From an uncultured Pelagibacteraceae bacterium (GTDB lineage Bacteria; Pseudomonadota; Alphaproteobacteria; Pelagibacterales; Pelagibacteraceae), in the NCBI GenBank assembly GCA_902598125.1, contig CACKAJ010000004.1:62001-126000 (forward strand): a DNA stretch of 64,000 nt, given 5' to 3'. Position 1 is the stretch's first letter; each line of letters opens with the position of its first letter. The translations under genes and the position numbers were made by a program. The notes under the pieces were generated by a model. It saw nothing but the letters and a program-made list of their open reading frames with translations, searched no databases and was not told where the DNA came from. Shown here piece after piece: positions 1-64,000 of the stretch.

Positions 1-105
1 TAAATATTTTCTAATATCCCACCAGCTAGTTGAATCCGGTGTTCCTAAATTTACTATTAAAACTCCTGTTTTACCAAATTTTATATCTGGGTGGTTTTCT
101 TTCAT
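1..105 (-). CDS. hemH: Ferrochelatase, N-terminal fragment (runs off the window)
   Basis: Only the first 35 codons are present; the gene continues beyond the left edge. The visible peptide contains GVLIVNLGTPDS, the characteristic first strand and loop of ferrochelatase, which inserts ferrous iron into protoporphyrin IX in the last step of haem synthesis. The ATG lies one base after the stop codon of the upstream haem gene hemE, so the two are almost certainly co-transcribed. The family call rests on this N-terminal motif and on the hemE neighbour; the catalytic His and Glu lie outside the window. Confidence 0.85.
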   Translation of the reverse strand, partial: MKENHPDIKFGKTGVLIVNLGTPDSTSWWDIRKYL

Positions 106-106
106 T

Positions 107-1111
107 TTAATATTCCCTAAAAAAATTTATTAATTTTTTTACTTTATCTGGGTCTGTTTCAGGAAGCAAACCATGCCCTAAATTAAAAACGTAAGGGAGA
201 TCTTTAAATGTTTTTAAATACTTTTCAGCTTGTTTGAACATTTCTTGTTCTGGTAATAGCAAAAACTTAGGATTTAAACCTCCTTGTAACACGACATTTG
301 TTAGATTTTGTTGTGCCCAAAGAGGTTCTACATCATAATCTAAATTAAGACCGTTAGGTTTCACTACATTGTTAAATTCTTTATAATTCTCTTTTATTCC
401 TTTTGGAAAACAGATCACTGGTATTTTTTTCCTTTTACAAAAATCTACAATTTTAAGATTTGGGATATAACAATAACTTGGAAGGTTTTCTTTTGTTATC
501 AAACCAGCCCAAGAATCAAATATTTGAACTACATCTGCTCCTGCATTTACTTGATTTTCTAGATGTGTACAAAGGTAATCAGATATTTTATCTAAGATTA
601 AATTTACTTCAAACTGTTTATCCTCAATTATTTTATATTGGATTTCTTTTTTTGTTTGTTTAGCTCCTAACATGTAGATAAGTAAAGTCCAAGGTGCGCC
701 AGCGAAAGCTATTAATGATTTTTTTTTACTTAATTTATCCCTAGAAATTTGTATTGCTTTATAAACTGGATGTAGTTTTTCTGTAAATGAAATAATGTCA
801 TTATTCAGAAATTTCTTAACATTAAAATCGTCCAATTTAGGACCTTGATCTTTTACAAAATTTACATTTTGACCAAGAGCGTAAGGTACCATTAAAATGT
901 CAGAAAAGATAATAGCGGAGTCTAGATCAAACCTTTTAATAGGTTGTAAAGTTATTTCGCTGCTCAGATTACTATTCAAGCATAAATTTATAAAATTTTG
1001 ATTTTGAGATCTTATTTCTCTAAATTCTGGTAAGTATCTTCCTGCTTGTCGCATAAACCAAACAGACTTACAAACTTTTTTATTTAATAAAATTTCTTTA
1101 AGATTACTCAT
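107..1111 (-). CDS. hemE: Uroporphyrinogen decarboxylase
   Basis: HemE decarboxylates the four acetate side chains of uroporphyrinogen III to give coproporphyrinogen III in cytoplasmic haem biosynthesis. The 334-residue length is close to the family norm. The N-terminal signature WFMRQAGRYLPEFR (about residues 18-31) supplies the conserved substrate-binding arginines, and SDILMVPYALG near residue 70 carries the catalytic aspartate region. The C-terminal FNLGHGLLPETDP is also typical. It is transcribed away from the 270-bp AT-rich spacer, with hemH directly behind. In several alphaproteobacteria hemE borders the replication origin, and the same arrangement is seen here. Confidence 0.97.
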   Translation of the reverse strand: MSNLKEILLNKKVCKSVWFMRQAGRYLPEFREIRSQNQNFINLCLNSNLSSEITLQPIKRFDLDSAIIFSDILMVPYALGQNVNFVKDQGPKLDDFNVKKFLNNDIISFTEKLHPVYKAIQISRDKLSKKKSLIAFAGAPWTLLIYMLGAKQTKKEIQYKIIEDKQFEVNLILDKISDYLCTHLENQVNAGADVVQIFDSWAGLITKENLPSYCYIPNLKIVDFCKRKKIPVICFPKGIKENYKEFNNVVKPNGLNLDYDVEPLWAQQNLTNVVLQGGLNPKFLLLPEQEMFKQAEKYLKTFKDLPYVFNLGHGLLPETDPDKVKKLINFFREY

Positions 1112-1381
1112 TTAATATATTAAGTTTTTAAGTGTGTCTTATGTAATAGGTTCTGTTGATTAGTTATATAACGATTTTTACAACTTTTATACATGATGAC
1201 CTTTATAAGTTTCGTTATATTTGCTTAATTTTTAGTTTTATTCATTTTATAAACATTAAAAAAACATTATTATCAACAATTAATAAACTGTTTAAATATT
1301 GTTTATTGATGTTAACTGTTTTTTTTTAAACTAATTCAACTATGGAAAAAGTTAATTAATCAATAATTTATTAACAGAGAT
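1112..1381. other. AT-rich intergenic spacer, candidate chromosomal replication origin
   Basis: This is the longest gene-free stretch in the window and lies between divergent hemE and ppsR. It is extremely AT-rich and has A and T tracts. It contains TTATCAACA at 1270-1278, one mismatch from the consensus DnaA box TTATCCACA, and TTATTAACA at 1368-1376, two mismatches away. Half-sites ATATAACG (1166-1173) and CGTTATAT (1213-1220) form a spaced inverted repeat. In Caulobacter and Rickettsia the origin lies beside hemE, next to a gene of the ppsR (RP001) family. No perfect DnaA-box cluster or CtrA-type TTAA-N7-TTAA site was found, so the assignment rests mainly on synteny. The spacer must also hold the promoters of hemE and ppsR. 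Confidence 0.6.
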
Positions 1382-2200
1382 ATGAACGAAAAATACAATG
1401 TATATCTTGTGTCTGACTCAACAGGTGAAACCCTAGATAGAATTTTTTTATCTCTGAAATCACAATTTGCTAACTTTGAGTATGAAAAAAAAGAGTTTGC
1501 TTTTATTCGAACAGAACAACAAATTGATAAGATTATTAAGGAATGTAATGAGATAGAGAGTTCAATAATATTATACACTATTGTAGAGACAAAATTAGCT
1601 AAATATTTAGCAAGTCAAAGTGAAAAGAACTCTGTTCCATGTTTTGGCGTGTTGGGAAATTTAATACTAAGTTTTTCAAAGCTTTTAAATCAAAAAGCTA
1701 TACATAAGCCAAGTGCCCAACATGTTTTAGATGATGATTATTATAGAAGAATAGAGGCTATTCAGTTCACCATGGCCCATGACGATGGAAAGAAGATAGA
1801 CGATATTGATAATGCTGATGTAGTATTGTTGGGTGTTAGTCGAACAAGCAAAACACCTACCTCAATATATTTAGCTAACAGAGGTTACAAAACGGTAAAT
1901 ATTCCTCTAGTACTAGATCAAAAAATTCCAGAAGATTTAAAAACCAACAAAATATCTTGTATTGTTGGATTAGTAGCTGACCCAGAAAGACTATCAGATA
2001 TTAGACGTAACCGTGTAGCTATAATGAAAGATCATAATTTAAAAGAATATACAGATTTAGACTTTATAAGAAAGGAAGTTGATGATTCAAAAAGATTATT
2101 TAAAAAAAATAATTGGCCAGTTATAGATGTAACAAGAAGGTCAGTTGAAGAAACTGCTGCTTCAATATTAAAAATTATAGAAATTAAGAAAAATAAATGA
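1382..2200 (+). CDS. ppsR: Pyruvate,phosphate dikinase regulatory protein (DUF299 kinase/phosphotransferase)
   Basis: Members of this family reversibly phosphorylate a threonine of pyruvate,phosphate dikinase or PEP synthase, acting both as ADP-dependent kinase and Pi-dependent pyrophosphorylase. The N-terminus YLVSDSTGETLDRI and the P-loop-like GVSRTSKTPTSIYLA (about residues 150-164) are family hallmarks, and the 272-residue length is normal. It heads a tight operon: maf overlaps its stop by 4 bp. The ATG directly follows the origin-candidate spacer. The partner enzyme is not in this window, so whether the target is PPDK or PEP synthase cannot be decided here. Confidence 0.93.
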   Translation: MNEKYNVYLVSDSTGETLDRIFLSLKSQFANFEYEKKEFAFIRTEQQIDKIIKECNEIESSIILYTIVETKLAKYLASQSEKNSVPCFGVLGNLILSFSKLLNQKAIHKPSAQHVLDDDYYRRIEAIQFTMAHDDGKKIDDIDNADVVLLGVSRTSKTPTSIYLANRGYKTVNIPLVLDQKIPEDLKTNKISCIVGLVADPERLSDIRRNRVAIMKDHNLKEYTDLDFIRKEVDDSKRLFKKNNWPVIDVTRRSVEETAASILKIIEIKKNK

Positions 2201-2775
2201 AAATAATTTTAGCTTCAAAAAGTGGAGTAAGAAAAAAAATTTTAGATAAGTATAAGGTTAATAATGAAGTTATTGTTTCAAATGTAGACGAAGATGAAAT
2301 CAAAAACTCTCTCTTATCTGAAGGAGCAAGTCCGTTATTTATATCAAAAAATCTTGCTGAAATTAAATCTATTAAAGTTAGCAATCAAAACCCTGATCGT
2401 TTGGTTGTTGGTGCAGATAGCGTAATATCGCTTAATGAAGAATTAATTAATAAACCAAATTCTAGAAAAGAAGCCTTCGATATCTTAAAAAAATTAAATA
2501 ATTCTAAGCACTACCTAATAAGTTCTGTATGCATATCTAAGAATGGCGCAATGATCTGGAACCATACTAATTCTTCAGAACTTAAAATGAAAAATTTAAC
2601 AGATAGTGAACTAAATACATATCTAGATAAGATTGATACCAAAACTTTATTAGCATATGGTGTTTATCAAATTGAAGCTGAAGGCTTTGAGTTATTTGAA
2701 TATATTAAGGGCGATAAAGAATCAATAATGGGTCTTCCTGTTAAAGAAATTATTAATTACATCAATAAATTATAA
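2197..2775 (+). CDS. maf: Maf-family nucleoside triphosphate pyrophosphatase
   Basis: Maf proteins hydrolyse non-canonical or selected NTPs (dTTP/UTP or m7GTP types) to the monophosphate and pyrophosphate. The N-terminal KIILASKSGVRKKIL matches the substrate-binding loop, and VVGADSVIS (near residue 72) contains the catalytic Asp. The 192-residue length is typical. The start ATG overlaps the ppsR stop (ATGA), and aroE follows after 2 bp. The ppsR-maf-aroE-coaE-dnaQ order is common next to alphaproteobacterial origins. Which Maf subclass it belongs to cannot be settled by eye. Confidence 0.92.
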   Translation: MKIILASKSGVRKKILDKYKVNNEVIVSNVDEDEIKNSLLSEGASPLFISKNLAEIKSIKVSNQNPDRLVVGADSVISLNEELINKPNSRKEAFDILKKLNNSKHYLISSVCISKNGAMIWNHTNSSELKMKNLTDSELNTYLDKIDTKTLLAYGVYQIEAEGFELFEYIKGDKESIMGLPVKEIINYINKL

Positions 2776-2777
2776 TT

Positions 2778-3599
2778 ATGAAAAAATTTTTTGGAATAAT
2801 AGGAAACCCAATAGCACATTCACTATCACCTACTTTACACAATTATTGGTTCAAAAAATATAACCTTGAAGCAGATTATTCAATTATTGAAGCTAAAGAT
2901 AAAGATTTACCCAGCGTTATTAAAAAAATAAAAGATGGAAGTTATTCAGGTATTAACGTGACTTTACCTTATAAACAAAAAATTATTCATCATATTGATA
3001 AAGTTGTTAATGATGCTGTTTCGACAGGATCAGTAAATACTGTTCTCTTAGATAACAACAAGACAGTTATTGGAGAAAATACCGATGTATTTGGATTACA
3101 GGCTGCATATTTAAAAGAAATAGATAATAGTATTAGTAAAAAAGTTTTAATAATTGGAGCTGGCGGTGTTTCACCTTCGGTTATTTTATCTATCCAAAAA
3201 TTAGGAATTAGAAATATTTCTATTACGAATAGGACTAATGAAAAATGTATTTTTTTAAAAAAAAAATTTAAATCTTTAAATATTATACCTTGGCTAAGTT
3301 TAGAAGATAAAATTAAAGAATTTGATATAATTATTAATGCAACGAGTTTAGGACTTAAACATGGTGAAGATTTTAGTTTTAATTTTGCAAATACAAAAAA
3401 TGAACTAGTTTATATTGATACAATATATAATCCTTTAGAGACAAAAACTTATAAATTTTTAAAAGATGAAGGAAGGAAAGTGTTTAATGGTCTTGATATG
3501 TTTATTTATCAAGGACAAAAATCTTTTTATTTATGGACAAAAATTAATCCAGAAATTGATGATGGTTTAATTGAGTTATTAAATTCAAAACTTAAATGA
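2778..3599 (+). CDS. aroE: Shikimate dehydrogenase (NADP+)
   Basis: AroE reduces 3-dehydroshikimate to shikimate in the aromatic amino acid pathway. The N-terminal GNPIAHSLSPTLHN is the shikimate-binding motif (two serines), NVTLPYKQK carries the catalytic Lys, and LIIGAGGVSPSV (about residues 125-136) is the NADP-binding glycine-rich loop. The C-terminal FIYQGQKSF matches the substrate-binding Gln region. The 273-residue length is normal. It sits in a continuous operon, with a 4-bp overlap into coaE. Confidence 0.96.
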   Translation: MKKFFGIIGNPIAHSLSPTLHNYWFKKYNLEADYSIIEAKDKDLPSVIKKIKDGSYSGINVTLPYKQKIIHHIDKVVNDAVSTGSVNTVLLDNNKTVIGENTDVFGLQAAYLKEIDNSISKKVLIIGAGGVSPSVILSIQKLGIRNISITNRTNEKCIFLKKKFKSLNIIPWLSLEDKIKEFDIIINATSLGLKHGEDFSFNFANTKNELVYIDTIYNPLETKTYKFLKDEGRKVFNGLDMFIYQGQKSFYLWTKINPEIDDGLIELLNSKLK

Positions 3600-4162
3600 T
3601 AAAAATTGGCATAACCGGATCCTTGGCTTCTGGCAAAACTACAGTAAGTAGAATTTTATCTTCAAAAAGAGGGCCTCTTTTTAGCGCTGATAAAGTTGTC
3701 CAAGAGCTATACGATAATAAAAGTTTCAAATACTTAATAAGCAAAAGATTTAAAATAAAAAATAATAATCAAATTAAAAAATCTCTAAAAAAAATAATTT
3801 TAAGGGATAAGAATAATATTAAAAAATTAGAAAAAATAATACACCCGATTGTAAGAAAAAAAATGAAAAAATTTTCTTTACAAAATAAAAATAAAAAACT
3901 TCTTTTTTATGAAATACCTTTATTAATTGAGAGCAAATTAATGAAATATTTTGATTTAATAATTTTTGTAAAAGCAAATAAGAAATTGAGGTTAAAAAGA
4001 TTTAAAAAGAAACGAGGTGATGAAAAATTATTTAATTTATTAAATAAAAAACAAATAAAAGATAAAATAAAAATAAAATTTTGTAATTATGTGGTTGTTA
4101 ATGAAAAAAATTTATATATTTTAAAAAAAAACTTATTTGCTATAATTAAAAAATATGAATGA
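3596..4162 (+). CDS. coaE: Dephospho-CoA kinase
   Basis: CoaE phosphorylates the 3'-hydroxyl of dephospho-CoA, the last step of coenzyme A synthesis. The P-loop GITGSLASGKTTVS is at residues 5-18, followed by FSADKVV (substrate-binding Asp) and a central IHPIVRKKM segment typical of the family. The 188 residues are slightly short and very rich in Lys and Asn, in line with the genome's extreme A content. ATGA overlap with aroE and an 8-bp overlap with dnaQ indicate translational coupling. Confidence 0.94.
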   Translation: MIKIGITGSLASGKTTVSRILSSKRGPLFSADKVVQELYDNKSFKYLISKRFKIKNNNQIKKSLKKIILRDKNNIKKLEKIIHPIVRKKMKKFSLQNKNKKLLFYEIPLLIESKLMKYFDLIIFVKANKKLRLKRFKKKRGDEKLFNLLNKKQIKDKIKIKFCNYVVVNEKNLYILKKNLFAIIKKYE

Positions 4163-4814
4163 AGTTTTTTTAGACACAGAAACAACAGGTTTATCATTCA
4201 GGGAGGGCCATAAAATTGTTGAAATAGCCTGTATTGAAACAAGAGATTTAATTGCAACCGGAAAAGTTTTTCATAAGCTAATTAATCCAAAAAGAAATGT
4301 TCCTGAAGAAGCATTTAAAGTTCATGGTTTTTCAGAAAAATATTTAAGCGATAAAGAAACATTTGATCAAGTTGCAGATGAATTTTTAAATTTTATCCAA
4401 GATAAAAAAATCATTATTCATAATGCATCCTTCGATTTAAGTTTCTTAGATGGTGAGTTAGGATTAATTAAAAAAAAACAAATAAATAAAAAGTTTGTCA
4501 TAGATTCATTGGAAGTGGCTAGAAACAAGTTTCCGGGAATATCAAATTCATTAGATGCATTATGTAAAAGATTTAACGTAGATTTAAGTCGTAGGACAAA
4601 ACACAACGCTTTATTAGATTGTGAATTGTTAAGAGAAGTTTACATTAATTTATTAGATGCAAAAGAACCTAAATTTAATCTTTCGAGTAATAGTGGCGAA
4701 GAAAGCATAAATGAAGTGAAGAATTATAATAAAACTATTATTAAAGTATCAGACCTTGAAATAGAAAAACATAAAAATTTTTTAAAAACGGAATTGAAGA
4801 AAAATTTTTATTGA
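4155..4814 (+). CDS. dnaQ: DNA polymerase III epsilon subunit (proofreading 3'-5' exonuclease)
   Basis: DnaQ is the proofreading exonuclease of the replicative polymerase core. The DEDDh motifs are visible: Exo I VFLDTETTGLS at residues 4-14, Exo II IIHNASFDLSFL near residue 91, and Exo III with the catalytic His in KHNALLDCELL near residue 149. The C-terminal tail is predicted to bind the alpha subunit. The 219-residue length fits. It ends the ppsR operon, and its stop overlaps the convergent secB stop by 7 bp with no visible terminator. Confidence 0.96.
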   Translation: MNEVFLDTETTGLSFREGHKIVEIACIETRDLIATGKVFHKLINPKRNVPEEAFKVHGFSEKYLSDKETFDQVADEFLNFIQDKKIIIHNASFDLSFLDGELGLIKKKQINKKFVIDSLEVARNKFPGISNSLDALCKRFNVDLSRRTKHNALLDCELLREVYINLLDAKEPKFNLSSNSGEESINEVKNYNKTIIKVSDLEIEKHKNFLKTELKKNFY

Positions 4815-5227
4815 ATTTTTTTCATTTTATACAGTTTTTCAAAATCAACACTTTTACTTATCTTTACATCTTTAAAACCTGAATTTTCAAATAAAGAAAC
4901 AAATATATTCCTCAGTTCAGGATAAACGGTGGATGGAACATCAATTAAAATAATTTTCTCCATATCTTTTTTTGCCAATTTTTCATCATCTAATTCTACA
5001 ATCGTAGAAAAAATAATCATCGTATCAATTTTTTCAAAATCATCTTTAATTGGAGAAAGACTTAAAGTTGTTAATACTTCTATGATTTTTTGTTTTACTT
5101 GATTGCTTTTAATATCAATATTTATTTTATAATTGGCGATATCTTTTGACAGAAGAAAAAATGTTTTGGGATTTGGAATATTAAACTTTAGTTCTTTAAT
5201 ATATTTCCCTATAATTTTATGTGTCAT
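4808..5227 (-). CDS. secB: Protein-export chaperone SecB
   Basis: SecB is a tetrameric cytoplasmic chaperone that keeps preproteins unfolded and hands them to SecA. At 139 residues it is slightly short but has the expected pattern: YIKELKFNIPNP near the N-terminus, and the C-terminal block VPSTVYPELRNIF followed by GFKDVKISKSVDFEKLY, which parallels the conserved LFPFAR...GFPPL...F..LY region. It sits in a two-gene cluster with fxsA upstream (11-bp overlap). Sequence divergence from enterobacterial SecB is high, but the gene is probably genuine. Confidence 0.85.
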   Translation of the reverse strand: MTHKIIGKYIKELKFNIPNPKTFFLLSKDIANYKINIDIKSNQVKQKIIEVLTTLSLSPIKDDFEKIDTMIIFSTIVELDDEKLAKKDMEKIILIDVPSTVYPELRNIFVSLFENSGFKDVKISKSVDFEKLYKMKKIQ

Positions 5228-5636
5228 CTTTTTTATTATCGACTATTTCACCTTCTATTGTTTCACTTTGACTTTTTATATCGGGTTTAGAATTATTTTT
5301 TAAAGTAAGTTTAAATAAAACTTTTCTAGTTAATGGAATAAGAAGCATAAATCCAAAAAAATCTGTAAAGAAACCAGGCACTATTAGTAAAAGTGCTGCT
5401 AGAGCAATTGATGCACCGGATACAATCTCATATATAGGCATTTTATTTTGATACAGATTGATCATACCTGACTTTAAAGTCTTAATTCCCTGCAATTTTG
5501 CTAAATAAACCCCAATGATCGCTGTAATAAATATTAAGGCAACAGTATTCAAGGCACCTATTTGACCTCCAACTTTTATCATCAAAAAAACCTCTAAAGC
5601 TGGAAGACATATAAATAAGAGAAAAAATGGGTTCAT
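5217..5636 (-). CDS. fxsA: FxsA-family inner-membrane protein
   Basis: FxsA is a small inner-membrane protein whose overproduction relieves F exclusion of phage T7 in E. coli; its physiological role is unknown. Here 139 residues include PALEVFLMIKVGGQIG with the conserved Glu in the first hairpin, then ITAIIGVYLAKLQG, and two further hydrophobic segments ending at PLTRKVLF. A hydrophilic acidic tail follows. Its 3' end overlaps secB by 11 bp, and its start faces a Tim44-like gene across about 44 bp. Confidence 0.88.
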   Translation of the reverse strand: MNPFFLLFICLPALEVFLMIKVGGQIGALNTVALIFITAIIGVYLAKLQGIKTLKSGMINLYQNKMPIYEIVSGASIALAALLLIVPGFFTDFFGFMLLIPLTRKVLFKLTLKNNSKPDIKSQSETIEGEIVDNKKDDT

Positions 5637-5680
5637 TTGTCTGATACAAAAATATATGATTAATGTATAATTATCAAATT

Positions 5681-6283
5681 ATGAGTAATAACTTTGGTTA
5701 TATAGATATAATTTTACTAGGTATGATCGCAGGATTCATTATTTTGCGACTTAGAAGCATACTGGGCAGAAAAACTGGTCACGAATCTAAAGTCTATCCA
5801 GGTTTTGCTGAAAAAGAGTTTAGCATACCAAAAAATGAGGCTAATCCAGTAAAGCAAAATTTAGATATTTTAGAGGGAAAAGATAAAAAAGAGTTTTTGA
5901 GAGGTGCAGAAATAGCTTACGAGAGTGTACTTACTGCTTTTGCAAGCGGAGATTTAATTAAATTAAAAAATTTATTATCTCCTAATATGTTCACAAACTT
6001 TTCTGATGCTATCAAATCTAGAAACAAAGACGGAATAAAATCAGAATTCACTTTTATTGGTGTAAAAGAGTCATCAGTAGAAAAATATGAAAAAATTAAA
6101 GATAATTTGTTTGCTACAGTTAAGTTTGTTGCTGAAGTCATTTCTGTAAAAAAAGATAAAGAAAATAAAATAATAGAGGGAAATCCAGATAAAATTAAAT
6201 TTGTTACTGATAGCTGGAAATTTACAAGAAATATAAAACAAAAAGGTCCTAATTGGTATTTGTCTGAAATTATCAGCAAGTGA
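5681..6283 (+). CDS. Tim44-like domain membrane-anchored protein
   Basis: The product has one N-terminal transmembrane segment (IDIILLGMIAGFIILRL, about residues 7-23), a polar linker and a C-terminal Tim44-like domain with the typical FLRGAEIAYESVLTAF start. In mitochondria Tim44 links the Tim23 channel to Hsp70. In alphaproteobacteria the homologue (TimA-type) is an inner-membrane protein of uncertain function. The ATG at 5681 (MSNNFGYID) is preferred over one at 5663 because the membrane segment then begins directly after the start. The following Smr gene starts inside its stop codon (GTGA). Confidence 0.85.
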   Translation: MSNNFGYIDIILLGMIAGFIILRLRSILGRKTGHESKVYPGFAEKEFSIPKNEANPVKQNLDILEGKDKKEFLRGAEIAYESVLTAFASGDLIKLKNLLSPNMFTNFSDAIKSRNKDGIKSEFTFIGVKESSVEKYEKIKDNLFATVKFVAEVISVKKDKENKIIEGNPDKIKFVTDSWKFTRNIKQKGPNWYLSEIISK

Positions 6284-6696
6284 TAAAAAAGAAAGAACCT
6301 AATCTAGAAGATAAGAAGATTTGGGACGAATACATTAAAAATCCATCTGACATTTACGATAAAGATCAAGGTGTCTCGAACAATATTCACAGAAAAGGGC
6401 GTTATGAATTTGATTTACATGGTTTTACCTTGGATGAAGCTAATAGCAAAGTAAAAGAAATTATTGAATATTGTGTTAAAAATAAATTCAGAGAATTATT
6501 ACTCATAACTGGAAAAGGTATACATTCAACCAGCGATAATGATGCTTATATATCTAAGAATTTAGGAAAATTAAAATATTCTGTACCTGAATTTATAAAA
6601 ACTTCAGAATTAAACAAATTTGTTATTTCAATTAACGATGCCGAAAAAAAAGATGGTGGTGAAGGCGCAATAATAATAAGGTTAAAAAATTTATAA
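6280..6696 (+). CDS. Smr-domain protein (MutS2 C-terminal-like nuclease family)
   Basis: The 138-residue protein is a stand-alone Smr domain preceded by about 45 polar residues. The core [17 protein letters not shown] and [11 protein letters not shown] blocks are the defining LDLHG and TGKG motifs. Stand-alone Smr proteins have nicking endonuclease or RNase activity and some act in ribosome-collision rescue, but the role here is not shown. It starts with GTG overlapping the Tim44-like stop (GTGA) and ends 6 bp inside the convergent hslU gene. Confidence 0.88.
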
Positions 6697-8064
6697 TATA
6701 AATTTTGATAAATCAGTATCTTTTACCAAGTTTCCTAAGTTGTCTCGCACATATTTTTGATCAACTGTGATTGTTTCCCCTGCTCTATCAGTTGCATTAA
6801 AACTAATATCATCCAAAACTTTTTCAATAATAGTATGAAGTCTTCTAGCACCAATATTTTCAACTGATGAATTAACTTCAGCTGAAATTTTAGCAAGCAT
6901 ATCAATTCCATCATCTGTAAATTCAAGATTTACATTTTCTGTTTTCAATAATTCTTTATATTGTTTAATTAAGCTGTTATCAGGTTCCTTAAGAATTCTT
7001 TTGAAGTCTTCCTCTTTAAGTGCATCTAACTCGACTCTTATCGGTAATCTACCTTGCAACTCAGGTAACAAATCTGAAGGTTTAGCTAATTGGAATGCTC
7101 CTGAAGCAATAAATAGAATATGATCTGTTTTAATTGGACCGTGTTTAGTGCTAACAGTCGTCCCTTCTATGAGTGGAAGTAAGTCTCTTTGTACACCTTC
7201 CCTAGAAACATCTCCACCTACTCTATCACTTCTAGCAGAAACTTTGTCAATCTCGTCTAAAAATACTATTCCATTTTCCTCGGTTGCTTTTTTTGCTTCA
7301 GTAATAATTTTATCTTCTTCGATCATTTTGTCTGACTCTTGAGCAACTAAAATATCGTGAGATTCTTTTACCGTCATTTTTTTCTTTTTACCTTTTTTAC
7401 TTCCCATAGATTTTCCAAGAATATCACCTAGATTTACCATGCCAACATTTCCCCCAGGCATCCCGGGTATTTCAAAACTTTGAAGTGGTGAAGAGGTGTT
7501 CTGAACTTCAATTTCAATTTCATTATCATCTAAGTCGCCAGTTCTTAATCTTTTTCTAAAGCTCTCTCTTGTTGCAACGCTTGCCTTATTGCCAACAAGT
7601 GCATCTAATACTTTTTCTTCTGCTTTTAATTCTGCTTTAGCTTTAACTTCTTTTCTCTTCTTCTCTCTCTCCATAGCTATAGCAATTTCAATTAAATCTC
7701 TTATGATTTGTTCTACATCTCTTCCGACGTATCCTACCTCTGTAAATCTAGTTGCTTCAACTTTAATAAAAGGAGCTTCTGCCAATTTTGAAAGTCTTCT
7801 TGAAATTTCTGTTTTACCGACTCCTGTTGGACCAATCATTAATATATTCTTTGGAAGAACTTCATCTCTCATTTCATCAGATAAAGCTTGTCTTCTCCAT
7901 CTATTTCTTAACGCAACTGCTACAGCCTTTTTTGCATCTTTTTGACCGATCACGTATCTGTCTAACTCTGAAACAATTTCTCTTGGAGACAAAGCACTTA
8001 CCTTAGAAGTCTCTTTATCTTTTTTAATTACTTTTAAATTCGTAACTTTATTTGTTGGTGCCAT
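6691..8064 (-). CDS. hslU: ATP-dependent protease ATPase subunit HslU
   Basis: HslU is the AAA+ unfoldase that feeds substrates to the HslV peptidase. The Walker [15 protein letters not shown] lies about 65 residues in, Walker B is [11 protein letters not shown], and the C-terminus ends DLSKFIL, the tail that docks into HslV. A variable acidic and Lys-rich intermediate domain lies between. An upstream extension is open, but the start at 8064 ([10 protein letters not shown]) is preferred because it lies one base after the hslV stop and fits the family. Length is 457 residues. Confidence 0.96.
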
Positions 8065-8065
8065 A

Positions 8066-8605
8066 TTAAACTTTTTCCACTGTAACGTTATTATTTGTAA
8101 ATACACATATATCAGATGCAACTTTTATAGACTTTCTAGCTATATCTTCTGCACTCATATCAGTTTCAGCTAAAACTTTTGCAGCTGCGAGCGCATAATT
8201 TCCACCAGATCCAATTCCAATAATTCCATCCTCTGGTTCTAAAACATCACCTGTTCCAGAAATAATAAAACTATGTTTTTTATCAGCTACAGCCATTAAT
8301 GCCTCTAATCTTCTTAAGAATTTATCACTTCTCCAATCTTTAGCTAGCTCTACAGCAGCTCTTTGTAAATTACCTGCATGTTTTTCTAACTTAGCTTCAA
8401 GTCTCTCAAATAAAGTAAGAGCGTCAGCAGTTGAGCCAGCAAACCCTGCTATTACTCCTCTGCTCTCAATTTTTCTAACCTTTTTGGCTTTACTTTTTAA
8501 AACAGTATTTCCTAAGCTAACTTGGCCGTCCCCAGCCACAACAGTTTCACCATTTTTTCTGAGCAAGACAATCGTTGTTCCATGCCACTTTTCAGCTGTA
8601 TTCAT
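8066..8605 (-). CDS. hslV: ATP-dependent protease peptidase subunit HslV
   Basis: HslV is the proteasome-beta-like threonine peptidase of the HslVU complex. [13 protein letters not shown] near the N-terminus contains the catalytic Thr, exposed after removal of the short propeptide. [16 protein letters not shown] and the C-terminal [17 protein letters not shown] are family-typical. Length is 179 residues. It is the first gene of a two-gene hslVU operon, with a heat-shock-type promoter candidate just upstream and hisB divergent beyond it. Confidence 0.97.
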
Positions 8606-8611
8606 GATGTT

Positions 8612-8641
8612 ATATGTGGAGATTATTTTTAGATCTTCAAT
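8612..8641 (-). promoter_or_regulatory. Candidate heat-shock sigma (RpoH) promoter of hslVU
   Basis: Read on the minus strand, ATTGAAG (8641-8635) and CCACATAT (8619-8612) are separated by 15 nt. They resemble the RpoH -35 CTTGAAA (5 of 7) and -10 CCCCATNT (6 of 7 defined positions). The site ends 6 bp before the hslV start codon, so the transcript would have a very short leader or start near the ATG. HslVU is a classical heat-shock operon. The assignment is by pattern only. Confidence 0.35.
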
Positions 8642-8656
8642 AGTAAATCTGATTTA

Positions 8657-8685
8657 TTGATAAAATGACCGATTATATATATATC
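8657..8685 (+). promoter_or_regulatory. Candidate housekeeping promoter of the his operon
   Basis: TTGATA (8657-8662), 17 bases, then TATATC (8680-8685) resembles a sigma-70 type promoter. It lies 22 bp before the hisB ATG in the 102-bp divergent spacer shared with hslV. AT-rich DNA makes such matches frequent, so support is moderate. Confidence 0.35.
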
Positions 8686-8707
8686 AAAGATGATTCAGAG
8701 TTAATTT

Positions 8708-9298
8708 ATGGCAAGAAAAGCAAAAATTAGTAGAAAAACAAAAGAAACCAGTATTTCTGTTTCCGTAAATTTAGACGGAAAAGGTAAATATAAAATTAAA
8801 ACTGGGATTGGCTTTCTTGATCATATGTTAGAACAACTTTCTAAGCATTCTTTGATTGATTTAGAGGTAAGCGCTAAAGGTGATACTCACATAGACTTAC
8901 ACCATACTACCGAAGATACAGGTATAGCAATTGGTGAAGCTATTAAAAAAGCAGCTGGCAACCGAAAAGGTATAAGAAGATATGCATCAACAATGATACC
9001 AATGGACGAAACTTTAAGTAGAGTTTCAATTGATGTATCTAACCGTCCTTATCTAATTTGGAAAGTAAATTTAAAAGTAGAAAAATTAGGTGAAATGGAT
9101 ACAGAACTTTTTAAAGAATGGTTCCAAGCTTTCTCGCAGTCTGCTGGTGTTACTTTACACGTAGAAAATATTTATGGTGAAAATAGTCACCACAAAATTG
9201 AGTCATGTTACAAAGGTTTAGCTAGATCGTTAAAAGACGCTCTGGAAGTTGATAAAAGAATTAAAAACTCAATACCTTCGACCAAAGGCTCTATTTAA
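8708..9298 (+). CDS. hisB: Imidazoleglycerol-phosphate dehydratase
   Basis: HisB dehydrates imidazole-glycerol phosphate to imidazole-acetol phosphate in histidine synthesis. This is the monofunctional dehydratase (196 residues) with no phosphatase domain. The metal-binding His clusters are visible in [13 protein letters not shown] and [11 protein letters not shown] near the N-terminus, and in [14 protein letters not shown] near the C-terminus. It is the first gene of hisB-H-A-F-E; the next gene begins within 6 bp. Confidence 0.97.
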
Positions 9299-9303
9299 AT
9301 TTG

Positions 9304-9930
9304 ATGAACGTCACAATTGTTGACTACCAATCGGGCAATATAAGCTCAGTCATTAACTCTTTCACAGAGGTTGCCAAAGGTAAAGTCAATCTAGAGGTGA
9401 CATCAGATATAAAGAAAATTAAATCCACTGATAAAATAGTTTTACCTGGACAAGGTTCATTTAAAAGCTGTGTAGATTCTTTAAATAGTATTGATGGGTT
9501 AGTTGATACATTAAAAGATTTTGCTATCACAAAAAAAAAACCTTTATTAGGCATTTGTGTTGGTTTACAGATGTTTGCTAACGTTGGCTATGAGGAAGCA
9601 GAAACAAAAGGGTTAGGCTGGATTCCTGGTAAAGTTTCTAAAATAGATAATCGAAATGGAAAATTTAAACTCCCACATATTGGTTGGAACGAAATCGAAA
9701 TTCAAAAAGAAAGTAAAATATTTAAAGACATCAAAAATAAATCTCATATGTATTTTGTTCATAGCTATGAATTTATTCCTGAAGATAAATCAGTAATTTC
9801 ATCAACAACAGATTATTCATCTAAGATTGTTTGTTCTGTTGAAAGAGATAATTTATTTGGAACACAGTTTCACCCAGAGAAGAGTGATAAAATTGGTTTA
9901 AAAATAATTGATAACTTTTTAAAATTATAA
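9304..9930 (+). CDS. hisH: Imidazole glycerol phosphate synthase, glutaminase subunit
   Basis: HisH releases ammonia from glutamine and channels it to HisF. The class I glutamine amidotransferase triad is visible: nucleophile Cys in LLGICVGLQMF, His and Glu in TQFHPEKS, plus the VDYQSGNISSV N-terminus. The ATG at 9304 is preferred to a TTG at 9301 one codon earlier. Length is 208 residues. The final A of its stop codon is shared with the hisA ATG (TAATG), so coupling is likely. Confidence 0.96.
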   Translation: MNVTIVDYQSGNISSVINSFTEVAKGKVNLEVTSDIKKIKSTDKIVLPGQGSFKSCVDSLNSIDGLVDTLKDFAITKKKPLLGICVGLQMFANVGYEEAETKGLGWIPGKVSKIDNRNGKFKLPHIGWNEIEIQKESKIFKDIKNKSHMYFVHSYEFIPEDKSVISSTTDYSSKIVCSVERDNLFGTQFHPEKSDKIGLKIIDNFLKL

Positions 9931-10655
9931 TGAAAATATTCCCTGCTATAGATATTAAAGATAAAAAATGTGTAAGATTAATCAAAGGAGACTTTGAAAA
10001 TAAAACTGAATATGAAACTTCACCAATTGATCAAGCCGGTAAGTATAAAGATCATGGTTTTAAAAACTTACACATTGTTGATCTAGATGGAGCTTTAACG
10101 GGTGAAACAGTCAATTTAGATATTATAAAAAAAATAGTAAGTAAATACGACTTGAAGATTGAAATAGGAGGGGGTGTTAGATCTCTTGATAGCATTAAGC
10201 AATATATCGATGTAGGTGTTGAGAAAGTAATTTTAGGAAGTGGTGCTATAAAAAATAAAGAATTTTTGAAAGAGTCTTGCATAAAATTTAAAGGTCAAAT
10301 TGCTTTGGGATTAGATGCAAAAGATGGAAATCTTTCTGTGTCAGGCTGGAAAGAAAATCTAAATATTAAAACCATAGATTTTCTCAAAGAAGTAAAGAGT
10401 TATGGAGTAAGCAGAATTATCTACACAGATATAAATAGAGATGGAATGAAAACCAGCCCTAATTTAGATGAGACTGTTAAAATTGCAGAGCTTTCTAATT
10501 GCCCTGTTGTGATTTCAGGTGGTGTTTCTTCAATAAGTGATATTAAGAAAGCTAAAGAATTAAATAATAAAAACATTGAAGGTATTATTGTTGGTAAAGC
10601 TATTTACGATGGTGATATTAAGCTTGATGAGTTGGCAAAGGAGATTAATGCTTAA
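9930..10655 (+). CDS. hisA: ProFAR isomerase (phosphoribosylformimino-5-aminoimidazole carboxamide ribotide isomerase)
   Basis: HisA isomerises ProFAR to PRFAR. It is a (beta/alpha)8 barrel of 241 residues starting [18 protein letters not shown] with the catalytic Asp. The phosphate-binding motifs are IEIGGGVRS and VVISGGVSS, and YTDINRDGM carries the second catalytic Asp. It overlaps hisH by 1 bp and hisF by 8 bp. Confidence 0.97.
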
Positions 10656-11406
10656 AAAAAGAATTATACCTTGTCTTGATGTTAAGAATGGAAGAGTTGT
10701 TAAAGGTATTAACTTTGTTGAATTAAAAGATGCCGGAGATCCAGTTGAACAAGCTAAGATTTATAGCGATGGAGGTGCGGATGAGATTTGTTTCTTGGAT
10801 ATTACCGCATCGAATGAAAATAGAGAAACAATTATTGATATTGTAAGAAAAACTGCAAAAGAATGTTTTGTTCCTTTAACTGTCGGTGGTGGTGTTAGAA
10901 CTATTCAAAATATAACTGATTTATTATTAGCTGGTGCAGATAAAGTTTCTATTAATACAGCAGCGGTTAAAGATGTTAGTTTTGTTAAAGAGTCTTCAAA
11001 AAAATTTGGCTCACAGTGTATTGTTGTAGCTATCGATGCTAAAAAAGTTTCTGATAAAAAATGGGAAGTCTTTACTCATGGTGGTAGAAAAAAAACAGGT
11101 ATTGATGCTGTAGAATTCGCCAAACAAGTGGAAATAAATGGAGCAGGAGAAATCCTATTAACTTCTATGGATAGAGATGGAACAAAGTCTGGTTATGACG
11201 TTGAATTATTAAAAGTAATTACAGATAGCACTAATATTCCTGTTATTGCATCAGGTGGCGTTGGAACTTTAGATCATCTCTACGATGGAATAGTTAAAGG
11301 TGGAGCAAGTGCGGTTCTAGCAGCTTCTATTTTCCATTATGGTGAATATAAAATAAAAGAAGCTAAAGAATATTTGAATTCTAAGAATGTATCGGTAAGA
11401 TTATAA
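10648..11406 (+). CDS. hisF: Imidazole glycerol phosphate synthase, cyclase subunit
   Basis: HisF condenses ammonia from HisH with PRFAR to give IGP and AICAR. The barrel starts [19 protein letters not shown] (catalytic Asp in LDVKNG), with [20 protein letters not shown] (second catalytic Asp) and ASGGVGT phosphate loops. The start at 10648 is chosen because a strong Shine-Dalgarno AAAGGAG (10637-10643) precedes it and the protein then begins like the family. A longer upstream reading would lie wholly inside hisA. Length is 252 residues. Confidence 0.97.
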
Positions 11407-11407
11407 A

Positions 11408-11680
11408 ATGTTTGAAAACCTAGAGCAATTAATGCAAACTATTAGAGAGAGAAAAAATTCTTCTCCTGATAAATCCTATACGAATAAACTCCTTAACGAT
11501 AAAAACTTAAGTGTTGTAAAAGTTAAAGAGGAAATAGGAGAATTAATCGAGGCTGTTGAACAAAACTCTAATAAAATACACGAGGCAGCAGATGTAATTT
11601 ATCATTTGATGGTTTATCTTGAGGCCAATAATATCAAGATTGAAGATGTTATGAGTGAACTAAAAAAAAGACAAAAATGA
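11408..11680 (+). CDS. hisE: Phosphoribosyl-ATP diphosphatase
   Basis: HisE hydrolyses PR-ATP to PR-AMP, the second step of histidine synthesis. It is a small MazG-like all-alpha protein; KVKEEIGELIEAV and HEAADVIYHLMVYL carry the metal-binding acidic residues. The 90-residue length is normal for stand-alone HisE. It lies one base after hisF and overlaps the HIT gene by 4 bp. HisI, the partner cyclohydrolase, is not fused and is not in the window. Confidence 0.93.
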   Translation: MFENLEQLMQTIRERKNSSPDKSYTNKLLNDKNLSVVKVKEEIGELIEAVEQNSNKIHEAADVIYHLMVYLEANNIKIEDVMSELKKRQK

Positions 11681-12033
11681 GTTACGATAAAAATAATATA
11701 TTTGCAAAAATTCTTAGAGGAGAAATTCCTTGCAAGAAAGTTTATGAAAACGATCATGTTTTAGCTTTTCATGACATTAATCCTCAAAAGAAAGTGCACG
11801 TATTAGTAATACCGAAAGGTGAATATGTGGATCTAGATGATTTCAATAATAAAGCCTCCGATAAAGAGATTGCCGAATTAAATAAAGCACTTACACATGT
11901 AGCAAACTTAATGGGCTCAAAAGATAAAGGTTATAGAGCTCTTACAAATATTGGAAGCGATGGAGGACAAGAAGTTCCTCATCTACATTTTCATATTTTT
12001 GCAGGTGAAAAGATAGGAAAGATGGTTAGTTAA
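11677..12033 (+). CDS. hinT: HIT-family (HinT-type) purine nucleoside phosphoramidase
   Basis: HIT proteins hydrolyse nucleoside phosphoramidates and related adenylates. The histidine triad VPHLHFHIF (His-x-His-x-His) is present at about residues 102-110. The N-terminus IFAKILRGEIPCKKVYEN and FHDINPQKKVHVLVIPK are classic HinT. Length is 118 residues. It is placed last in the his operon with ATGA coupling to hisE, a linkage seen in other alphaproteobacteria. A precise substrate cannot be given. Confidence 0.93.
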   Translation: MSYDKNNIFAKILRGEIPCKKVYENDHVLAFHDINPQKKVHVLVIPKGEYVDLDDFNNKASDKEIAELNKALTHVANLMGSKDKGYRALTNIGSDGGQEVPHLHFHIFAGEKIGKMVS

Positions 12034-12539
12034 TGGTCTCAAGAGTAAAAAGATATTTTTTAGAAATAAAAGATTTCTCAAATACTATCGATCTGAATCT
12101 TCCTGAAAATTATAAAATCATTTTAGACGATAAAAATGATTTTCAATTAAATAAATTTTTTTATAAACAAATAGGTCTAGATCATTACTGGAGAGATAGG
12201 CTTCTTTGGTCTGATAAAGAATGGATTAAGTATGTATCAAATATAAATTTAGAAACTCATGTTTTAAAAAACGGAGATGATCTCGTTGGTTATTATGAAC
12301 AAGAATACCATCCAGGTACTAACGAAGTAGAATTAATAAACATGGGAGTTTTAAAAGAATTTAGAGGTTTAAAACTAGGATCTACGCTTGTAAATCACGC
12401 TATTGCCAGCGCATCGAGAAAAAATCCTGGAAGAATGTGGGTTCATACTTGTAGTTTAGATCACAAACACGCTTTGCAAAATTATAAGTCAAAAGGTTTT
12501 GAAATATTTAAAGAAGAAGAAATCGATTTTGTAGCTTAA
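12033..12539 (+). CDS. GNAT-family N-acetyltransferase
   Basis: The product has 168 residues. The acetyl-CoA binding motif A is visible in INMGVLKEFRGLKLGSTLVNHAI, where RGLKLGS forms the pyrophosphate loop. It is followed by MWVHTCSLDHKHALQNYKSKGFEIF, the typical beta5/alpha4 region. The acceptor substrate is unknown. It overlaps hinT by 1 bp and converges on lolA with a 4-bp overlap. Its linkage to hinT and the his operon gives no clear functional clue. Confidence 0.8.
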   Translation: MVSRVKRYFLEIKDFSNTIDLNLPENYKIILDDKNDFQLNKFFYKQIGLDHYWRDRLLWSDKEWIKYVSNINLETHVLKNGDDLVGYYEQEYHPGTNEVELINMGVLKEFRGLKLGSTLVNHAIASASRKNPGRMWVHTCSLDHKHALQNYKSKGFEIFKEEEIDFVA

Positions 12540-13084
12540 TTCATTTCAGGGATTTTAAAAGTTCCTTTTTTAAATACATCATTTTTAGCAACAATGTTCA
12601 AAGAGAAATTTATATTGTTGTTATACTGGTCAATTATTTGCCAACCTTTTAAATCTAATGTTTTTCTGTCGAAGTAAACTGTCATCTCATTTTCATCTAT
12701 ATAAATTAATTTTATAACTTGATCAGATAATTTTAATTTTCCAGATTTTACAATTTCTAAAAGTTTATCCTTATACAAAATATTTAGGAATGGAGATTTT
12801 GAAATAGGATAATAGTAGGTTTTATTATATTTCTTCTGCGTTATCGCTAATCTTTTTTTATTTATTATTAACTCTTTTTTTTTATCATCAAAATAATCAC
12901 ATTTTAATTTACCAGGAAATTCTAGAAGACAACTCCCCTTTTCAGTTTTGTCATTCACCACTTGATCAAAGGTAAATTCTAATGAATTTAAATTATTTAA
13001 TTGAGTGACTATTTGATCTTTTTCATTAGCAGAAAGATTTACTGATAATAAAATAAATATTATTAAAATTTTATAGAACTTCAC
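12536..13084 (-). CDS. lolA: Outer-membrane lipoprotein carrier protein LolA
   Basis: LolA shuttles lipoproteins through the periplasm from LolCDE to the outer membrane. The product has a signal peptide (FYKILIIFILLSVNLSA, cleavage probably before NEKDQ), then LNSLEFTFDQVV and GSCLLEFPGKLKCDYF, which match the family's F.Q.........G....P..F.......D pattern. A GTG at 13084 is chosen as start because it gives a compact signal peptide; it overlaps the 3' end of ftsK by 14 bp. Length is 182 residues. Gene order ftsK-lolA is widely conserved. Confidence 0.85.
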   Translation of the reverse strand: MKFYKILIIFILLSVNLSANEKDQIVTQLNNLNSLEFTFDQVVNDKTEKGSCLLEFPGKLKCDYFDDKKKELIINKKRLAITQKKYNKTYYYPISKSPFLNILYKDKLLEIVKSGKLKLSDQVIKLIYIDENEMTVYFDRKTLDLKGWQIIDQYNNNINFSLNIVAKNDVFKKGTFKIPEMN

Positions 13085-15167
13085 GTTTACCAACATGATT
13101 TGCTTTACTGACAATACCTTTTTCTTCCATCATATCAATAATTCTAGCTGCTCTATTATAGCCAATTTGTAATTTTCTTTGTAAGAAACTCGTTGAAGCC
13201 TTTCCTTCTGATTTAATAATATCAACTGCTTGCGAATATAATTCGTCTTCATCTCCGTCCCCTTCTGTTGTAGAAGAAGTTTCACTACTTGTATGTGTAG
13301 TTATTTCATCCATATAATCCGGCTCACCTTGCGCTCTAATGGAGTTAACAATCTTTTCTATTTCATTTTCTGAAACAAATGGACCGTGAATTCTAACAAT
13401 TCTATTTGCTGATGACATGAATAACATATCACCTTTACCTAATAATTGCTCTGCGCCCTGCTCTCCTAATATAGTTCTACTATCTATTTTAGAGCTCACT
13501 TGAAAAGAAACTCTTGTTGGAAAGTTTGCTTTAATTGTACCAGTAATAACATCAACACTTGGTCTTTGCGTTGCCATGATGATATGTATTCCTGCAGCTC
13601 TTGCCATTTGTGATAATTTTTGAATATAGTTTTCTATTTCTTTGCCAGCAACAAGCATTAAATCTGACATTTCATCAACTACTACAACGATGTAAGGCAT
13701 CTTTAATTTATGTTTAGTATTGTAACCATCGATGTTTCTCACTCCAACTTTGCTCATAAGTTTGTATCTGCTATTCATTTCTTTCACCGTCCAAGCCAAA
13801 GCAGATGTTGCTTTCTTTGCATCAGTGATTACTGGAGTTAATAAATGAGGAATACCTTCGTAAGTAGATAGTTCTAACATCTTAGGATCGATTAAAATAA
13901 ATTTACAAAGATCAGGATTTAATTTGTAAAGTAATGAAACAATAATAGTATTAATACAAACTGATTTACCTGAGCCTGTAGTTCCAGCAATTAATAAGTG
14001 AGGCATTGAAGTAAGATCCCCAACGATAGGCATGCCAGATATACTTTTTCCAAGTGCTATAGGTAATTTTATATCTTTCTTTTGAAACTTTTCGTAAGAG
14101 ATAATTTCTCGAAGCGATACACTTTCTCTTGTATCATTTGGTATCTCGATACCTACAGTATTTTTGCCAGGAATAACTGAAACCCTTGCTGATGTTGAAC
14201 TAGTATTTCGTGCTAAATCTTCAGATAAATTAATTATCTTCGAAACTTTTACACCTGGTGCTGGTTCAAATTCATATAAACTAACAACTGGGCCATTATT
14301 AATAGCTTTAATTTTCCCATCAATACCAAAATCTAAAAGAATTTTTTCCATAAATTCACCATCAGGACGATTTTTATTTAATTCTGACGCACTAAGTTTT
14401 GTAGAACTTTTGTCTAAATAATCTATTGCTGGAAGTTTATATTTCGATCTTAAATTAGCTGTTGGTTTTTCTGACTGAGTTAAGTCACCAAAAGAAAATG
14501 ATTGCTGTGGTCTTTCAACGATTTCATTTTTCTCCTCTATAGGATCTGCTTCTAAATTTACATCGGGAATAGTATTTTCTTTTCTTCTAAATAATGAAGT
14601 AAGTATAGAAAAAGTCCCAGTAATTATTTTCTTTATATTTAAATCAGCTGAAAAAATAAAAAAGATTAAAGTAAGCAATAATAAACCATATGCAGAATAG
14701 GTGTTGTCAATATATGGAAACCATGTGCTTAAAAATTCATAACCAATCTTTCCAACAAAACCCGAGTTACCATTATCAATAAGCCAGAATGAATTATTAA
14801 AGGTAATATAGATAAAGATGGTACCTAAGACCAAATATGAAACTACTAAAAATAATTTTAAAACTATTCTTTTGATTTCTTTCTGAATTATCAAATTAAT
14901 ACCCCAAAATAAGAAATTGGCTAAAATTAAAAATGAAACTAGACCAAAACTCTGTAATAAAAAATCAGCAATACTACTGCCATAGATTCCAAAGAAATTT
15001 TTGATCTCAAATTCCCTATCACCATAGACAAACGACGGATCCTCAGGTGAATATGTCGTAAAAGCTATTGCTAGACCGATACTCGTTGAAATTAAGATTA
15101 ATCCTATAAATTCAAAGGTTCGTTTTTTTAAAAAATTTGTTAAACTATTTAAAAAGTTTGTATTCAT
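13071..15167 (-). CDS. ftsK: DNA translocase FtsK
   Basis: FtsK is a septum-anchored DNA pump that clears the chromosome terminus and activates XerCD. The 698-residue protein has four N-terminal transmembrane segments (to about residue 175), a short linker and the RecA-like motor with Walker A AGTTGSGKSVCIN and Walker B IVVVVDEMSDLML. The C-terminal winged-helix gamma domain reads KLQIGYNRAARIIDMMEEKG and would bind KOPS. The linker is short compared with E. coli FtsK, as is usual outside enterics. Confidence 0.97.
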   Translation of the reverse strand: MNTNFLNSLTNFLKKRTFEFIGLILISTSIGLAIAFTTYSPEDPSFVYGDREFEIKNFFGIYGSSIADFLLQSFGLVSFLILANFLFWGINLIIQKEIKRIVLKLFLVVSYLVLGTIFIYITFNNSFWLIDNGNSGFVGKIGYEFLSTWFPYIDNTYSAYGLLLLTLIFFIFSADLNIKKIITGTFSILTSLFRRKENTIPDVNLEADPIEEKNEIVERPQQSFSFGDLTQSEKPTANLRSKYKLPAIDYLDKSSTKLSASELNKNRPDGEFMEKILLDFGIDGKIKAINNGPVVSLYEFEPAPGVKVSKIINLSEDLARNTSSTSARVSVIPGKNTVGIEIPNDTRESVSLREIISYEKFQKKDIKLPIALGKSISGMPIVGDLTSMPHLLIAGTTGSGKSVCINTIIVSLLYKLNPDLCKFILIDPKMLELSTYEGIPHLLTPVITDAKKATSALAWTVKEMNSRYKLMSKVGVRNIDGYNTKHKLKMPYIVVVVDEMSDLMLVAGKEIENYIQKLSQMARAAGIHIIMATQRPSVDVITGTIKANFPTRVSFQVSSKIDSRTILGEQGAEQLLGKGDMLFMSSANRIVRIHGPFVSENEIEKIVNSIRAQGEPDYMDEITTHTSSETSSTTEGDGDEDELYSQAVDIIKSEGKASTSFLQRKLQIGYNRAARIIDMMEEKGIVSKANHVGKREVL

Positions 15168-15223
15168 ATCGAATCGTTTTACGTACTTTTTACCATTTTT
15201 ATGAAAGTGAGAAAAATTTTAAT

Positions 15224-16321
15224 ATGAAAAAACAGAGAATTTGTATAGTTGGAGACGGTCTTTCAGGTTTAATGACTGCTTTAGTTTTGAACAAATTAGT
15301 AGGCTTAGAAGTCCACTTAATATCAAGAAAAAACAAGCATTCTAAAGATAGACGAACTACAGCTATTTCTGCCTCTAATCATGATTTTTTTAATAAAGTC
15401 ATTAGTAAACTCGACAAAAAATTATTTTGGCCTTCAAAAAAGATCGATCTGTTTTACGAAACAAAAGATAAGACCATGAATTTCTTAAACTTTAATGAAG
15501 ATAACAAAAATCTTATGTACGTTTTTGAGAATGACAAAGTCAAAGAAATTTTAATTAAAGAAATTAAAAAGAATAAAATCAAAACTCTTCAAAAAAATAT
15601 AAATGAGTTAAAAGACTTAGATAGTTATGATATGAAAATATTATGCCTAGGCAGATCCTCAAAAATCTACCAAAGTATAGTTGATAAAAGATCATTAAAT
15701 AAAGATTATAAAGAAATTGCAATAACAGGTTACGTTAAACACAATTTAAAAAATTTGAATACTGCCCAATATTTTTTAAAGGAAGGTCCCTTGGCTATAC
15801 TCCCCTTTTCAAAAAATTATTTTTCTTTTGTTTGGAGTGTAGATAAAGAGTTTTTTAAAAAAGATATTAATTCACTCGTTAAAACAAAAATTTGTGAAGT
15901 TCTAAAAACAAAAAAAATACAGATATCTAATCAACAATCATATCCATTGATGCTTAATTTAAAACGAACCTATTATAAAAATGATATTCTTATCTTAGGT
16001 GAAGGATTGCACACAGTTCATCCTGTAGCTGGTCAAGGCTTTAACCTTGTATTAAGAGATATTAATAAATTACAAAAGATTTTTAAATATTATACAGAAT
16101 TAGGCATATCTTTAAAAAGCACCCCTGCTCTTGAAGAATTTACAAATAATAGAAAATCTGAGAATATTATTACCGGTATAGGGATAGATCTAACTCATAA
16201 TTTCTTTAAACAAAATAAATTACTTGATCCATTTAAAGAAACAATTTTGAAAAATATTTCAAAAAATAATACTCTTAAAAGAATAAGCAAATTTATTTCT
16301 AATCAAGGTTTATCAATTTAA
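15224..16321 (+). CDS. UbiH/UbiF-type FAD-dependent monooxygenase (ubiquinone biosynthesis)
   Basis: The protein is a 365-residue flavoprotein hydroxylase of the kind that modifies the ubiquinone ring. The FAD dinucleotide-binding motif ICIVGDGLSGLMTALVL lies at the N-terminus. The C-terminal GEGLHTVHPVAGQGFNL matches the second FAD/ribityl-binding motif of UbiH/UbiF/UbiL/VisC proteins. The ATG at 15224 is chosen because upstream codons are unlike the family. Sequence between the motifs is diverged, so which ring position is hydroxylated cannot be stated. It is divergent from ftsK and 4 bp upstream of mnmE. Confidence 0.8.
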   Translation: MKKQRICIVGDGLSGLMTALVLNKLVGLEVHLISRKNKHSKDRRTTAISASNHDFFNKVISKLDKKLFWPSKKIDLFYETKDKTMNFLNFNEDNKNLMYVFENDKVKEILIKEIKKNKIKTLQKNINELKDLDSYDMKILCLGRSSKIYQSIVDKRSLNKDYKEIAITGYVKHNLKNLNTAQYFLKEGPLAILPFSKNYFSFVWSVDKEFFKKDINSLVKTKICEVLKTKKIQISNQQSYPLMLNLKRTYYKNDILILGEGLHTVHPVAGQGFNLVLRDINKLQKIFKYYTELGISLKSTPALEEFTNNRKSENIITGIGIDLTHNFFKQNKLLDPFKETILKNISKNNTLKRISKFISNQGLSI

Positions 16322-16325
16322 TTCA

Positions 16326-17654
16326 ATGAACATTTATGCTCTTTCATCAGGCAGAGGTCCGTCAGGAATAGCCATTGTAAGAATATCTGGTAAAGATACT
16401 CTTAAAGTTTGCAAGAACTTAACAAAACTTAAAGAAATCAAATCTAATGAAGTAAATTATTGCCAATTCTATGATCCCAAAAACAATAATATAATAGACC
16501 CAGAAGCTCTATTATTGTGGTTTCCCGGGCCTAATAGCTATACTGGCGATGATTTAGCAGAATTTCAGGTCCATGGAAGTAATGCTGTTATTAATGCTTT
16601 ACTTAAAGCACTATCAGAACAAGATAATTGTAGATTAGCTGAACCTGGCGAGTTTACAAAGGTAGCTTTTCAAAACGATAAAATTGATCTTCTAAAAGCT
16701 GAAAGCATTGGTGATTTAATCCATGCAGAAACAGAACTGCAAAGAGATCAAGCTGTTAAATTAGTTCAAGGAAATGCCACTAATTATTACAATGATTTAA
16801 GGGAAAAATTAATTAAATCTCTATCTTACATTGAAGCTAAAATAGATTTTGCTGAGGATGATTTACCAGAAAAAGTATTAAAAGAAGTACAAAACTCTAT
16901 TAAAGAAATCCATAAAGATATTCTTAAAATAATCGAGGACAATAAAATAGGAGAAAAAATTAGAGATGGATTTAGAGTCTCTATAACAGGCGAAGTGAAC
17001 GCAGGAAAATCTTCTCTTTTAAATTTGATAGCAAAAAGAGATGTCGCTATTGTTTCAGACGAAGCGGGTACCACAAGAGATGTGATCGAGTCATATTTAA
17101 ATATAGATGGTTATCCTGTAATTTTAGCTGACACGGCTGGTATAAGGGATGCAAAAAATGAAGTTGAGAAAAAAGGTATATCTTTAGCTCTTGGTAAATC
17201 AAAAGAAGCAGACCTAAATATTGTTGTTATAGATAATTCTTCAAAAAGCATAAATAATGAAATTAAAAAAATAATCAATAAAGACACGATTGTTTTACTA
17301 AATAAGTCAGACGTACAAAATAAACAAAATCATAAATTTGACGCAGATACGGTGTTAGCATCAGTTAAAGAAAATAAAAACATCGATAGTTTGATTAAAA
17401 AGATTAAAGAAAAATTAAGTAAAAAATTCACGTCTAATAATACTGTCCTAATTACTAGAGAAAGACATAGAATTAAACTTAATCAATGTTTAAAAGAAAT
17501 AGATAACTTTCTTAAAAAAGATCAAAATAAAGATTTAGAATTAGCTGCTGAAGATCTAAGAATGGCTACGAGGCATCTTGGAAGCATCGTCGGCAAGGTT
17601 GATGTTGAGGAAATTCTTGGATCTATATTTAAAGACTTTTGCATAGGTAAATAA
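16326..17654 (+). CDS. mnmE: tRNA modification GTPase MnmE
   Basis: MnmE with MnmG installs the carboxymethylaminomethyl group on U34 of certain tRNAs. The N-terminal folate-binding domain contains ALSSGRGPSGIAIVRISG. The G domain has the P-loop TGEVNAGKSSLLN, DTAGIRD and NKSD motifs. The C-terminal FCIGK carries the invariant cysteine. Length is 442 residues. mnmG follows after 42 bp, so the two complex partners are adjacent, and rsmG-parA-parB continue the origin-proximal cluster. Confidence 0.97.
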   Translation: MNIYALSSGRGPSGIAIVRISGKDTLKVCKNLTKLKEIKSNEVNYCQFYDPKNNNIIDPEALLLWFPGPNSYTGDDLAEFQVHGSNAVINALLKALSEQDNCRLAEPGEFTKVAFQNDKIDLLKAESIGDLIHAETELQRDQAVKLVQGNATNYYNDLREKLIKSLSYIEAKIDFAEDDLPEKVLKEVQNSIKEIHKDILKIIEDNKIGEKIRDGFRVSITGEVNAGKSSLLNLIAKRDVAIVSDEAGTTRDVIESYLNIDGYPVILADTAGIRDAKNEVEKKGISLALGKSKEADLNIVVIDNSSKSINNEIKKIINKDTIVLLNKSDVQNKQNHKFDADTVLASVKENKNIDSLIKKIKEKLSKKFTSNNTVLITRERHRIKLNQCLKEIDNFLKKDQNKDLELAAEDLRMATRHLGSIVGKVDVEEILGSIFKDFCIGK

Positions 17655-17696
17655 AATACCTCTTGTATTCTTAATATACCTCGTTACATTCATCAT

Positions 17697-19565
17697 ATGA
17701 CTAAACAAAGCTACGATGTAGTGGTAATAGGGGGTGGACATGCTGGATGCGAAGCAGCAGCAGCATCCGCTAGAATGGGCGTAAATACTGCTCTTTTTAC
17801 ACATAAAATAGAAACTATTGGTGAGATGTCGTGTAACCCTGCTATCGGAGGGCTTGGAAAAGGCCATCTTGTAAGAGAAATAGATGCTTTAGATGGCGTA
17901 ATGGGCGTTGTAGCCGATAAATCAGGCATTCAATTTAGATTATTAAATAGAAGTAGAGGTCCAGCAGTGCAGGGTCCACGTACTCAGTCAGATAGAGATC
18001 TTTACAAAGAGCATATGCAGAAGATTTTACTAAATTATAAAAACTTGGAGGTAATCGCAGATCCAGTCATTAAATTTTTATTTGAGGGAGATAAAATTGT
18101 AGGTTTTGTATGTCAAAGTGGAAAAGAAGTTAGGACTAAGGAGCTTATATTAACTACTGGTACTTTTCTCAATGGGTTAATACATATAGGCGAAACCCAA
18201 ATACCAGCAGGCAGGTATGATGAGAAACCATCTACAGGTTTAAGTGAACAATTAGCAAAATTTAAAATGCAAATAGGAAGATTGAAGACAGGAACACCAC
18301 CTAGACTTGATGGCAGCACAATTAATTATGATGATTTAGAAATGCAGCCAGCTGATGATGATCATTACTACTTTTCTTTCCTTACAAACAAAATTGATAA
18401 CAAACAAATCAAATGTGGAATGACTTATACAAACAATGAAGTTCATAAAATTATAAGTGATAATATTTCTAGAAGTGCTATGTATTCTGGCAATATAAAA
18501 GGTGTTGGGCCTCGTTATTGTCCTTCTATTGAAGATAAAATTGTAAAATTTAAAGAGAAACATCAACATCAAATATTCTTAGAACCGGAAGGATTAAAGG
18601 ACAATACTATTTACCCAAATGGTATATCAACTTCCTTACCAGAAGAGATACAGATTAAAATATTAGCCAAAATCAAGGGTTTAGAGCAGGTTAAGATGAA
18701 AAGAGCTGGTTATGCAATCGAGTACGATTATGTGGATCCCAGAGAACTTAGTGCTACTTTAGAAACTAAAAAAATTAAGTCATTATTTTTAGCAGGACAA
18801 ATTAACGGTACCACTGGTTATGAGGAAGCAGCGGCTCAAGGTTTGATTGCTGGTATCAATGCTGCTTTAAAAATAAAAAAAAAATCTGAGTTTGTTTTAG
18901 ACAGATCAACTTCTTACATTGGTGTGATGATTGATGACTTAATTACGAAAGGTGTTACTGAACCTTATCGAATGTTTACCTCAAGAGCAGAATATAGATT
19001 AACCTTAAGAGCTGACAACGCAGATCAGAGGTTAACAGATCTTGGCATTAATTTAGATGTAGTTGGGTCTGAAAGAAAAAAAATATTTTTAGAGAAGAAA
19101 AAAAATATTAACTCATTAAATAATTTTTTAGAATCTAAATTTCTGACTCCTAATGAAGCAAAAAAATATGATATTAAAATTGCAATGGATGGAGTTAAAA
19201 GATCATGTTTAGAAGTTATGGGTCAACGGAAAGTAAATATGTCAAAAATAAGGCAGATATTTACTGATATACCTCCATTTTCTGAGTTGATAGAAAATCA
19301 AGTTGTAATCGATGCTCACTATATGGGCTATTTGAAGAGACAGGAGAGAGATATTAAATCTTTTAAGAAAGACGAGTCAGTTATTATTCCTGAGAACATA
19401 AATTATGAAAATTTAAGTGGTTTGTCTAACGAGGTTAAGTCGAAGCTAATTTCTATAAAGCCTAAAACGCTAGGGCAGGCAATAAGAATAGATGGTATCA
19501 CTCCTGCAGCCGTAATAATCTTGTTGTCTCACATCAAAAAGTTAAAATTTAAAGTTACTGCTTAA
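17697..19565 (+). CDS. mnmG: tRNA uridine-5-carboxymethylaminomethyl modification protein MnmG
   Basis: MnmG is the FAD- and NADH-dependent partner of MnmE. The FAD motif [21 protein letters not shown] lies at residues 6 to about 26, followed by the family signatures [23 protein letters not shown] and [12 protein letters not shown]. The C-terminal helical domain that binds MnmE and tRNA is present; length is 622 residues. The rsmG ATG overlaps its stop by 1 bp (TAATG). Confidence 0.98.
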
Positions 19566-20179
19566 TGCAGGACCATGAAGTCATAAATATTCTTCAAAAT
19601 CAACTTCACTTTAGCTCTAAAACTATACCTAACATTAGGATTTTTGTAGACGAACTGCTTGAGGCTAATAAAAAGCACAATTTTATCTCGAAAAGTACTG
19701 AAAATAATATCTGGAGTCGGCATATCCTTGACTCCGCTCAGTTAGTTAAATTTATTGACTTTTCAAAAGGCTCTTTATCCGATCTAGGCTCAGGGGCTGG
19801 TTTTCCTGGTCTAATTTTGGCTTTATTTAATACTAATGAGGACTTTCACGTGAAATTATATGAAAAATCTCCAGTTAAAAGGGCTTTCCTAGTAGATGTA
19901 TGTAATAAATTGTCTATTAAAGTTCAAATATATGGAAATATATATGAGGAGATAATTGATTCTGACTATATTGTAACTAGAGCTTTTAAAAAATTAGAAG
20001 CAATAATACAAGTTTCACGTGAAATCGTTAAAAAATCACATAAATTGATAATTTTAAAGGGTCAAAACGCACAGGAAGATTTAAAAAAAGCTTTCAATAA
20101 GGAAAAATACGACTATAAACTTGAAAATAGTATAACAAATAAAAGTTCTAAAATAATTATAGTCGATTTTAAAAAATGA
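19565..20179 (+). CDS. rsmG: 16S rRNA (guanine527-N7) methyltransferase RsmG
   Basis: RsmG methylates G527 of 16S rRNA using S-adenosylmethionine. The SAM-binding motif LSDLGSGAGFPGLILAL is clear, with HILDSAQL before it and a YEKSPVKRAFL post-motif. Length is 204 residues. It lies between mnmG and parA, the standard gid-par order. Two parS-like palindromes are embedded in its coding sequence, so part of its codon choice may reflect ParB binding. The parA ATG overlaps its stop by 4 bp. Confidence 0.95.
   Translation: MQDHEVINILQNQLHFSSKTIPNIRIFVDELLEANKKHNFISKSTENNIWSRHILDSAQLVKFIDFSKGSLSDLGSGAGFPGLILALFNTNEDFHVKLYEKSPVKRAFLVDVCNKLSIKVQIYGNIYEEIIDSDYIVTRAFKKLEAIIQVSREIVKKSHKLIILKGQNAQEDLKKAFNKEKYDYKLENSITNKSSKIIIVDFKK
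19844..19855. promoter_or_regulatory. parS-like centromere site 1 (inside rsmG)
   Basis: TTTCACGTGAAA is a perfect 12-bp palindrome matching the core of the parS consensus TGTTTCACGTGAAACA; the two outer bases on each side differ. It lies within rsmG about 330 bp before parA. The valine codon used here is GTG, which is not the commonest choice in this AT-rich window. Confidence 0.65.
20011..20026. promoter_or_regulatory. parS-like centromere site 2 (inside rsmG)
   Basis: AGTTTCACGTGAAATC matches 13 of 16 bases of the parS consensus and contains the full 12-bp palindromic core (20013-20024). It is 169 bp from site 1, also inside rsmG. Arginine is encoded here by CGT although AGA is the common arginine codon in the window, which suits selection on the DNA site. 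Confidence 0.7.
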
Positions 20180-20961
20180 CTACAACAATATCAGTGATCA
20201 ATCAAAAGGGCGGGGTAGGAAAAACAACAACGGTAATTAATTTAGCTGCTTCACTGTCCATTTTGGGTCAATCAAATCTTGTTATCGATTTAGATCCACA
20301 AGGTAACGCTACAACTGGATTTGGTAAAAGTAATAGCGATGAAGAGAAAAATATTTACAATTTATTGATCAGAAAAATAAATCTTGGACAAGCAATACAA
20401 AAAACTAATATACAAAACTTAGATATCGTAGGATCACATGTAAATTTATCTGGTTTGGAAGTTGAAACAGCGAGTGATTCAAAAAGAGCATTTGTTTTAA
20501 AAGAAATTTTATCATCAGAAAAATTAGGATTATTAAAAAAATATGACAACATATTTATTGATTGTCCGCCATCTTTAAGTTTACTCACGATCATGTCTTT
20601 AGTTGCATCAGATGAATTATTAGTACCTTTGCAAACAGAGTTCTTTGCTTTAGAAGGAATAACACAATTAGTTAAGACAATTGATAGAATAAAAGAAAAT
20701 CTTAATCCTACTCTTTCGATAAGAGGAATACTTTTAACTATGTTTGATAAAAGAAATAAACTTTCATCCGAAGTAGATAGGGAAGCAAGAAATTATTTTA
20801 AAGACAAAGTTTACAAAACTGTGATTCAAAGAAATGTCCGATTATCCGAAGCTCCATCACATGGCTTGCCGTGTGTAATTTACGATAAAAGCTGTGTAGG
20901 TAGTAAGTCGTATTTTAAATTAGCTGAAGAGTTTAAAAGTAAAATTGTGAGTATTTCATGA
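20176..20961 (+). CDS. parA: Chromosome partitioning ATPase ParA
   Basis: ParA is a Walker-type ATPase that positions and segregates ParB-parS complexes. The deviant Walker A motif NQKGGVGKTTTVINLAA lies at residues 8-24, with LDPQGNATTGFG (Walker A') and FIDCPPSLSLLT (Walker B). Length is 261 residues, the short chromosomal type lacking an N-terminal DNA-binding domain. It couples by ATGA overlap to rsmG, and parB overlaps its stop by 4 bp. Confidence 0.98.
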   Translation: MTTTISVINQKGGVGKTTTVINLAASLSILGQSNLVIDLDPQGNATTGFGKSNSDEEKNIYNLLIRKINLGQAIQKTNIQNLDIVGSHVNLSGLEVETASDSKRAFVLKEILSSEKLGLLKKYDNIFIDCPPSLSLLTIMSLVASDELLVPLQTEFFALEGITQLVKTIDRIKENLNPTLSIRGILLTMFDKRNKLSSEVDREARNYFKDKVYKTVIQRNVRLSEAPSHGLPCVIYDKSCVGSKSYFKLAEEFKSKIVSIS

Positions 20962-21809
20962 GTGGGAAAAAAAAAGGTTTAGGTCGTGGTTTATCAGCGT
21001 TATTTGGTGATGAAAGACCTAAAGATAAACCACAAGATGTTCGTCAATCAAACACTGTTTCAATTAGTGATTTGAGCCGGAATCCTTATCAGCCGAGAGT
21101 AAATTTTAAGGAAGAAAAGCTTGAAGAATTGGCCAATTCTATCAAGAAAAATGGGGTTATTCAACCAATAGCTGTTCGCCCAAACAAATCTGAAAAAGGT
21201 AAATTTGAGATCGTCGCAGGAGAGAGAAGATGGATCGCTGCTCAAAGAGCAGGACTTCATGAAATACCTGTAACGATTTTAGATTTAAGTGATGTCGAGT
21301 CACTCGAAGTTGCTATAGTAGAAAATATTCAAAGAGACGATCTTAATCCTATAGAGGAAGCCCGTGGATATAAAAGATTGAACGAAGAATTCAAATATGA
21401 TCATGAAAGTATTTCTAAATTAATGTCAAAAAGCAGAAGCCACATAAGTAATACATTAAGATTGTTAACATTACCTCAAGATGTAATAGCAATGTTAGAA
21501 GAAGGAACATTAACTTCTGGTCAAGCAAGACCATTAATTGGAATTACAAATGCCTCATCTATCGCTGAGGAAATTGTCACAAAAAATTATAGTGCGAGAA
21601 AAGTTGAATATTTAACAAGAAATAAAAAGGGAAAGCGTGAAGAAAAAATAATTGATACAAATATTTTAAAGGCTCAGGATAAAATTGAGAACAGACTAGG
21701 ATTGAAAACCAATATTTTAAATAAAAAAAATAATTCTGGAAAAGTAATAATTGAATATAAAGATCTAGAACAATTTGATCTTTTATATAATCTACTTACT
21801 AAGTATTAG
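20958..21809 (+). CDS. parB: Chromosome partitioning protein ParB
   Basis: ParB binds parS, spreads along flanking DNA and acts with ParA and SMC in segregation. The N-terminus GLGRGLSALFGDE is the conserved ParA-interacting peptide. The CTP-binding motifs include NPYQPR, VRPN and GERRWIAAQRAG, followed by ENIQRDDLNPIEEARGY. The central helix-turn-helix is SISKLMSKSRSHISNTLRLL. Length is 283 residues. It converges on holA with an 11-bp overlap. Confidence 0.98.
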   Translation: MSGKKKGLGRGLSALFGDERPKDKPQDVRQSNTVSISDLSRNPYQPRVNFKEEKLEELANSIKKNGVIQPIAVRPNKSEKGKFEIVAGERRWIAAQRAGLHEIPVTILDLSDVESLEVAIVENIQRDDLNPIEEARGYKRLNEEFKYDHESISKLMSKSRSHISNTLRLLTLPQDVIAMLEEGTLTSGQARPLIGITNASSIAEEIVTKNYSARKVEYLTRNKKGKREEKIIDTNILKAQDKIENRLGLKTNILNKKNNSGKVIIEYKDLEQFDLLYNLLTKY

Positions 21810-22788
21810 CCTGAAGACAAATGTCTACAAGCAAACTTTTTATTAATAAAGTGTGATTGATATTTGAATTAGATTTTATTTCTAGTTCTAAATTATAAGT
21901 TTTTTTTAATATTTCATTAATTTTTTTTAAATTCCATTTTTTAACTTGGATAGTAAATGTAGGCTTGTCTTTCCAAAAAACAGGTGGTTTTAAAGAGTTT
22001 ATAGCTGTCTCTATGTTTGATCTATTTTCTAGTCTATGAAATTCGGCAATTTTCATTAATCTTTGATTTATTAAACTTAGATATAAAAAATTTTTATCCT
22101 TATCAATTAAAGTTTCACTAATTAATTTATTTGTTTTTGTTTTATTTCCTTTTAACGCTTCATCTTTAAGTTCGTTAAAGTTATCATTTACACTTATGTT
22201 TAAAAGAATTTCTAATTCTTTTCTCTCTATTTTTTTATTAATAAAGAAAGTAATTATTTTGTCTATTTCGTTATTAAGTTTAATTCTATCCATTCTACAA
22301 TTTTCAAAGATCAAATTTACATTTTCTGGTGATAAGCCTTGTAACCCCTTTAACTTATCAAGTATAATTTTTTTAATAGTAATTTCGCTGTCGGTATAAC
22401 ACGGTACACAAATGTTATCTTTGGATTTTTCAAAATAATTTCTCAACTTAGATTTTTTTTCTAATATTTCCGAAAATAAAAAAATTTTATTATTTTCTAG
22501 ATTTTTTTCAATCTCCTTTACAATTGGTAAAATTTTATCATTTACATTTTCAATAAAAAGTATTTTTGTTTCCTCGAAGAGTGAAATATTCAAAATCTCG
22601 TTGTACAAAAGATTTGAATTTTTTAATACTTCTTCTTGAGCAAACATTAAAATTTTTGCTTTGTTAAATTTTAGTCTAATATTTTTTTTTAATTCTTCCT
22701 TTAATCCAAGATTTTCACCGTACAAAAGAAATAAGTTTTTTTTTAATACGTCTATTTCTTTTTCTAAGATATATGATTTAACTATCAT
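21799..22788 (-). CDS. holA: DNA polymerase III delta subunit
   Basis: HolA is the clamp-loader subunit that opens the beta sliding clamp. Support comes from its 329-residue length, the N-terminal LFLLYGENLGLKEEL (family FLLYGED motif), the central IFLFSEILEKKSKLRNYFEK and a helical C-terminal collar domain. Its position beside lptE and leuS is the conserved leuS-lptE-holA order. Overall similarity is low, as is usual for delta. It overlaps lptE by 11 bp. Confidence 0.88.
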   Translation of the reverse strand: MIVKSYILEKEIDVLKKNLFLLYGENLGLKEELKKNIRLKFNKAKILMFAQEEVLKNSNLLYNEILNISLFEETKILFIENVNDKILPIVKEIEKNLENNKIFLFSEILEKKSKLRNYFEKSKDNICVPCYTDSEITIKKIILDKLKGLQGLSPENVNLIFENCRMDRIKLNNEIDKIITFFINKKIERKELEILLNISVNDNFNELKDEALKGNKTKTNKLISETLIDKDKNFLYLSLINQRLMKIAEFHRLENRSNIETAINSLKPPVFWKDKPTFTIQVKKWNLKKINEILKKTYNLELEIKSNSNINHTLLIKSLLVDICLQANT

Positions 22789-23242
22789 TTAATTTTATGC
22801 TGGTTTCTGTCAAAATTTCATCTGCTAGCTCGTTAGATAATAAAGCAATCAGTTGTTTTTCGTTATTTCGAGTCGTAGAATTTTGTTTTGCCACATCATA
22901 GCTCCCCTTCTTTACAACTGTAAAATTAAATTCTTCATTATCTTTAATTCTTTTGATATTCACGTTAGCTTTTACAGAGATCTCGTATTTTGTTATCTCG
23001 TTTTTAATATTCTTTTCTTTTATAATTCTATCTTTTTTTGTTGTGAGCTTTATTGATAATTTATTATTATCATCTTTTTTTGAAACTTTAAGCAAATGGT
23101 TTTTAATAATATAATTAATTTTACTCTCACCAGAAGTATTTATTTCAACTATATTATAATTTTCTAACTCTGATAAATTTACTACTTTAAAGCCACAAGC
23201 TGATAGGGCTATAAAAGATATGATAAAAAAAAATTTTCTCAT
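22778..23242 (-). CDS. lptE: LPS assembly lipoprotein LptE
   Basis: LptE is the outer-membrane lipoprotein that plugs and supports the LptD lipopolysaccharide translocon. The 154-residue product has a signal peptide with lipobox LSAC (Cys16) followed by GFKV, and a small alpha/beta domain ending KQLIALLSNELADEILTE. The sequence is short and diverged; the assignment is supported by the conserved leuS-lptE-holA order. The leuS stop overlaps its start by 1 bp. Confidence 0.85.
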   Translation of the reverse strand: MRKFFFIISFIALSACGFKVVNLSELENYNIVEINTSGESKINYIIKNHLLKVSKKDDNNKLSIKLTTKKDRIIKEKNIKNEITKYEISVKANVNIKRIKDNEEFNFTVVKKGSYDVAKQNSTTRNNEKQLIALLSNELADEILTETSIKLNDS

Positions 23243-25761
23243 TAGTTTGAAATTATGTAATTTATAATTCTATTTTTCACAAATATAATTTTACTTATCT
23301 TTCTTTTGTCTAGGTGTTTATTAGCTTTTGAATTCTCAAGAACAAATTGTTTTACTTCCTCCTCTAAAAGATCTTTATCTATTTGAATTATGTCACGTGT
23401 TTTTCCATTAATTTGAACAGCTACTTTTACATTTTCCAATGTATCCTTCTTTATTTCCGGCCAAACATTTGATGTTTTACAATTAAATAATTCAAGACAT
23501 TCGTATGCTAAATGTGGTGTAAAAGGTATCATTAATTTCATAAATTTTATTATATTCTCTTTTAAAGTGTCATTGCTGATTTTTTTTTCTAATTCTTTTT
23601 TTATAAAATTATATAGTTGGTAAAATAATGCTATACTAACATTAAATCTAAAATTTTTAATTGATAAGTCAATTTTATTTATAAAACTGTCTATTTGTTG
23701 ATTAAATTTTTTTTCCAAAATAACATCACTTGAAATTGACTTTCTATTCTTAATTAAAAAATTTAGATTCCATATTTTTTGTAAAAATTTATTTGCACTT
23801 AAAACACCTGTATCAGACCATTGAATATCTTTTTCGGGTGGACTATCTGACAAAATAAACAATCTTACTGCATCCGCACCATACTGACTTATCATTTCTT
23901 CAGGGTCTATAGTATTTTTTTTTGATTTTGACATAGATTCAGGCGGACCTACTATTACTCTTGATTTATCGGATTTTTTAAGAAATGTTTTTGAATCTTT
24001 TTTTTCAACTTCGTTTGGATACAACCAATTGCCATTTTTGTCTTTATATGACTCATGACATACCATTCCTTGAGTAAATAAATTTTCAAAAGGTTCTGAA
24101 ATGTTTATTTTTTTATTTATTTGATTTATCCCTTTTGTGAAAAAACGTGCATATAAAAGGTGTAAAATTGCATGTTCTACACCACCTATATATTGATCTA
24201 CTGGCATCCAATATTCAGCTTCTTTTTCTAAAAATGGTGATGATTTGTTGGAAGGAGAACAAAATCTTAAAAAATACCAAGAAGAGTCAACAAAAGTATC
24301 AAGAGTATCAGTTTCTCTTATTGCCTTTTTTCCTGAAGATTTGTGTATCGTATGTTTCCAGTTAGGATGAGAATCTAGCGGATTACCTTTTGCATTTAAA
24401 TCTACGTTTTCAGGAAGCTCAATAGGTAATTCACTTTTGTCAACTGGAAGAATACTTCCGTCTTCCAAGTAAATCATCGGTATTGGACACCCCCAATAGC
24501 GCTGTCTTGAAACACCCCAGTCTTTAAGACGATAAAGAATTTTACTTTTACCAATTTTTTCCTTTTCTACTTTTTCAATAATTTTCTTTTTTGCTGATAA
24601 AATATCTAGTCCATTCAAAAAATTTGAATTAACAAGCACACCTTCACCTGTGTAGGCTTCTTTTAATTCGTTAGAATTTGATTTTTCTGGAGAAACAACT
24701 CTAATAATTTCAAGGTTATATTTTTTTGCAAAATCAAAATCTCTTTGATCATGAGCAGGACAGCCAAATATTGCTCCACTACCATAATCCATTAATACAA
24801 AGTTAGCAAAATATATAGGCAACTCTTTATTTTGAATAAATGGATGTTTTACTTTTAGATTTGTTTTAAAACCTAATTTGTCAGCAATTGCTAATGCCTC
24901 CTCTGTGGTACCAGATTTATTACATTCTTTTTTAAACTCTAAAAATTTTTTATCATTATAAAAATTTTTACTTAATGGATGATCAATCGACAAAGCTATG
25001 AAGCTTGCGCCAAAAATTGTGTCTGGTCTTGTTGTAAATATACACAATTTTTCATCATTTTCCGAAATCTGAAAATTTATTTCACATCCAAAAGATTTTC
25101 CAATCCAATTTTTTTGCATAAGTTTAACTTTTTCAGGCCAGCCTTTTAAATTGTTCAAATCATTAAGTAGATTATCTGAAAACTTTGTTATATTAAAAAA
25201 CCATTGTGAAAGCTTCTTTCTTTCTACGATTGCATTAGATCTCCATCCCCTCCCATTTATAACCTGTTCATTTGCCAAGACTGTTTTTTCAACAGGGTCC
25301 CAATTTACGTAAGTTTCTTTTCGAGTAACTAAACCATTATTATAAAAATCAATGAAAAGTTCTTGTTGATGTTTGTAGTACTCTTTATCGCAAGTCGATA
25401 TTTCTTTACTCCAATCTATTGATAAACCTAGTAATTTTAATTGATTTTTCATAGTTTTGATGTTTTGGTTTGTCCACTCCCTGGGATGTAAATTATTTAA
25501 TTTTGATGCATTTTCTGCAGGCAATCCAAACGCATCCCAACCCATTGGATGTAATACATTAAAATTATTTAAGAATTTAAACCTGGCTACAACATCACCA
25601 ATCGTATAATTTCGCACATGGCCCATGTGAATTTTTCCAGAAGGATATGGAAACATTTCTAAGCAATAGTATTTTTTTTTAGCTTTTACATTCTTAACAG
25701 AGGTAAATGTTTGACTATTACGCCATTTTCTCTCAATTTTTTGAAAGCTGTATCTTTCCAT
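23242..25761 (-). CDS. leuS: Leucyl-tRNA synthetase
   Basis: LeuS charges tRNA-Leu. The 839-residue class I enzyme shows [14 protein letters not shown] (HIGH motif) at about residues 38-51, the CP1 editing domain including [12 protein letters not shown], and [12 protein letters not shown] (KMSKS) near residue 610. It heads a minus-strand cluster leuS-lptE-holA and lies 12 bp downstream of a DUF3576-type lipoprotein gene. Confidence 0.98.
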
Positions 25762-25773
25762 TTTTCGTTATAA

Positions 25774-26343
25774 TTACTTCGACTTTTTAATTTCTTTTTC
25801 TATTAAGGCAGCTTTTCTTAAAATTGATTTTTGCAATTCAAATTTAATATTTGAGTCGATCTCATTAACTGCACAGTTTTGATTTATTCTGCATTTTTTA
25901 TTATGTACTATTATTTTAATACTATCTGATCTAATTTCATTAGACAAAAAACGAACTGTGATTTTTATTGACTCGTCAAAATTTTGACCATCGGTATACC
26001 AATCAGTAATAATAATACCTCCTGAGTAATCAACAGTCGCTAAAGGCATAAAATCTATTATTTCCAAAGAAGCACGCCATAAAGGGTTAGATGTACTAAA
26101 TTCATAGTTTGTAGATTTTTTTCCACTCATCATTCCTTTCAAACTTACTCCTCTGCCTTCCTCAACATTTTTTCTCGCTCTTTCTTTAGCTCCCATGGGT
26201 GTATCTTTAGAAACTTTAGTTGGTTTAGCAAATTCGGGCACGCCACAAGATGAAATCATCATAAAAATAAGGAATATTGAATGTATAGGTGTATATTTAA
26301 TAATCTGTCGATATTTCTTTAAAATTGAGAAAAAATTATTCAT
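25774..26343 (-). CDS. DUF3576-type lipoprotein
   Basis: This 189-residue protein has a long N-terminal signal with a hydrophobic stretch SIFLIFMMISSCG, whose Ser-Ser-Cys resembles a lipobox. The region NPLWRASLEIIDFMPLATVDYSGGIIITDW is the hallmark of the alphaproteobacterial DUF3576 family, which has no known function. It is found upstream of leuS here as in other alphaproteobacteria. Its promoter shares a 175-bp spacer with the divergent porin gene. The predicted location is periplasmic or outer-membrane. Confidence 0.8.
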   Translation of the reverse strand: MNNFFSILKKYRQIIKYTPIHSIFLIFMMISSCGVPEFAKPTKVSKDTPMGAKERARKNVEEGRGVSLKGMMSGKKSTNYEFSTSNPLWRASLEIIDFMPLATVDYSGGIIITDWYTDGQNFDESIKITVRFLSNEIRSDSIKIIVHNKKCRINQNCAVNEIDSNIKFELQKSILRKAALIEKEIKKSK

Positions 26344-26394
26344 AATTAATAGCTATATAGTCTTAAAAAGCCTTATTCTAGTATTGTTTTTGCA

Positions 26395-26412
26395 TGTTGT
26401 AAAAATACAACA
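26395..26412. promoter_or_regulatory. Inverted repeat in the DUF3576/porin divergent spacer
   Basis: TGTTGTA, a 4-base AAAA spacer, then TACAACA forms a perfect 7-bp inverted repeat. It sits 52 bp upstream of the DUF3576-type gene start and about 107 bp upstream of the porin start. It could be an operator for a dimeric regulator or an RNA hairpin. The rest of the 175-bp spacer (26344-26518) is AT-rich and must contain both promoters. Confidence 0.45.
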
Positions 26413-26518
26413 CGTTTACATAAAATTTAGTATTTCTGCTATTTTTTATGAATTTACCTTTCAAAAACATTAGAAATTTAACGTTATTATTTAATAATAA
26501 TTAAACAAAGGAAAAACA

Positions 26519-27538
26519 ATGAAAATAACTAAAATCTTAGTTGCACTATCTTTCTTGTTTGCAGTATCTACAGCTAACGCTGGTGAGCTAACTGTAACAG
26601 GTAGCATGGAAGCAACTTATAACTCTCAAGGTGGATCTACTACAGGTAACCCACTTGGTACAGACAGAGAATTAAAATTTTCTGGTTCTACAGAGTTAGA
26701 TAACGGTATAACAGTTTCTGTTTACCAAGATACATCAGACAACTTAGGTTACGGAGATAACAAAATTACTTTCGGTAACGTAATGGGAATGGTTGACATT
26801 TATGTTGGAGCTGACGGTTCTCCAGTAGATGCAATCGATGATGTAACACCAACAGCTTACGAAGAAGCTAATGGTTCTGGATCTGGTACTTTAAATGACA
26901 TCGGTGGTTTAGCTGGTGAAATGGGTATCGGTGTAAAATTCAGTGTACCAGTTTTAGGTGCTGTAGACTTTAAATACATACCTAAAGTAGATGGAACTGA
27001 AAATGCAGATAACGCTAATTCAGTTGATGCTAATGCATCAGTTGGTTCTGGTGAGTCTATCTCAATCAAAACTAACTTAGCTGATGTACCAGTAATAGGT
27101 GCTTTCTTAGATGGAGCTACTTTAACAACTGGTTATGAGACTGATGAAATATCTACAGTAGCTAATACTTCAGATATTCACGATATCACAGCTGCAATTA
27201 ATTACAGCGTAGGAAACTTTGCATTAGGTGTACAAAGAAAACTTCACAACGAAGGTGAAACTGGTACAGCTGCTGACGAAGTATTCTACAAAGACCTAGC
27301 AATTGGTGTGTCATACGCAGTTAACGATCAATTATCTATTTCTTACAATAGATATGAGTCTGACAGACACAACAACACAACAGGTGTTAACCCTACACAA
27401 AGCACAAGTGCAATCAACATTGGTTACACAATTGGTGGAATGACTATTGGTTTCCAAGAAGCTTCTACTGATGATGCTGGTTGGGTAAAAGATGCTGAAG
27501 ACGACTCAAGAACACTTGGTGTTTCTGTAGCGTTTTAA
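26519..27538 (+). CDS. Outer-membrane general porin
   Basis: The product is a 339-residue beta-barrel porin for diffusion of small hydrophilic solutes. A Sec signal peptide (MKITKILVALSFLF...ANA) precedes GELTVTGSMEATYNSQGG, the typical first strand. Alternating hydrophobic and polar strands follow, and the chain ends in Phe (GVSVAF), the BAM recognition signature. It has a good Shine-Dalgarno AAAGGA (26507-26512), richer use of AAC/GGT/TAC-type codons than its neighbours, a dedicated promoter spacer and the strongest intrinsic terminator in the window. All of these suit very high expression. Confidence 0.9.
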   Translation: MKITKILVALSFLFAVSTANAGELTVTGSMEATYNSQGGSTTGNPLGTDRELKFSGSTELDNGITVSVYQDTSDNLGYGDNKITFGNVMGMVDIYVGADGSPVDAIDDVTPTAYEEANGSGSGTLNDIGGLAGEMGIGVKFSVPVLGAVDFKYIPKVDGTENADNANSVDANASVGSGESISIKTNLADVPVIGAFLDGATLTTGYETDEISTVANTSDIHDITAAINYSVGNFALGVQRKLHNEGETGTAADEVFYKDLAIGVSYAVNDQLSISYNRYESDRHNNTTGVNPTQSTSAINIGYTIGGMTIGFQEASTDDAGWVKDAEDDSRTLGVSVAF

Positions 27539-27556
27539 TTAGTATCTAAACGAATA

Positions 27557-28126
27557 TTAAAAAAGCCGGTTAGTAATAGCCGGCTTTTTTTTTATCTCAG
27601 ATAATAAAGCAAACCCATCGCATGAAATATTATTTAAATTGTTTAAGTTTTGTCTTTTAATTCCTCCAAGTGGAATTAATTTTTTTGATATTTTTGAAAA
27701 GCTATTAAACTTTACGACCCCTAGGTAAGGTGATTTCTTATCATAATTTACTAAAAATAATTTTGATAATAAAATAAAGGTGCATCCTTGTTTAATCTTG
27801 CAATAAATTTCTTTAAAATTATGGGCTGACCCGATGACTCCAAAGTTCTTCTTTTTATAACTTAAAAATTTCAATTTTTTGTTAAATGAAGACAAGTATA
27901 TCCCATCTGAATCGAGTATTTTTGCTAGTTTCATATCGTTAGCTACGTAAAATTTAATTGATTTTGATTTACATTTAAGTCTAAATCTTAATAATTCATC
28001 TATTTCATTAACTTTTTTATAATTTCTATAAATAATAAAAAATTTATTTCTAATTTTTATGTTTTTTAAATCTATATCTTTGATATTTTCAATTATTAAA
28101 AAATATTTATTTTTTATAATAAACAT
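27557..28126 (-). CDS. ThiE/TenI-like thiamine-phosphate synthase family protein (diverged)
   Basis: The 189-residue product resembles the TIM-barrel ThiE/TenI family: DGIYLSS, FGVIGSAHN, GCTFILLSKLF and IPLGGIKRQNLNNL correspond to the barrel strands that bind the thiazole and pyrophosphate moieties. It is shorter than ThiE (about 210), very Lys/Ile-rich and diverged, and the canonical DGVHLGQ loop is changed to DGIYLSS. It may be a functional ThiE or a TenI-like paralogue. Its ATG directly abuts the yggS ATG with no intervening base, and its final codons encode the porin terminator hairpin. Confidence 0.65.
   Translation of the reverse strand: MFIIKNKYFLIIENIKDIDLKNIKIRNKFFIIYRNYKKVNEIDELLRFRLKCKSKSIKFYVANDMKLAKILDSDGIYLSSFNKKLKFLSYKKKNFGVIGSAHNFKEIYCKIKQGCTFILLSKLFLVNYDKKSPYLGVVKFNSFSKISKKLIPLGGIKRQNLNNLNNISCDGFALLSEIKKKPAITNRLF
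27560..27593 (+). terminator. Intrinsic terminator of the porin gene, probably bidirectional
   Basis: AAAAGCCGG (27561-27569) pairs perfectly with CCGGCTTTT (27580-27588) around a 10-base loop, followed by an uninterrupted T run to 27593. It starts 21 bp after the porin stop. On the minus strand the same hairpin is followed by six T residues and falls within the last codons and stop of the convergent thiE-like gene, so it could serve both genes. Confidence 0.9.
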
Positions 28127-28777
28127 ATGAGTACAATAATTGATAGATTTGAAAAAATAAAATCTAAAATCTCGTCTTTAAATTCTGATAAACAAGTAAA
28201 TATCATAGCTGTAAGCAAGACATTTCCTTTAGACTATATAAGACCGTTGATTGATCATGGTCACTCACATTTTGGGGAAAATAAAGTTCAAGAGGCATTA
28301 GCTAAGTGGTCAGAGCTAAAAAAGATCAATAAAAATTTAAAACTTCATATGGTAGGTAAATTACAAAGCAATAAAGCTAAAGACGCAGTAAAGCTTTTTG
28401 ATTATATTCACTCGGTTGATAACCAAAAATTAGCTGATGCGCTTGCAAAACATCAATTAAATTTAAATAGAGATATTAAGTACTTTATACAAGTTAATAT
28501 TGGTAACGAAATTCAAAAATCAGGAATACCAGTTGGAGAATTGGATGCTTTTTATAATTACTGTTCTAAAGAAATCAATCTCAAAATTGTCGGTTTAATG
28601 GTAATTCCACCTATTGATGAAAGTGTAGATAAATACTTTAAATCTACTAATGAATTAAGTAAATCACTTGCTCTTGAAAATTTAAGTATGGGGATGTCAG
28701 CAGATTATACAGAAGCTGTAAAAAATGGATCAACTTTTGTAAGAATAGGAAGTTCTATTTTTGGTTCTCGATCTTAA
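28127..28777 (+). CDS. YggS-family pyridoxal-phosphate homeostasis protein
   Basis: YggS/PLPBP proteins bind pyridoxal 5'-phosphate without known catalysis and keep free PLP and amino-acid pools in balance. Lys in NIIAVSKTFP is the PLP Schiff-base residue; HFGENKVQEA, LHMVGKLQSNKAK and GLMVIPP are family signatures, and LSMGMSADYTEAV is the C-terminal phosphate-binding block. Length is 216 residues. Its start codon touches that of the divergent thiE-like gene, and its 3' end overlaps the YkuD-family gene by 23 bp. Confidence 0.93.
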   Translation: MSTIIDRFEKIKSKISSLNSDKQVNIIAVSKTFPLDYIRPLIDHGHSHFGENKVQEALAKWSELKKINKNLKLHMVGKLQSNKAKDAVKLFDYIHSVDNQKLADALAKHQLNLNRDIKYFIQVNIGNEIQKSGIPVGELDAFYNYCSKEINLKIVGLMVIPPIDESVDKYFKSTNELSKSLALENLSMGMSADYTEAVKNGSTFVRIGSSIFGSRS

Positions 28778-29255
28778 CTAAAGTGTTAATTTTTAATTTC
28801 TTGATGACTTTAAGAAGATGTATTTTTTTTAACGCTATACATCCTTCTGTCTTTTTATAATTCTTACTAGCAACATGAATAAAAATTGCGCTTCCTTTAT
28901 TTTTAATAATAGGATTCATATTATAATTTAAGACAAGTATAATATCGTAAATATTTTCTCTTTTATAAAGTTTTTCACAACTACAATTAGTCGGTAATTT
29001 AACAAGTTTATTATATTTCTTTGATAGCGGGTCATTACACCATCCCATATTTTTTCTGATAATGATTTTTTTAATTTTTGATTGAACTTTTTTGACTCTA
29101 TCTTTTCTATATAAAATATATTTTATTTTATACTTACCTTTTGGTGTTATTAAATCACCTTCTTTTCTTTTATAACCAATTCCCCTTTTACCTAAAGCAC
29201 ATTTTGCTTTATAGTTATTAAAGATTAAATTTTTTTTATTTATTAAAATATGCAC
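28755..29255 (-). CDS. L,D-transpeptidase (YkuD) family protein without signal peptide
   Basis: The 166-residue protein belongs to the small YkuD-type group with KRKEGDLITPKGKYKI near the N-terminus, MGWCNDPLSKKYN in the middle, and FIHVASKNYKKTEGCIAL. The last holds the catalytic His and Cys of L,D-transpeptidases, which form 3-3 peptidoglycan crosslinks or attach proteins. No signal peptide or membrane segment is visible, so access to peptidoglycan is unexplained. It appears to start with GTG at 29255; the divergent regulator's ATG occupies 29250-29252, so the two coding regions overlap by 6 bp. Confidence 0.8.
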   Translation of the reverse strand: MHILINKKNLIFNNYKAKCALGKRGIGYKRKEGDLITPKGKYKIKYILYRKDRVKKVQSKIKKIIIRKNMGWCNDPLSKKYNKLVKLPTNCSCEKLYKRENIYDIILVLNYNMNPIIKNKGSAIFIHVASKNYKKTEGCIALKKIHLLKVIKKLKINTLVKIENQK

Positions 29256-29855
29256 AAGTTAAACGTTTTAATTTTAGGACCTTCATCATTTTTATCAACC
29301 CTAAATGAACTAAAAATGTTTTTAAAGTTTAATCCTTTAGAAGTGAGTTTTAATCAAAAACCTAGCATAATTCTTTATCATATTGACGCTTTGAAAGATA
29401 AGAAACATAGGGAACTTATTGATAGTAACAACGTTATAAAAATATGTGCTGGAAAGAAAAAAGATATATTAACTGACAGTGATGGTTATATAGAATTACC
29501 AACAACTTTAAAAGAGATTAACATTACTATTGAGAACTTAGCCGCTAAGAAAAAATTTAATAAAAATTCTTCAATAAAGCTTAAAAGTTATTTTTTGAAT
29601 AAAAATGAAAAAAAATTATCTAAATTAGATAATTTCATAATTTTAACTGAAAAAGAAATTCAACTTCTTGAATTATTTTTAGATAACACAAAACCAATTT
29701 CAAAGGACAAAATATTGTCTTCAGTTTGGAATTACGCTTCTGATGCAGATACACATACAGTTGAAACACACATTTATAGATTAAGAAAAAAGATTGCAGA
29801 TAAATTTTTGGATAATAAATTTATTTATAATAATAAAGATGGGTATTACCTCTGA
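29250..29855 (+). CDS. OmpR/PhoB-type winged-helix regulator with degenerate receiver-like domain
   Basis: The C-terminal third (LTEKEIQLLELFLDN to the GYYL end) is a clear OmpR-type winged helix, including HTVETHIYRLRKKI as recognition helix. The N-terminal about 110 residues look like a degenerate receiver: strands NVLILGP and SIILYHID are present, but the acidic pocket and canonical phospho-acceptor context are not, and no histidine kinase lies nearby. It is 201 residues long. It may act without phosphorylation. Its start overlaps the divergent YkuD-family gene, and an arfA-like gene begins in its stop codon. Confidence 0.75.
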   Translation: MHKLNVLILGPSSFLSTLNELKMFLKFNPLEVSFNQKPSIILYHIDALKDKKHRELIDSNNVIKICAGKKKDILTDSDGYIELPTTLKEINITIENLAAKKKFNKNSSIKLKSYFLNKNEKKLSKLDNFIILTEKEIQLLELFLDNTKPISKDKILSSVWNYASDADTHTVETHIYRLRKKIADKFLDNKFIYNNKDGYYL

Positions 29856-29959
29856 AAAAAAGAAATAAAATAGCAAAAGATCTTTTTACTACCAAGTATA
29901 GAAAAAGAATTGTGAAGCCGAAAAAAGGTAAGGGTAGTTTTAAAAGGAAAAAAAAATAA
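29852..29959 (+). CDS. arfA: ArfA-like alternative ribosome-rescue factor (35 codons, apparent CTG start)
   Basis: A 35-codon frame follows the winged-helix regulator. Its peptide contains IAKDLFTTKYRKRIV followed by KPKKGKGSFKRKKK, close to the core of ArfA (LF.QR...KKGKGSY.RK). ArfA recruits RF2 to ribosomes stalled on stop-less mRNA. There is no ATG, GTG or TTG: the frame opens with CTG AAA AAA AGA AAT AAA, and the CTG overlaps the upstream TGA (CTGA), mimicking the ATGA overlaps used throughout the window. A start at CTG by translational coupling is inferred. It stops at TAA one base before the convergent kinase gene's end. Confidence 0.68.
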   Translation: MKKRNKIAKDLFTTKYRKRIVKPKKGKGSFKRKKK

Positions 29960-29960
29960 A

Positions 29961-30893
29961 TTATCTATTAAGTCTAGCACCAATAATCTGAATTACTTTT
30001 GAGGACATTTCTGTACCGGTTTCTAAACTTTCTTTAATAGACTTATGATTAATAAATCCATGTAAAAAACCACCCGCAAATAAATCTCCAGCACCTGTTA
30101 AATCTTTGATTTGGAGATTCTTTCTTGCAGAACATTCTACAATTTCTTTTTTACTAATTGCTACTGCTCCTTTATTACCTCGAGTAACAACAATTAACCT
30201 ATTTATTTCTTTAGCAAAATTGATAACATCATCGAAATTTTTCACGTTAATCAGTGACATAATTTCTTGTTCATTAGCAAAAGTGATGTCTAATTTATTT
30301 TTTACCAATTCTAGAAAATGAGGCTTATGTCTTTCTACACAAAACAGGTCTGACAATGACATCGCCACCCTGTTGGAGTTATTAATTGCTTTTTCAAAAG
30401 CTTTTTTAGGCTCTCCTTCATCCCATAGATAGCCTTCTAAAAATAACATTTCACTTTTTTTTATAGCATTAATATCAATGTCATTTTCTTTTATTTTTCC
30501 TGCAGTACCAAGAAAAGTAATCATAGTTCTTTCTGAGTCGGGTGTAATTAATATTAAACAGGTTCCGGTTGGAATTGTCTCTTTTTTCTTCGAATAGAAG
30601 AATTGCACATTTTCTTTTTTTAAGCCTTCTTCATATTTATTACCTAAATTATCATCGCTTACTTTACCAATGAAGCCAACTTGATTCCCAAGTTGTGAGA
30701 GACCAACTATTGAGTTTGCAACTGAACCGCCAGAAACAGTTTCTTCTATTTTAAGAGTTGATAATATTTTTTTAAATTCAGCTTCATCCACAAGTTTCAT
30801 CGTACTTTTTGTCAGATTATTTTGAACTATAAATTTATCTTCGACTTTGCAAATTACATCTACGATAGCATTACCAATTCCCAAGACTTTCAT
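29961..30893 (-). CDS. PfkB-family sugar/nucleoside kinase, probably adenosine kinase
   Basis: The 310-residue ribokinase-fold protein starts VLGIGNAIVDVICKVED and has VSGGSVANSIVGLSQLG (substrate-binding GG motif) and the C-terminal anion hole and catalytic Asp LTGAGDLFAGGFLHG. The overall pattern matches the alphaproteobacterial adenosine-kinase-like branch of PfkB kinases, which phosphorylate adenosine to AMP; another sugar or nucleoside substrate is possible. It is cotranscribed with nth, whose stop adjoins its start. Confidence 0.82.
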   Translation of the reverse strand: MKVLGIGNAIVDVICKVEDKFIVQNNLTKSTMKLVDEAEFKKILSTLKIEETVSGGSVANSIVGLSQLGNQVGFIGKVSDDNLGNKYEEGLKKENVQFFYSKKKETIPTGTCLILITPDSERTMITFLGTAGKIKENDIDINAIKKSEMLFLEGYLWDEGEPKKAFEKAINNSNRVAMSLSDLFCVERHKPHFLELVKNKLDITFANEQEIMSLINVKNFDDVINFAKEINRLIVVTRGNKGAVAISKKEIVECSARKNLQIKDLTGAGDLFAGGFLHGFINHKSIKESLETGTEMSSKVIQIIGARLNR

Positions 30894-31547
30894 TTAAGCT
30901 TTTTTTGTTATAATAGGTTTTTTTCTATTGGGATAACAGCTTTTACAAATTTTACAAGATATTCCGTAACAATCTCTTGCCTTACAATATTCTCTCCCAT
31001 ACCAAATTATTTGTAGATGTAACTTATTCCAATATTTTTTCGGAAAATTTTTTTTTAAATCTTTCTCTGTCTGTTCAACATTTTTTCCATTAGTTAACCC
31101 CCATCTCTGAGCTAATCTGTGAATATGTGTGTCTACTGGAAATGCAGGGAAACCAAAACCTTGAGACATCACTACACTTGCTGTCTTGTGACCTACACCA
31201 GGCAATTGCTCTAATTCAACATAAGTATTTGGCACTCTACCATTATATTTTTCAACTAATGTTTTTGATAAGTAAAAGATGCTCTTGGCTTTAACTCTAA
31301 ATATTCCAATTCTCTTTATTAATCTTTCAATTTTTTTTCTGCCAAGTTTAACGAAATGTTTAGGTTTATTATATTTTGGGTAAATATTTTTTGTAACATT
31401 GTTTACATTTACGTCAGTACATTGTGCTGAAAGAAGGACTGAGACTAAAAGTGTAAAAGTGTTTTTGTAACTTAAAGGTATAGGAACTTTAGGATAAATT
31501 TTATTTAATATCCTAATGATAATTTTAGCTTTTTTTTTATTGTTCAC
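30894..31547 (-). CDS. nth: Endonuclease III
   Basis: Nth is a bifunctional DNA glycosylase/AP lyase that removes oxidised pyrimidines. Visible features are LLSAQCTDVNVN at the N-terminus, the helix-hairpin-helix LEQLPGVGHKTASVV with the catalytic Lys, the catalytic Asp in FPVDTHIHRLAQRWG, and the 4Fe-4S cysteines in the C-terminal CKARDCYGISCKICKSC region. Length is 217 residues. It overlaps dapB by 4 bp. Confidence 0.96.
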   Translation of the reverse strand: MNNKKKAKIIIRILNKIYPKVPIPLSYKNTFTLLVSVLLSAQCTDVNVNNVTKNIYPKYNKPKHFVKLGRKKIERLIKRIGIFRVKAKSIFYLSKTLVEKYNGRVPNTYVELEQLPGVGHKTASVVMSQGFGFPAFPVDTHIHRLAQRWGLTNGKNVEQTEKDLKKNFPKKYWNKLHLQIIWYGREYCKARDCYGISCKICKSCYPNRKKPIITKKA

Positions 31548-32320
31548 TTAAAGTTAAGAAGGTCTCTCATAGAATAAAGACCTGCTTTTTTAGACATTAA
31601 CCAAGTAGCAGCAGTTAACGCACCCTCAGAATATAAAGCTCTGTCGAAAGACTCGTGGTTAAGTTTGATAGTTTCTTTTCCACTTGAAAATCTTACTTCA
31701 TGTTCACCAATCACTTCACCTTTACGAATAGAGTTAAAGTTAATTTTTTTTGAATAAGGAAAAGATTTTTTATTAAAATATTTTTTACCAATTAAATTGT
31801 AAAAATTTTTATTTTTTCCATAAGCTATTCCTTTACCAAGCATTAAAGCTGTGCCAGAAGGATAATCAATTTTATGTTTATGATGAACTTCATGAACTTT
31901 ACTTAAAAAAGTATTTCCAAGAGATTTTGAAGCAATTTCAGTTAAATACATAAGTAAATTTACTCCTAAACTCATGTTACCCGCTTTAAGTATGGGAATT
32001 TTCCTTGAAAAACTTTTTATCAGATTTTCTTCTCTCTTTGAAAAGCCAGTTGTGCCTATAACTACCCTTTTTTTTAATTTTGATGCAATTTTAAGTATTT
32101 CTAGTGTGCATCTAGGAATAGTAAAATCTATTATCACACTAGATTTTTTAAATGCATCCATGCTATTTTTAGATGGTCTTAAGCCAGCAATTTTCTTATT
32201 TATCAACTTATTCTCTGTTAAAGAAACCAATTTAAAGTTTTTATTTTTTTTTATGGATTTAATGAGTTGTTGACCCATCCTCCCCATACACCCAGAAATA
32301 GATAAATTTATTTTTCTCAT
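31544..32320 (-). CDS. dapB: 4-hydroxy-tetrahydrodipicolinate reductase
   Basis: DapB reduces the product of DapA in lysine and diaminopimelate synthesis. The N-terminal NAD(P)-binding loop is ISGCMGRMGQQLIKS; VIGTTGFSKRE and the active-site EVHHKHKIDYPSGTAL (catalytic His pair and Lys) are clear. Length is 258 residues. Its start overlaps the stop of a 56-residue membrane protein gene by 4 bp, and its end overlaps nth by 4 bp, suggesting a dnaJ-distal operon. Confidence 0.96.
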   Translation of the reverse strand: MRKINLSISGCMGRMGQQLIKSIKKNKNFKLVSLTENKLINKKIAGLRPSKNSMDAFKKSSVIIDFTIPRCTLEILKIASKLKKRVVIGTTGFSKREENLIKSFSRKIPILKAGNMSLGVNLLMYLTEIASKSLGNTFLSKVHEVHHKHKIDYPSGTALMLGKGIAYGKNKNFYNLIGKKYFNKKSFPYSKKINFNSIRKGEVIGEHEVRFSSGKETIKLNHESFDRALYSEGALTAATWLMSKKAGLYSMRDLLNFK

Positions 32321-32487
32321 AAACTAATAAAATAAATGATTACAATAATAACTAGTATAATTATAGCCCAAATAGATAGATTTCTTAAGAATTCTTTTAA
32401 TTTATAGTTTGTAGAAAGAAAACCGGGTAAAATTAAAATTAATACTGCAATAAGAAAAATTGCAGACATTATTTGGTCAGTGTTCAT
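32317..32487 (-). CDS. Small membrane protein, 56 residues, two transmembrane segments
   Basis: A 57-codon frame begins at an ATG 4 bp after the dnaJ stop and ends with an ATGA overlap into dapB, which argues that it is translated. It begins MNTDQIMSAIFLIAVLILIL (first membrane helix), then a short basic loop NYKLKEFLRNLS, and a second helix WAIIILVIIVIIYFI. The loop-plus-IW pattern recalls the N-terminal anchor of alphaproteobacterial retropepsin-like (clan AA) aspartic proteases, but no protease domain follows. I cannot assign a function. Confidence 0.7.
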   Translation of the reverse strand: MNTDQIMSAIFLIAVLILILPGFLSTNYKLKEFLRNLSIWAIIILVIIVIIYFISL

Positions 32488-32491
32488 TTAG

Positions 32492-33613
32492 TTAGGAATT
32501 TCTCCAAAACTTTTTAGCTTTTTCAAAGAAACTTTTAATAACTGGGTCTTGTTTATTATTTTCTATTTGATTAAATTCTTCAAGTATTTCTTTTTGTTTT
32601 TTAGTTAATGAGCTTGGGACTTGAGTTATAATTCTTATATACAAGTCACCAAAAGCACTCCCTCTTAAAAAAGGCATACCTTTACCTCTGAGTCTGAACT
32701 GTTTACCATGTTGTGTGCCAGCAGGTATTTTTATTTTTGATTTACCACCATCAATCGAAGGTACCTCAACAGATGTTCCAAGTGCAGCGTCTGTAAATGA
32801 AATAGGAAGCTCGTAATACAAATTTTCATCAGATCTTTTAAAGATTTCGTGATTATCTATAGATATAAATAAATATAAATCTCCACTAGAACCACCTTTT
32901 GATCCCGCCTCACCTTTACCAGATACTCTAATTCTTGTTCCATCATCAACACCTTTTGGAATTTTTACCGTTACATTTTCATTTGATTGTACTTTTCCGT
33001 TACCATTACATCTACTGCATGGATCATTAATCATTTCACCATAACCACTACATTGAGGGCACGTTTGCTGAACCGTGAAAAATCCTTGATTTGTTCTTAC
33101 TTTTCCTCTTCCGGAGCAATAATCACATCTAACGGGCTTAGATCCTTTTGCAGCTCCGCTTCCAGAACAAGATGAACAAGTTTTATAGGTTGTGTACTTA
33201 ACACTTTTTTGAATTCCTTTATAAGCCTCCTCCAAATCAATACTAACATCGTATCTTAAATCATTACCTCTGTTGCTTGTCCTTCTAGAAGAACCGCCAC
33301 TACCAAAATCACTGAAAAAATCTTCAAAAATATCTGAAAAAGAAGACGTATCAAATCCACCAAATCCTTGCCCTCCTCCACTGCCTCCTTCAAAAGCAGC
33401 ATGTCCGAATTGATCATAATTTGCCTTTCTCTTCTCATCTGACAGAATATGATAAGCTTCGCTGGCCTCTTTGAACTTTTCTTCTGAATTTTTGTCACCC
33501 TTAGTTTTATCAGGGTGATATTTTAGTGCGAGTTTTCTATAAGCTTTTTTTATATCGTCTTTGGAAGCAGATCTAGGTACACCTAAGACATCATAACAAT
33601 CTCTTTTAGCCAC
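32492..33613 (-). CDS. dnaJ: Chaperone protein DnaJ
   Basis: DnaJ delivers unfolded clients to DnaK and stimulates its ATPase. The 373-residue protein has the J domain (RDCYDVLGV to HPDKT at about residues 31-35), a Gly/Phe-rich stretch, four CxxCxGxG zinc repeats ([32 protein letters not shown]) and the C-terminal substrate domain. It starts with GTG at 33613 behind a Shine-Dalgarno AGGAG (33625-33621, minus strand). A small hairpin (AGGA/TCCT) can cover that site. It follows dnaK after 20 bp. Confidence 0.98.
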
Positions 33614-33625
33614 AGGACGTCTCCT
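33614..33625 (-). promoter_or_regulatory. Small hairpin over the dnaJ ribosome-binding site
   Basis: On the minus strand AGGA, GACG, TCCT forms a 4-bp stem and tetraloop that contains the dnaJ Shine-Dalgarno AGGAG and ends immediately before the GTG start. It is only a short stem, and its stability is uncertain. Confidence 0.3.
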
Positions 33626-33633
33626 TTTTTTTC

Positions 33634-35562
33634 TTAGGCGCTTTTTTCTTTATCTTCTTCTTTTTCTTTTACGTCTTCAAAATCTGCATCAACAACGTTA
33701 TCTTTATCATTAGGTTTTGCGTCTTTAGGACTATCAGCTTTACTAGCTTCAGGTTTTTGTTGGCTTTTGTAAACAGCTTCGCCTAATTTCATAGAAACTT
33801 GAATTAAACTTTGTGTTTTTTTCTTAATATCTTCTGAGTCAGATCCCTCTAAAGATTTTTTAAGATCAGCTATTCCATTTTCAATAGCTTTCTTTTCTTC
33901 CTCAGAAATTTTGTCACCATGTTCTTTCAAGCTTTTTTCTGTAGAAAAAATTAGGCTATCTGCTTGATTTCTAGCATCAACTGACTCTCTTTTCTTTTTA
34001 TCAGACTCTTTATTTGCCTCAGCGTCTTTGACCATCTTATTAATTTCTTCTTCTGATAAACCACCAGAAGCTTGAATTTGAATTTTTTGTTCTTTTCCAG
34101 TCCCTTTATCTTTAGCGGACACATTTACAATACCATTGGCATCTATATCGAATGTTACCTCAATTTGTGGTGTACCTCTTGCAGCTGGTGGTATTCCAAC
34201 TAATTCAAAGTTTCCTAAAATTTTATTGTCAGCTGCCATCTCTCTTTCACCTTGAAGAACTCTAATAGAAACAGCTGGTTGATTATCCTCAGCAGTTGAG
34301 AAAACCTGACTTTTTTTTGTAGGTATAGTAGTATTTTTTTCAATTAGTTTAGTAGAAACTCCTCCTAGTGTTTCAATTCCTAACGAGAGTGGAGTTACAT
34401 CCAAAAGTAAAACATCTTTTACATCACCTTGAAGCACACCACCTTGTATTGCAGCTCCCATAGCTACAACTTCATCAGGATTAACACTTTTATTAGGTTC
34501 TTTTCCAAAAAAGTTTTTTACAGTTTCGATGATTTTTGGCATTCTAGTCATTCCTCCAACAAGAACTACCTCATTAATTTCTGCTGCAGAAAAGCCAGAG
34601 TCTTTTAGAGCTGTCTTACAAGGTTCTAAAGTTCTATCTACTAAACTTTGAACTAGAGCTTCTAATTTGGCTCTTGTAAATTTTAAATTCAAATGTTTTG
34701 GACCAGTTTTATCTGCTGTTATAAATGGTAAATTTATTTCAGTCTGTGCTGCTGAAGAGAGTTCGATTTTTGCTTTTTCAGCAGCTTCTTTTAGTCTTTG
34801 AAGAGCAAGTTTATCAGATTTTAAATCTATACCATTATCTTTCTTAAATTCAGTTGCAAGGTACTCAACTATAGCATCATCAAAGTCTTCACCACCTAAA
34901 AATGTATCACCATTAGTCGATTTAACTTCAAATACTCCATCACCAATTTCTAAAATTGATATATCAAAGGTACCTCCACCTAAATCATAAACTGCAATTT
35001 TTTTTCCACCTTTTTTGTCAAGACCGTAAGCTAAAGAGGCTGCAGTTGGCTCATTTATAATTCTTAAAACCTCAAGACCTGCAATTTTTCCAGCATCTTT
35101 TGTTGCTTGTCTTTGAGAGTCGTTAAAATAAGCAGGTACAGTGATCACAGCTTTAGTAACAGCTTGACCCAAGTATTTTTCTGCTGTCTCTTTCATTTTT
35201 TGCAATACAAATGCAGAAATTTGAGCAGGGGAATATTTTTTTCCTTTACCTTCAACCCAGGCATCGCCATTCTCAGATTTGACTATTTTATATGGAACTT
35301 TAGAAATATCTTTTTGAACTGATGGTCCATCGAATTTTCTACCTATCAATCTTTTTGCAGCGAATATAGTATCACCTGCGTTAGTTACCGCTTGTCTTTT
35401 TGCTGGTTGACCAACTAATTTTTCTTCATTTTCTAGGAAAGCTACAACTGAAGGAGTAGTTCTAGCTCCCTCAGTATTTTCTAATACCTTTGCCTGCGTT
35501 CCATCCATAATGGCTACGCATGAATTAGTTGTCCCTAAATCTATACCTATTACTTTGCTCAT
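33634..35562 (-). CDS. dnaK: Molecular chaperone DnaK (Hsp70)
   Basis: DnaK is the ATP-dependent Hsp70 that binds exposed hydrophobic segments. [49 protein letters not shown] and LVGGMTRMP mark the nucleotide-binding domain. The linker [15 protein letters not shown] and the substrate domain follow, and the tail is acidic and Lys-rich with the conserved VVDADFEDV end. Length is 642 residues. It sits between grpE (41 bp upstream, with an RpoH-type promoter candidate) and dnaJ. Confidence 0.99.
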
Positions 35563-35574
35563 AATTCATGACTT

Positions 35575-35602
35575 ATATGGGTGTTATTTTTTTATCTACA
35601 AG
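35575..35602 (-). promoter_or_regulatory. Candidate RpoH heat-shock promoter of dnaK
   Basis: Read on the minus strand, CTTG (35602-35599) is followed after 17 nt by CCCATAT (35581-35575), close to the RpoH pattern CTTGAAA...CCCCATNT. The site fills most of the 41-bp grpE-dnaK gap and is 12 bp upstream of the dnaK ATG. It would let dnaKJ be induced independently of grpE. Confidence 0.45.
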
Positions 35603-35603
35603 G

Positions 35604-36209
35604 CTAATTTTTATCTTTTTTATCCTCATTTTCATTATCTTTAGTGGATTTTTTCTTGCTAACACTTACAAGAGACGGTCTTAACAACCTTTCCCCAAGC
35701 ATGTAGCCAGCCTGTATTTCATGAAGAATTTTGCCTGGTTCTTTTTCATCATCTTCAACTTCAGACATTGCTTGATGAAAATTAGGATCAAACGTCTGAT
35801 TACCAACTTCAATTTTTTTGATTCTATTTTTCTCAAATATTGAAATGAGATCTTTTTCAATAATTGTTAAATTTTCTAAAAATTTATCTAAATCTTTATT
35901 AGTTTTTAGCTTTTCATCATTTTTAATAGCTTCTTTGGCTCTTTGAAGATTATCTAAGGTTGCCAACATTTCTTTAGCAAAATTAAATGAACCGAATTCA
36001 AATGCGTCTTTAATTTCCTTTTCGAAACGTCTTCTTTGATTTTCAATTTCGGCAAGGGATCTTAGTAATTTATCTTCGGACTCCTTTAACTTCTCTTCAA
36101 TTGTTTTCTCTTTTTCGACATTATCATTTGAATGAGACTTTTTATCCTCAGGCTTATCCATCTCTGATTCAATATTTTTAACGTTATCTTCTTTATCTTT
36201 TTCACTCAT
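35604..36209 (-). CDS. grpE: Nucleotide exchange factor GrpE
   Basis: GrpE releases ADP from DnaK. The 201-residue protein begins with a highly charged 40-residue tail, then the long coiled coil (EEKLKESEDKLLRSLAEIENQRRRFEKE), and the beta domain with the conserved FDPNFHQAMSEVE and EIQAGYMLGERLLRPSLVSVSK. It is the first gene of grpE-dnaK-dnaJ on the minus strand, divergent from rdgB across 45 bp that contain a perfect 16-bp palindrome. Confidence 0.97.
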   Translation of the reverse strand: MSEKDKEDNVKNIESEMDKPEDKKSHSNDNVEKEKTIEEKLKESEDKLLRSLAEIENQRRRFEKEIKDAFEFGSFNFAKEMLATLDNLQRAKEAIKNDEKLKTNKDLDKFLENLTIIEKDLISIFEKNRIKKIEVGNQTFDPNFHQAMSEVEDDEKEPGKILHEIQAGYMLGERLLRPSLVSVSKKKSTKDNENEDKKDKN

Positions 36210-36222
36210 TCAATTTGCTATA

Positions 36223-36238
36223 TAGTAAGTACTTACTA
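36223..36238. promoter_or_regulatory. Perfect 16-bp palindrome between grpE and rdgB
   Basis: TAGTAAGTACTTACTA reads identically on both strands. It lies 13 bp upstream of the grpE start and 16 bp upstream of rdgB. An additional TAGTAA-type half-site lies on the minus strand at 36247-36242 (TTACTA on the plus strand). The location over both promoters suggests an operator for a dimeric regulator. It does not match the CIRCE/HrcA element. Confidence 0.5.
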
Positions 36239-36254
36239 AATTACTAGGCTTCAT

Positions 36255-36830
36255 ATGAAAAAAATATTGATTGGTACACATAATAAAGGAAAATTCAGAG
36301 AAATCGCATACCTACTACCAAAAAAATATAAAAAAATTTCGCCATTATCGTTGAAAATTAAAAGTCCAAAAGAAACAGGTAAAACATTTATTTCTAATTC
36401 GAAACTTAAAGTAAAATTTTTTTCAAAATACGTAAACTACCCTGTTATATCTGATGACTCTGGACTATGTATAAGTGTTTTAAAAAATAAACCAGGAATT
36501 TATTCAGCTAGGCTTGCTAAGAAACATGGGAGTTTTTATAAAGCAATGAAATACATTTTAAAAAAAATAAAGAAAGAAAGAAATAGAAAAGCTACCTTTG
36601 TATGCAGTCTCTCTTATAAAGATAAAGTTGGTAAAATAACTTCTGTGGTTGGCAAACTCAAAGGAAATATATCTACTAAGATTTTGGGTAAAAACGGATT
36701 CGGGTATGATCCGATTTTTATACCTTTAAACAAACAAATTTCTTTTGGTCAAATGTCTAAAAATAGAAAAATAAGAATGGATCACAGATATGTGGCATTT
36801 CAAAAATTAAAGAAGAAAATTAAAATTTAA
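36255..36830 (+). CDS. rdgB: RdgB/HAM1-type non-canonical purine NTP pyrophosphatase
   Basis: RdgB hydrolyses dITP, ITP and XTP to keep deaminated purines out of nucleic acids. The N-terminus ILIGTHNKGKFREI carries the (T/S)xNxxK nucleotide-binding motif; VISDDSGLCI and GFGYDPIFIP are catalytic/binding blocks, and the C-terminal RMDHRYVAFQKLKK contains the typical SHR-like segment as DHR. Length is 191 residues. It overlaps the convergent LpoA-like gene by 11 bp. Confidence 0.94.
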   Translation: MKKILIGTHNKGKFREIAYLLPKKYKKISPLSLKIKSPKETGKTFISNSKLKVKFFSKYVNYPVISDDSGLCISVLKNKPGIYSARLAKKHGSFYKAMKYILKKIKKERNRKATFVCSLSYKDKVGKITSVVGKLKGNISTKILGKNGFGYDPIFIPLNKQISFGQMSKNRKIRMDHRYVAFQKLKKKIKI

Positions 36831-37974
36831 TAAACTTTTTATCCTCAGTTTTATAAATATCAAGTTCCTGGGTTAATCTGCCATTTTCAAAACTAAATGT
36901 TCCAATTTTACCTTTTATTTTGTTTTTAAATAAAAAATCATTTACAGATTTAATCTCACCATTTTTCTTCCATACATAATAAATTAAACCCAAAGCATCG
37001 TAAGATAAAATAGTAATTTCATTTGGATAAATTTTAAATTTGTCAAAATATTTATTATTATATTTTCTGAATTCCTTATAATTTACTGAAGGATAATATA
37101 AATTTTTAATTGTGTTCTCGTAAAATATACTTTCATCAAACCATTGATTTATAGTTGTGAATAAAACCTTACTCTGGTTAACATCTGAGTAGACTAATGA
37201 AGTTAGAACACTTTTTAAGTTATTACCGAAGTCTATAATTATTACAGAGTCAAAATTTACATCTCCAAGTGTATAAAGTTGCTCTAATCTTTCTAATTCT
37301 CTAACAGACTGATCATCCTCTTTGTCTTCGAACATTTTTTTTCTCAATTCTAGGTTTCGTTTTCTCTGAGAATAATTTGTCAAAATTTCGATTTCACCAG
37401 TAAGAACCTCTGGATTAGAGCTGTAAGTGAATTTTTTAATATTTTTTAAATTTAAATCATTTATTTTTTCTTCAATTAGTTCAAAATATTCATTTTTTGG
37501 ATACATAATAACTGTTTTCTTCTTCTCTAATTTCTTAATAAATTTTGTTAAAGCATCAAGCTGAGACTCTAAGCTGATACCTATACTTATAATATTAGTT
37601 GAAAATTTAGGATTTATATTTGAAGGTGAAATAAAGATTAAATCATTAAATTTTTTAACTTCATTAAATTCACTATTAGCTATGGGCCCAATTATAATTT
37701 TTGCACCACTTGATTTTATCTCGTTAATAGCTCCATTAAGTTTTTCCTTATTATTAAAACCAGAGTCCCTTGGAATTATAATTACATTTTTATCATCTAT
37801 TTCTTCAAGAGCTAACTGTAGCGAGTATAAAAGAGATTTTCCAACTTCACTGTAGGGACCAGAAAGAGGTGCCAACAAACCCACTTTAAGTGTTTTATTG
37901 TTCTCTTCACTAAATAGATTAGAATTAAATATAAATAGTATATAAAAGATTATAGTAAAAATTTTAAATTTCAT
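36820..37974 (-). CDS. Periplasmic binding-protein-fold protein, LpoA-like (penicillin-binding protein activator family)
   Basis: A 384-residue exported protein: signal peptide KFKIFTIIFYILFIFNSNLFS followed by VGLLAPLSGPYSEVGKSLLY, the Leu/Ile/Val-binding-protein fold. In E. coli lpoA is divergent from rsmI, exactly the arrangement here, which supports the LpoA family. The enteric N-terminal TPR domain and lipobox cysteine are missing, so whether it activates a PBP is unproven. A start at 37974 is chosen at the signal peptide; it leaves a single base between it and the rsmI ATG. Confidence 0.75.
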   Translation of the reverse strand: MKFKIFTIIFYILFIFNSNLFSEENNKTLKVGLLAPLSGPYSEVGKSLLYSLQLALEEIDDKNVIIIPRDSGFNNKEKLNGAINEIKSSGAKIIIGPIANSEFNEVKKFNDLIFISPSNINPKFSTNIISIGISLESQLDALTKFIKKLEKKKTVIMYPKNEYFELIEEKINDLNLKNIKKFTYSSNPEVLTGEIEILTNYSQRKRNLELRKKMFEDKEDDQSVRELERLEQLYTLGDVNFDSVIIIDFGNNLKSVLTSLVYSDVNQSKVLFTTINQWFDESIFYENTIKNLYYPSVNYKEFRKYNNKYFDKFKIYPNEITILSYDALGLIYYVWKKNGEIKSVNDFLFKNKIKGKIGTFSFENGRLTQELDIYKTEDKKFIKF

Positions 37975-37975
37975 A

Positions 37976-38815
37976 ATGAAATTACTTTCAAAACACTTAT
38001 ATATTGTTTCCACACCTATTGGAAACTTAGATGATATCACTTTTAGGGCTTTAGAGACTTTAAAATACTCAGACATAATTCTTTGTGAAGACACTAGACG
38101 ATCGATTAAACTTTTAAGTCATTATAAAATTAAAAAAAAATTAATTTCCTATCACAAATTTAATGAGAGAAAACAACTTTCAAATATCATTGAATATTTT
38201 AAAGAGGGCAAAATTTTGTCATTAATATCTGATGCCGGCACGCCTTTGCTGTCTGATCCTGGTCGATTGTTAGTAAACCAATGTATAGAAAATAATATTC
38301 AAGTGGTTCCAATACCTGGTGTTTCTTCTATTACTTCAGCACTAAGCGTATCGGGTTTTAAAGATCAATTTTTATTTTATGGTTTTTTGCCAAAAAACGA
38401 GAATGAGTTAGTAAAAGTTTTAAATTCTTTATCAAACAATACATATACTTTAGTTTTTTTCATAAATTCAAAAAAAATAAATTTTTACCTAAAAAACTTT
38501 AAAAAATTCTTTTCAGGAAGAAAAATACTTATAGCAAAAGAAATTACAAAAATTCACGAAGCTTTCATAAGAGAAAGTGTAGATAATTTAAAATTATTTA
38601 AAAATTCTCTAAAAGGAGAATTGACGATTGTTATCTCTGATCTCAATATAAAAGTTATAAAATTTGACGAGGAAAAAATTGTGAATAAGATAAAAAAATA
38701 TTTAAAGAAATATACTTTGAAGGATACTGTAAGTTTAATTTTAGAAACTGAAAAAATAAACAAGAAAAAAGTTTATGATTTATGTTTAAAAATCAAAAAT
38801 GAAAAAACTCTTTAG
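37976..38815 (+). CDS. rsmI: 16S rRNA (cytidine1402-2'-O)-methyltransferase RsmI
   Basis: RsmI 2'-O-methylates C1402 in the ribosomal P-site region. YIVSTPIGNLDDITFRAL and LCEDTRRS near the N-terminus, LISDAGTPLLSDPG and VVPIPGVSSITSALSVSG are definitive tetrapyrrole-methylase-fold signatures. Length is 279 residues, with the C-terminal helix-turn region. It is divergent from the LpoA-like gene by one base and overlaps dolP by 17 bp. The yraN gene that often follows rsmI is absent here. Confidence 0.96.
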   Translation: MKLLSKHLYIVSTPIGNLDDITFRALETLKYSDIILCEDTRRSIKLLSHYKIKKKLISYHKFNERKQLSNIIEYFKEGKILSLISDAGTPLLSDPGRLLVNQCIENNIQVVPIPGVSSITSALSVSGFKDQFLFYGFLPKNENELVKVLNSLSNNTYTLVFFINSKKINFYLKNFKKFFSGRKILIAKEITKIHEAFIRESVDNLKLFKNSLKGELTIVISDLNIKVIKFDEEKIVNKIKKYLKKYTLKDTVSLILETEKINKKKVYDLCLKIKNEKTL

Positions 38816-39380
38816 TTTAATATTTGTTTTATGTTTAACAGCATGTTCATCAGCAACACAATTTGGAGCTGGAGTTAATATTACATTTGATCCCAGAACT
38901 ATTGGAATGCAAATTGACGACACAATTATGCAAAAATCTCTGTCTGCAAGATTAGCACTTGTAGACAAAAAATACTTCTTATCTATTCAATCTGAAGTGC
39001 TCGATGGTAGAATTTTTTTATCCGGTAAAGTTGATCAACCAGAGGAAAAAATTAAAATAACCAAAATGGCTTGGGAGACTAAAGGTGTACGTTCAGTCAA
39101 AAATGCCATTACAATAAAAGGACAAAGTAATTTTAAAAATACTGCAAAAGATATTCTTATAACTAGTCAACTGAGAACTGCTTTAATTTTAAATAAAAAG
39201 ACGAAATCAAGAAACTATACTTTAGAAACAGTGAACAAGAATATTTATATTTTTGGTATTGCAATGGATGAGGATGAAAAAAAAGAAGTAATGGAAGAAG
39301 CAAATAAGATTTACGATGTCGAGAAAGTTATTCCATCGATATACCTTGCTTCTGAGTTAAGCAGAACAAAGATTAACTAG
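38799..39380 (+). CDS. dolP: DolP-like outer-membrane lipoprotein with two BON domains
   Basis: A 193-residue lipoprotein (signal peptide ending LCLTACSS, Cys at about residue 16) with two BON domains: LSARLALVDKKYFL...VLDGRIFLSGKV, and LITSQLRTAL...NKNIYIFGIAM. DolP (YraP) is an outer-membrane lipoprotein that binds anionic lipids and supports BAM function. It lies downstream of lpoA/rsmI, as in the enterobacterial lpoA-rsmI-dolP neighbourhood. It overlaps the rsmI end by 17 bp and the convergent maeB by 8 bp. Confidence 0.88.
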   Translation: MKKLFSLIFVLCLTACSSATQFGAGVNITFDPRTIGMQIDDTIMQKSLSARLALVDKKYFLSIQSEVLDGRIFLSGKVDQPEEKIKITKMAWETKGVRSVKNAITIKGQSNFKNTAKDILITSQLRTALILNKKTKSRNYTLETVNKNIYIFGIAMDEDEKKEVMEEANKIYDVEKVIPSIYLASELSRTKIN

Positions 39381-41655
39381 AATAATCTATTACATCAGAG
39401 GAATAGGCTGCTATAGATGCCAAATTTAAAATTTCTGATGTACTTGCTCTTAAAGGTGCAACTTCTATAGGTTGACCCAATCCAATTAATAAAGGTCCAA
39501 TACTTTTACCGCCACCAAAAACTTTCATAAGTTTAGTTGATATCGCTGCACTATGTAATGCTGGCATGATTAATACATTTGCATTACCTACTATTTTTGA
39601 AAATGGATAAATTTCTTTGTATATAGGATTCAAGGCCACATCTGGCTGCATTTCACCATCAAAATTAAAATCAACTTTTTCTTTTTTCAATTTTTCAATA
39701 GCGTCTCTCACATGCCTTGTATTTCTCGATAAAGGTTTTCCAAAAGTCGAATGAGATAAAAAAGCAACTTTTGGTTCAAATCCAAACAATCTTGCTATTC
39801 GCACGCATGATTTTGAAATATTTACTAATCTTTCAGCAGATGGTAGTTCAGTAACATTAGTATCAGCTACCAGTATTGTTTTTCCTTTAGAAACAATCAT
39901 TGTCATTCCAAAAATCTCCTCACCCGGTCTTGCTTCCACAACTTTTTTAAGTTTTTCAATAGAAGCAGCATAATGTCGTATATTTCCAGTTACCATTGCA
40001 TCAGCATCCTTGCAAGCAATCATAGATGAACCCCATGCTATCCTATCATTTCTGACTAGACGATCTACGTCTCTTTCTAGTTGTCCTTCTCTTTGAAGTT
40101 TTGTGTATAAATGTTTAACATATTTTTCTCTCTTTTGTTTATCCGTCGAATTTACTATTTGAATTTTGTAATTTTCATTTAATCCTATTTTTTTTAATTG
40201 CTCTTTAACTCTTTTTTCAGCTCCAATTAATATTGGGATACCCAACCTATTTCTTCCAAATTCGATCGCTGCTTTGAGCATATTCTCATCTTCACCTTCG
40301 GCAAATATTACTCTTTTAGGATTTTTTCTTACTTTTGCATTTATACCTTGCATAATTGACATTGATGGATCTAATCGATTTGATAACTGATCTTTGTAGA
40401 GTTCTATGTCTTCAATTTTTTTTCTAGCAGCTCCACTTTTTATTGCTGCTTGCGCCACTGCAGCAGGTATTACGCTTATTAACCTTGGATCAAATGTCGA
40501 GGGAATAATATAATTTCTCCCATATCTTGGTCGATCTCCACCATATGCTGCAACTACCTCATCTGGAACATTTTCCCGAGCTAATAAAGCTATTGCATTC
40601 GCCGCCGCTACTTTCATTTCTTCGTTAATTGCTTTTGCTCTTACATCAAGCGCCCCTCTAAAAATATACGGAAAGCCAATAAGATTATTCACTTGATTAG
40701 GATAATCAGAGCGACCCGTAGCAATAATTGCGTCATCTCTCACTTCTTGAATTAACTCTGGTTTTATTTCAGGATCTGGATTAGCACATGCGAATATAAT
40801 TGGATTTTTTGACATAGATTTTACCATCTCTTTGTTAACCACATCCTTAGCTGATAAACCAAGAAACACATCAGCGTTTTTCATCGCATCGGAAAGTGTT
40901 CTTAAATTTGTATCTATAGCAAAAGCAGATTTGAATTGATCAATATTTTTTCTCCCTTTGTAAATAACTCCTTTACTATCGCACATTATTATATTTTCAT
41001 TTTTAACTCCTGAGCTTTTAAATAAATTTGCACAAGCTTGAGCTGAGGCACCAGCGCCATTAACTACTATTTTTACATCTGAAATTTTTTTCTTAGAAAT
41101 GTCTAAAGCGTTAATCAAAGCTGCTGTTGTTATAATAGCAGTTCCATGTTGGTCATCATGAAAAACAGGAATATCCAATGTCTCTTTTAATTTTTGTTCT
41201 ATAATAAAGCAATCAGGAGCAGCAATATCCTCAAGATTTATTCCACCAAATGTTCCACTAATATTTTTTATAGTTTCAATAATTGAACTGGTATCGTTAT
41301 TATCAATTTCAATATCGATAGAGTCAATATCAGCAAAGCGTTTGAATAGAACTGATTTACCCTCCATAACAGGTTTAGATGCTAAAGACCCCAGATTTCC
41401 TAAACCCAAAATTGCAGATCCATTACTAATAACTGCAACTAAATTTCCTTTACTAGTGTAATCATATGCAAGTTCTGGATTTTTAGATATTTCTTTTACA
41501 GGTGCTGCCACTCCAGGCGAGTAGGCTAAAGATAAATCTCTTTTAGTTGTAAGTGGTTTTGACGATCCTATCTCAATTTTGCCTGACTTACCTTTTATAT
41601 GAAAATCGAGTGCTTCTTTATCTGAATAGTGATCTATTTCTGTTTTTTTTGGCAT
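39373..41655 (-). CDS. maeB: NADP-dependent malic enzyme with phosphotransacetylase-like domain
   Basis: MaeB oxidatively decarboxylates malate to pyruvate with NADP reduction. The malic-enzyme domain occupies about residues 1-430, with YTSKGNLVAVISNGSAILGLG, VFHDDQHGTAI, and the dinucleotide loop VVNGAGASAQACANL. Residues about 440-760 form a phosphotransacetylase-like domain (GKSIGPLLIGLGQPI near the end) that in this family is regulatory, binding acetyl-CoA, rather than catalytic. Length is 760 residues, a normal size. Confidence 0.95.
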   Translation of the reverse strand: MPKKTEIDHYSDKEALDFHIKGKSGKIEIGSSKPLTTKRDLSLAYSPGVAAPVKEISKNPELAYDYTSKGNLVAVISNGSAILGLGNLGSLASKPVMEGKSVLFKRFADIDSIDIEIDNNDTSSIIETIKNISGTFGGINLEDIAAPDCFIIEQKLKETLDIPVFHDDQHGTAIITTAALINALDISKKKISDVKIVVNGAGASAQACANLFKSSGVKNENIIMCDSKGVIYKGRKNIDQFKSAFAIDTNLRTLSDAMKNADVFLGLSAKDVVNKEMVKSMSKNPIIFACANPDPEIKPELIQEVRDDAIIATGRSDYPNQVNNLIGFPYIFRGALDVRAKAINEEMKVAAANAIALLARENVPDEVVAAYGGDRPRYGRNYIIPSTFDPRLISVIPAAVAQAAIKSGAARKKIEDIELYKDQLSNRLDPSMSIMQGINAKVRKNPKRVIFAEGEDENMLKAAIEFGRNRLGIPILIGAEKRVKEQLKKIGLNENYKIQIVNSTDKQKREKYVKHLYTKLQREGQLERDVDRLVRNDRIAWGSSMIACKDADAMVTGNIRHYAASIEKLKKVVEARPGEEIFGMTMIVSKGKTILVADTNVTELPSAERLVNISKSCVRIARLFGFEPKVAFLSHSTFGKPLSRNTRHVRDAIEKLKKEKVDFNFDGEMQPDVALNPIYKEIYPFSKIVGNANVLIMPALHSAAISTKLMKVFGGGKSIGPLLIGLGQPIEVAPLRASTSEILNLASIAAYSSDVIDYSS

Positions 41656-41723
41656 TTAGTTAAATGAGTATGTAATATAAAAAATGATAATTCACTAAAA
41701 ATTTATGGCCTAATTAAGAATTT

Positions 41724-43250
41724 ATGAACCTATTATCTTCAGTATCAATATTCAGTTTTTTTACGTTAATAAGTAGAATATTAGGTTATCTGCGGGATAT
41801 TTTGATAGCAGTATTTTTAGGAGCATCAATTTTTGCTGATGCTTTTTTTGTTGCATTTAGATTACCAAATACTTTTAGACGATTATTTGCCGAAGGAACA
41901 TTCAATGCAGCTTTTATACCTAGTTACACATCTGCAAAAGTCGAAGATAAAAAAAAGGGTAAAAAGTTTGCTAACGATGTTTTAAGTTCTTTATTTTTAA
42001 TTTTATTGTTTATAGTGACAATAGTAGAAATTTTTACTCCGTACTTAATTTATATTATTGCACCAGGTTTTTCAGAAGATCAAATAAAATTTAATTTAGC
42101 TGTCGAACTTACGAGAATTACATTTCCATTTTTATTATTTATAAGTTTGTCATCTTTTTTTGCCGGCATACTCAATTCTAATAATAAATTTGCAGCTGCT
42201 GCTGCTGCACCTATCATATTAAATATAGTTTTAATTTTAAGTTTAATCTACTCTTACATGCAAGGATTAAATTATGTAAATCAACTTTCTTATGGTGTCA
42301 CTATAGCAGGTATAATCCAACTATCTTTTTTAATCTATGTTACTAAAAAATTTTATAAACCTGCTCTTAGTTTTAGTTTAAAATTTAGCAGTAAAGTAAA
42401 ATTTTTTTTTAAAAAACTAATACCAAGTATTTTATCTTCAGGTGTCACTCAAATTAATATTTTAGTTGGAACAATAATAGCTTCTTTTCAATCGGGTGCA
42501 GTATCCTATCTATATTATGCTGATAGAGTTTATCAAATTAATCTTGCTTTAGCAGGAATAGCTGTTGGAACCGTTTCTTTACCAGTTCTGTCTAAAGCTT
42601 TTAAAATGAAAAATGTTAAAAAAATTTCTGATATACAAAACAAATCTTTTGAACTTTCACTCCTATTTTCTATTCCTGCGAGCTTTGGATTAATTTTTGC
42701 ATCGAGCGAAATAGTTAATGCATTATTTGGATACGGCTCTTTTTCTGTAAATGATGTTGAAATGACATCCGCTGCCTTAAAGTTTTTTGGATATGGAGTT
42801 CCAGCTTTTGCATTAATAAAAATTTTATCAAATTTCTTTTTCGCAAGAGATAATACCAAAACACCTTTTTATATTTCTGTATTCATTGTTTTTTTAAACA
42901 TTTTGATTAGCGTAAGTCTTTTTAACAAAATTGGTTTTATTATTATTCCAATTGCAACATCAATTTCAACTTGGATTGGAGTTTTAATTTATATCTATTT
43001 ATTAAATAGTAAAAAAATTTTACTGTTAAAAAATCAATTAATAGTAAATTTTATTAAGATATTGATTTCAACAATTATTATGGTGTCTATATTAATATTT
43101 TCTTTAAACAGGTTCTCAAATTATTTAGACTATAGCTATAATTATAAAGCAGTTTATCTAATATCAATTGTAGCTTTTGTGGGTATGTTTTATTTATTAT
43201 CATGTTATTTATTAGGAATATTAAAACTTAAAAATTATAAAACAAATTGA
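41724..43250 (+). CDS. murJ: Lipid II flippase MurJ
   Basis: MurJ flips lipid II across the inner membrane for peptidoglycan synthesis. The 508-residue protein has about 14 hydrophobic segments and the MviN hallmarks RILGYLRDILIAVFLG, DAFFVAFRLPNTFRRLFAEG and FNAAFIPSYT in the first 60 residues, plus YYADRVYQINLALAGIAVGT in the middle. It is one base before trpS, in a rightward operon divergent from maeB. Confidence 0.96.
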   Translation: MNLLSSVSIFSFFTLISRILGYLRDILIAVFLGASIFADAFFVAFRLPNTFRRLFAEGTFNAAFIPSYTSAKVEDKKKGKKFANDVLSSLFLILLFIVTIVEIFTPYLIYIIAPGFSEDQIKFNLAVELTRITFPFLLFISLSSFFAGILNSNNKFAAAAAAPIILNIVLILSLIYSYMQGLNYVNQLSYGVTIAGIIQLSFLIYVTKKFYKPALSFSLKFSSKVKFFFKKLIPSILSSGVTQINILVGTIIASFQSGAVSYLYYADRVYQINLALAGIAVGTVSLPVLSKAFKMKNVKKISDIQNKSFELSLLFSIPASFGLIFASSEIVNALFGYGSFSVNDVEMTSAALKFFGYGVPAFALIKILSNFFFARDNTKTPFYISVFIVFLNILISVSLFNKIGFIIIPIATSISTWIGVLIYIYLLNSKKILLLKNQLIVNFIKILISTIIMVSILIFSLNRFSNYLDYSYNYKAVYLISIVAFVGMFYLLSCYLLGILKLKNYKTN

Positions 43251-44255
43251 ATGAGCAATAAAAAATTAGTTTTTTCAGGAGTTCAGCCTACGGGTAATCT
43301 TCATTTAGGAAATTATTTAGGAGCACTAAAAAACTTTGTTTCATTACAAAAAGAGATGGAATGTATTTATTGTGTTGTTGACTTGCATGCTATCACTGTC
43401 TTTCAAGATCCAAAGCATTTACATGATAATGTTTTAGAAACCACAGCGAGTTTTCTTGCTACTGGTTTAGACCCTAATAAAAGTATAATATTTAATCAAT
43501 CTTCAGTCTCTGGTCATGCTGAGCTTGCATGGATTCTAAACTGTGTTTCAAGAATTGGTTGGTTAAATAGAATGACACAATTTAAAGATAAAGCTGGATC
43601 AGATAAAGAAAAGGCTAGTGTTGGACTTTATATTTATCCTAATCTTATGGCTGCAGATATTTTACTTTATAAAGCTACGCATGTTCCAGTTGGAGCTGAT
43701 CAAAAACAACATTTAGAATTATCTCGTGATATAGCTCAGAAATTTAATAAGGATTTTAGTTGCAAAGACTTTTTTCCTTTACCGGAGCCTTTAATACCTA
43801 AAAATATTTCTAGAGTCATGAGTTTGAGAGATGGAAAAAATAAAATGAGTAAATCTGAAGAGTCTGATTATTCAAGAATAAATTTAAGAGATAATGCTGA
43901 TGAAATAAATAAAAAAATTAAAAAAGCAAAGTCAGATTCTGACTCAATACCGGGAGAGATCAAGTCTCTCGAAAAAAAACCGGAGTCTTTAAATCTTATT
44001 ACTATTTACTCTGAACTAACAAAAAGTAGTCTAGAAAAAACAATCTCAGAAATGGCAGGAAAAGAGTATTCATATTTAAAAAAAAAATTAGCTGAAGTTT
44101 TAATTAACGAAATAACTCCTGTCGGAAAAGAAATTCAAAAATTACTTGAAGATAAGTCGCACTTAAAAAATATTTTAAAAAAAGGCACTGAAAAAGCTAG
44201 CAAAATTGCTGAGGAAAACCTTAAGAATATACGTGAAAAAGTGGGCTTGATATAA
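43251..44255 (+). CDS. trpS: Tryptophanyl-tRNA synthetase
   Basis: TrpS charges tRNA-Trp. The class I HIGH-like motif is PTGNLHLGNYLGAL (about residues 12-25), GADQKQHLELSRDIA is the Trp/tRNA region, and KMSKSEESD (near residue 199) is KMSKS. Length is 334 residues, typical of bacterial TrpS. It starts immediately after the murJ stop codon and is 14 bp before the NfuA-like gene. Confidence 0.97.
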   Translation: MSNKKLVFSGVQPTGNLHLGNYLGALKNFVSLQKEMECIYCVVDLHAITVFQDPKHLHDNVLETTASFLATGLDPNKSIIFNQSSVSGHAELAWILNCVSRIGWLNRMTQFKDKAGSDKEKASVGLYIYPNLMAADILLYKATHVPVGADQKQHLELSRDIAQKFNKDFSCKDFFPLPEPLIPKNISRVMSLRDGKNKMSKSEESDYSRINLRDNADEINKKIKKAKSDSDSIPGEIKSLEKKPESLNLITIYSELTKSSLEKTISEMAGKEYSYLKKKLAEVLINEITPVGKEIQKLLEDKSHLKNILKKGTEKASKIAEENLKNIREKVGLI

Positions 44256-44269
44256 TATAAAAAGCTTTA

Positions 44270-44821
44270 ATGATACAAACAGAAACAACACCAAATCCAG
44301 ACTCTTTAAAATTTTTGTCAGATAAAACGATATCTGCTATTGGAACAGAGGAATTTATAAAAGACAGAGATAAAGAGATAGGTATTCCTTTTGTTGAAGA
44401 ATTATTGAACTTCAATGGGGTAGAATTAATTTTGTTATCAGAAAAATTTCTCTCAGTAAAAAAAACTAAAGAAGTCTCATGGAATGAGCTAAAACCCATG
44501 GTGATCTCCCATTTGAATGACTATTTTGAAAAAAATGAAGGCCCAATACTAAGAAAAAGCGAAAAAATTGGGGATAATGGTAATACAGATAATGAAACTG
44601 TGAATAAAATTATTGAAGTTTTAGATACAAAAATACGTCCAGCTGTGGCAAGAGATGGTGGGGATATAAAATTTAAATCTTTTGAAAACGGAGTTGTTAA
44701 AGTTCAATTACAAGGAAGTTGTTCAGGATGTCCAAGTTCGTTAATGACTTTAAAACAAGGGGTTCAAAATCTTTTAAAACATTACGTAAAAGAAGTTAAC
44801 TCAGTTGAGGCTATAAAATGA
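44270..44821 (+). CDS. NfuA/NFU1-type iron-sulfur cluster carrier protein
   Basis: A 183-residue protein with an N-terminal Nfu_N domain (TETTPNPDSLKFL) and a C-terminal NifU-like domain with DGGDIKFKSFENGVV and the cluster-binding CSGCPSS. Such proteins deliver Fe-S clusters to apo-enzymes, and the domain order is that of mitochondrial NFU1 and alphaproteobacterial homologues. The following glucosaminidase gene overlaps its stop by 4 bp, so the two are coupled although unrelated in function. Confidence 0.93.
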   Translation: MIQTETTPNPDSLKFLSDKTISAIGTEEFIKDRDKEIGIPFVEELLNFNGVELILLSEKFLSVKKTKEVSWNELKPMVISHLNDYFEKNEGPILRKSEKIGDNGNTDNETVNKIIEVLDTKIRPAVARDGGDIKFKSFENGVVKVQLQGSCSGCPSSLMTLKQGVQNLLKHYVKEVNSVEAIK

Positions 44822-46317
44822 AAAAAAAGTTAAGTTATAGAGATAAACTTGTTGAGCTTGCTTATATTTATGATGTTAAGGAAATCAAAGATTATGAAAA
44901 AAGTAGAAAAAACTTAACATCAGGTCAATTAGAGCTTATTTTAAAAAAGAATAAGATAGTAATACCAAAAGATTTCAAATCAAATTTTTTAAGAGATAAT
45001 TTCATCAAACCTGTTGGAAGAATAAAAACCAACCTTATTGAATATAAAGAAAATAAAATTAAAGATAAAAATAGAGCAATAAGAAAATTAGAAAACTTTA
45101 AACTTGATAGCAGCAGAAAAATCGGAAGAACATTTAAAGATATTTGGAAACAACTAGGTCAAATTGGATTAAACTTTTTAAATATAATTCCAAAATTAGG
45201 TCAAGTTATTTACGAATTCTTTGGGAAATTATTTACAGATTTGTTTCATGGAATTTACGCCCAGCAAATAGAGCCACAAAAAGCTAAGCGAGTAATTATA
45301 GCTATTGTATCAGTCGCTGTAATTGCAACTGTAGCATATAGCGGTATAAATTACATTTCTGATAATGAATTAGCAAAAAAACCTGAGGTTAAAAAAGAGG
45401 TAAAAAGACCTGAAATAAAAAAAGAAGTAAAAAAACCTGAAATTAAAAAAAAGGAAAAAAAACTTGAAGTTAAAAAAGAGGTAAAAAAACCAAAACTTGA
45501 GGTTAAAAGAAAAAGTGTTGATGAAGTAATTTTACCAAACTTAAATCTTAAAACAGAGACAGTTTTAAATCTCTTCAAGGATGTAGAGTATGATCTTGGA
45601 AAAGTTCGTACGCAAAAATTAGTAAAGCCAATTTATTTTACTCAATTTCCAAGAGACTTAGATGCCTTACAAAGTACAAAATTAAAAAAAGAAACATTTA
45701 TCAAAATAGTACTACCACTGATTGTTGCTGAAAATGAGAGAATTAAAGAAGATAGGGAGAAATTATTACTAGTGTCAAAAAAAAAATATACAACTGACTT
45801 AGAAAAACAATGGATTAGACAGAAACTTTTAGAATATAAAGTAAAAAAAGGAGATATGAAGCAGCTATTAATTCGAATGGATATCATACCAACATCTATA
45901 GCACTTGCTCAAGCTGCAAAAGAAAGTGGATGGGGAACGTCTAGATTTGCTTTAGAAGGAAATGCCATTTTTGGTCAATGGACTTGGAGTGGCCAAGGAA
46001 TTGCTCCACTAGATCGAGAAAGCAATAAAAATCACAAAATTTTAAAATTTCCAATTTTGAGAGCTTCAGTTAAAGCTTATCAAAATAATCTAAACACACA
46101 TAAAAGTTATACAAAGTTTAGAGAAAAAAGATCAAGTTTGAGAGAAAAAAATAAAAAAATAGCAGGTTTGGAATTGACGGATACACTAAATAATTATGCA
46201 CAAACTGGCACTGAATACACAAAAATTCTTAATCAAATTATCAAACAAAATAGACTTACTGATTTTGAACCAGTTAGGTTAGTCAATTCTGTAAAAAAAA
46301 TAGAATTAACTTCATAA
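44818..46317 (+). CDS. Membrane-anchored glucosaminidase-domain protein (Bax/FlgJ-like)
   Basis: A 499-residue protein. The N-terminal 155 residues are basic and unrecognised. One membrane segment follows (RVIIAIVSVAVIATVAYSG, about residues 160-178), then a Lys/Glu/Pro repeat linker (about 187-232), a helical region, and a C-terminal glucosaminidase domain with SIALAQAAKESGWGTSRFA, where Glu is the catalytic acid, and GNAIFGQWTW. This domain cleaves peptidoglycan glycan strands. The long cytoplasmic N-terminal part is unusual. It overlaps the NfuA-like gene by 4 bp. Confidence 0.85.
   Translation: MKKKLSYRDKLVELAYIYDVKEIKDYEKSRKNLTSGQLELILKKNKIVIPKDFKSNFLRDNFIKPVGRIKTNLIEYKENKIKDKNRAIRKLENFKLDSSRKIGRTFKDIWKQLGQIGLNFLNIIPKLGQVIYEFFGKLFTDLFHGIYAQQIEPQKAKRVIIAIVSVAVIATVAYSGINYISDNELAKKPEVKKEVKRPEIKKEVKKPEIKKKEKKLEVKKEVKKPKLEVKRKSVDEVILPNLNLKTETVLNLFKDVEYDLGKVRTQKLVKPIYFTQFPRDLDALQSTKLKKETFIKIVLPLIVAENERIKEDREKLLLVSKKKYTTDLEKQWIRQKLLEYKVKKGDMKQLLIRMDIIPTSIALAQAAKESGWGTSRFALEGNAIFGQWTWSGQGIAPLDRESNKNHKILKFPILRASVKAYQNNLNTHKSYTKFREKRSSLREKNKKIAGLELTDTLNNYAQTGTEYTKILNQIIKQNRLTDFEPVRLVNSVKKIELTS
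45379..45513 (+). repeat. In-gene Lys/Glu/Pro repeat (degenerate KPEVKKEVK units)
   Basis: About five degenerate 21-30-bp units encode KKEVK, PEIKK, PEVKK and KLEVKK blocks in the glucosaminidase protein, just outside the membrane segment. They are probably a charged spacer across the periplasm to the cell wall. The count is likely to vary between strains. Confidence 0.75.
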
Positions 46318-46322
46318 AAATC

Positions 46323-47378
46323 TTACCTATCACTTACCACATATTGTAAACCTAACCATCTCCAAAAACCACTTGCATCTCTAAGAGAACAATTGATTCT
46401 TCCTCGTTCTCCAACAAACTTTTCTTCTATATTAATTAACAAAACATTTGAGCTTTCAAATTCAAGGTCTGATTGTCTCCATCTATTTCCTTCATTTGAA
46501 TAACAACTCAATGATTTTAAATTATCAATGTTTTCATAAAATATAATTTTTACTTTTGGAGGATTATTTTTTTGCAAAAGATATTTTTCACGAGGAAACG
46601 TTTCTTTATATTTAAAAGGCAGTGTTTCAGTTAAAGATTTAAATCTTTTTAATTCACCATATTTTTCATTGATTGGAAATCTTGGTAATTCATAAAAATC
46701 TTTAGTTTCATCCATAACACCAGAGTGTTGGCCAAAAGCATATTTAAAACCAAGTGTTTTAATTAAATTTTTAAATTCAATACTATATTCTCCAAAAGGA
46801 TATGAAAAAAAATCAGAATTTTTACCTAATTCTTTTTTAAAAATTGCAATAGATTTTTCTATATCCTGTTTTATGAATTCATTACTCTCATCAACTAAAT
46901 ATTCGTGAGTATGACTATGATTGCCTATTTCAACAAATTCCTCCTTATTAATTTCTCTAATTTGATCCCATGTCATATAATTAAACGAGCCAACTTCTCT
47001 TGTGCTTACAAAAAGAATGAAAGGTATTTTCTTTTTTTTCAATATAGGCCAAGCATTATTATAAAAAGATGAAAAACCATCATCTATTGTTAATAGAATT
47101 TTCCTTTCCTTTTTTTTGTTTTTTAAATCATTTTCAAAATTTTTTGGGTTGACAAATTCTATATCGCTTTTCTCAATAATTTTTAAATGTTCCACAAAAT
47201 CATTCATCTTTATATTAGTTGATGGATATTTATTTTCTTCAAACCTATGATACATTATCGAAATAATTCCAAAATCATCGATTTTCTCTGTTTCTAAACT
47301 TGAATACAAATTGTTTTGAAAAGTTAAAAAAGTTATAAATAAATAAATGATAAAAGACTTTTTGATTTTGAATTGCAT
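46323..47378 (-). CDS. Exported polysaccharide deacetylase (NodB homology) protein
   Basis: The 351-residue protein has a signal peptide (FKIKKSFIIYLFITFLTFQNN) and a NodB domain: ISIMYHRFEENKYPS, LLTIDDGFSSF (catalytic Asp and metal Asp), EIGNHSHTHEYL (metal His) and FSYPFGEYS. About 90 extra C-terminal residues carry CYSNEGNRWRQSD, an unrecognised domain. Such enzymes remove N- or O-acetyl groups from glycans. The start at 47378 is chosen before the signal peptide, and the 5' end overlaps the divergent tsaB-like gene by 32 bp. Confidence 0.85.
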   Translation of the reverse strand: MQFKIKKSFIIYLFITFLTFQNNLYSSLETEKIDDFGIISIMYHRFEENKYPSTNIKMNDFVEHLKIIEKSDIEFVNPKNFENDLKNKKKERKILLTIDDGFSSFYNNAWPILKKKKIPFILFVSTREVGSFNYMTWDQIREINKEEFVEIGNHSHTHEYLVDESNEFIKQDIEKSIAIFKKELGKNSDFFSYPFGEYSIEFKNLIKTLGFKYAFGQHSGVMDETKDFYELPRFPINEKYGELKRFKSLTETLPFKYKETFPREKYLLQKNNPPKVKIIFYENIDNLKSLSCYSNEGNRWRQSDLEFESSNVLLINIEEKFVGERGRINCSLRDASGFWRWLGLQYVVSDR

Positions 47379-47730
47379 AGGCAAAAACGATAAAATTGGT
47401 TTAAAAATTGATAATAAATTTTATATTCATGATTTGAAACAAAAAAAAAATAAAAACGATGAATTAGCTTCAATCATATTAAATCTTCTCAAAAAATACA
47501 AAGTAAAAATTGATAAAAATTTTTCTATTTTGGTTAATAGTGGGCCGGGAAGTTTTTCATCTATACGAATTTCCCTGGCTGTGGCAAAAGGAATAAAAAT
47601 ATCAAAAAAAATAAATTTATTTGGATTTAAGAACTCTGATCTTGGTCAATTTAACCTTAATAACATTGAACTTTTAATAAAAAAAAAATTGGTACAAAAA
47701 AATTTGATTAAACCCTTATATATAAGTTAG
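47347..47730 (+). CDS. tsaB: TsaB-like tRNA threonylcarbamoyladenosine biosynthesis protein, reduced to 127 residues
   Basis: TsaB is the scaffold partner of TsaD in t6A synthesis. The strongest match is VNSGPGSFSSIRISLAVAKGI, the TsaB equivalent of GPGSFTGLRIGLAAAKG. Typical TsaB has 210-230 residues; here only the N-terminal ASKHA half plus a short tail (LIKPLYIS) remains. fur follows after 9 bp, leaving no room for the rest, and the rimI gene often found here is absent. The ATG at 47347 lies inside the divergent deacetylase gene; a downstream TTG start is possible. Confidence 0.7.
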   Translation: MIKDFLILNCIGKNDKIGLKIDNKFYIHDLKQKKNKNDELASIILNLLKKYKVKIDKNFSILVNSGPGSFSSIRISLAVAKGIKISKKINLFGFKNSDLGQFNLNNIELLIKKKLVQKNLIKPLYIS

Positions 47731-47739
47731 ATTGATAAA

Positions 47740-48147
47740 ATGAATTCTATTGAAGATAAATGTAAAAAAAAAGGTGTTCGGCTTACAGATCAAAGAAAGA
47801 TTATAGCTGAGGTAATGTCAGAGTCAAAAGATCACCCAGATGTAGATGAACTTCACAAAAGAGTAAGTGAAGTAGATAAAAAAATTAGTATTGCCACAGT
47901 CTATCGAACTGTAAAACTTTTTGAAGAAGCAGGTATTTTAGAAAAACACGAATTTAAAGGTGGTAAGGCAAGATACGAACAGTCTCCAGACGAACATCAT
48001 GATCACTTAATTGATATAAATAGTGGTGAGATAATAGAATTTGTTGATAAAGATATTGAAAAACTGCAAAATGAAGTAGCAAAAAAATTAGGTTATAAAC
48101 TTGTTGATCATAAGTTAGAACTTTATGGATCCAAAATAAAAAAATAG
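47740..48147 (+). CDS. fur: Fur-family transcriptional regulator
   Basis: Fur-family proteins are metal-responsive dimeric repressors. The 135-residue product has the winged helix KKGVRLTDQRKIIAEVM and ATVYRTVKLFEEAGIL, and the metal-binding HHDHLIDINSGEIIEF. It lacks the C-terminal CxxC pairs of zinc-structured Fur, like alphaproteobacterial Fur/Mur, which can respond to iron or manganese. It is distinct from the Irr-type paralogue at 62774. It lies upstream of miaB in an operon. Confidence 0.9.
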   Translation: MNSIEDKCKKKGVRLTDQRKIIAEVMSESKDHPDVDELHKRVSEVDKKISIATVYRTVKLFEEAGILEKHEFKGGKARYEQSPDEHHDHLIDINSGEIIEFVDKDIEKLQNEVAKKLGYKLVDHKLELYGSKIKK

Positions 48148-48149
48148 CT

Positions 48150-49484
48150 TTGCAAAAAAAAATTTTTATTAGAACTCTTGGGTGTCAAATGAATGAATAC
48201 GATAGCAATCGTATTTTAGATTTAACGAAAAAAATAAATTATATTTCGACTAAAAAAATTGAAGAAGCAAATTGTTATATTTTAAACACTTGCCACATTA
48301 GAGAAAAAGCCACTGATAAAGTTTATCATGATATTGGTAGGTTAAAGAAAGAATTTAGAAACAAAACTAAACCAATAGTATTAGTTGCTGGCTGTGTCGC
48401 TCAAGCTGAAGGAGAGGTAATTTTAAAAAAAGAAAAGTATATTGACGCTGTGATTGGACCACAATCTTATCATCAAATTAATCAAACGATCCGAAAGTTA
48501 GAGAGAAGGGAAAAATTTATTAATCTAACAAATTTTGATGTAATAGAAAAATTTGATAGTTTAAATAGTATTAAAAATACTGACAATAAAATTTCTGCAT
48601 TTCTCACAATACAAGAAGGTTGTGATAAATTCTGCAAGTTTTGTGTTGTGCCTTACACTCGTGGTGCAGAATACTCCAGATCTTTAAAAGAAATAGTAGT
48701 AGAGGCAAAGCAACTAGTTGATAATGGTGCTAAAGAAATTACTTTGCTGGGGCAAAATGTAAACGCATTTAATCATGATAAGAAAAAACTTTCAGATTTG
48801 ATCAATGAAATATCTGAAATAAACAATTTGGAGAGAATTAGGTACTCGACTTCTCATCCATTAGATTTTTCCAAAGATCTTGTAAAGGTTCACAAAAGTA
48901 ATAAAAAATTAATGCCATTAATTCATTTACCGGTTCAAAGTGGTTCCAATCAAGTACTTAAGGCAATGAATCGTAATCATACTATTGAAAAATATTTGGA
49001 TATTGTAAGAGAACTAAAAGAGGCAAGGTCTGATTTAAAATTTTCAAGTGATTTTATAATTGGGTATCCAGGTGAAACAGATGATGATTTTCAAAAAACT
49101 ATATCTATTATGAATGAAATAAAGTTTATAAACTCATTTTCATTTTTATTTAGTGCGAGACCTGGAACACCAGCCTTTAATTTAAAAAAAACAAATCAAA
49201 AAATAGCTAAAGAAAGATTAATTATTTTTCAAAAAATTGCAGAAAAAATTAAAATAGATTATAGAAAATCCTTAATAAATAAAAATTCAAAAGTTTTATT
49301 TGAAAATAAAATGAAAATTAATAATAGATATTTTGGGAGAGATGAATTTTTCAATTCAGTGATTGTTGAAAGTGATGAAAATTTACAGGGTAAAATAAAA
49401 AGTGTGGAAATTTTAAATGTAAACCAAAATACCTTATTTGGGAAATTAATATCAAATCAAAATCATGAAAATTATGCTGCTTAA
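48150..49484 (+). CDS. miaB: tRNA-2-methylthio-N6-isopentenyladenosine synthase MiaB
   Basis: MiaB is a radical-SAM methylthiotransferase acting on i6A37 of tRNA. The N-terminal cluster cysteines appear in RTLGCQMNEYDS, ILNTCHIREKA and LVAGCVAQAEGE. The radical-SAM motif is GCDKFCKFCVVPYTRG, and the C-terminus is TRAM-like. Length is 444 residues. It begins with TTG at 48150, giving a product that begins in the usual place before the first cysteine. miaB-phoH-ybeY-lnt is a widely conserved order. Confidence 0.96.
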   Translation: MQKKIFIRTLGCQMNEYDSNRILDLTKKINYISTKKIEEANCYILNTCHIREKATDKVYHDIGRLKKEFRNKTKPIVLVAGCVAQAEGEVILKKEKYIDAVIGPQSYHQINQTIRKLERREKFINLTNFDVIEKFDSLNSIKNTDNKISAFLTIQEGCDKFCKFCVVPYTRGAEYSRSLKEIVVEAKQLVDNGAKEITLLGQNVNAFNHDKKKLSDLINEISEINNLERIRYSTSHPLDFSKDLVKVHKSNKKLMPLIHLPVQSGSNQVLKAMNRNHTIEKYLDIVRELKEARSDLKFSSDFIIGYPGETDDDFQKTISIMNEIKFINSFSFLFSARPGTPAFNLKKTNQKIAKERLIIFQKIAEKIKIDYRKSLINKNSKVLFENKMKINNRYFGRDEFFNSVIVESDENLQGKIKSVEILNVNQNTLFGKLISNQNHENYAA

Positions 49485-49491
49485 ATAATAA

Positions 49492-50496
49492 ATGTCTGAA
49501 ATAAGTAAATTAGAACAAAATTTTGTAATAAAAAAAATAGATCAAGAAACTACCAACATATCCATTAATGATAATGAAATGTTAATGGCCATAGTTGGTC
49601 AATTCGATCAAAATTTAAAAGATTTATCTAAGTTTACTAAAACAGATGTTTATTTTAGAGGTAATTCAATTACCTGCAAAGGAGATCAAGATAAATTAAT
49701 AGTATTTTGTGAAGCAATAAAATTTCTAGTTAATAAATACTTTTTAACCAATATTATTGAAAAAGAGGATATACTTCTTTCAGTGAAAAAAAATTTAAAA
49801 ACTGAAGACACAAATATTAAAAATATTAATCAACTTATAAAGACTCCAAAAAAATCGGTTATAGCGAGATCTGCAAAACAATCAGAATATATAAAAGCTT
49901 TAAAAGAGAATGATATAGTAATGTCTCTCGGGCCAGCTGGAACTGGTAAAAGTTTTTTAGCTGTCTCTGTAGCAATAACATTATTGATGGAAAAGAAAAT
50001 TGATAGAGTAATATTGTCCAGACCAGCAGTTGAAGCAGGTGAAAAATTAGGTTTTCTGCCGGGTGACATGAAAGAGAAAGTTGATCCTTATCTTAGGCCT
50101 TTATATGATGCATTATACGAACTTTTTGGAGCTGATAAAATTGAAAAAAAGATTGAAAGTGGTGAAATCGAGATTGCACCATTAGCATTTATGAGAGGGA
50201 GAACATTAAAAAATTGTTTTGCAATTTTAGATGAAGCACAAAATGCAACAGAAACACAGATTAAAATGTTTTTAACTAGGATTGGTGAAAACTCAAAATT
50301 AGTTGTTAATGGAGATCCTAGCCAAGTAGATTTAATTAATAAAACACATTCAGGATTAATTAAATCAAAGAATATTCTTAAAAATTTAAAAGAAATTAAA
50401 ATAATTGAATTTGATCATAATGATGTAGTTAGACATCCACTTGTTTCAAAAATCATTAGAGCTTATCAAAGTAAAAGCACTGATGATAAAAATTAA
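49492..50496 (+). CDS. PhoH-like (YbeZ) ATPase
   Basis: The 334-residue protein has an N-terminal KH-like region and a RecA-like ATPase with P-loop SLGPAGTGKSFLAVSVA and Walker B CFAILDEAQNAT. YbeZ works with the ribosomal RNA maturation RNase YbeY, whose gene follows with a 14-bp overlap. Its exact activity (ATPase or RNA-associated) is not established from sequence. Confidence 0.93.
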   Translation: MSEISKLEQNFVIKKIDQETTNISINDNEMLMAIVGQFDQNLKDLSKFTKTDVYFRGNSITCKGDQDKLIVFCEAIKFLVNKYFLTNIIEKEDILLSVKKNLKTEDTNIKNINQLIKTPKKSVIARSAKQSEYIKALKENDIVMSLGPAGTGKSFLAVSVAITLLMEKKIDRVILSRPAVEAGEKLGFLPGDMKEKVDPYLRPLYDALYELFGADKIEKKIESGEIEIAPLAFMRGRTLKNCFAILDEAQNATETQIKMFLTRIGENSKLVVNGDPSQVDLINKTHSGLIKSKNILKNLKEIKIIEFDHNDVVRHPLVSKIIRAYQSKSTDDKN

Positions 50497-50950
50497 TGTA
50501 GTTACAAACAATATAAATTGGTTTGATCATATTAAAAATCCTAATAATTATTTTGATCGAAAAACAAAAAAATTTAATTCCAAATATAAAAAAAACGCGA
50601 AAAATGTATTTTTCTGCACTATATTGCTTTCGAACAATCTTGAAATTAAAAAGTTAAACAAAAAATTTAGGAATAAAAATAAATCAACGGACATACTATC
50701 ATTTCCATTTCAAACTAAATTGGAGTTAAAAAAAAAATTAAAAAAGGAAAAAGAAATTTATCTTGGCGATATAATAATAAGCTTAGATAAAGTTAAAGAT
50801 AAAAAAATAATTAGAAATTTTCAAACTGAATTTGATAAATTATGGATTCATGGGTTGGTTCATCTCTTTGGTTATGATCACAAGAGAAATAAAGATTTTA
50901 TCAAAATGAGAAGGATTGAAAAAAAATATTTTAATTTTATTAATGCTTGA
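50483..50950 (+). CDS. ybeY: Endoribonuclease YbeY, rRNA maturation factor
   Basis: YbeY is a zinc-dependent single-strand RNase that helps 16S rRNA 3'-end maturation. The defining metal-binding signature is HGLVHLFGYDHKRNKD (His-x3-His-x5-His), preceded by KSTDILSFPF. Length is 155 residues. The ATG at 50483 lies 14 bp inside the phoH gene; a longer upstream reading is unlike the family. lnt begins 8 bp before its stop. Confidence 0.94.
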   Translation: MIKINVVTNNINWFDHIKNPNNYFDRKTKKFNSKYKKNAKNVFFCTILLSNNLEIKKLNKKFRNKNKSTDILSFPFQTKLELKKKLKKEKEIYLGDIIISLDKVKDKKIIRNFQTEFDKLWIHGLVHLFGYDHKRNKDFIKMRRIEKKYFNFINA

Positions 50951-52502
50951 AAGATCCTTAAATAATCGTTTTTTGACATTATACATGATCCCCTTTGTAA
51001 TGGGATCATTAACAACATTATCCTTTCAACCATTTAATTTTACAATAATTAATTTTTTTATCTTCCCAATATTCTTTTATCTGATTAATTATATTAACAA
51101 AAAATCAAAAAATGTTTATAGAAGCAAACCATACAAAAAAAATCTTTTTCAATTTGGATTATTATTTGGTTTTGGTTTTTATTTGAGTGGTATTTCATGG
51201 ATTACTAATTCTTTAACTTTTGATGAAAATTTTAAAATTTTAATTCCATTTGCTTTAATATTAATACCTTTATTTTTGAGTTTATTTATGGCTTTAACTA
51301 TTTTATTCGTTGGACCATTTCTAAAACTCAATTTCTCCTCATTGATTCTTTTTACAGCAAGTGTAGCATTTTCAGATTACTTAAGAGCAAAATTATTAAC
51401 AGGTTTTCCTTGGAACTTATGGGCTTATAGCATGAGTTGGGCAAATGAAATGTTGCAGATTGTAAATGTAATTGGCCTATATTCTTATAATTTATTTTTA
51501 ATAACACTTTTTACTTCGCCAATAATTTTTTTTTTTAGATTTAAAGCTACAAATAAATTTTTAAGTGGCTTACTATTTGTATTAATATTCTTAACTTTAT
51601 ATATCTATGGGAGCTATGAAATTAATAAAAATGATAAACTCTTAGATAAAGTTGAAGATAAAATAAATGTCAAAATCGTTTCACCTAATTTTGATCTGAA
51701 GTATGGCCTCGGTCAAGAAGAGATCAAAGAAAGATTGAAAAAATTAATAAGATATAGCGATCCTAATAAAAAAATTAAAACACTATTTGTGTGGCCTGAA
51801 GGAGTTTTTAGCGGTTATAGTTTTAAGGATATTTTAATTTTTAGAGATGAAGTGCTTAATAATTTCTCAAAAAAACACTTGATATTATTTGGAGTGAATA
51901 AATTAGACGAGTCTAAAGAAAAATTTTATAATAGTATGGTTGTCATAAATAATAATTTTGAAATAATACAAAGTTATAATAAACAAAAATTAGTCCCATT
52001 TGGAGAATTCTTACCTTATGAAAGTTTTTTCACTAGTTTAGGTTTAAAAAAAATTACAGAAGGTTACGGATCTTTTTTAAAGGGTGAAAAAAATAACAAT
52101 CTTTTAATAGATAAACTAAATATTATTCCTTTAATTTGCTATGAGGTTATTTTTACTGATTTTATACAAAAGTCTGATCCGAATTCTAATTTAATAATAA
52201 ACATATCAGAGGATGGCTGGTTTGGTCAGTCTATTGGTCCAGATCAACACTTTGCAAAATCAATTTTTAGATCTATAGAAAACAATACTTTTTTTTTAAG
52301 ATCGACGAATAAGGGTGTAAGCGCAATTATTGATAATAAAGGCAATATAATAAAACAATTAAAACGAAATGAAGCGGGAAATATAGAATTTGAGGTGCCA
52401 TTAATAAAATCAAATAAAATCAAAAATGATTTGATCTTTTTTGCACTTTTAATTACATATCTTTTTATCTTTTTAATTAACAAGAAAAAAAATGCAAAAT
52501 AA
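50943..52502 (+). CDS. lnt: Apolipoprotein N-acyltransferase
   Basis: Lnt adds the third acyl chain to lipoproteins at the periplasmic face of the inner membrane. It has six hydrophobic N-terminal segments with [12 protein letters not shown], then a nitrilase-fold domain with the catalytic triad: Glu in WPEGVFSGY, Lys in [14 protein letters not shown] and Cys in [10 protein letters not shown]. Length is 519 residues from the ATG at 50943, which overlaps ybeY by 8 bp. It supplies the lipoproteins (LptE, DolP, DUF3576-type) encoded elsewhere in the window. Confidence 0.95.
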
Positions 52503-53655
52503 TAAATATTTATTTACAAGTGAGTCTGTTTCTGAAGGTCATCCAGATAAAGTATGCGACAGAATTTCCGACATGATTGTGGACTCTTATCTTTCGAAAG
52601 ATCCTGTATCAAGAGTAGCATGCGAAACATTAACAACAACTAACAAAGTTGTTTTAGCCGGTGAAACAAGAGGTCCAAAGATTGATAAAGAGGAGATAAT
52701 TTCTAAAGTAAGAGATTGTATTAAAGATATAGGTTATGACCAAGATGGCTTCAGTTGGAAAACAGCAAACATAGAAACATTTCTTCATGAACAATCTAAA
52801 GATATTGCGATGGGAGTTGACTCAAAAGATAATAAAGATGAAGGAGCCGGTGACCAAGGAATTATGTTTGGCTTTGCCTGTAATGAAACTGAGGAATTAA
52901 TGCCAGCACCTATTCACTATTCACACAAAATTTTACGATTAATGGCTGAAGATAGAAAAAATGGAATTCTAAAAGGAATAGAGCCGGATTCTAAAAGTCA
53001 AGTCACAATGCTCTATGAGAATGAGAAACCCGTCAAAGTCACTTCTGTAGTAATTTCAACTCAACATTCTAAAGATCTTGATCAAGAAAAAGTTAAGGAA
53101 GCAGTAATACCATATATCAAAAAATCTATTCCTAAAAGCTATCTCACTGATCTTGATACTAAAGAGATTTATATTAATCCTACTGGTCAATTTATTATTG
53201 GTGGACCAGATGGAGATACAGGTTTGACTGGAAGAAAAATAATAGTTGACACTTATGGTGGAGCTGCTCCGCATGGTGGTGGCGCGTTTTCAGGCAAAGA
53301 TCCAACAAAAGTTGATAGGTCAGCAGCTTACGCTTCAAGATATTTAGCTAAAAATGTGGTAGCAGCAGGTGTTTCTGAAAAATGTTTAATTCAATTAGCT
53401 TACGCTATTGGAGTATCTAAACCTTTATCAATTTTTATTAAACTTGCGAACGGTGATGAAGCAAAAGTAGATATGGTTAAAAAAATAATAGAGGAAAATT
53501 TTAATTTATCTCCAAGAGGAATTCGTGAAATGCTTAAACTTAATAATCCTATATATGAAATTACATCTGCTTATGGGCATTTTGGTAGGAAGCCTACAAA
53601 TAAAGGCGAATTTACTTGGGAAAAAACAGATAAAATAGATTTATTTAAATTGTAA
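52492..53655 (+). CDS. metK: S-adenosylmethionine synthetase
   Basis: MetK makes S-adenosylmethionine from methionine and [22 protein letters not shown] at the N-terminus, [12 protein letters not shown] and the C-terminal [16 protein letters not shown] are the standard signatures. Length is 387 residues. It overlaps lnt by 11 bp, so its ribosome-binding site lies in lnt. No SAM riboswitch is seen upstream because there is no spacer. It is followed by a 93-bp gap before nusA. Confidence 0.98.
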
Positions 53656-53710
53656 TCTTGAAAAAACCTTAATTTTCTTTTAAAAAAACATATAAATTAT
53701 TGAACTTATG

Positions 53711-53736
53711 AAATGGGCACCAGCCCATTTTTTTTT
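53711..53736 (+). terminator. Terminator-like hairpin in the metK-nusA gap, possible nusA attenuator
   Basis: AAATGGGC (53711-53718), loop ACCA, GCCCATTT (53723-53730) is a perfect 8-bp stem followed by a T run to 53736. The nusA Shine-Dalgarno AGGAG (53737-53741) begins the next base, and nusA starts at 53749. Any nusA transcript that contains this SD and begins upstream must read through the hairpin, which suggests attenuation as well as metK termination. A TATAAA at 53691-53696 could serve as a -10 element upstream. Confidence 0.8.
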
Positions 53737-53748
53737 AGGAGCTTTTAA

Positions 53749-55299
53749 ATGTTGAATAGAGGATTAGATAAACTTGAACTTTTAAGAATAGTAGAAGCAG
53801 TAGCTAACGAAAAATCAATTGATAAAGAACTTGTAATCGGTTCGATGGAAAGCGCTATACAAAAGGCAGCTCTTACTAAATTTGGTAATGATAACAATAT
53901 TGAAGTTATTATAGATAGAGAAAGCGGAGATATAAAAATTCAAAAAGTTTTGGAAATAGTAGAAAAGGTTGAAGACTCAGCGAGAGAAATTACTCTTGAG
54001 GAAGCACAAAAAATTGACCCAAAAAATAAAGATTTAAAAGTTGGAGAAAAAGTTTTTGAAGAATTACCACAAATAGACTTTGGGCGAATAGCTGCGCAAA
54101 GTGCTAAACAAGTTATTAGCAGTAGAGTTAGAGAAGCTGAAAAAAATAGGCAGTACGATGATTTTATCGATAAACAAAGTCAGATATTAAGCGGTATAAT
54201 AAAAAGACTTGAGTATGGAAATGTAATTGTTGATCTAGGTAAAGCTGAAGGAGTTATAAAAAAAGATGAATTAATACCTAGAGAAATTTTAAAAACAGGC
54301 GATAGAGTAAAAGCTTATTGTTATGAAGTTAGAAAAGAACTTAAAGGTCATCAAATATTTTTATCAAGAGCGCACCCCCAATTTTTAGCAAAATTATTTT
54401 TTCAAGAAGTCCCTGAAATATATGAAGGTACGATTGAAATAAAATCTGTGGCAAGAGACCCAGGGAGTAGAGCAAAAATTTGTGTGCATTCCCAGGACTC
54501 TTCAATAGATCCAGTAGGAGCTTGCGTAGGAATGCGTGGAAGCAGAGTTCAAACTATTGTAAATGAACTTCATGGCGAAAAAATAGACATCATTAAATGG
54601 ACAGAGGATTTACCCACATTAATTTCCGAATCTTTATCACCTGCAGAAATTCAAAGGGTTTTGATAGACCAAGAAAATAAAAGAATAGACATTATTTTAA
54701 CAGAGGAAAATTTGAGCAAGGCAATCGGTAGAAGAGGCCAAAATGTTAGATTGGCATCAAAATTAACAAATTACGAGATAGATATACTCACTGATAAAGA
54801 GGACTCTGAAAGAAGACAAACGGAGTTTAAAGAGAGAACCGAAACATTAATAAAGAATTTAGAGGTAGACGAAACACTAGGTCAACTTTTAGTATCTGAG
54901 GGATTTATATCAATTGATGAAATAGCTCAGTCAAATCCTGAAGATATTTCAAAGATTGATGCTATAGATGAAGAGACAGCAAAAGAATTAATAACTAGAT
55001 CAAAAGAAACTTTAATTAAGGAAAAAGAGGCAGTAGCATTAAAACTTAAAGAACTTGGTGTCGAGGATAAATTAATCAGTTTAAAAGGCATGACACAAGG
55101 AATGCTTGTTATATTAGGGCAAAAAAACATAAAAAAATTGAGCGATTTTGCAGATCTTTCATCTGATGAATTAATTGGTGGGTACGACGAAATAAGAGGA
55201 AAAAAAATAAGGATCGATGGTTATCTCGAGGAATTTTCATTATCGCGAAAAGAGGCTGATGATTTAATTATGGCAGCTAGAGAAATAGCTTACAAGTAA
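53749..55299 (+). CDS. nusA: Transcription termination/antitermination factor NusA
   Basis: NusA binds RNA polymerase and RNA to modulate pausing, termination and antitermination. The 516-residue protein has the N-terminal polymerase-binding domain, an S1 domain (GIIKRLEYGNVIVDLGKAEGVI), two KH domains (DPVGACVGMRGSRVQ and LSKAIGRRGQNVRLAS) and C-terminal acidic repeats. The rimP gene that normally precedes nusA is absent; metK lies upstream, across the terminator-like hairpin. infB begins 4 bp after its stop. Confidence 0.98.
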   Translation: MLNRGLDKLELLRIVEAVANEKSIDKELVIGSMESAIQKAALTKFGNDNNIEVIIDRESGDIKIQKVLEIVEKVEDSAREITLEEAQKIDPKNKDLKVGEKVFEELPQIDFGRIAAQSAKQVISSRVREAEKNRQYDDFIDKQSQILSGIIKRLEYGNVIVDLGKAEGVIKKDELIPREILKTGDRVKAYCYEVRKELKGHQIFLSRAHPQFLAKLFFQEVPEIYEGTIEIKSVARDPGSRAKICVHSQDSSIDPVGACVGMRGSRVQTIVNELHGEKIDIIKWTEDLPTLISESLSPAEIQRVLIDQENKRIDIILTEENLSKAIGRRGQNVRLASKLTNYEIDILTDKEDSERRQTEFKERTETLIKNLEVDETLGQLLVSEGFISIDEIAQSNPEDISKIDAIDEETAKELITRSKETLIKEKEAVALKLKELGVEDKLISLKGMTQGMLVILGQKNIKKLSDFADLSSDELIGGYDEIRGKKIRIDGYLEEFSLSRKEADDLIMAAREIAYK

Positions 55300-55303
55300 T
55301 GTT

Positions 55304-57484
55304 ATGGAAAAAGATAAAAAAAAAACACTTACAATTTCATCTAATTTAAAAAAGAAAATTGATACTACTTCAATCAAAACCTCTGGCAAAAAATCTTTTT
55401 CAGTTAACAAAAAGAAATCTTTTAGAACAAATAAACCATATAACAAACCTATATCAGCTCCCAATATTGGATTTAATCCAGAAACAAAGAAAAAAAATTT
55501 TGCTAGAAAATTTATTGAACAACAAGCTACTAAAGAATTTATAAAAAGAGATAATAAGCCAGCTGGAAAAAGTAAATTAAAACTCAAAGGACCAGTTGAC
55601 AAACGCGACTTTAAATTAACGGTATCTAGAGCTCTAAATGTTGAAGAAATTGAGATAAAACAAAGAAGTTTAGCATCTGTTAAACGTGCGAGATTAAAGG
55701 AAAAGAAGAAGCCAGAAGGTGAAGAAAAAAAAGAATTTAAAAAGGTAATAAAAGAGGTAAGAATTCCTGAGCAAATTACTATTCAAGAGCTTTCAAATCG
55801 AATGGCGGAAAAGTCAAATGATATTATTAAGTTTTTATTTAATATGAAAGTAGTTGCTACTATCAATCATAATATTGATAAAGATACAGCAGAATATATT
55901 GTTAAAGAATTCGGACATAAGGCAATTATTGAAGAGAAACCTTCATTTGAAAACAACAAATCTACTGAAAAATTTGTGGGTGATGTCAAAAATAGACCAC
56001 CAGTTGTTACTATTATGGGACATGTAGATCACGGTAAAACGTCATTACTAGACTCTTTAAGAGAATCAAATGTCGTCTCTGGCGAGCATGGAGGTATTAC
56101 GCAACATATAGGTGCCTATCAAGTAAAAACAGAGAACAACAAGATAATAACATTTATTGACACACCAGGTCACGCTGCTTTTACTGAAATGAGAGCAAGA
56201 GGATCGAAAATTACTGATATAGTTGTATTAGTTGTTGCGGCAGATGATGGAATTAAACCTCAGACAATTGAGGCTATCAAGCATGCTAAAGCTGCTAACG
56301 TTCCGATTATAGTAGCTATTAATAAATGTGACTTACCAGACAAAAACATCAGTAAAATTAAAAATGAGATGATGCAATATGAATTAATCGCAGAGGATTT
56401 GAGTGGAGACACCTTATTTGTTGAAGTTTCAGCGTTAAAGAAATTAAATTTAGATAAACTTAAAGAAAGTATATTGCTTCAATCAGAAATTTTAGATTTA
56501 AAAGCTTCTTACAGCGATAAAGCAAGAGGTGTGGTTATAGAATCTAAAATTGATAAGGGAAAAGGTCCAGTATCAACTATTTTGATAAGTAATGGTAAAT
56601 TAAGTCGAGGTGATCATTTTATATGTGGCGACACTTGGGGGAAGGTAAGAGCAATGATAAATTATGAAGGAAAAATGGTGAATGAAGCCTTACCTTCAAT
56701 GCCTGTAGAAATTCTAGGTATGAATAGTTCAGCTTATGCTGGAGCAGAATTTTTAGTTACTAATAATGAGGAAGAAGCTAAAGAATTAACTGAATTTAGA
56801 AAAAATAATATTGTTAAAAACAAAGTTTTAGTTAAAGACAAGACAACTTTATTTGAAAATGTAAATGACAAAGATGAATTAAATATTATTATTAAATCTG
56901 ATGTACAGGGCTCTAGTGAAGCTTTAAAAATGGCGATAACAAAAATAGAGCATAAAGAAGTTGAAGCAAAAATCATTTTATCAGACATTGGTATGATAAA
57001 CGAAACAGACGTTTCATTAGCAAAAGCATCTAATGCTATTTTGATTGGTTTCAATGTTAAACCTAATAGGGAGGCAAAAAAATTAGCAGAGGAACAAAAA
57101 ATAGAAATAAAATATTTTAATATTATTTATGAAGCCTTAGATTATGTTGAAAAATCTTTATCAGGTCTATTGGAGCCAGATGTAAAAGAAACTGTTCTTG
57201 GAAGTGCAGAAATTCAAAAGATTTTTAAAGTTTCTACGGCAGGAAAAATTGCTGGTTCGAAAGTAATAAGTGGCGAGATAAAAAGTAAATCTAAAGCGAG
57301 AATTATTAGAGATGGAGTAGTAGTTCACAGTGGAGAGATTTCGTCCTTATATAGGGAAAAAAATCAAGTTAAGGAAGTTGGAACAGGTCAAGAATGTGGT
57401 ATAAGTATTAAAGATTTTATTGATTTCAAAGAAAAAGATGTAATAGAATCTTATCTGTCAGAGGAGATTCAAAGATCAATATAA
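55304..57484 (+). CDS. infB: Translation initiation factor IF-2
   Basis: IF-2 is a GTPase that places initiator tRNA on the ribosome. The 726-residue protein has a short Lys-rich N-terminus, G1 motif VTIMGHVDHGKTSLLD, IDTPGHAAF (G3), NKCD (G4) and the C-terminal fMet-tRNA binding domains. It is shorter than E. coli IF-2 (890) mainly in the N-terminal region. The ylxR gene common between nusA and infB in this class is missing. rbfA follows at once. Confidence 0.97.
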   Translation: MEKDKKKTLTISSNLKKKIDTTSIKTSGKKSFSVNKKKSFRTNKPYNKPISAPNIGFNPETKKKNFARKFIEQQATKEFIKRDNKPAGKSKLKLKGPVDKRDFKLTVSRALNVEEIEIKQRSLASVKRARLKEKKKPEGEEKKEFKKVIKEVRIPEQITIQELSNRMAEKSNDIIKFLFNMKVVATINHNIDKDTAEYIVKEFGHKAIIEEKPSFENNKSTEKFVGDVKNRPPVVTIMGHVDHGKTSLLDSLRESNVVSGEHGGITQHIGAYQVKTENNKIITFIDTPGHAAFTEMRARGSKITDIVVLVVAADDGIKPQTIEAIKHAKAANVPIIVAINKCDLPDKNISKIKNEMMQYELIAEDLSGDTLFVEVSALKKLNLDKLKESILLQSEILDLKASYSDKARGVVIESKIDKGKGPVSTILISNGKLSRGDHFICGDTWGKVRAMINYEGKMVNEALPSMPVEILGMNSSAYAGAEFLVTNNEEEAKELTEFRKNNIVKNKVLVKDKTTLFENVNDKDELNIIIKSDVQGSSEALKMAITKIEHKEVEAKIILSDIGMINETDVSLAKASNAILIGFNVKPNREAKKLAEEQKIEIKYFNIIYEALDYVEKSLSGLLEPDVKETVLGSAEIQKIFKVSTAGKIAGSKVISGEIKSKSKARIIRDGVVVHSGEISSLYREKNQVKEVGTGQECGISIKDFIDFKEKDVIESYLSEEIQRSI

Positions 57485-57886
57485 ATGAACAACAATCAAT
57501 CAACACAAAGACCCTTTAGTCAAAGACAATTAAGAGTAGGAGAATTAGTAAAGCAAAATTTAGGAGAGCTATTCATAAGGAATGAGGCTAAAATACCTTC
57601 AATTAATTCAAAACTAATAACCGTCACTGAAGTAAGAATGACGCCTGATTTAAAAACAGCCAGAGTTTACGTAATTCCATTAGGAGGCATTGATACTAAA
57701 GAAACAGTAAGGATCTTGACTGAGTTCTCGCATCTTGTTAGAAGAGCCTTGTCTAAAAGGCTTGATATTAAGTATCTTCCTAAGCTCACTTTTGTAGAAG
57801 ATAACTCTTTTGAATATGCTGAAAAGATTGAAAAAATTATAAAGAAGAATAAAGAAAATGGTAAAGAAAAAAAAAAATACAATTAA
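57485..57886 (+). CDS. rbfA: Ribosome-binding factor A
   Basis: RbfA is a KH-fold 30S maturation factor. The N-terminal SQRQLRVGELVKQNLGELF and the central ITVTEVRMTPDLKTARVYVIPLGG match the family, and the C-terminus is Lys-rich. Length is 133 residues. Its end overlaps rpsO by 29 bp. The truB gene normally between rbfA and rpsO is not present. Confidence 0.94.
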   Translation: MNNNQSTQRPFSQRQLRVGELVKQNLGELFIRNEAKIPSINSKLITVTEVRMTPDLKTARVYVIPLGGIDTKETVRILTEFSHLVRRALSKRLDIKYLPKLTFVEDNSFEYAEKIEKIIKKNKENGKEKKKYN

Positions 57887-58118
57887 TTCCCTAGCGATAC
57901 ATGACAAAGATGTGGGCTCAGCAGAAGTTCAAATAGGATTGTTAACGGATAAAATAACTAAATTATCAGAACATTTTAAAAACTTTAAAAAGGACAAACA
58001 TTCAACTTTAGGTTTGACAAAATCAGTTAATAAAAGAAAACGACTTCTTACTTACCTTAAAAAGAAAAATGTTGAGTCCTATCAAAAGGTCATCAAACAA
58101 TTAAATTTAAGGAAATAA
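57858..58118 (+). CDS. rpsO: Ribosomal protein uS15
   Basis: S15 binds the central domain of 16S rRNA early in 30S assembly. [33 protein letters not shown] and [15 protein letters not shown] are unmistakable. Length is 86 residues, with a Lys-rich start. The ATG at 57858 lies within rbfA, an unusual 29-bp overlap; the next in-frame candidates would cut into the conserved domain. It overlaps pnp by 1 bp (TAATG). Confidence 0.95.
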
Positions 58119-60193
58119 TGTTTAAAGTACATAAAGAAGAATTAGAAGTTAACGGTAAAAAATTAATATTAGAGACAGGTAAAATAGCAAGACAAGCTGA
58201 TGGAGCAATTATAGCCACGTGTGGAGAGACTGTTGTGATTGCTACAGCAGTCGGTGCTAAAAAATTAAATGAAGGACAAGACTACTTTCCATTATCTGTA
58301 AATTATCAAGAAAAATATTATGCAGCTGGAAAAATTCCAGGGGGATATTTTAAAAGAGAGGCAAGGCCAACAGAGGCAGAGACTTTAATATCAAGATTGA
58401 TAGATAGACCTATTAGACCATTATTCCCATCAAGCTTCATGAATGAAGTTCAACTACTTCCAACAGTTTTATCTTATGACGGTGAAAATCAACCTGATGT
58501 TCTGTCAATTATAGCTTCATCAGCTGCATTAGCTATATCAGGTTTACCATTTCAAGGTCCAATAGCAGCAAGTAGAGTTGGATATAAAGATGGAAAATAT
58601 TTGTTAAATCCCTCAATTGAGGAACTTAAAGAGTCGGAATTAGATCTTGTTGTAGCAGGAACTAAAGATGCAGTTTTAATGGTGGAGTCGGAAACTTCGG
58701 GATTATCCGAAAAGGTTATGCTAGATGCAGTAAAGTTTGGCCATGAAAAGTTCGTCCCAATAATCGAAGCGATTGAAAAATTATCTAAAAAAGCAAGTAA
58801 ACCTAAATGGGAAGTTGATGAAGTCGATCACTCGTCTGTGAAAAAGAAAATTGCTGAAAAGTTTGAGAATGACTTAAGAAAAGCGTTCAAAGAAACAGAT
58901 AAGAAAAAAAGATCTACAGCAATTTCGGACATAGAAATACAGTGTAAAGAAATGTTTTCTGAAGACGAAACTATCACAGAAAATCAAGTTATGGCTCAAT
59001 TAAAATCCTTAGAGAAAGATATTGTTAGAACTGCAATTTTAAAAGAGAAAAAAAGAATTGATGGAAGGGGTTTGGCCGATGTAAGACAAATTAAATGTGA
59101 GGTTGGAGTTTTACCAAGAACTCATGGATCTGCACTTTTCACAAGAGGAGAAACCCAAGCACTTGTTGTTACAACTCTTGGAATGACAGATGATGAACAA
59201 AGGTTAGAAAGTTTGGATGGAATGCAGAGATCAAACTTTATGTTACACTATAATTTTCCGCCATTTTCAGTAGGGGAGTGCGGAAGAATTGGAACAGGTA
59301 GAAGAGAAATTGGTCATGGCAAATTGGCCTGGAGAGCAATTAATTCTTCATTGCCACTCAAAGAAAATTTCCCCTATACATTAAGAGTAGTTTCTGAGAT
59401 CACAGAGTCAAACGGATCATCTTCTATGGCAACGGTATGTGGGACATCATTATCTTTAATGGATGCAGGTGTTCCAATAAAAGAGCCAGTGGCTGGTATA
59501 GCAATGGGTTTAATTAAAGAAGGAGACGATTTCTCAGTACTGTCTGACATTTTAGGAGACGAGGATCATCTAGGTGATATGGATTTTAAAGTTGCTGGAA
59601 CAAAAAATGGTATTACGTCACTTCAAATGGATATTAAAATAACTGGAATAACTTTTGAAATTATGGAAAAAGCATTAGATCAAGCTAAGGACGGAAGAGA
59701 ACACATTCTTGGTGAGATGAATAAAGCAATAAAAACATCAAGAAAAGAGTTTTCCAAACATACTCCTAAAATGGAAACCATTAAGGTCGATAAGAAAGAT
59801 ATCGCAACAGTAATTGGCAAGGGCGGAGCAACAATAAGAGAAATTGTTGAAACGTCCGGAGCTAAAGTTGATGTTAAAGATACAGGCGAAGTAACAGTTG
59901 CAGCACCAGACGAAAACTCAAGAAATAAAGCAATTGAATTTATTAAAAATTTAATTGCCAAACCAGAGATGGGAAAAATTTATAAAGGAAAAGTTGTAAA
60001 AATCATGGAGTTCGGAGCCTTTGTAAATTTTTTGGGTAAACAAGATGGACTTGTTCATATTTCCGAATTAGCTGATAAACGAGTAGCAAAAGTTGGAGAC
60101 GTTGTTAAAGAAGGCGATGAAGTCTCTGTTAAAGTTGTCGGTTTTGATAGAGGAAAAGTAAAATTATCTATGAAACAAGCTTCAGTAGTTTAA
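58118..60193 (+). CDS. pnp: Polynucleotide phosphorylase
   Basis: PNPase degrades RNA 3'-5' phosphorolytically and is part of the degradosome. The 691-residue protein has two RNase PH domains (including [22 protein letters not shown] and [16 protein letters not shown]), a KH domain with [15 protein letters not shown], and a C-terminal S1 domain [17 protein letters not shown]. The rpsO-pnp pairing is conserved. Its stop shares the TTAA with the convergent fabI stop (4-bp overlap), with no terminator between them. Confidence 0.98.
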
Positions 60194-60978
60194 GCCATAT
60201 TTTTAGGATCGGGCATTCCCACTTTATTGTAACCAGCATCGACGTAATGAATTTCACCAGTAACTCCAGCGGCAAGATTACTTAATAAATATAAAGCTGA
60301 ATTCCCTACGTCGTGAATATCAACGTTTCTTTTTAAAAACGAATGATCTTCATTCCATTTGTATAAAAACTTGGCATCCCCAATAGCTGATGCTGCCAAA
60401 GTTTTAATTGGGCCTGCACTAATGGCATTTACTCTTATTTTCTTTTGACCTAGATCTCTTGCTAAATATTTTACACTAGCCTCTAGTGCAGATTTACAAA
60501 CACCCATGACATTATAATTAGGAATAGCTTTAGTAGACTCGTAAGTAAGAGTTAATAAACTACCCCCCTCTTTCATTACCTTAGATGCTTCTTTAGAAAC
60601 TTCTGTAAAAGAGAAACACGATATAAGCATACTTCTAAGAAAGTTTTCCCTCGATGTATTTAAATATTCTCCAGAAAGCTCTGATTTGTCTGAGAAAGCA
60701 ACAGCATGAACAACAAAATCAATTTCCCCCCATTTTGATCTTATATCCTCAAAAAGTTTTATAACTTCTTCTTTTTTTTCCACATCACAACTAAACGTAA
60801 TTTTTGAATTAAGTTTTTCAGCCAAAGGTATAACTCTTTTTTTAAGTGCTTCACCTAGATACGTGAAAGCTAATTCAGCACCAGCTTCGGCTAGTTTTTG
60901 GGATATGCCCCATGCAATGGATCTTTCATTAGCTACCCCCATTACCAAACCTTTTTTTCCTTTCATTAAACTCATCAT
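60190..60978 (-). CDS. fabI: Enoyl-ACP reductase (NADH) FabI
   Basis: FabI reduces the enoyl-ACP double bond in each elongation cycle of fatty-acid synthesis. It is a 262-residue short-chain dehydrogenase-type enzyme with [12 protein letters not shown] at the N-terminus, [13 protein letters not shown], and the active-site Tyr and Lys in [16 protein letters not shown]. It follows fabB with a 4-bp overlap, forming fabA-fabB-fabI. Confidence 0.96.
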
Positions 60979-62186
60979 ATTTTCTCAAAAATTAAAGTTG
61001 CGTTGGTACCACCGAATCCAAAGCTATTTGACATCACAGTATTAAGTGTAACTTCCTTTTCAGTTTTTGTTACTATTGGAAATTTTTTAGCCTCATCATC
61101 CATTTCATTTATGTTTGCTGAGCCAGTTATAAAGTTGTTTTTCATCATAATTAGACAATAAATTGCTTCATGAACTGATGCAGCTCCCAACGGATGCCCG
61201 GATAAAGACTTAGTCGAACTAATTTTAGGAATATTCTCTCCAAATGTTTTTTTAACGGCATTTAATTCTGTAATATCTCCTACTGGAGTAGACGTCCCAT
61301 GGGTATTTATGTAATCAATCTTATTTTTTGATGTAGCTATGGCCATTTGCATACATCTTACAGCCCCTTCTCCCGAAGGCGCTACCATGTCGTATCCATC
61401 AGACGTTGCACCATAACCTGTAAGCTCTGCATAAATTTTAGCTCCCCTAGCTTTTGCGTGGTCATATTCCTCTAGAACTAAAACACCAGCACCACCGGCA
61501 ATTACAAATCCGTCTCTTGTTTTGTCGTAAGCTCTGGATGCAGTTTCGGGCTTATCGTTATATTTAGAAGATAAAGCTGTCATCGCATCGAACATCGCAG
61601 TCATAGCCCAATGGATTTCTTCACTACCACCTGCGAAAACAATTTTTTGTTTTCCCATTTGAATTAGTTCCATTGCGTTTCCGATACAGTGACCACTTGT
61701 TGCACAAGCAGAACTCATTGTGTAATTAGTACCTTTAATCTTAAATGGAACTGCCAAAGTAGCAGAGGCTGTGCTACCCATGGTTCTAGGCACAATGAAC
61801 GGCCCCATTAATTTAGGTGTTTTTGCTCTAGTTTTATCTGCAGCTAAGATTACATTTTCAATTGATGGTCCACCGGAACCCATTATAATTCCAGTTTTAA
61901 TGTTACTTACTTCTTTTTCTTCTAGTCCAGAATCCTTAATAGCTTCTTTCATAGCAATATAATTGTATGCTGAGCCAGAGCCCATAAATCTAATTGTTTT
62001 CCTGTCTACAAAATCAGAAAGTTTAATATTTGGCTTTCCATGTATATGACTTTTAAGATTATGTTCTTTGTATTCCTCTGCGTATGATATTCCTGATTTA
62101 GTATTTTGTAAGGATTGATGAACTTCCTCTTGATTGTTGCCAAGACAAGAAACAATACCTAAGCCTGTAATTACAACTCTTTTCAT
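60975..62186 (-). CDS. fabB: Beta-ketoacyl-ACP synthase FabB
   Basis: FabB elongates acyl-ACPs and is needed for unsaturated fatty acids. The 403-residue condensing enzyme has the nucleophile Cys in [14 protein letters not shown] and the two histidines in [12 protein letters not shown] and [18 protein letters not shown]. It is coupled to fabA (4-bp overlap), which forms the cis-unsaturated 10-carbon intermediate FabB uses. This supports FabB rather than FabF. Confidence 0.96.
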
Positions 62187-62686
62187 GATTTAAATAGTCC
62201 AACTTTTAAATTTTCAGCACGATAAATTATTTTACCATCTGCACTTAAGATTCCATTTGCCAAACCAACTGTAGTACCCTCTTTTTTAAGAATTCTTTTC
62301 ATGTTGATCTCATATGTTGCCATTTTTACTTTCTTAAGTACCTCTCCTGTAAATTTTACAGAGTTTACACCTAATGCTCTCCCTTTTCCAGGTTCACCCG
62401 TCCATCCTAGAAAAAAGCCAACTAGCTGCCACATCGCATCTAGGCCTAGACAACCCGGCATAACAGGATCACCCTGAAAATGACAATCAAAAAACCATAA
62501 ATTGTCCTTAATATCAAGCTCTGCTTCAATGATACCTTTTTTAAATTCTCCACTTTTATTATCGATTTTAGTAATTCTGTCGAACATCAACATAGGAGGG
62601 AGGGGAAGTTTAGCATTCCCTTCTCCAAACAACTCACCTTTACCACAAGCTATTAATTCATCATATGTGAAACTATTTTTTTGCAT
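62183..62686 (-). CDS. fabA: 3-hydroxydecanoyl-ACP dehydratase/isomerase FabA
   Basis: FabA dehydrates 3-hydroxyacyl-ACP and isomerises trans-2- to cis-3-decenoyl-ACP, the branch point to unsaturated fatty acids. The 167-residue protein has [14 protein letters not shown], the catalytic His in [23 protein letters not shown] and the [11 protein letters not shown] strand. It is the first gene of fabA-fabB-fabI and is divergent from irr; an Irr-like palindrome lies between them. Confidence 0.97.
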
Positions 62687-62736
62687 ATTTAAAAAATACT
62701 TTTACTTGATTTATGAAATTAATTATATATATATAG

Positions 62737-62753
62737 TTTAGAACGATTATAAA
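62737..62753. promoter_or_regulatory. Irr-box-like palindrome between fabA and irr
   Basis: TTTAGAACGATTATAAA: the left half-site TTTAGAA is intact and the right half differs from TTCTAAA by one base. It lies 51 bp upstream of the fabA start and 21 bp upstream of irr. Its reverse-complement relative at 63203-63219 differs at just one of 17 bases. It suits autoregulation by Irr. Confidence 0.6.
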
Positions 62754-62773
62754 TTATAAAAAAATTAAGTAAA

Positions 62774-63202
62774 ATGGACAAAAAAAAAGATTTGGCAAGC
62801 AAATTAAGAACTTCTGGTTTAAGGCCTACAAAACAGAGAATTAAGCTAGCTGAATTCTTGTTTAATAGAGAAAAAACTTTTCACTTCACTGTAGAAAATT
62901 TAGATAAGGCTATAAACAAAAAAAATTCAGAGGATAAAATTGCTTTAGCGACTATTTATAATACGGTGCATGCATTTAAAAAAGCAGGACATTTAAAAGA
63001 AATTTTAATTAAAGAAGGTAAAAATTATTTTGATACCAATACTACTTCGCACCATCATTTTTACGATGAGATCAATAATGAATTAACTGATATCGAAAAT
63101 AATAAAATTGAACTAAAAAAATTCCCTACTCCACCTAAAGGAAAATCCATCAAAGATGTTAATGTAATAATTAACATTGATAATGATAATCAAAAGCACT
63201 AG
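62774..63202 (+). CDS. irr: Irr-type iron-responsive regulator (Fur family)
   Basis: The 142-residue protein is a Fur-family regulator of the Irr branch: SGLRPTKQRIKLAEFLF (helix-turn-helix) and ATIYNTVHAFKKAGHL, followed by NTTSHHHFYDE, whose triple His binds metal or haem in Irr. In Rhizobiales Irr is stable under low iron and degraded via haem; an N-terminal GCPW haem motif is not seen here. The position beside fabA matches Irr in other alphaproteobacteria. Irr-box-like sites flank it, and rubrerythrin follows. Confidence 0.88.
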   Translation: MDKKKDLASKLRTSGLRPTKQRIKLAEFLFNREKTFHFTVENLDKAINKKNSEDKIALATIYNTVHAFKKAGHLKEILIKEGKNYFDTNTTSHHHFYDEINNELTDIENNKIELKKFPTPPKGKSIKDVNVIINIDNDNQKH

Positions 63203-63219
63203 TTTATAATCATTCTAAA
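63203..63219. promoter_or_regulatory. Irr-box-like palindrome upstream of rubrerythrin (distal)
   Basis: TTTATAATCATTCTAAA starts the base after the irr stop. Its reverse complement TTTAGAATGATTATAAA differs from the fabA-irr site by only one base. It lies just upstream of a TTGACT at 63224-63229, where binding could control the rubrerythrin promoter. Confidence 0.6.
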
Positions 63220-63223
63220 GTAC

Positions 63224-63251
63224 TTGACTTCAAGTTTAGAATCATTATATC
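63224..63251 (+). promoter_or_regulatory. Candidate rubrerythrin promoter with overlapping second Irr-like site
   Basis: TTGACT (63224-63229), 16 bases, then TATATC (63246-63251) resembles a sigma-70 promoter. A second Irr-like element TTTAGAATCATTATATC (63235-63251) lies inside its spacer and -10 region, 32 bp centre-to-centre from the distal site. A strong Shine-Dalgarno AAAGGAG (63264-63270) precedes the rubrerythrin ATG. Confidence 0.5.
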
Positions 63252-63275
63252 TTACTTATTAACAAAGGAGTAAAC

Positions 63276-63692
63276 ATGGCACTTAAAGGATCGAAAACAG
63301 AAGAAAATTTAAAAGCAGCTTTTGCCGGAGAAAGTCAAGCTAACCGAAGATATCTTTATTTCGCTCAAAAAGCGGACGTAGAAGGTTACAATGATGTTGC
63401 ATCAGTATTTAGATCAACAGCAGAAGGTGAGACAGGTCACGCTCATGGTCACTTAGAATATTTAGAGGAAGTAGGTGATCCAGCAACTGGTAAACCAATC
63501 GGTGAAACAAAAGCAAATTTAGCTTCAGCTGTTGCGGGAGAGACGCATGAGTATACAGATATGTATCCTGGTATGGCAAAGACAGCTAGAGACGAAGGTT
63601 TTGAAGAAATAGCAGACTGGTTTGAAACGCTTGCTAAAGCAGAAAAATCACATGCTGGAAAATTTCAAAAAACTTTAGAGTCAATTAAGTAA
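63276..63692 (+). CDS. Rubrerythrin (diiron peroxidase) without rubredoxin domain
   Basis: Rubrerythrins reduce hydrogen peroxide at a non-haem diiron centre. The 138-residue four-helix protein has the iron-ligand motifs EENLKAAFAGESQANRRY, STAEGETGHAHGHLEYL, AVAGETHEYTDMY and AKAEKSHAGKF. The C-terminal rubredoxin FeCys4 domain of classical rubrerythrins is missing, so electrons would come from a partner, perhaps the Fe-S protein encoded next. Irr-like sites and a strong SD indicate iron-controlled high expression. Confidence 0.93.
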   Translation: MALKGSKTEENLKAAFAGESQANRRYLYFAQKADVEGYNDVASVFRSTAEGETGHAHGHLEYLEEVGDPATGKPIGETKANLASAVAGETHEYTDMYPGMAKTARDEGFEEIADWFETLAKAEKSHAGKFQKTLESIK

Positions 63693-63701
63693 TCAATAAT
63701 T

Positions 63702-63729
63702 TTGCGGTGGAACTTTAGTTCCACCACAA
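63702..63729. repeat. Stable hairpin between rubrerythrin and the Fe-S gene
   Basis: GGTGGAAC (63706-63713), loop TTTA, GTTCCACC (63718-63725), extended by TTG/CAA pairing past one mismatch. No T run follows on either strand, so it is not a canonical terminator. It may cap the rubrerythrin mRNA 3' end or protect it after processing from a longer transcript. Confidence 0.55.
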
Positions 63730-63746
63730 AAAATCAAAGAAATCAA

Positions 63747-64000
63747 ATGTCTAAAGAAGGAAGCACAGAAGCACCCATAAGACACCCTGTAGATTTTAAT
63801 CATCCAGATTTTTTAGATCCAAAAAAACTCGATGATGAAATGAGACGTGTATTTGATATCTGTCATGGATGTCGAAGATGTTTTAATCTTTGTGACTCAT
63901 TTCCAAAACTTTTTGACATGATCGATGAGTCAAAAGACGAAGATGTTGAAAATCTTAAAAGTGAGCAATTTAAACCAGTTGTAGACGCTTGTACGCTCTG
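63747..64000 (+). CDS. 4Fe-4S protein, GlpC-like, N-terminal part (runs off the window)
   Basis: The first 84 codons are visible, beginning MSKEGSTEAPIRHPVDF. The cluster motif FDICHGCRRCFNLCDSFP (CxxCxxCxxxC) is followed by FPKLFDM and VVDACTL, where a second cluster starts. This N-terminus matches the GlpC-like Fe-S oxidoreductases that often follow rubrerythrin in proteobacteria, frequently with a DUF3501 gene next. The partner and the electron acceptor cannot be seen. It starts 54 bp after rubrerythrin, probably on the same transcript. Confidence 0.8.
   Translation, partial: MSKEGSTEAPIRHPVDFNHPDFLDPKKLDDEMRRVFDICHGCRRCFNLCDSFPKLFDMIDESKDEDVENLKSEQFKPVVDACTL

Follow-up and report, generated by a model that had tools for sequence, protein, structure and literature searches.

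Predicted Irr operators lie beside irr and an interchangeable peroxidase gene in SAR11 bacteria

Fur-family boxes share a common 7-1-7 plan, and the consensus sequence of the ICE is TTTAGAA-N3-TTCTAAA. In Rhizobiales and Rhodobacter, Irr is a Fur-superfamily regulator with an HxH motif, and ICE-type operators are located near or over the transcription start (mbfA, bfr, ccpA). Irr targets in these groups include the rubrerythrin-like MbfA and cytochrome c peroxidase (PMC3413700, PMC4902296), and the sign of regulation is said to depend on ICE position (PMC7762939). Irr of B. japonicum is degraded upon H2O2 exposure (PMC4902296); in R. sphaeroides, an irr mutant had greater H2O2 resistance, and expression of mbfA, an Irr-bound gene, increased about 9-fold with H2O2 and also rose weakly under iron limitation (PMC3413700). 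The R. sphaeroides katE promoter was not bound by Irr, and the effect of Irr there was called indirect (PMC3413700); this result speaks against a direct link between Irr and catalase in Rhodobacter. PerR (Bacillus; PerRA in Leptospira) is an autoregulated Fur-family repressor of peroxide defence. Leptospira PerRA lacks CxxC, its upstream sequences were described as similar to Irr boxes, and catalases and peroxidases are named as examples of effector genes common to Irr and PerR (PMC8638967). In the OxyR-katG system, a regulator is likewise linked to katG for peroxide defence, but OxyR is an unrelated LysR-type activator.

SAR11 bacteria, which rank among the ocean's most abundant bacteria (PMC12636525), are exposed to photochemically made peroxide. 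In the literature surveyed, with subscription journals mostly outside it, we found no account of how SAR11 control peroxide defence, and passages of four SAR11 papers (PMC2864753, PMC5069961, PMC11366302, PMC12636525) deal with gene presence or expression and do not describe the operators considered here. We analysed a 64,000-nucleotide stretch of DNA (the window) from a genome of 1.02 Mb and about 88% completeness. Judged by Irr, its nearest named relatives are uncultured Pelagibacteraceae, and the genome is most likely that of a SAR11 bacterium, in agreement with an earlier note on this DNA that had suggested a streamlined marine genome. The minus-strand genes fabI, fabB, and fabA are followed, in this order, by plus-strand irr and rubrerythrin (rbr). 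The features of the locus, together with a second Fur-family protein of the window, are as follows.

47740-48147: second Fur-family protein (best model Fur, below the cut-off)
62183..62686, minus strand: fabA, divergent neighbour of irr (TIGR01749, 263.1 bits)
62706..62735, plus strand: inferred irr promoter (-35 TTGATT at 62706-62711; -10 TATATA at about 62728-62735)
62737..62753, plus strand: predicted operator 1, TTTAGAACGATTATAAA, adjoining the presumed irr -10 on its 3' side
62774..63202, plus strand: irr, encoding a 142-aa IrrA-type regulator of the Fur superfamily (PF01475, 66.4 bits)
63203..63219, minus strand: predicted operator 2, TTTAGAATGATTATAAA (TTTATAATCATTCTAAA on the plus strand), starting directly after the irr stop codon and 5' of the rbr -35
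63224..63251, plus strand: inferred rubrerythrin promoter (-35 TTGACT at 63224-63229; 16-base spacer; -10 TATATC at 63246-63251)
63235..63251, plus strand: predicted operator 3, TTTAGAATCATTATATC, covering part of the spacer and the -10 of the inferred rbr promoter
63276..63692, plus strand: rubrerythrin (rbr), 138 aa, predicted peroxide-reducing diiron protein (PF02915, 105 bits; NCBIfam RuberyRbr, 136.4 bits, under the cut-off of 200)

Regulation by Irr is already known; the SAR11 variation is the swapped peroxidase and the altered half-site. Whereas Irr in Rhizobiales and Rhodobacter has the targets named above, convincing SAR11 sites occur at irr itself and at one linked peroxidase gene, and this target is swapped among katG, rbr, and peroxiredoxin. 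The SAR11 half-site TTATAAA, which is -10-like in most katG promoters, and the absence of cysteine from the window protein are further differences.

The earlier note had pointed out three related palindromes, with the first two differing at one base in 17, and we confirmed both statements from the sequence. With one of them reverse complemented, sites 1 and 2 are identical except at 1 of 17 bases. Both agree with the ICE at 13 of its 14 fixed bases; site 3, with 11 of 14, is a weaker copy of the same sequence. None of the three is a perfect palindrome, as one ICE-like half (TTTAGAA) is paired with TTATAAA or TTATATC. The motif is not a pure ICE, and one half resembles a PerR box. Within the window, the ICE has 2 matches at ≤1 mismatch compared with 0.29 expected (3 of 100 shuffles reach as many), and TTTAGAANNATTATAAA has 9 matches at ≤2 mismatches on both strands compared with 4.68 expected (4 of 100 shuffles reach as many). 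On these window statistics alone, the signal of the three sites is weak and hardly above chance. It is instead their placement and conservation that make the sites convincing.

We compared three sets of irr loci: 28 from the same genus, 21 from another family of the order, and 77 from named SAR11. The named set was taken from the best 80 of 579 confirmed stretches, with L155 (irr not parsed) and L191 and L192 (not SAR11) dropped; because only these 80 were kept, the 77 loci represent close relatives and are no random sample, and some loci may be shared between the named and unnamed sets. In the same genus, the gene in the slot downstream of irr was rbr in two loci, those of the window's genome and of G034, and katG in the other 26, and an operator with ≤1 mismatch was present in the gap between irr and the slot gene in 28/28. 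In the other family, the slot gene was rbr in 19 loci, katG in 1, and neither in 1; the operator was present in the gap in 19/21 loci at ≤1 mismatch and in 20/21 at ≤2. Among the 77 named loci (best 80 of 579), the slot gene encoded a peroxide-scavenging enzyme in every case (katG 50, rbr 26, peroxiredoxin 1; labels based on sequence patterns, with representative proteins checked against Pfam and NCBIfam), and TTTAGAAYNATTMTAAA occurred between irr and the slot gene in 76/77 at ≤2 mismatches and 70/77 at ≤1. At ≤1 mismatch, dinucleotide-shuffled intergenic DNA (20 rounds) yielded on average 0.00, 0.00, and 0.05 loci for the same-genus, other-family, and named sets, respectively, and 551 kb of flanking sequence, excluding 150 bp before and 250 bp after irr, contained 1 site.

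An operator 5' of irr, corresponding to operator 1, is less constant than the one between irr and the slot gene; at ≤2 mismatches, it was found in 22/28 same-genus, 1/21 other-family, and 65/77 named loci (best 80 of 579). Conservation in relatives had been set as a check in the earlier note, and the comparison supports its Irr-type gene and its ICE-like sites at the irr and rubrerythrin promoters; autoregulation of irr and control of a peroxide-detoxifying protein are probable. The 21-bp motif (≤2 mismatches) occurred in 28/28 same-genus genomes with irr and in 0/9 without a strong irr match. Within a 61-genome set, 48 of the 49 irr-containing genomes have katG or rbr next to irr; in the 49th (G050), katG is located away from irr, with a 1-mismatch site about 50 bp upstream. 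Because irr and katG or rbr are linked, this co-occurrence of irr, motif, and peroxidase gene partly reflects a single locus in incomplete genomes.

The position of the operator relative to inferred promoters also recurs. The block ACTTGATTT ... TATAATAT or TATATAT is repeated 5' of irr in many SAR11 loci, and the operator comes immediately after a TATAAT- or TATATA-like -10 in many irr promoters. We examined 48 katG promoters with a plus-strand site, using script-classified katG loci (L134 was missed), spacers of 15-18 only, and the best hexamer for each. In 37/48, the operator's right half TATAAA lies 15-17 bp 3' of a hexamer that agrees with TTGACA at five or more of the six positions, and in 26 of these 37 the TTGACA hexamer is exact; the remaining 11/48 do not fit an overlap with the -10. 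The right half of the operator thus looks like a -10 box in most katG promoters. In 28/29 SAR11 rbr loci, a TTCTAA half abuts TTGAC, which is the position of operator 2. A site equivalent to operator 3 is present in several, not all, SAR11 rbr loci (e.g., L130, L148, L149, and L163; L148, titled Ca. Pelagibacter ubique SCGC AAA795-D22, carries rbr with sites), and in many rbr loci a second site falls within the spacer/-10 or farther 3'. Positions after or over the -10 would suit a repressor; a site abutting the -35 could also suit activation.

The enzyme next to this operator differs among genomes. katG was found in 32/61 genomes, rbr in 22/61, both together in 0/61, and neither in 7. The hypergeometric value for this exclusion, 2.3e-6, overstates it because the genomes are incomplete and related, and absence of irr, katG, or rbr in a genome may reflect incompleteness. 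On a FabA-FabB-Irr tree, built by a quick method from 86 rows of which eight had fewer than half of their columns filled, the minimum number of slot-gene changes is 9; judged by its well-supported branches, the rbr label must have changed at least 6 times and the katG label at least 4 times. It appears that the operator stayed while the enzyme in the slot was replaced repeatedly, and comparison among relatives establishes this pattern alongside the predicted operator, its position, its conservation, and the peroxidase theme. Sites also occur at peroxiredoxin genes. In the other family, a 1-Cys peroxiredoxin gene unlinked to irr has a site in 5/5 full-length cases from close relatives; this site lies in a gap shared with a divergently transcribed gene, which it could serve instead. 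A second peroxiredoxin of that family has a site in 3/8 close orthologues, and 5/8 are without one. Peroxidases are a clearer common theme of the operator-bearing genes than iron. In L274 and L276, a peroxiredoxin gene with an ICE-like site is directly 3' of a gene for a putative iron-binding ABC transporter protein (labelled by eye).

Nine same-genus genomes have no strong irr match, and seven of these keep a weak Fur-type match. In two of the nine, G002 and G023 (L228 and L229), katG is divergent from an OxyR-like LysR gene, with no site at ≤1 mismatch; the best model for this gene is OxyR (222.8 bits, cut-off 329). At E ≤1e-40, the OxyR-like gene was identified in 2/61 genomes, in both cases beside katG and without irr. 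An exchange of regulator is possible in G002 and G023. In G004, katG is beside fabA, no irr was found, and a 1-mismatch site is present. Incompleteness and linkage could account for part of the irr-less pattern.

At the level of the class, 190 Alphaproteobacteria genomes were sampled and 117 matched. Loci were obtained for the best 30 (one being the window's own) and supplemented with L191 and L192, giving 31 other loci, of which 30 were parsed with gene labels from short sequence patterns. An rbr-like gene is located 3' of irr in 25/30 of these parsed loci (best 30 of 117 plus L191 and L192), and the gap between the two genes contains an ICE in 18/25 at ≤2 mismatches and 23/25 at ≤3, compared with 0.05 and 0.1 in shuffles. 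The ICE in this gap is perfect in three loci (L242, L257, and L258); the 0-mismatch ICE TTTAGAAYNATTCTAAA occurs in 7/21 other-family loci. Because an ICE lies between irr and an rbr-like gene elsewhere in Alphaproteobacteria, the irr-ICE-rbr layout seems ancestral and older than SAR11. The swap to katG and the -10-like half-site would then be the SAR11 variation.

Among all NCBIfam models, the best for the window Irr protein is IrrA (146.3 bits), at a score slightly under the curated cut-off of 150. Scores were 130 bits for FeRespRegIrr (cut-off 170) and 56.5 bits for the best PerR model (cut-off 200), so that the protein fits Irr far better than PerR, and the PF01475 Fur-superfamily domain was recognized well above its cut-off of 23.1 bits. 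The protein contains 0 cysteines and therefore has neither a Cys-Pro haem regulatory motif nor a zinc CxxC. The Cys-Pro motif belongs to the B. japonicum type; it is absent from some Irr proteins and does not define the whole family. In an alignment of eight sequences (the window protein and seven relatives), H37, D87, H93, H95, and D106 are invariant, as is the HxH/HHH haem-binding cluster H93-H94-H95. The first five residues align with H37, D85, H91, H93, and D104 of B. subtilis PerR, which are the PerR iron ligands; all five are present in B. japonicum Irr, where H63, the counterpart of PerR H37, is oxidised (PMC4700492). These residues fit a peroxide-sensitive site, yet they do not separate PerR from Irr because B. 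japonicum Irr has all five. The window protein thus shares the five metal ligands with PerR but lacks its structural zinc cysteines, and its metal and peroxide sensing is putative.

Taken together, the locus is likely to encode an Irr-type repressor that acts on both its own gene and the neighbouring peroxidase gene, with derepression proposed to come from H2O2 (or from haem plus oxygen). The Irr-type Fur-family protein would bind operators of 17-21 bp (core TTTAGAAYNATTATAAA, extended AGTTTAGAATNATTATAAACT), one at the promoter of irr itself and a further one or two at the promoter of the neighbouring peroxide-scavenging gene, which is rubrerythrin here and katG in most same-genus relatives. 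Bound Irr is predicted to cover the -10 or the neighbouring region and to block RNA polymerase, and inactivation of Irr by H2O2 (or haem plus oxygen) would switch on the peroxidase gene and irr together. This would resemble PerR as an autoregulated repressor of peroxide defence. We infer the binding, the repression, and the peroxide signal through a PerR-like site from the comparisons above. If correct, SAR11 would have a very small, testable regulon in which control stays with one regulator as the controlled enzyme is exchanged, and the locus would offer a natural comparison of Irr and PerR sensing. A more far-reaching proposal is tentative and on balance rather unlikely: SAR11 Irr may be a dedicated peroxide switch, i.e., a cysteine-free PerR-like H2O2 sensor in the place of OxyR, with its detectable regulon shrunk to itself and one interchangeable peroxidase, and with a half-site merged with the -10 to form a portable promoter cassette in which katG, rubrerythrin, or peroxiredoxin was exchanged many times.

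The signal is what separates the likely mechanism from canonical Irr regulation, in which a haem/iron-status regulator represses the diiron protein or haem enzyme at low iron and peroxide is secondary; the operator architecture is the same for both. We consider canonical regulation a credible, though not the favoured, possibility. It agrees with the description of Irr as haem-sensing with an HXH motif (PMC7762939), with the invariant HHH motif in the eight aligned sequences, and with the ICE between irr and an rbr-like gene in other Alphaproteobacteria; moreover, katG and rbr are both iron-costly, since one encodes a haem enzyme and the other an iron enzyme. However, the operator-bearing genes include two for peroxiredoxins, which are cysteine-based and iron-free, and the cysteine-free window Irr lacks the Cys-Pro haem regulatory motif. 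In addition, iron limitation raised the rbr mRNA level of Ca. P. ubique 1.57-fold (PMC2864753), opposite to the canonical polarity of repression at low iron, with the caveats that the HTCC1062 promoter is outside the loci compared here and that the Irr-bound mbfA of R. sphaeroides likewise rises weakly at low iron (PMC3413700). During stationary phase under sulfur limitation, the mRNA of Ca. P. ubique rbr dropped to 0.17 and its protein increased to 2.24 (PMC5069961); these data do not decide the question of the signal.

The same rise under iron limitation (PMC2864753) would be expected if rbr were a Fur target, and the sites could be boxes of the second Fur-family protein (47740-48147) and not Irr sites. 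A Fur homologue is present, the 7-1-7 plan is common to Fur-family boxes, and loci of the other family have a Fur-box-like TGATAATNATTATCA just 5' of the ICE (19/21 at 0-1 mismatch). Where both occur, however, the Fur-box-like and ICE-like sites are distinct, and the TGATAATNATTATCA-like box is found in only 1/79 loci of the window's family. Furthermore, 7/9 irr-less same-genus genomes keep a weak Fur-type match, yet the 21-bp motif is found in 0/9, a point weakened by the linkage of motif and irr; we regard Fur boxes as improbable. Sites 2 and 3 are mutually inverted, and the sequence at 63196-63260 folds at -11.8 kcal/mol (z -3.36; 0/200 shuffles as stable), as would be expected if the two formed an RNA hairpin, attenuator, or terminator after irr and not operators. 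This is very improbable, given that no T run follows, that the sequence recurs as site 1, upstream of irr, and that many katG loci are without such a pair (at least two sites at ≤2 mismatches in 17/50; best 80 of 579 loci). Chance AT-rich matches combined with general conservation among close relatives would account for the weak window statistics, the lack of a genome-wide excess, and some conserved near-matches at unrelated genes. Such an explanation is barely tenable against 76/77 named loci (best 80 of 579; ≤2 mismatches) compared with the single site (≤1 mismatch) in the flanks, the retention of the site before different downstream genes with shifting spacers, and its presence in other Alphaproteobacteria.

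Beyond the Irr-type repression of a linked peroxidase gene favoured here, the earlier note had proposed checking whether sites exceed chance frequency across the genome and fall upstream of iron genes; neither was supported in the window's genome. At ≤3 mismatches, we detected 208 forward and 194 reverse matches compared with 241 and 245 in a reversed control, i.e., no excess. Outside the irr locus, there were 33 places at ≤2 mismatches: 30 inside ORFs, 1 over the end of ald, and 2 intergenic, near transporter-type genes that are not evidently iron genes. Exact matches numbered three, namely sites 1 and 2 and G000:C2:80255; the last was set aside, as 16/17 bases are in the 3' end of ald and irr-less G020 has a match at the same place. 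Near-matches in G046, G004 (a second site), and several other genomes were rejected as lying inside coding sequence.

Both intergenic places have counterparts in other genomes. A TTTAGAATTATTTTAAA-like site (L004, G000:C4:23687-23703; L277-L284) is conserved in the window's genome and eight relatives, about 30 bp after a dehydrogenase gene and some 65 bp ahead of a gene for a TRAP transporter binding protein, which is not peroxide-related. This site may be a terminator or an additional target of Irr. In two genomes (L106, G000:C2:173877; L285, G033), a near-match TTTAAAATAATTCTAGA / ...CTAAA is upstream of a transporter-type binding-protein gene, and the L106 near-match is between this transporter-type gene and another gene.

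The suggestion in the earlier note that fatty-acid synthesis might also be controlled, through fabA, was not supported. Site 1 is directly after the presumed irr -10, some relatives that share the fabA-irr arrangement have no operator 1, and the sole other-family locus with a site 5' of irr (1/21) is that of G038, where fabA lies elsewhere. In G038, a 0-mismatch ICE (L213, G038:C1:43696-43712) is about 200 bp upstream of this fabA, which does not adjoin irr, and is possibly a relic of an earlier irr-rbr locus. Most of the other-family loci L061-L078, in which operator 1 is absent, have a AATGTATT...AATACATT inverted repeat in the fabA-irr gap. Just after the irr stop codon in L061-L078 and L037, the Fur-box-like TGATAATNATTATCA is next to the ICE, and rbr in this family may be under dual control by Fur and Irr, adding iron control.
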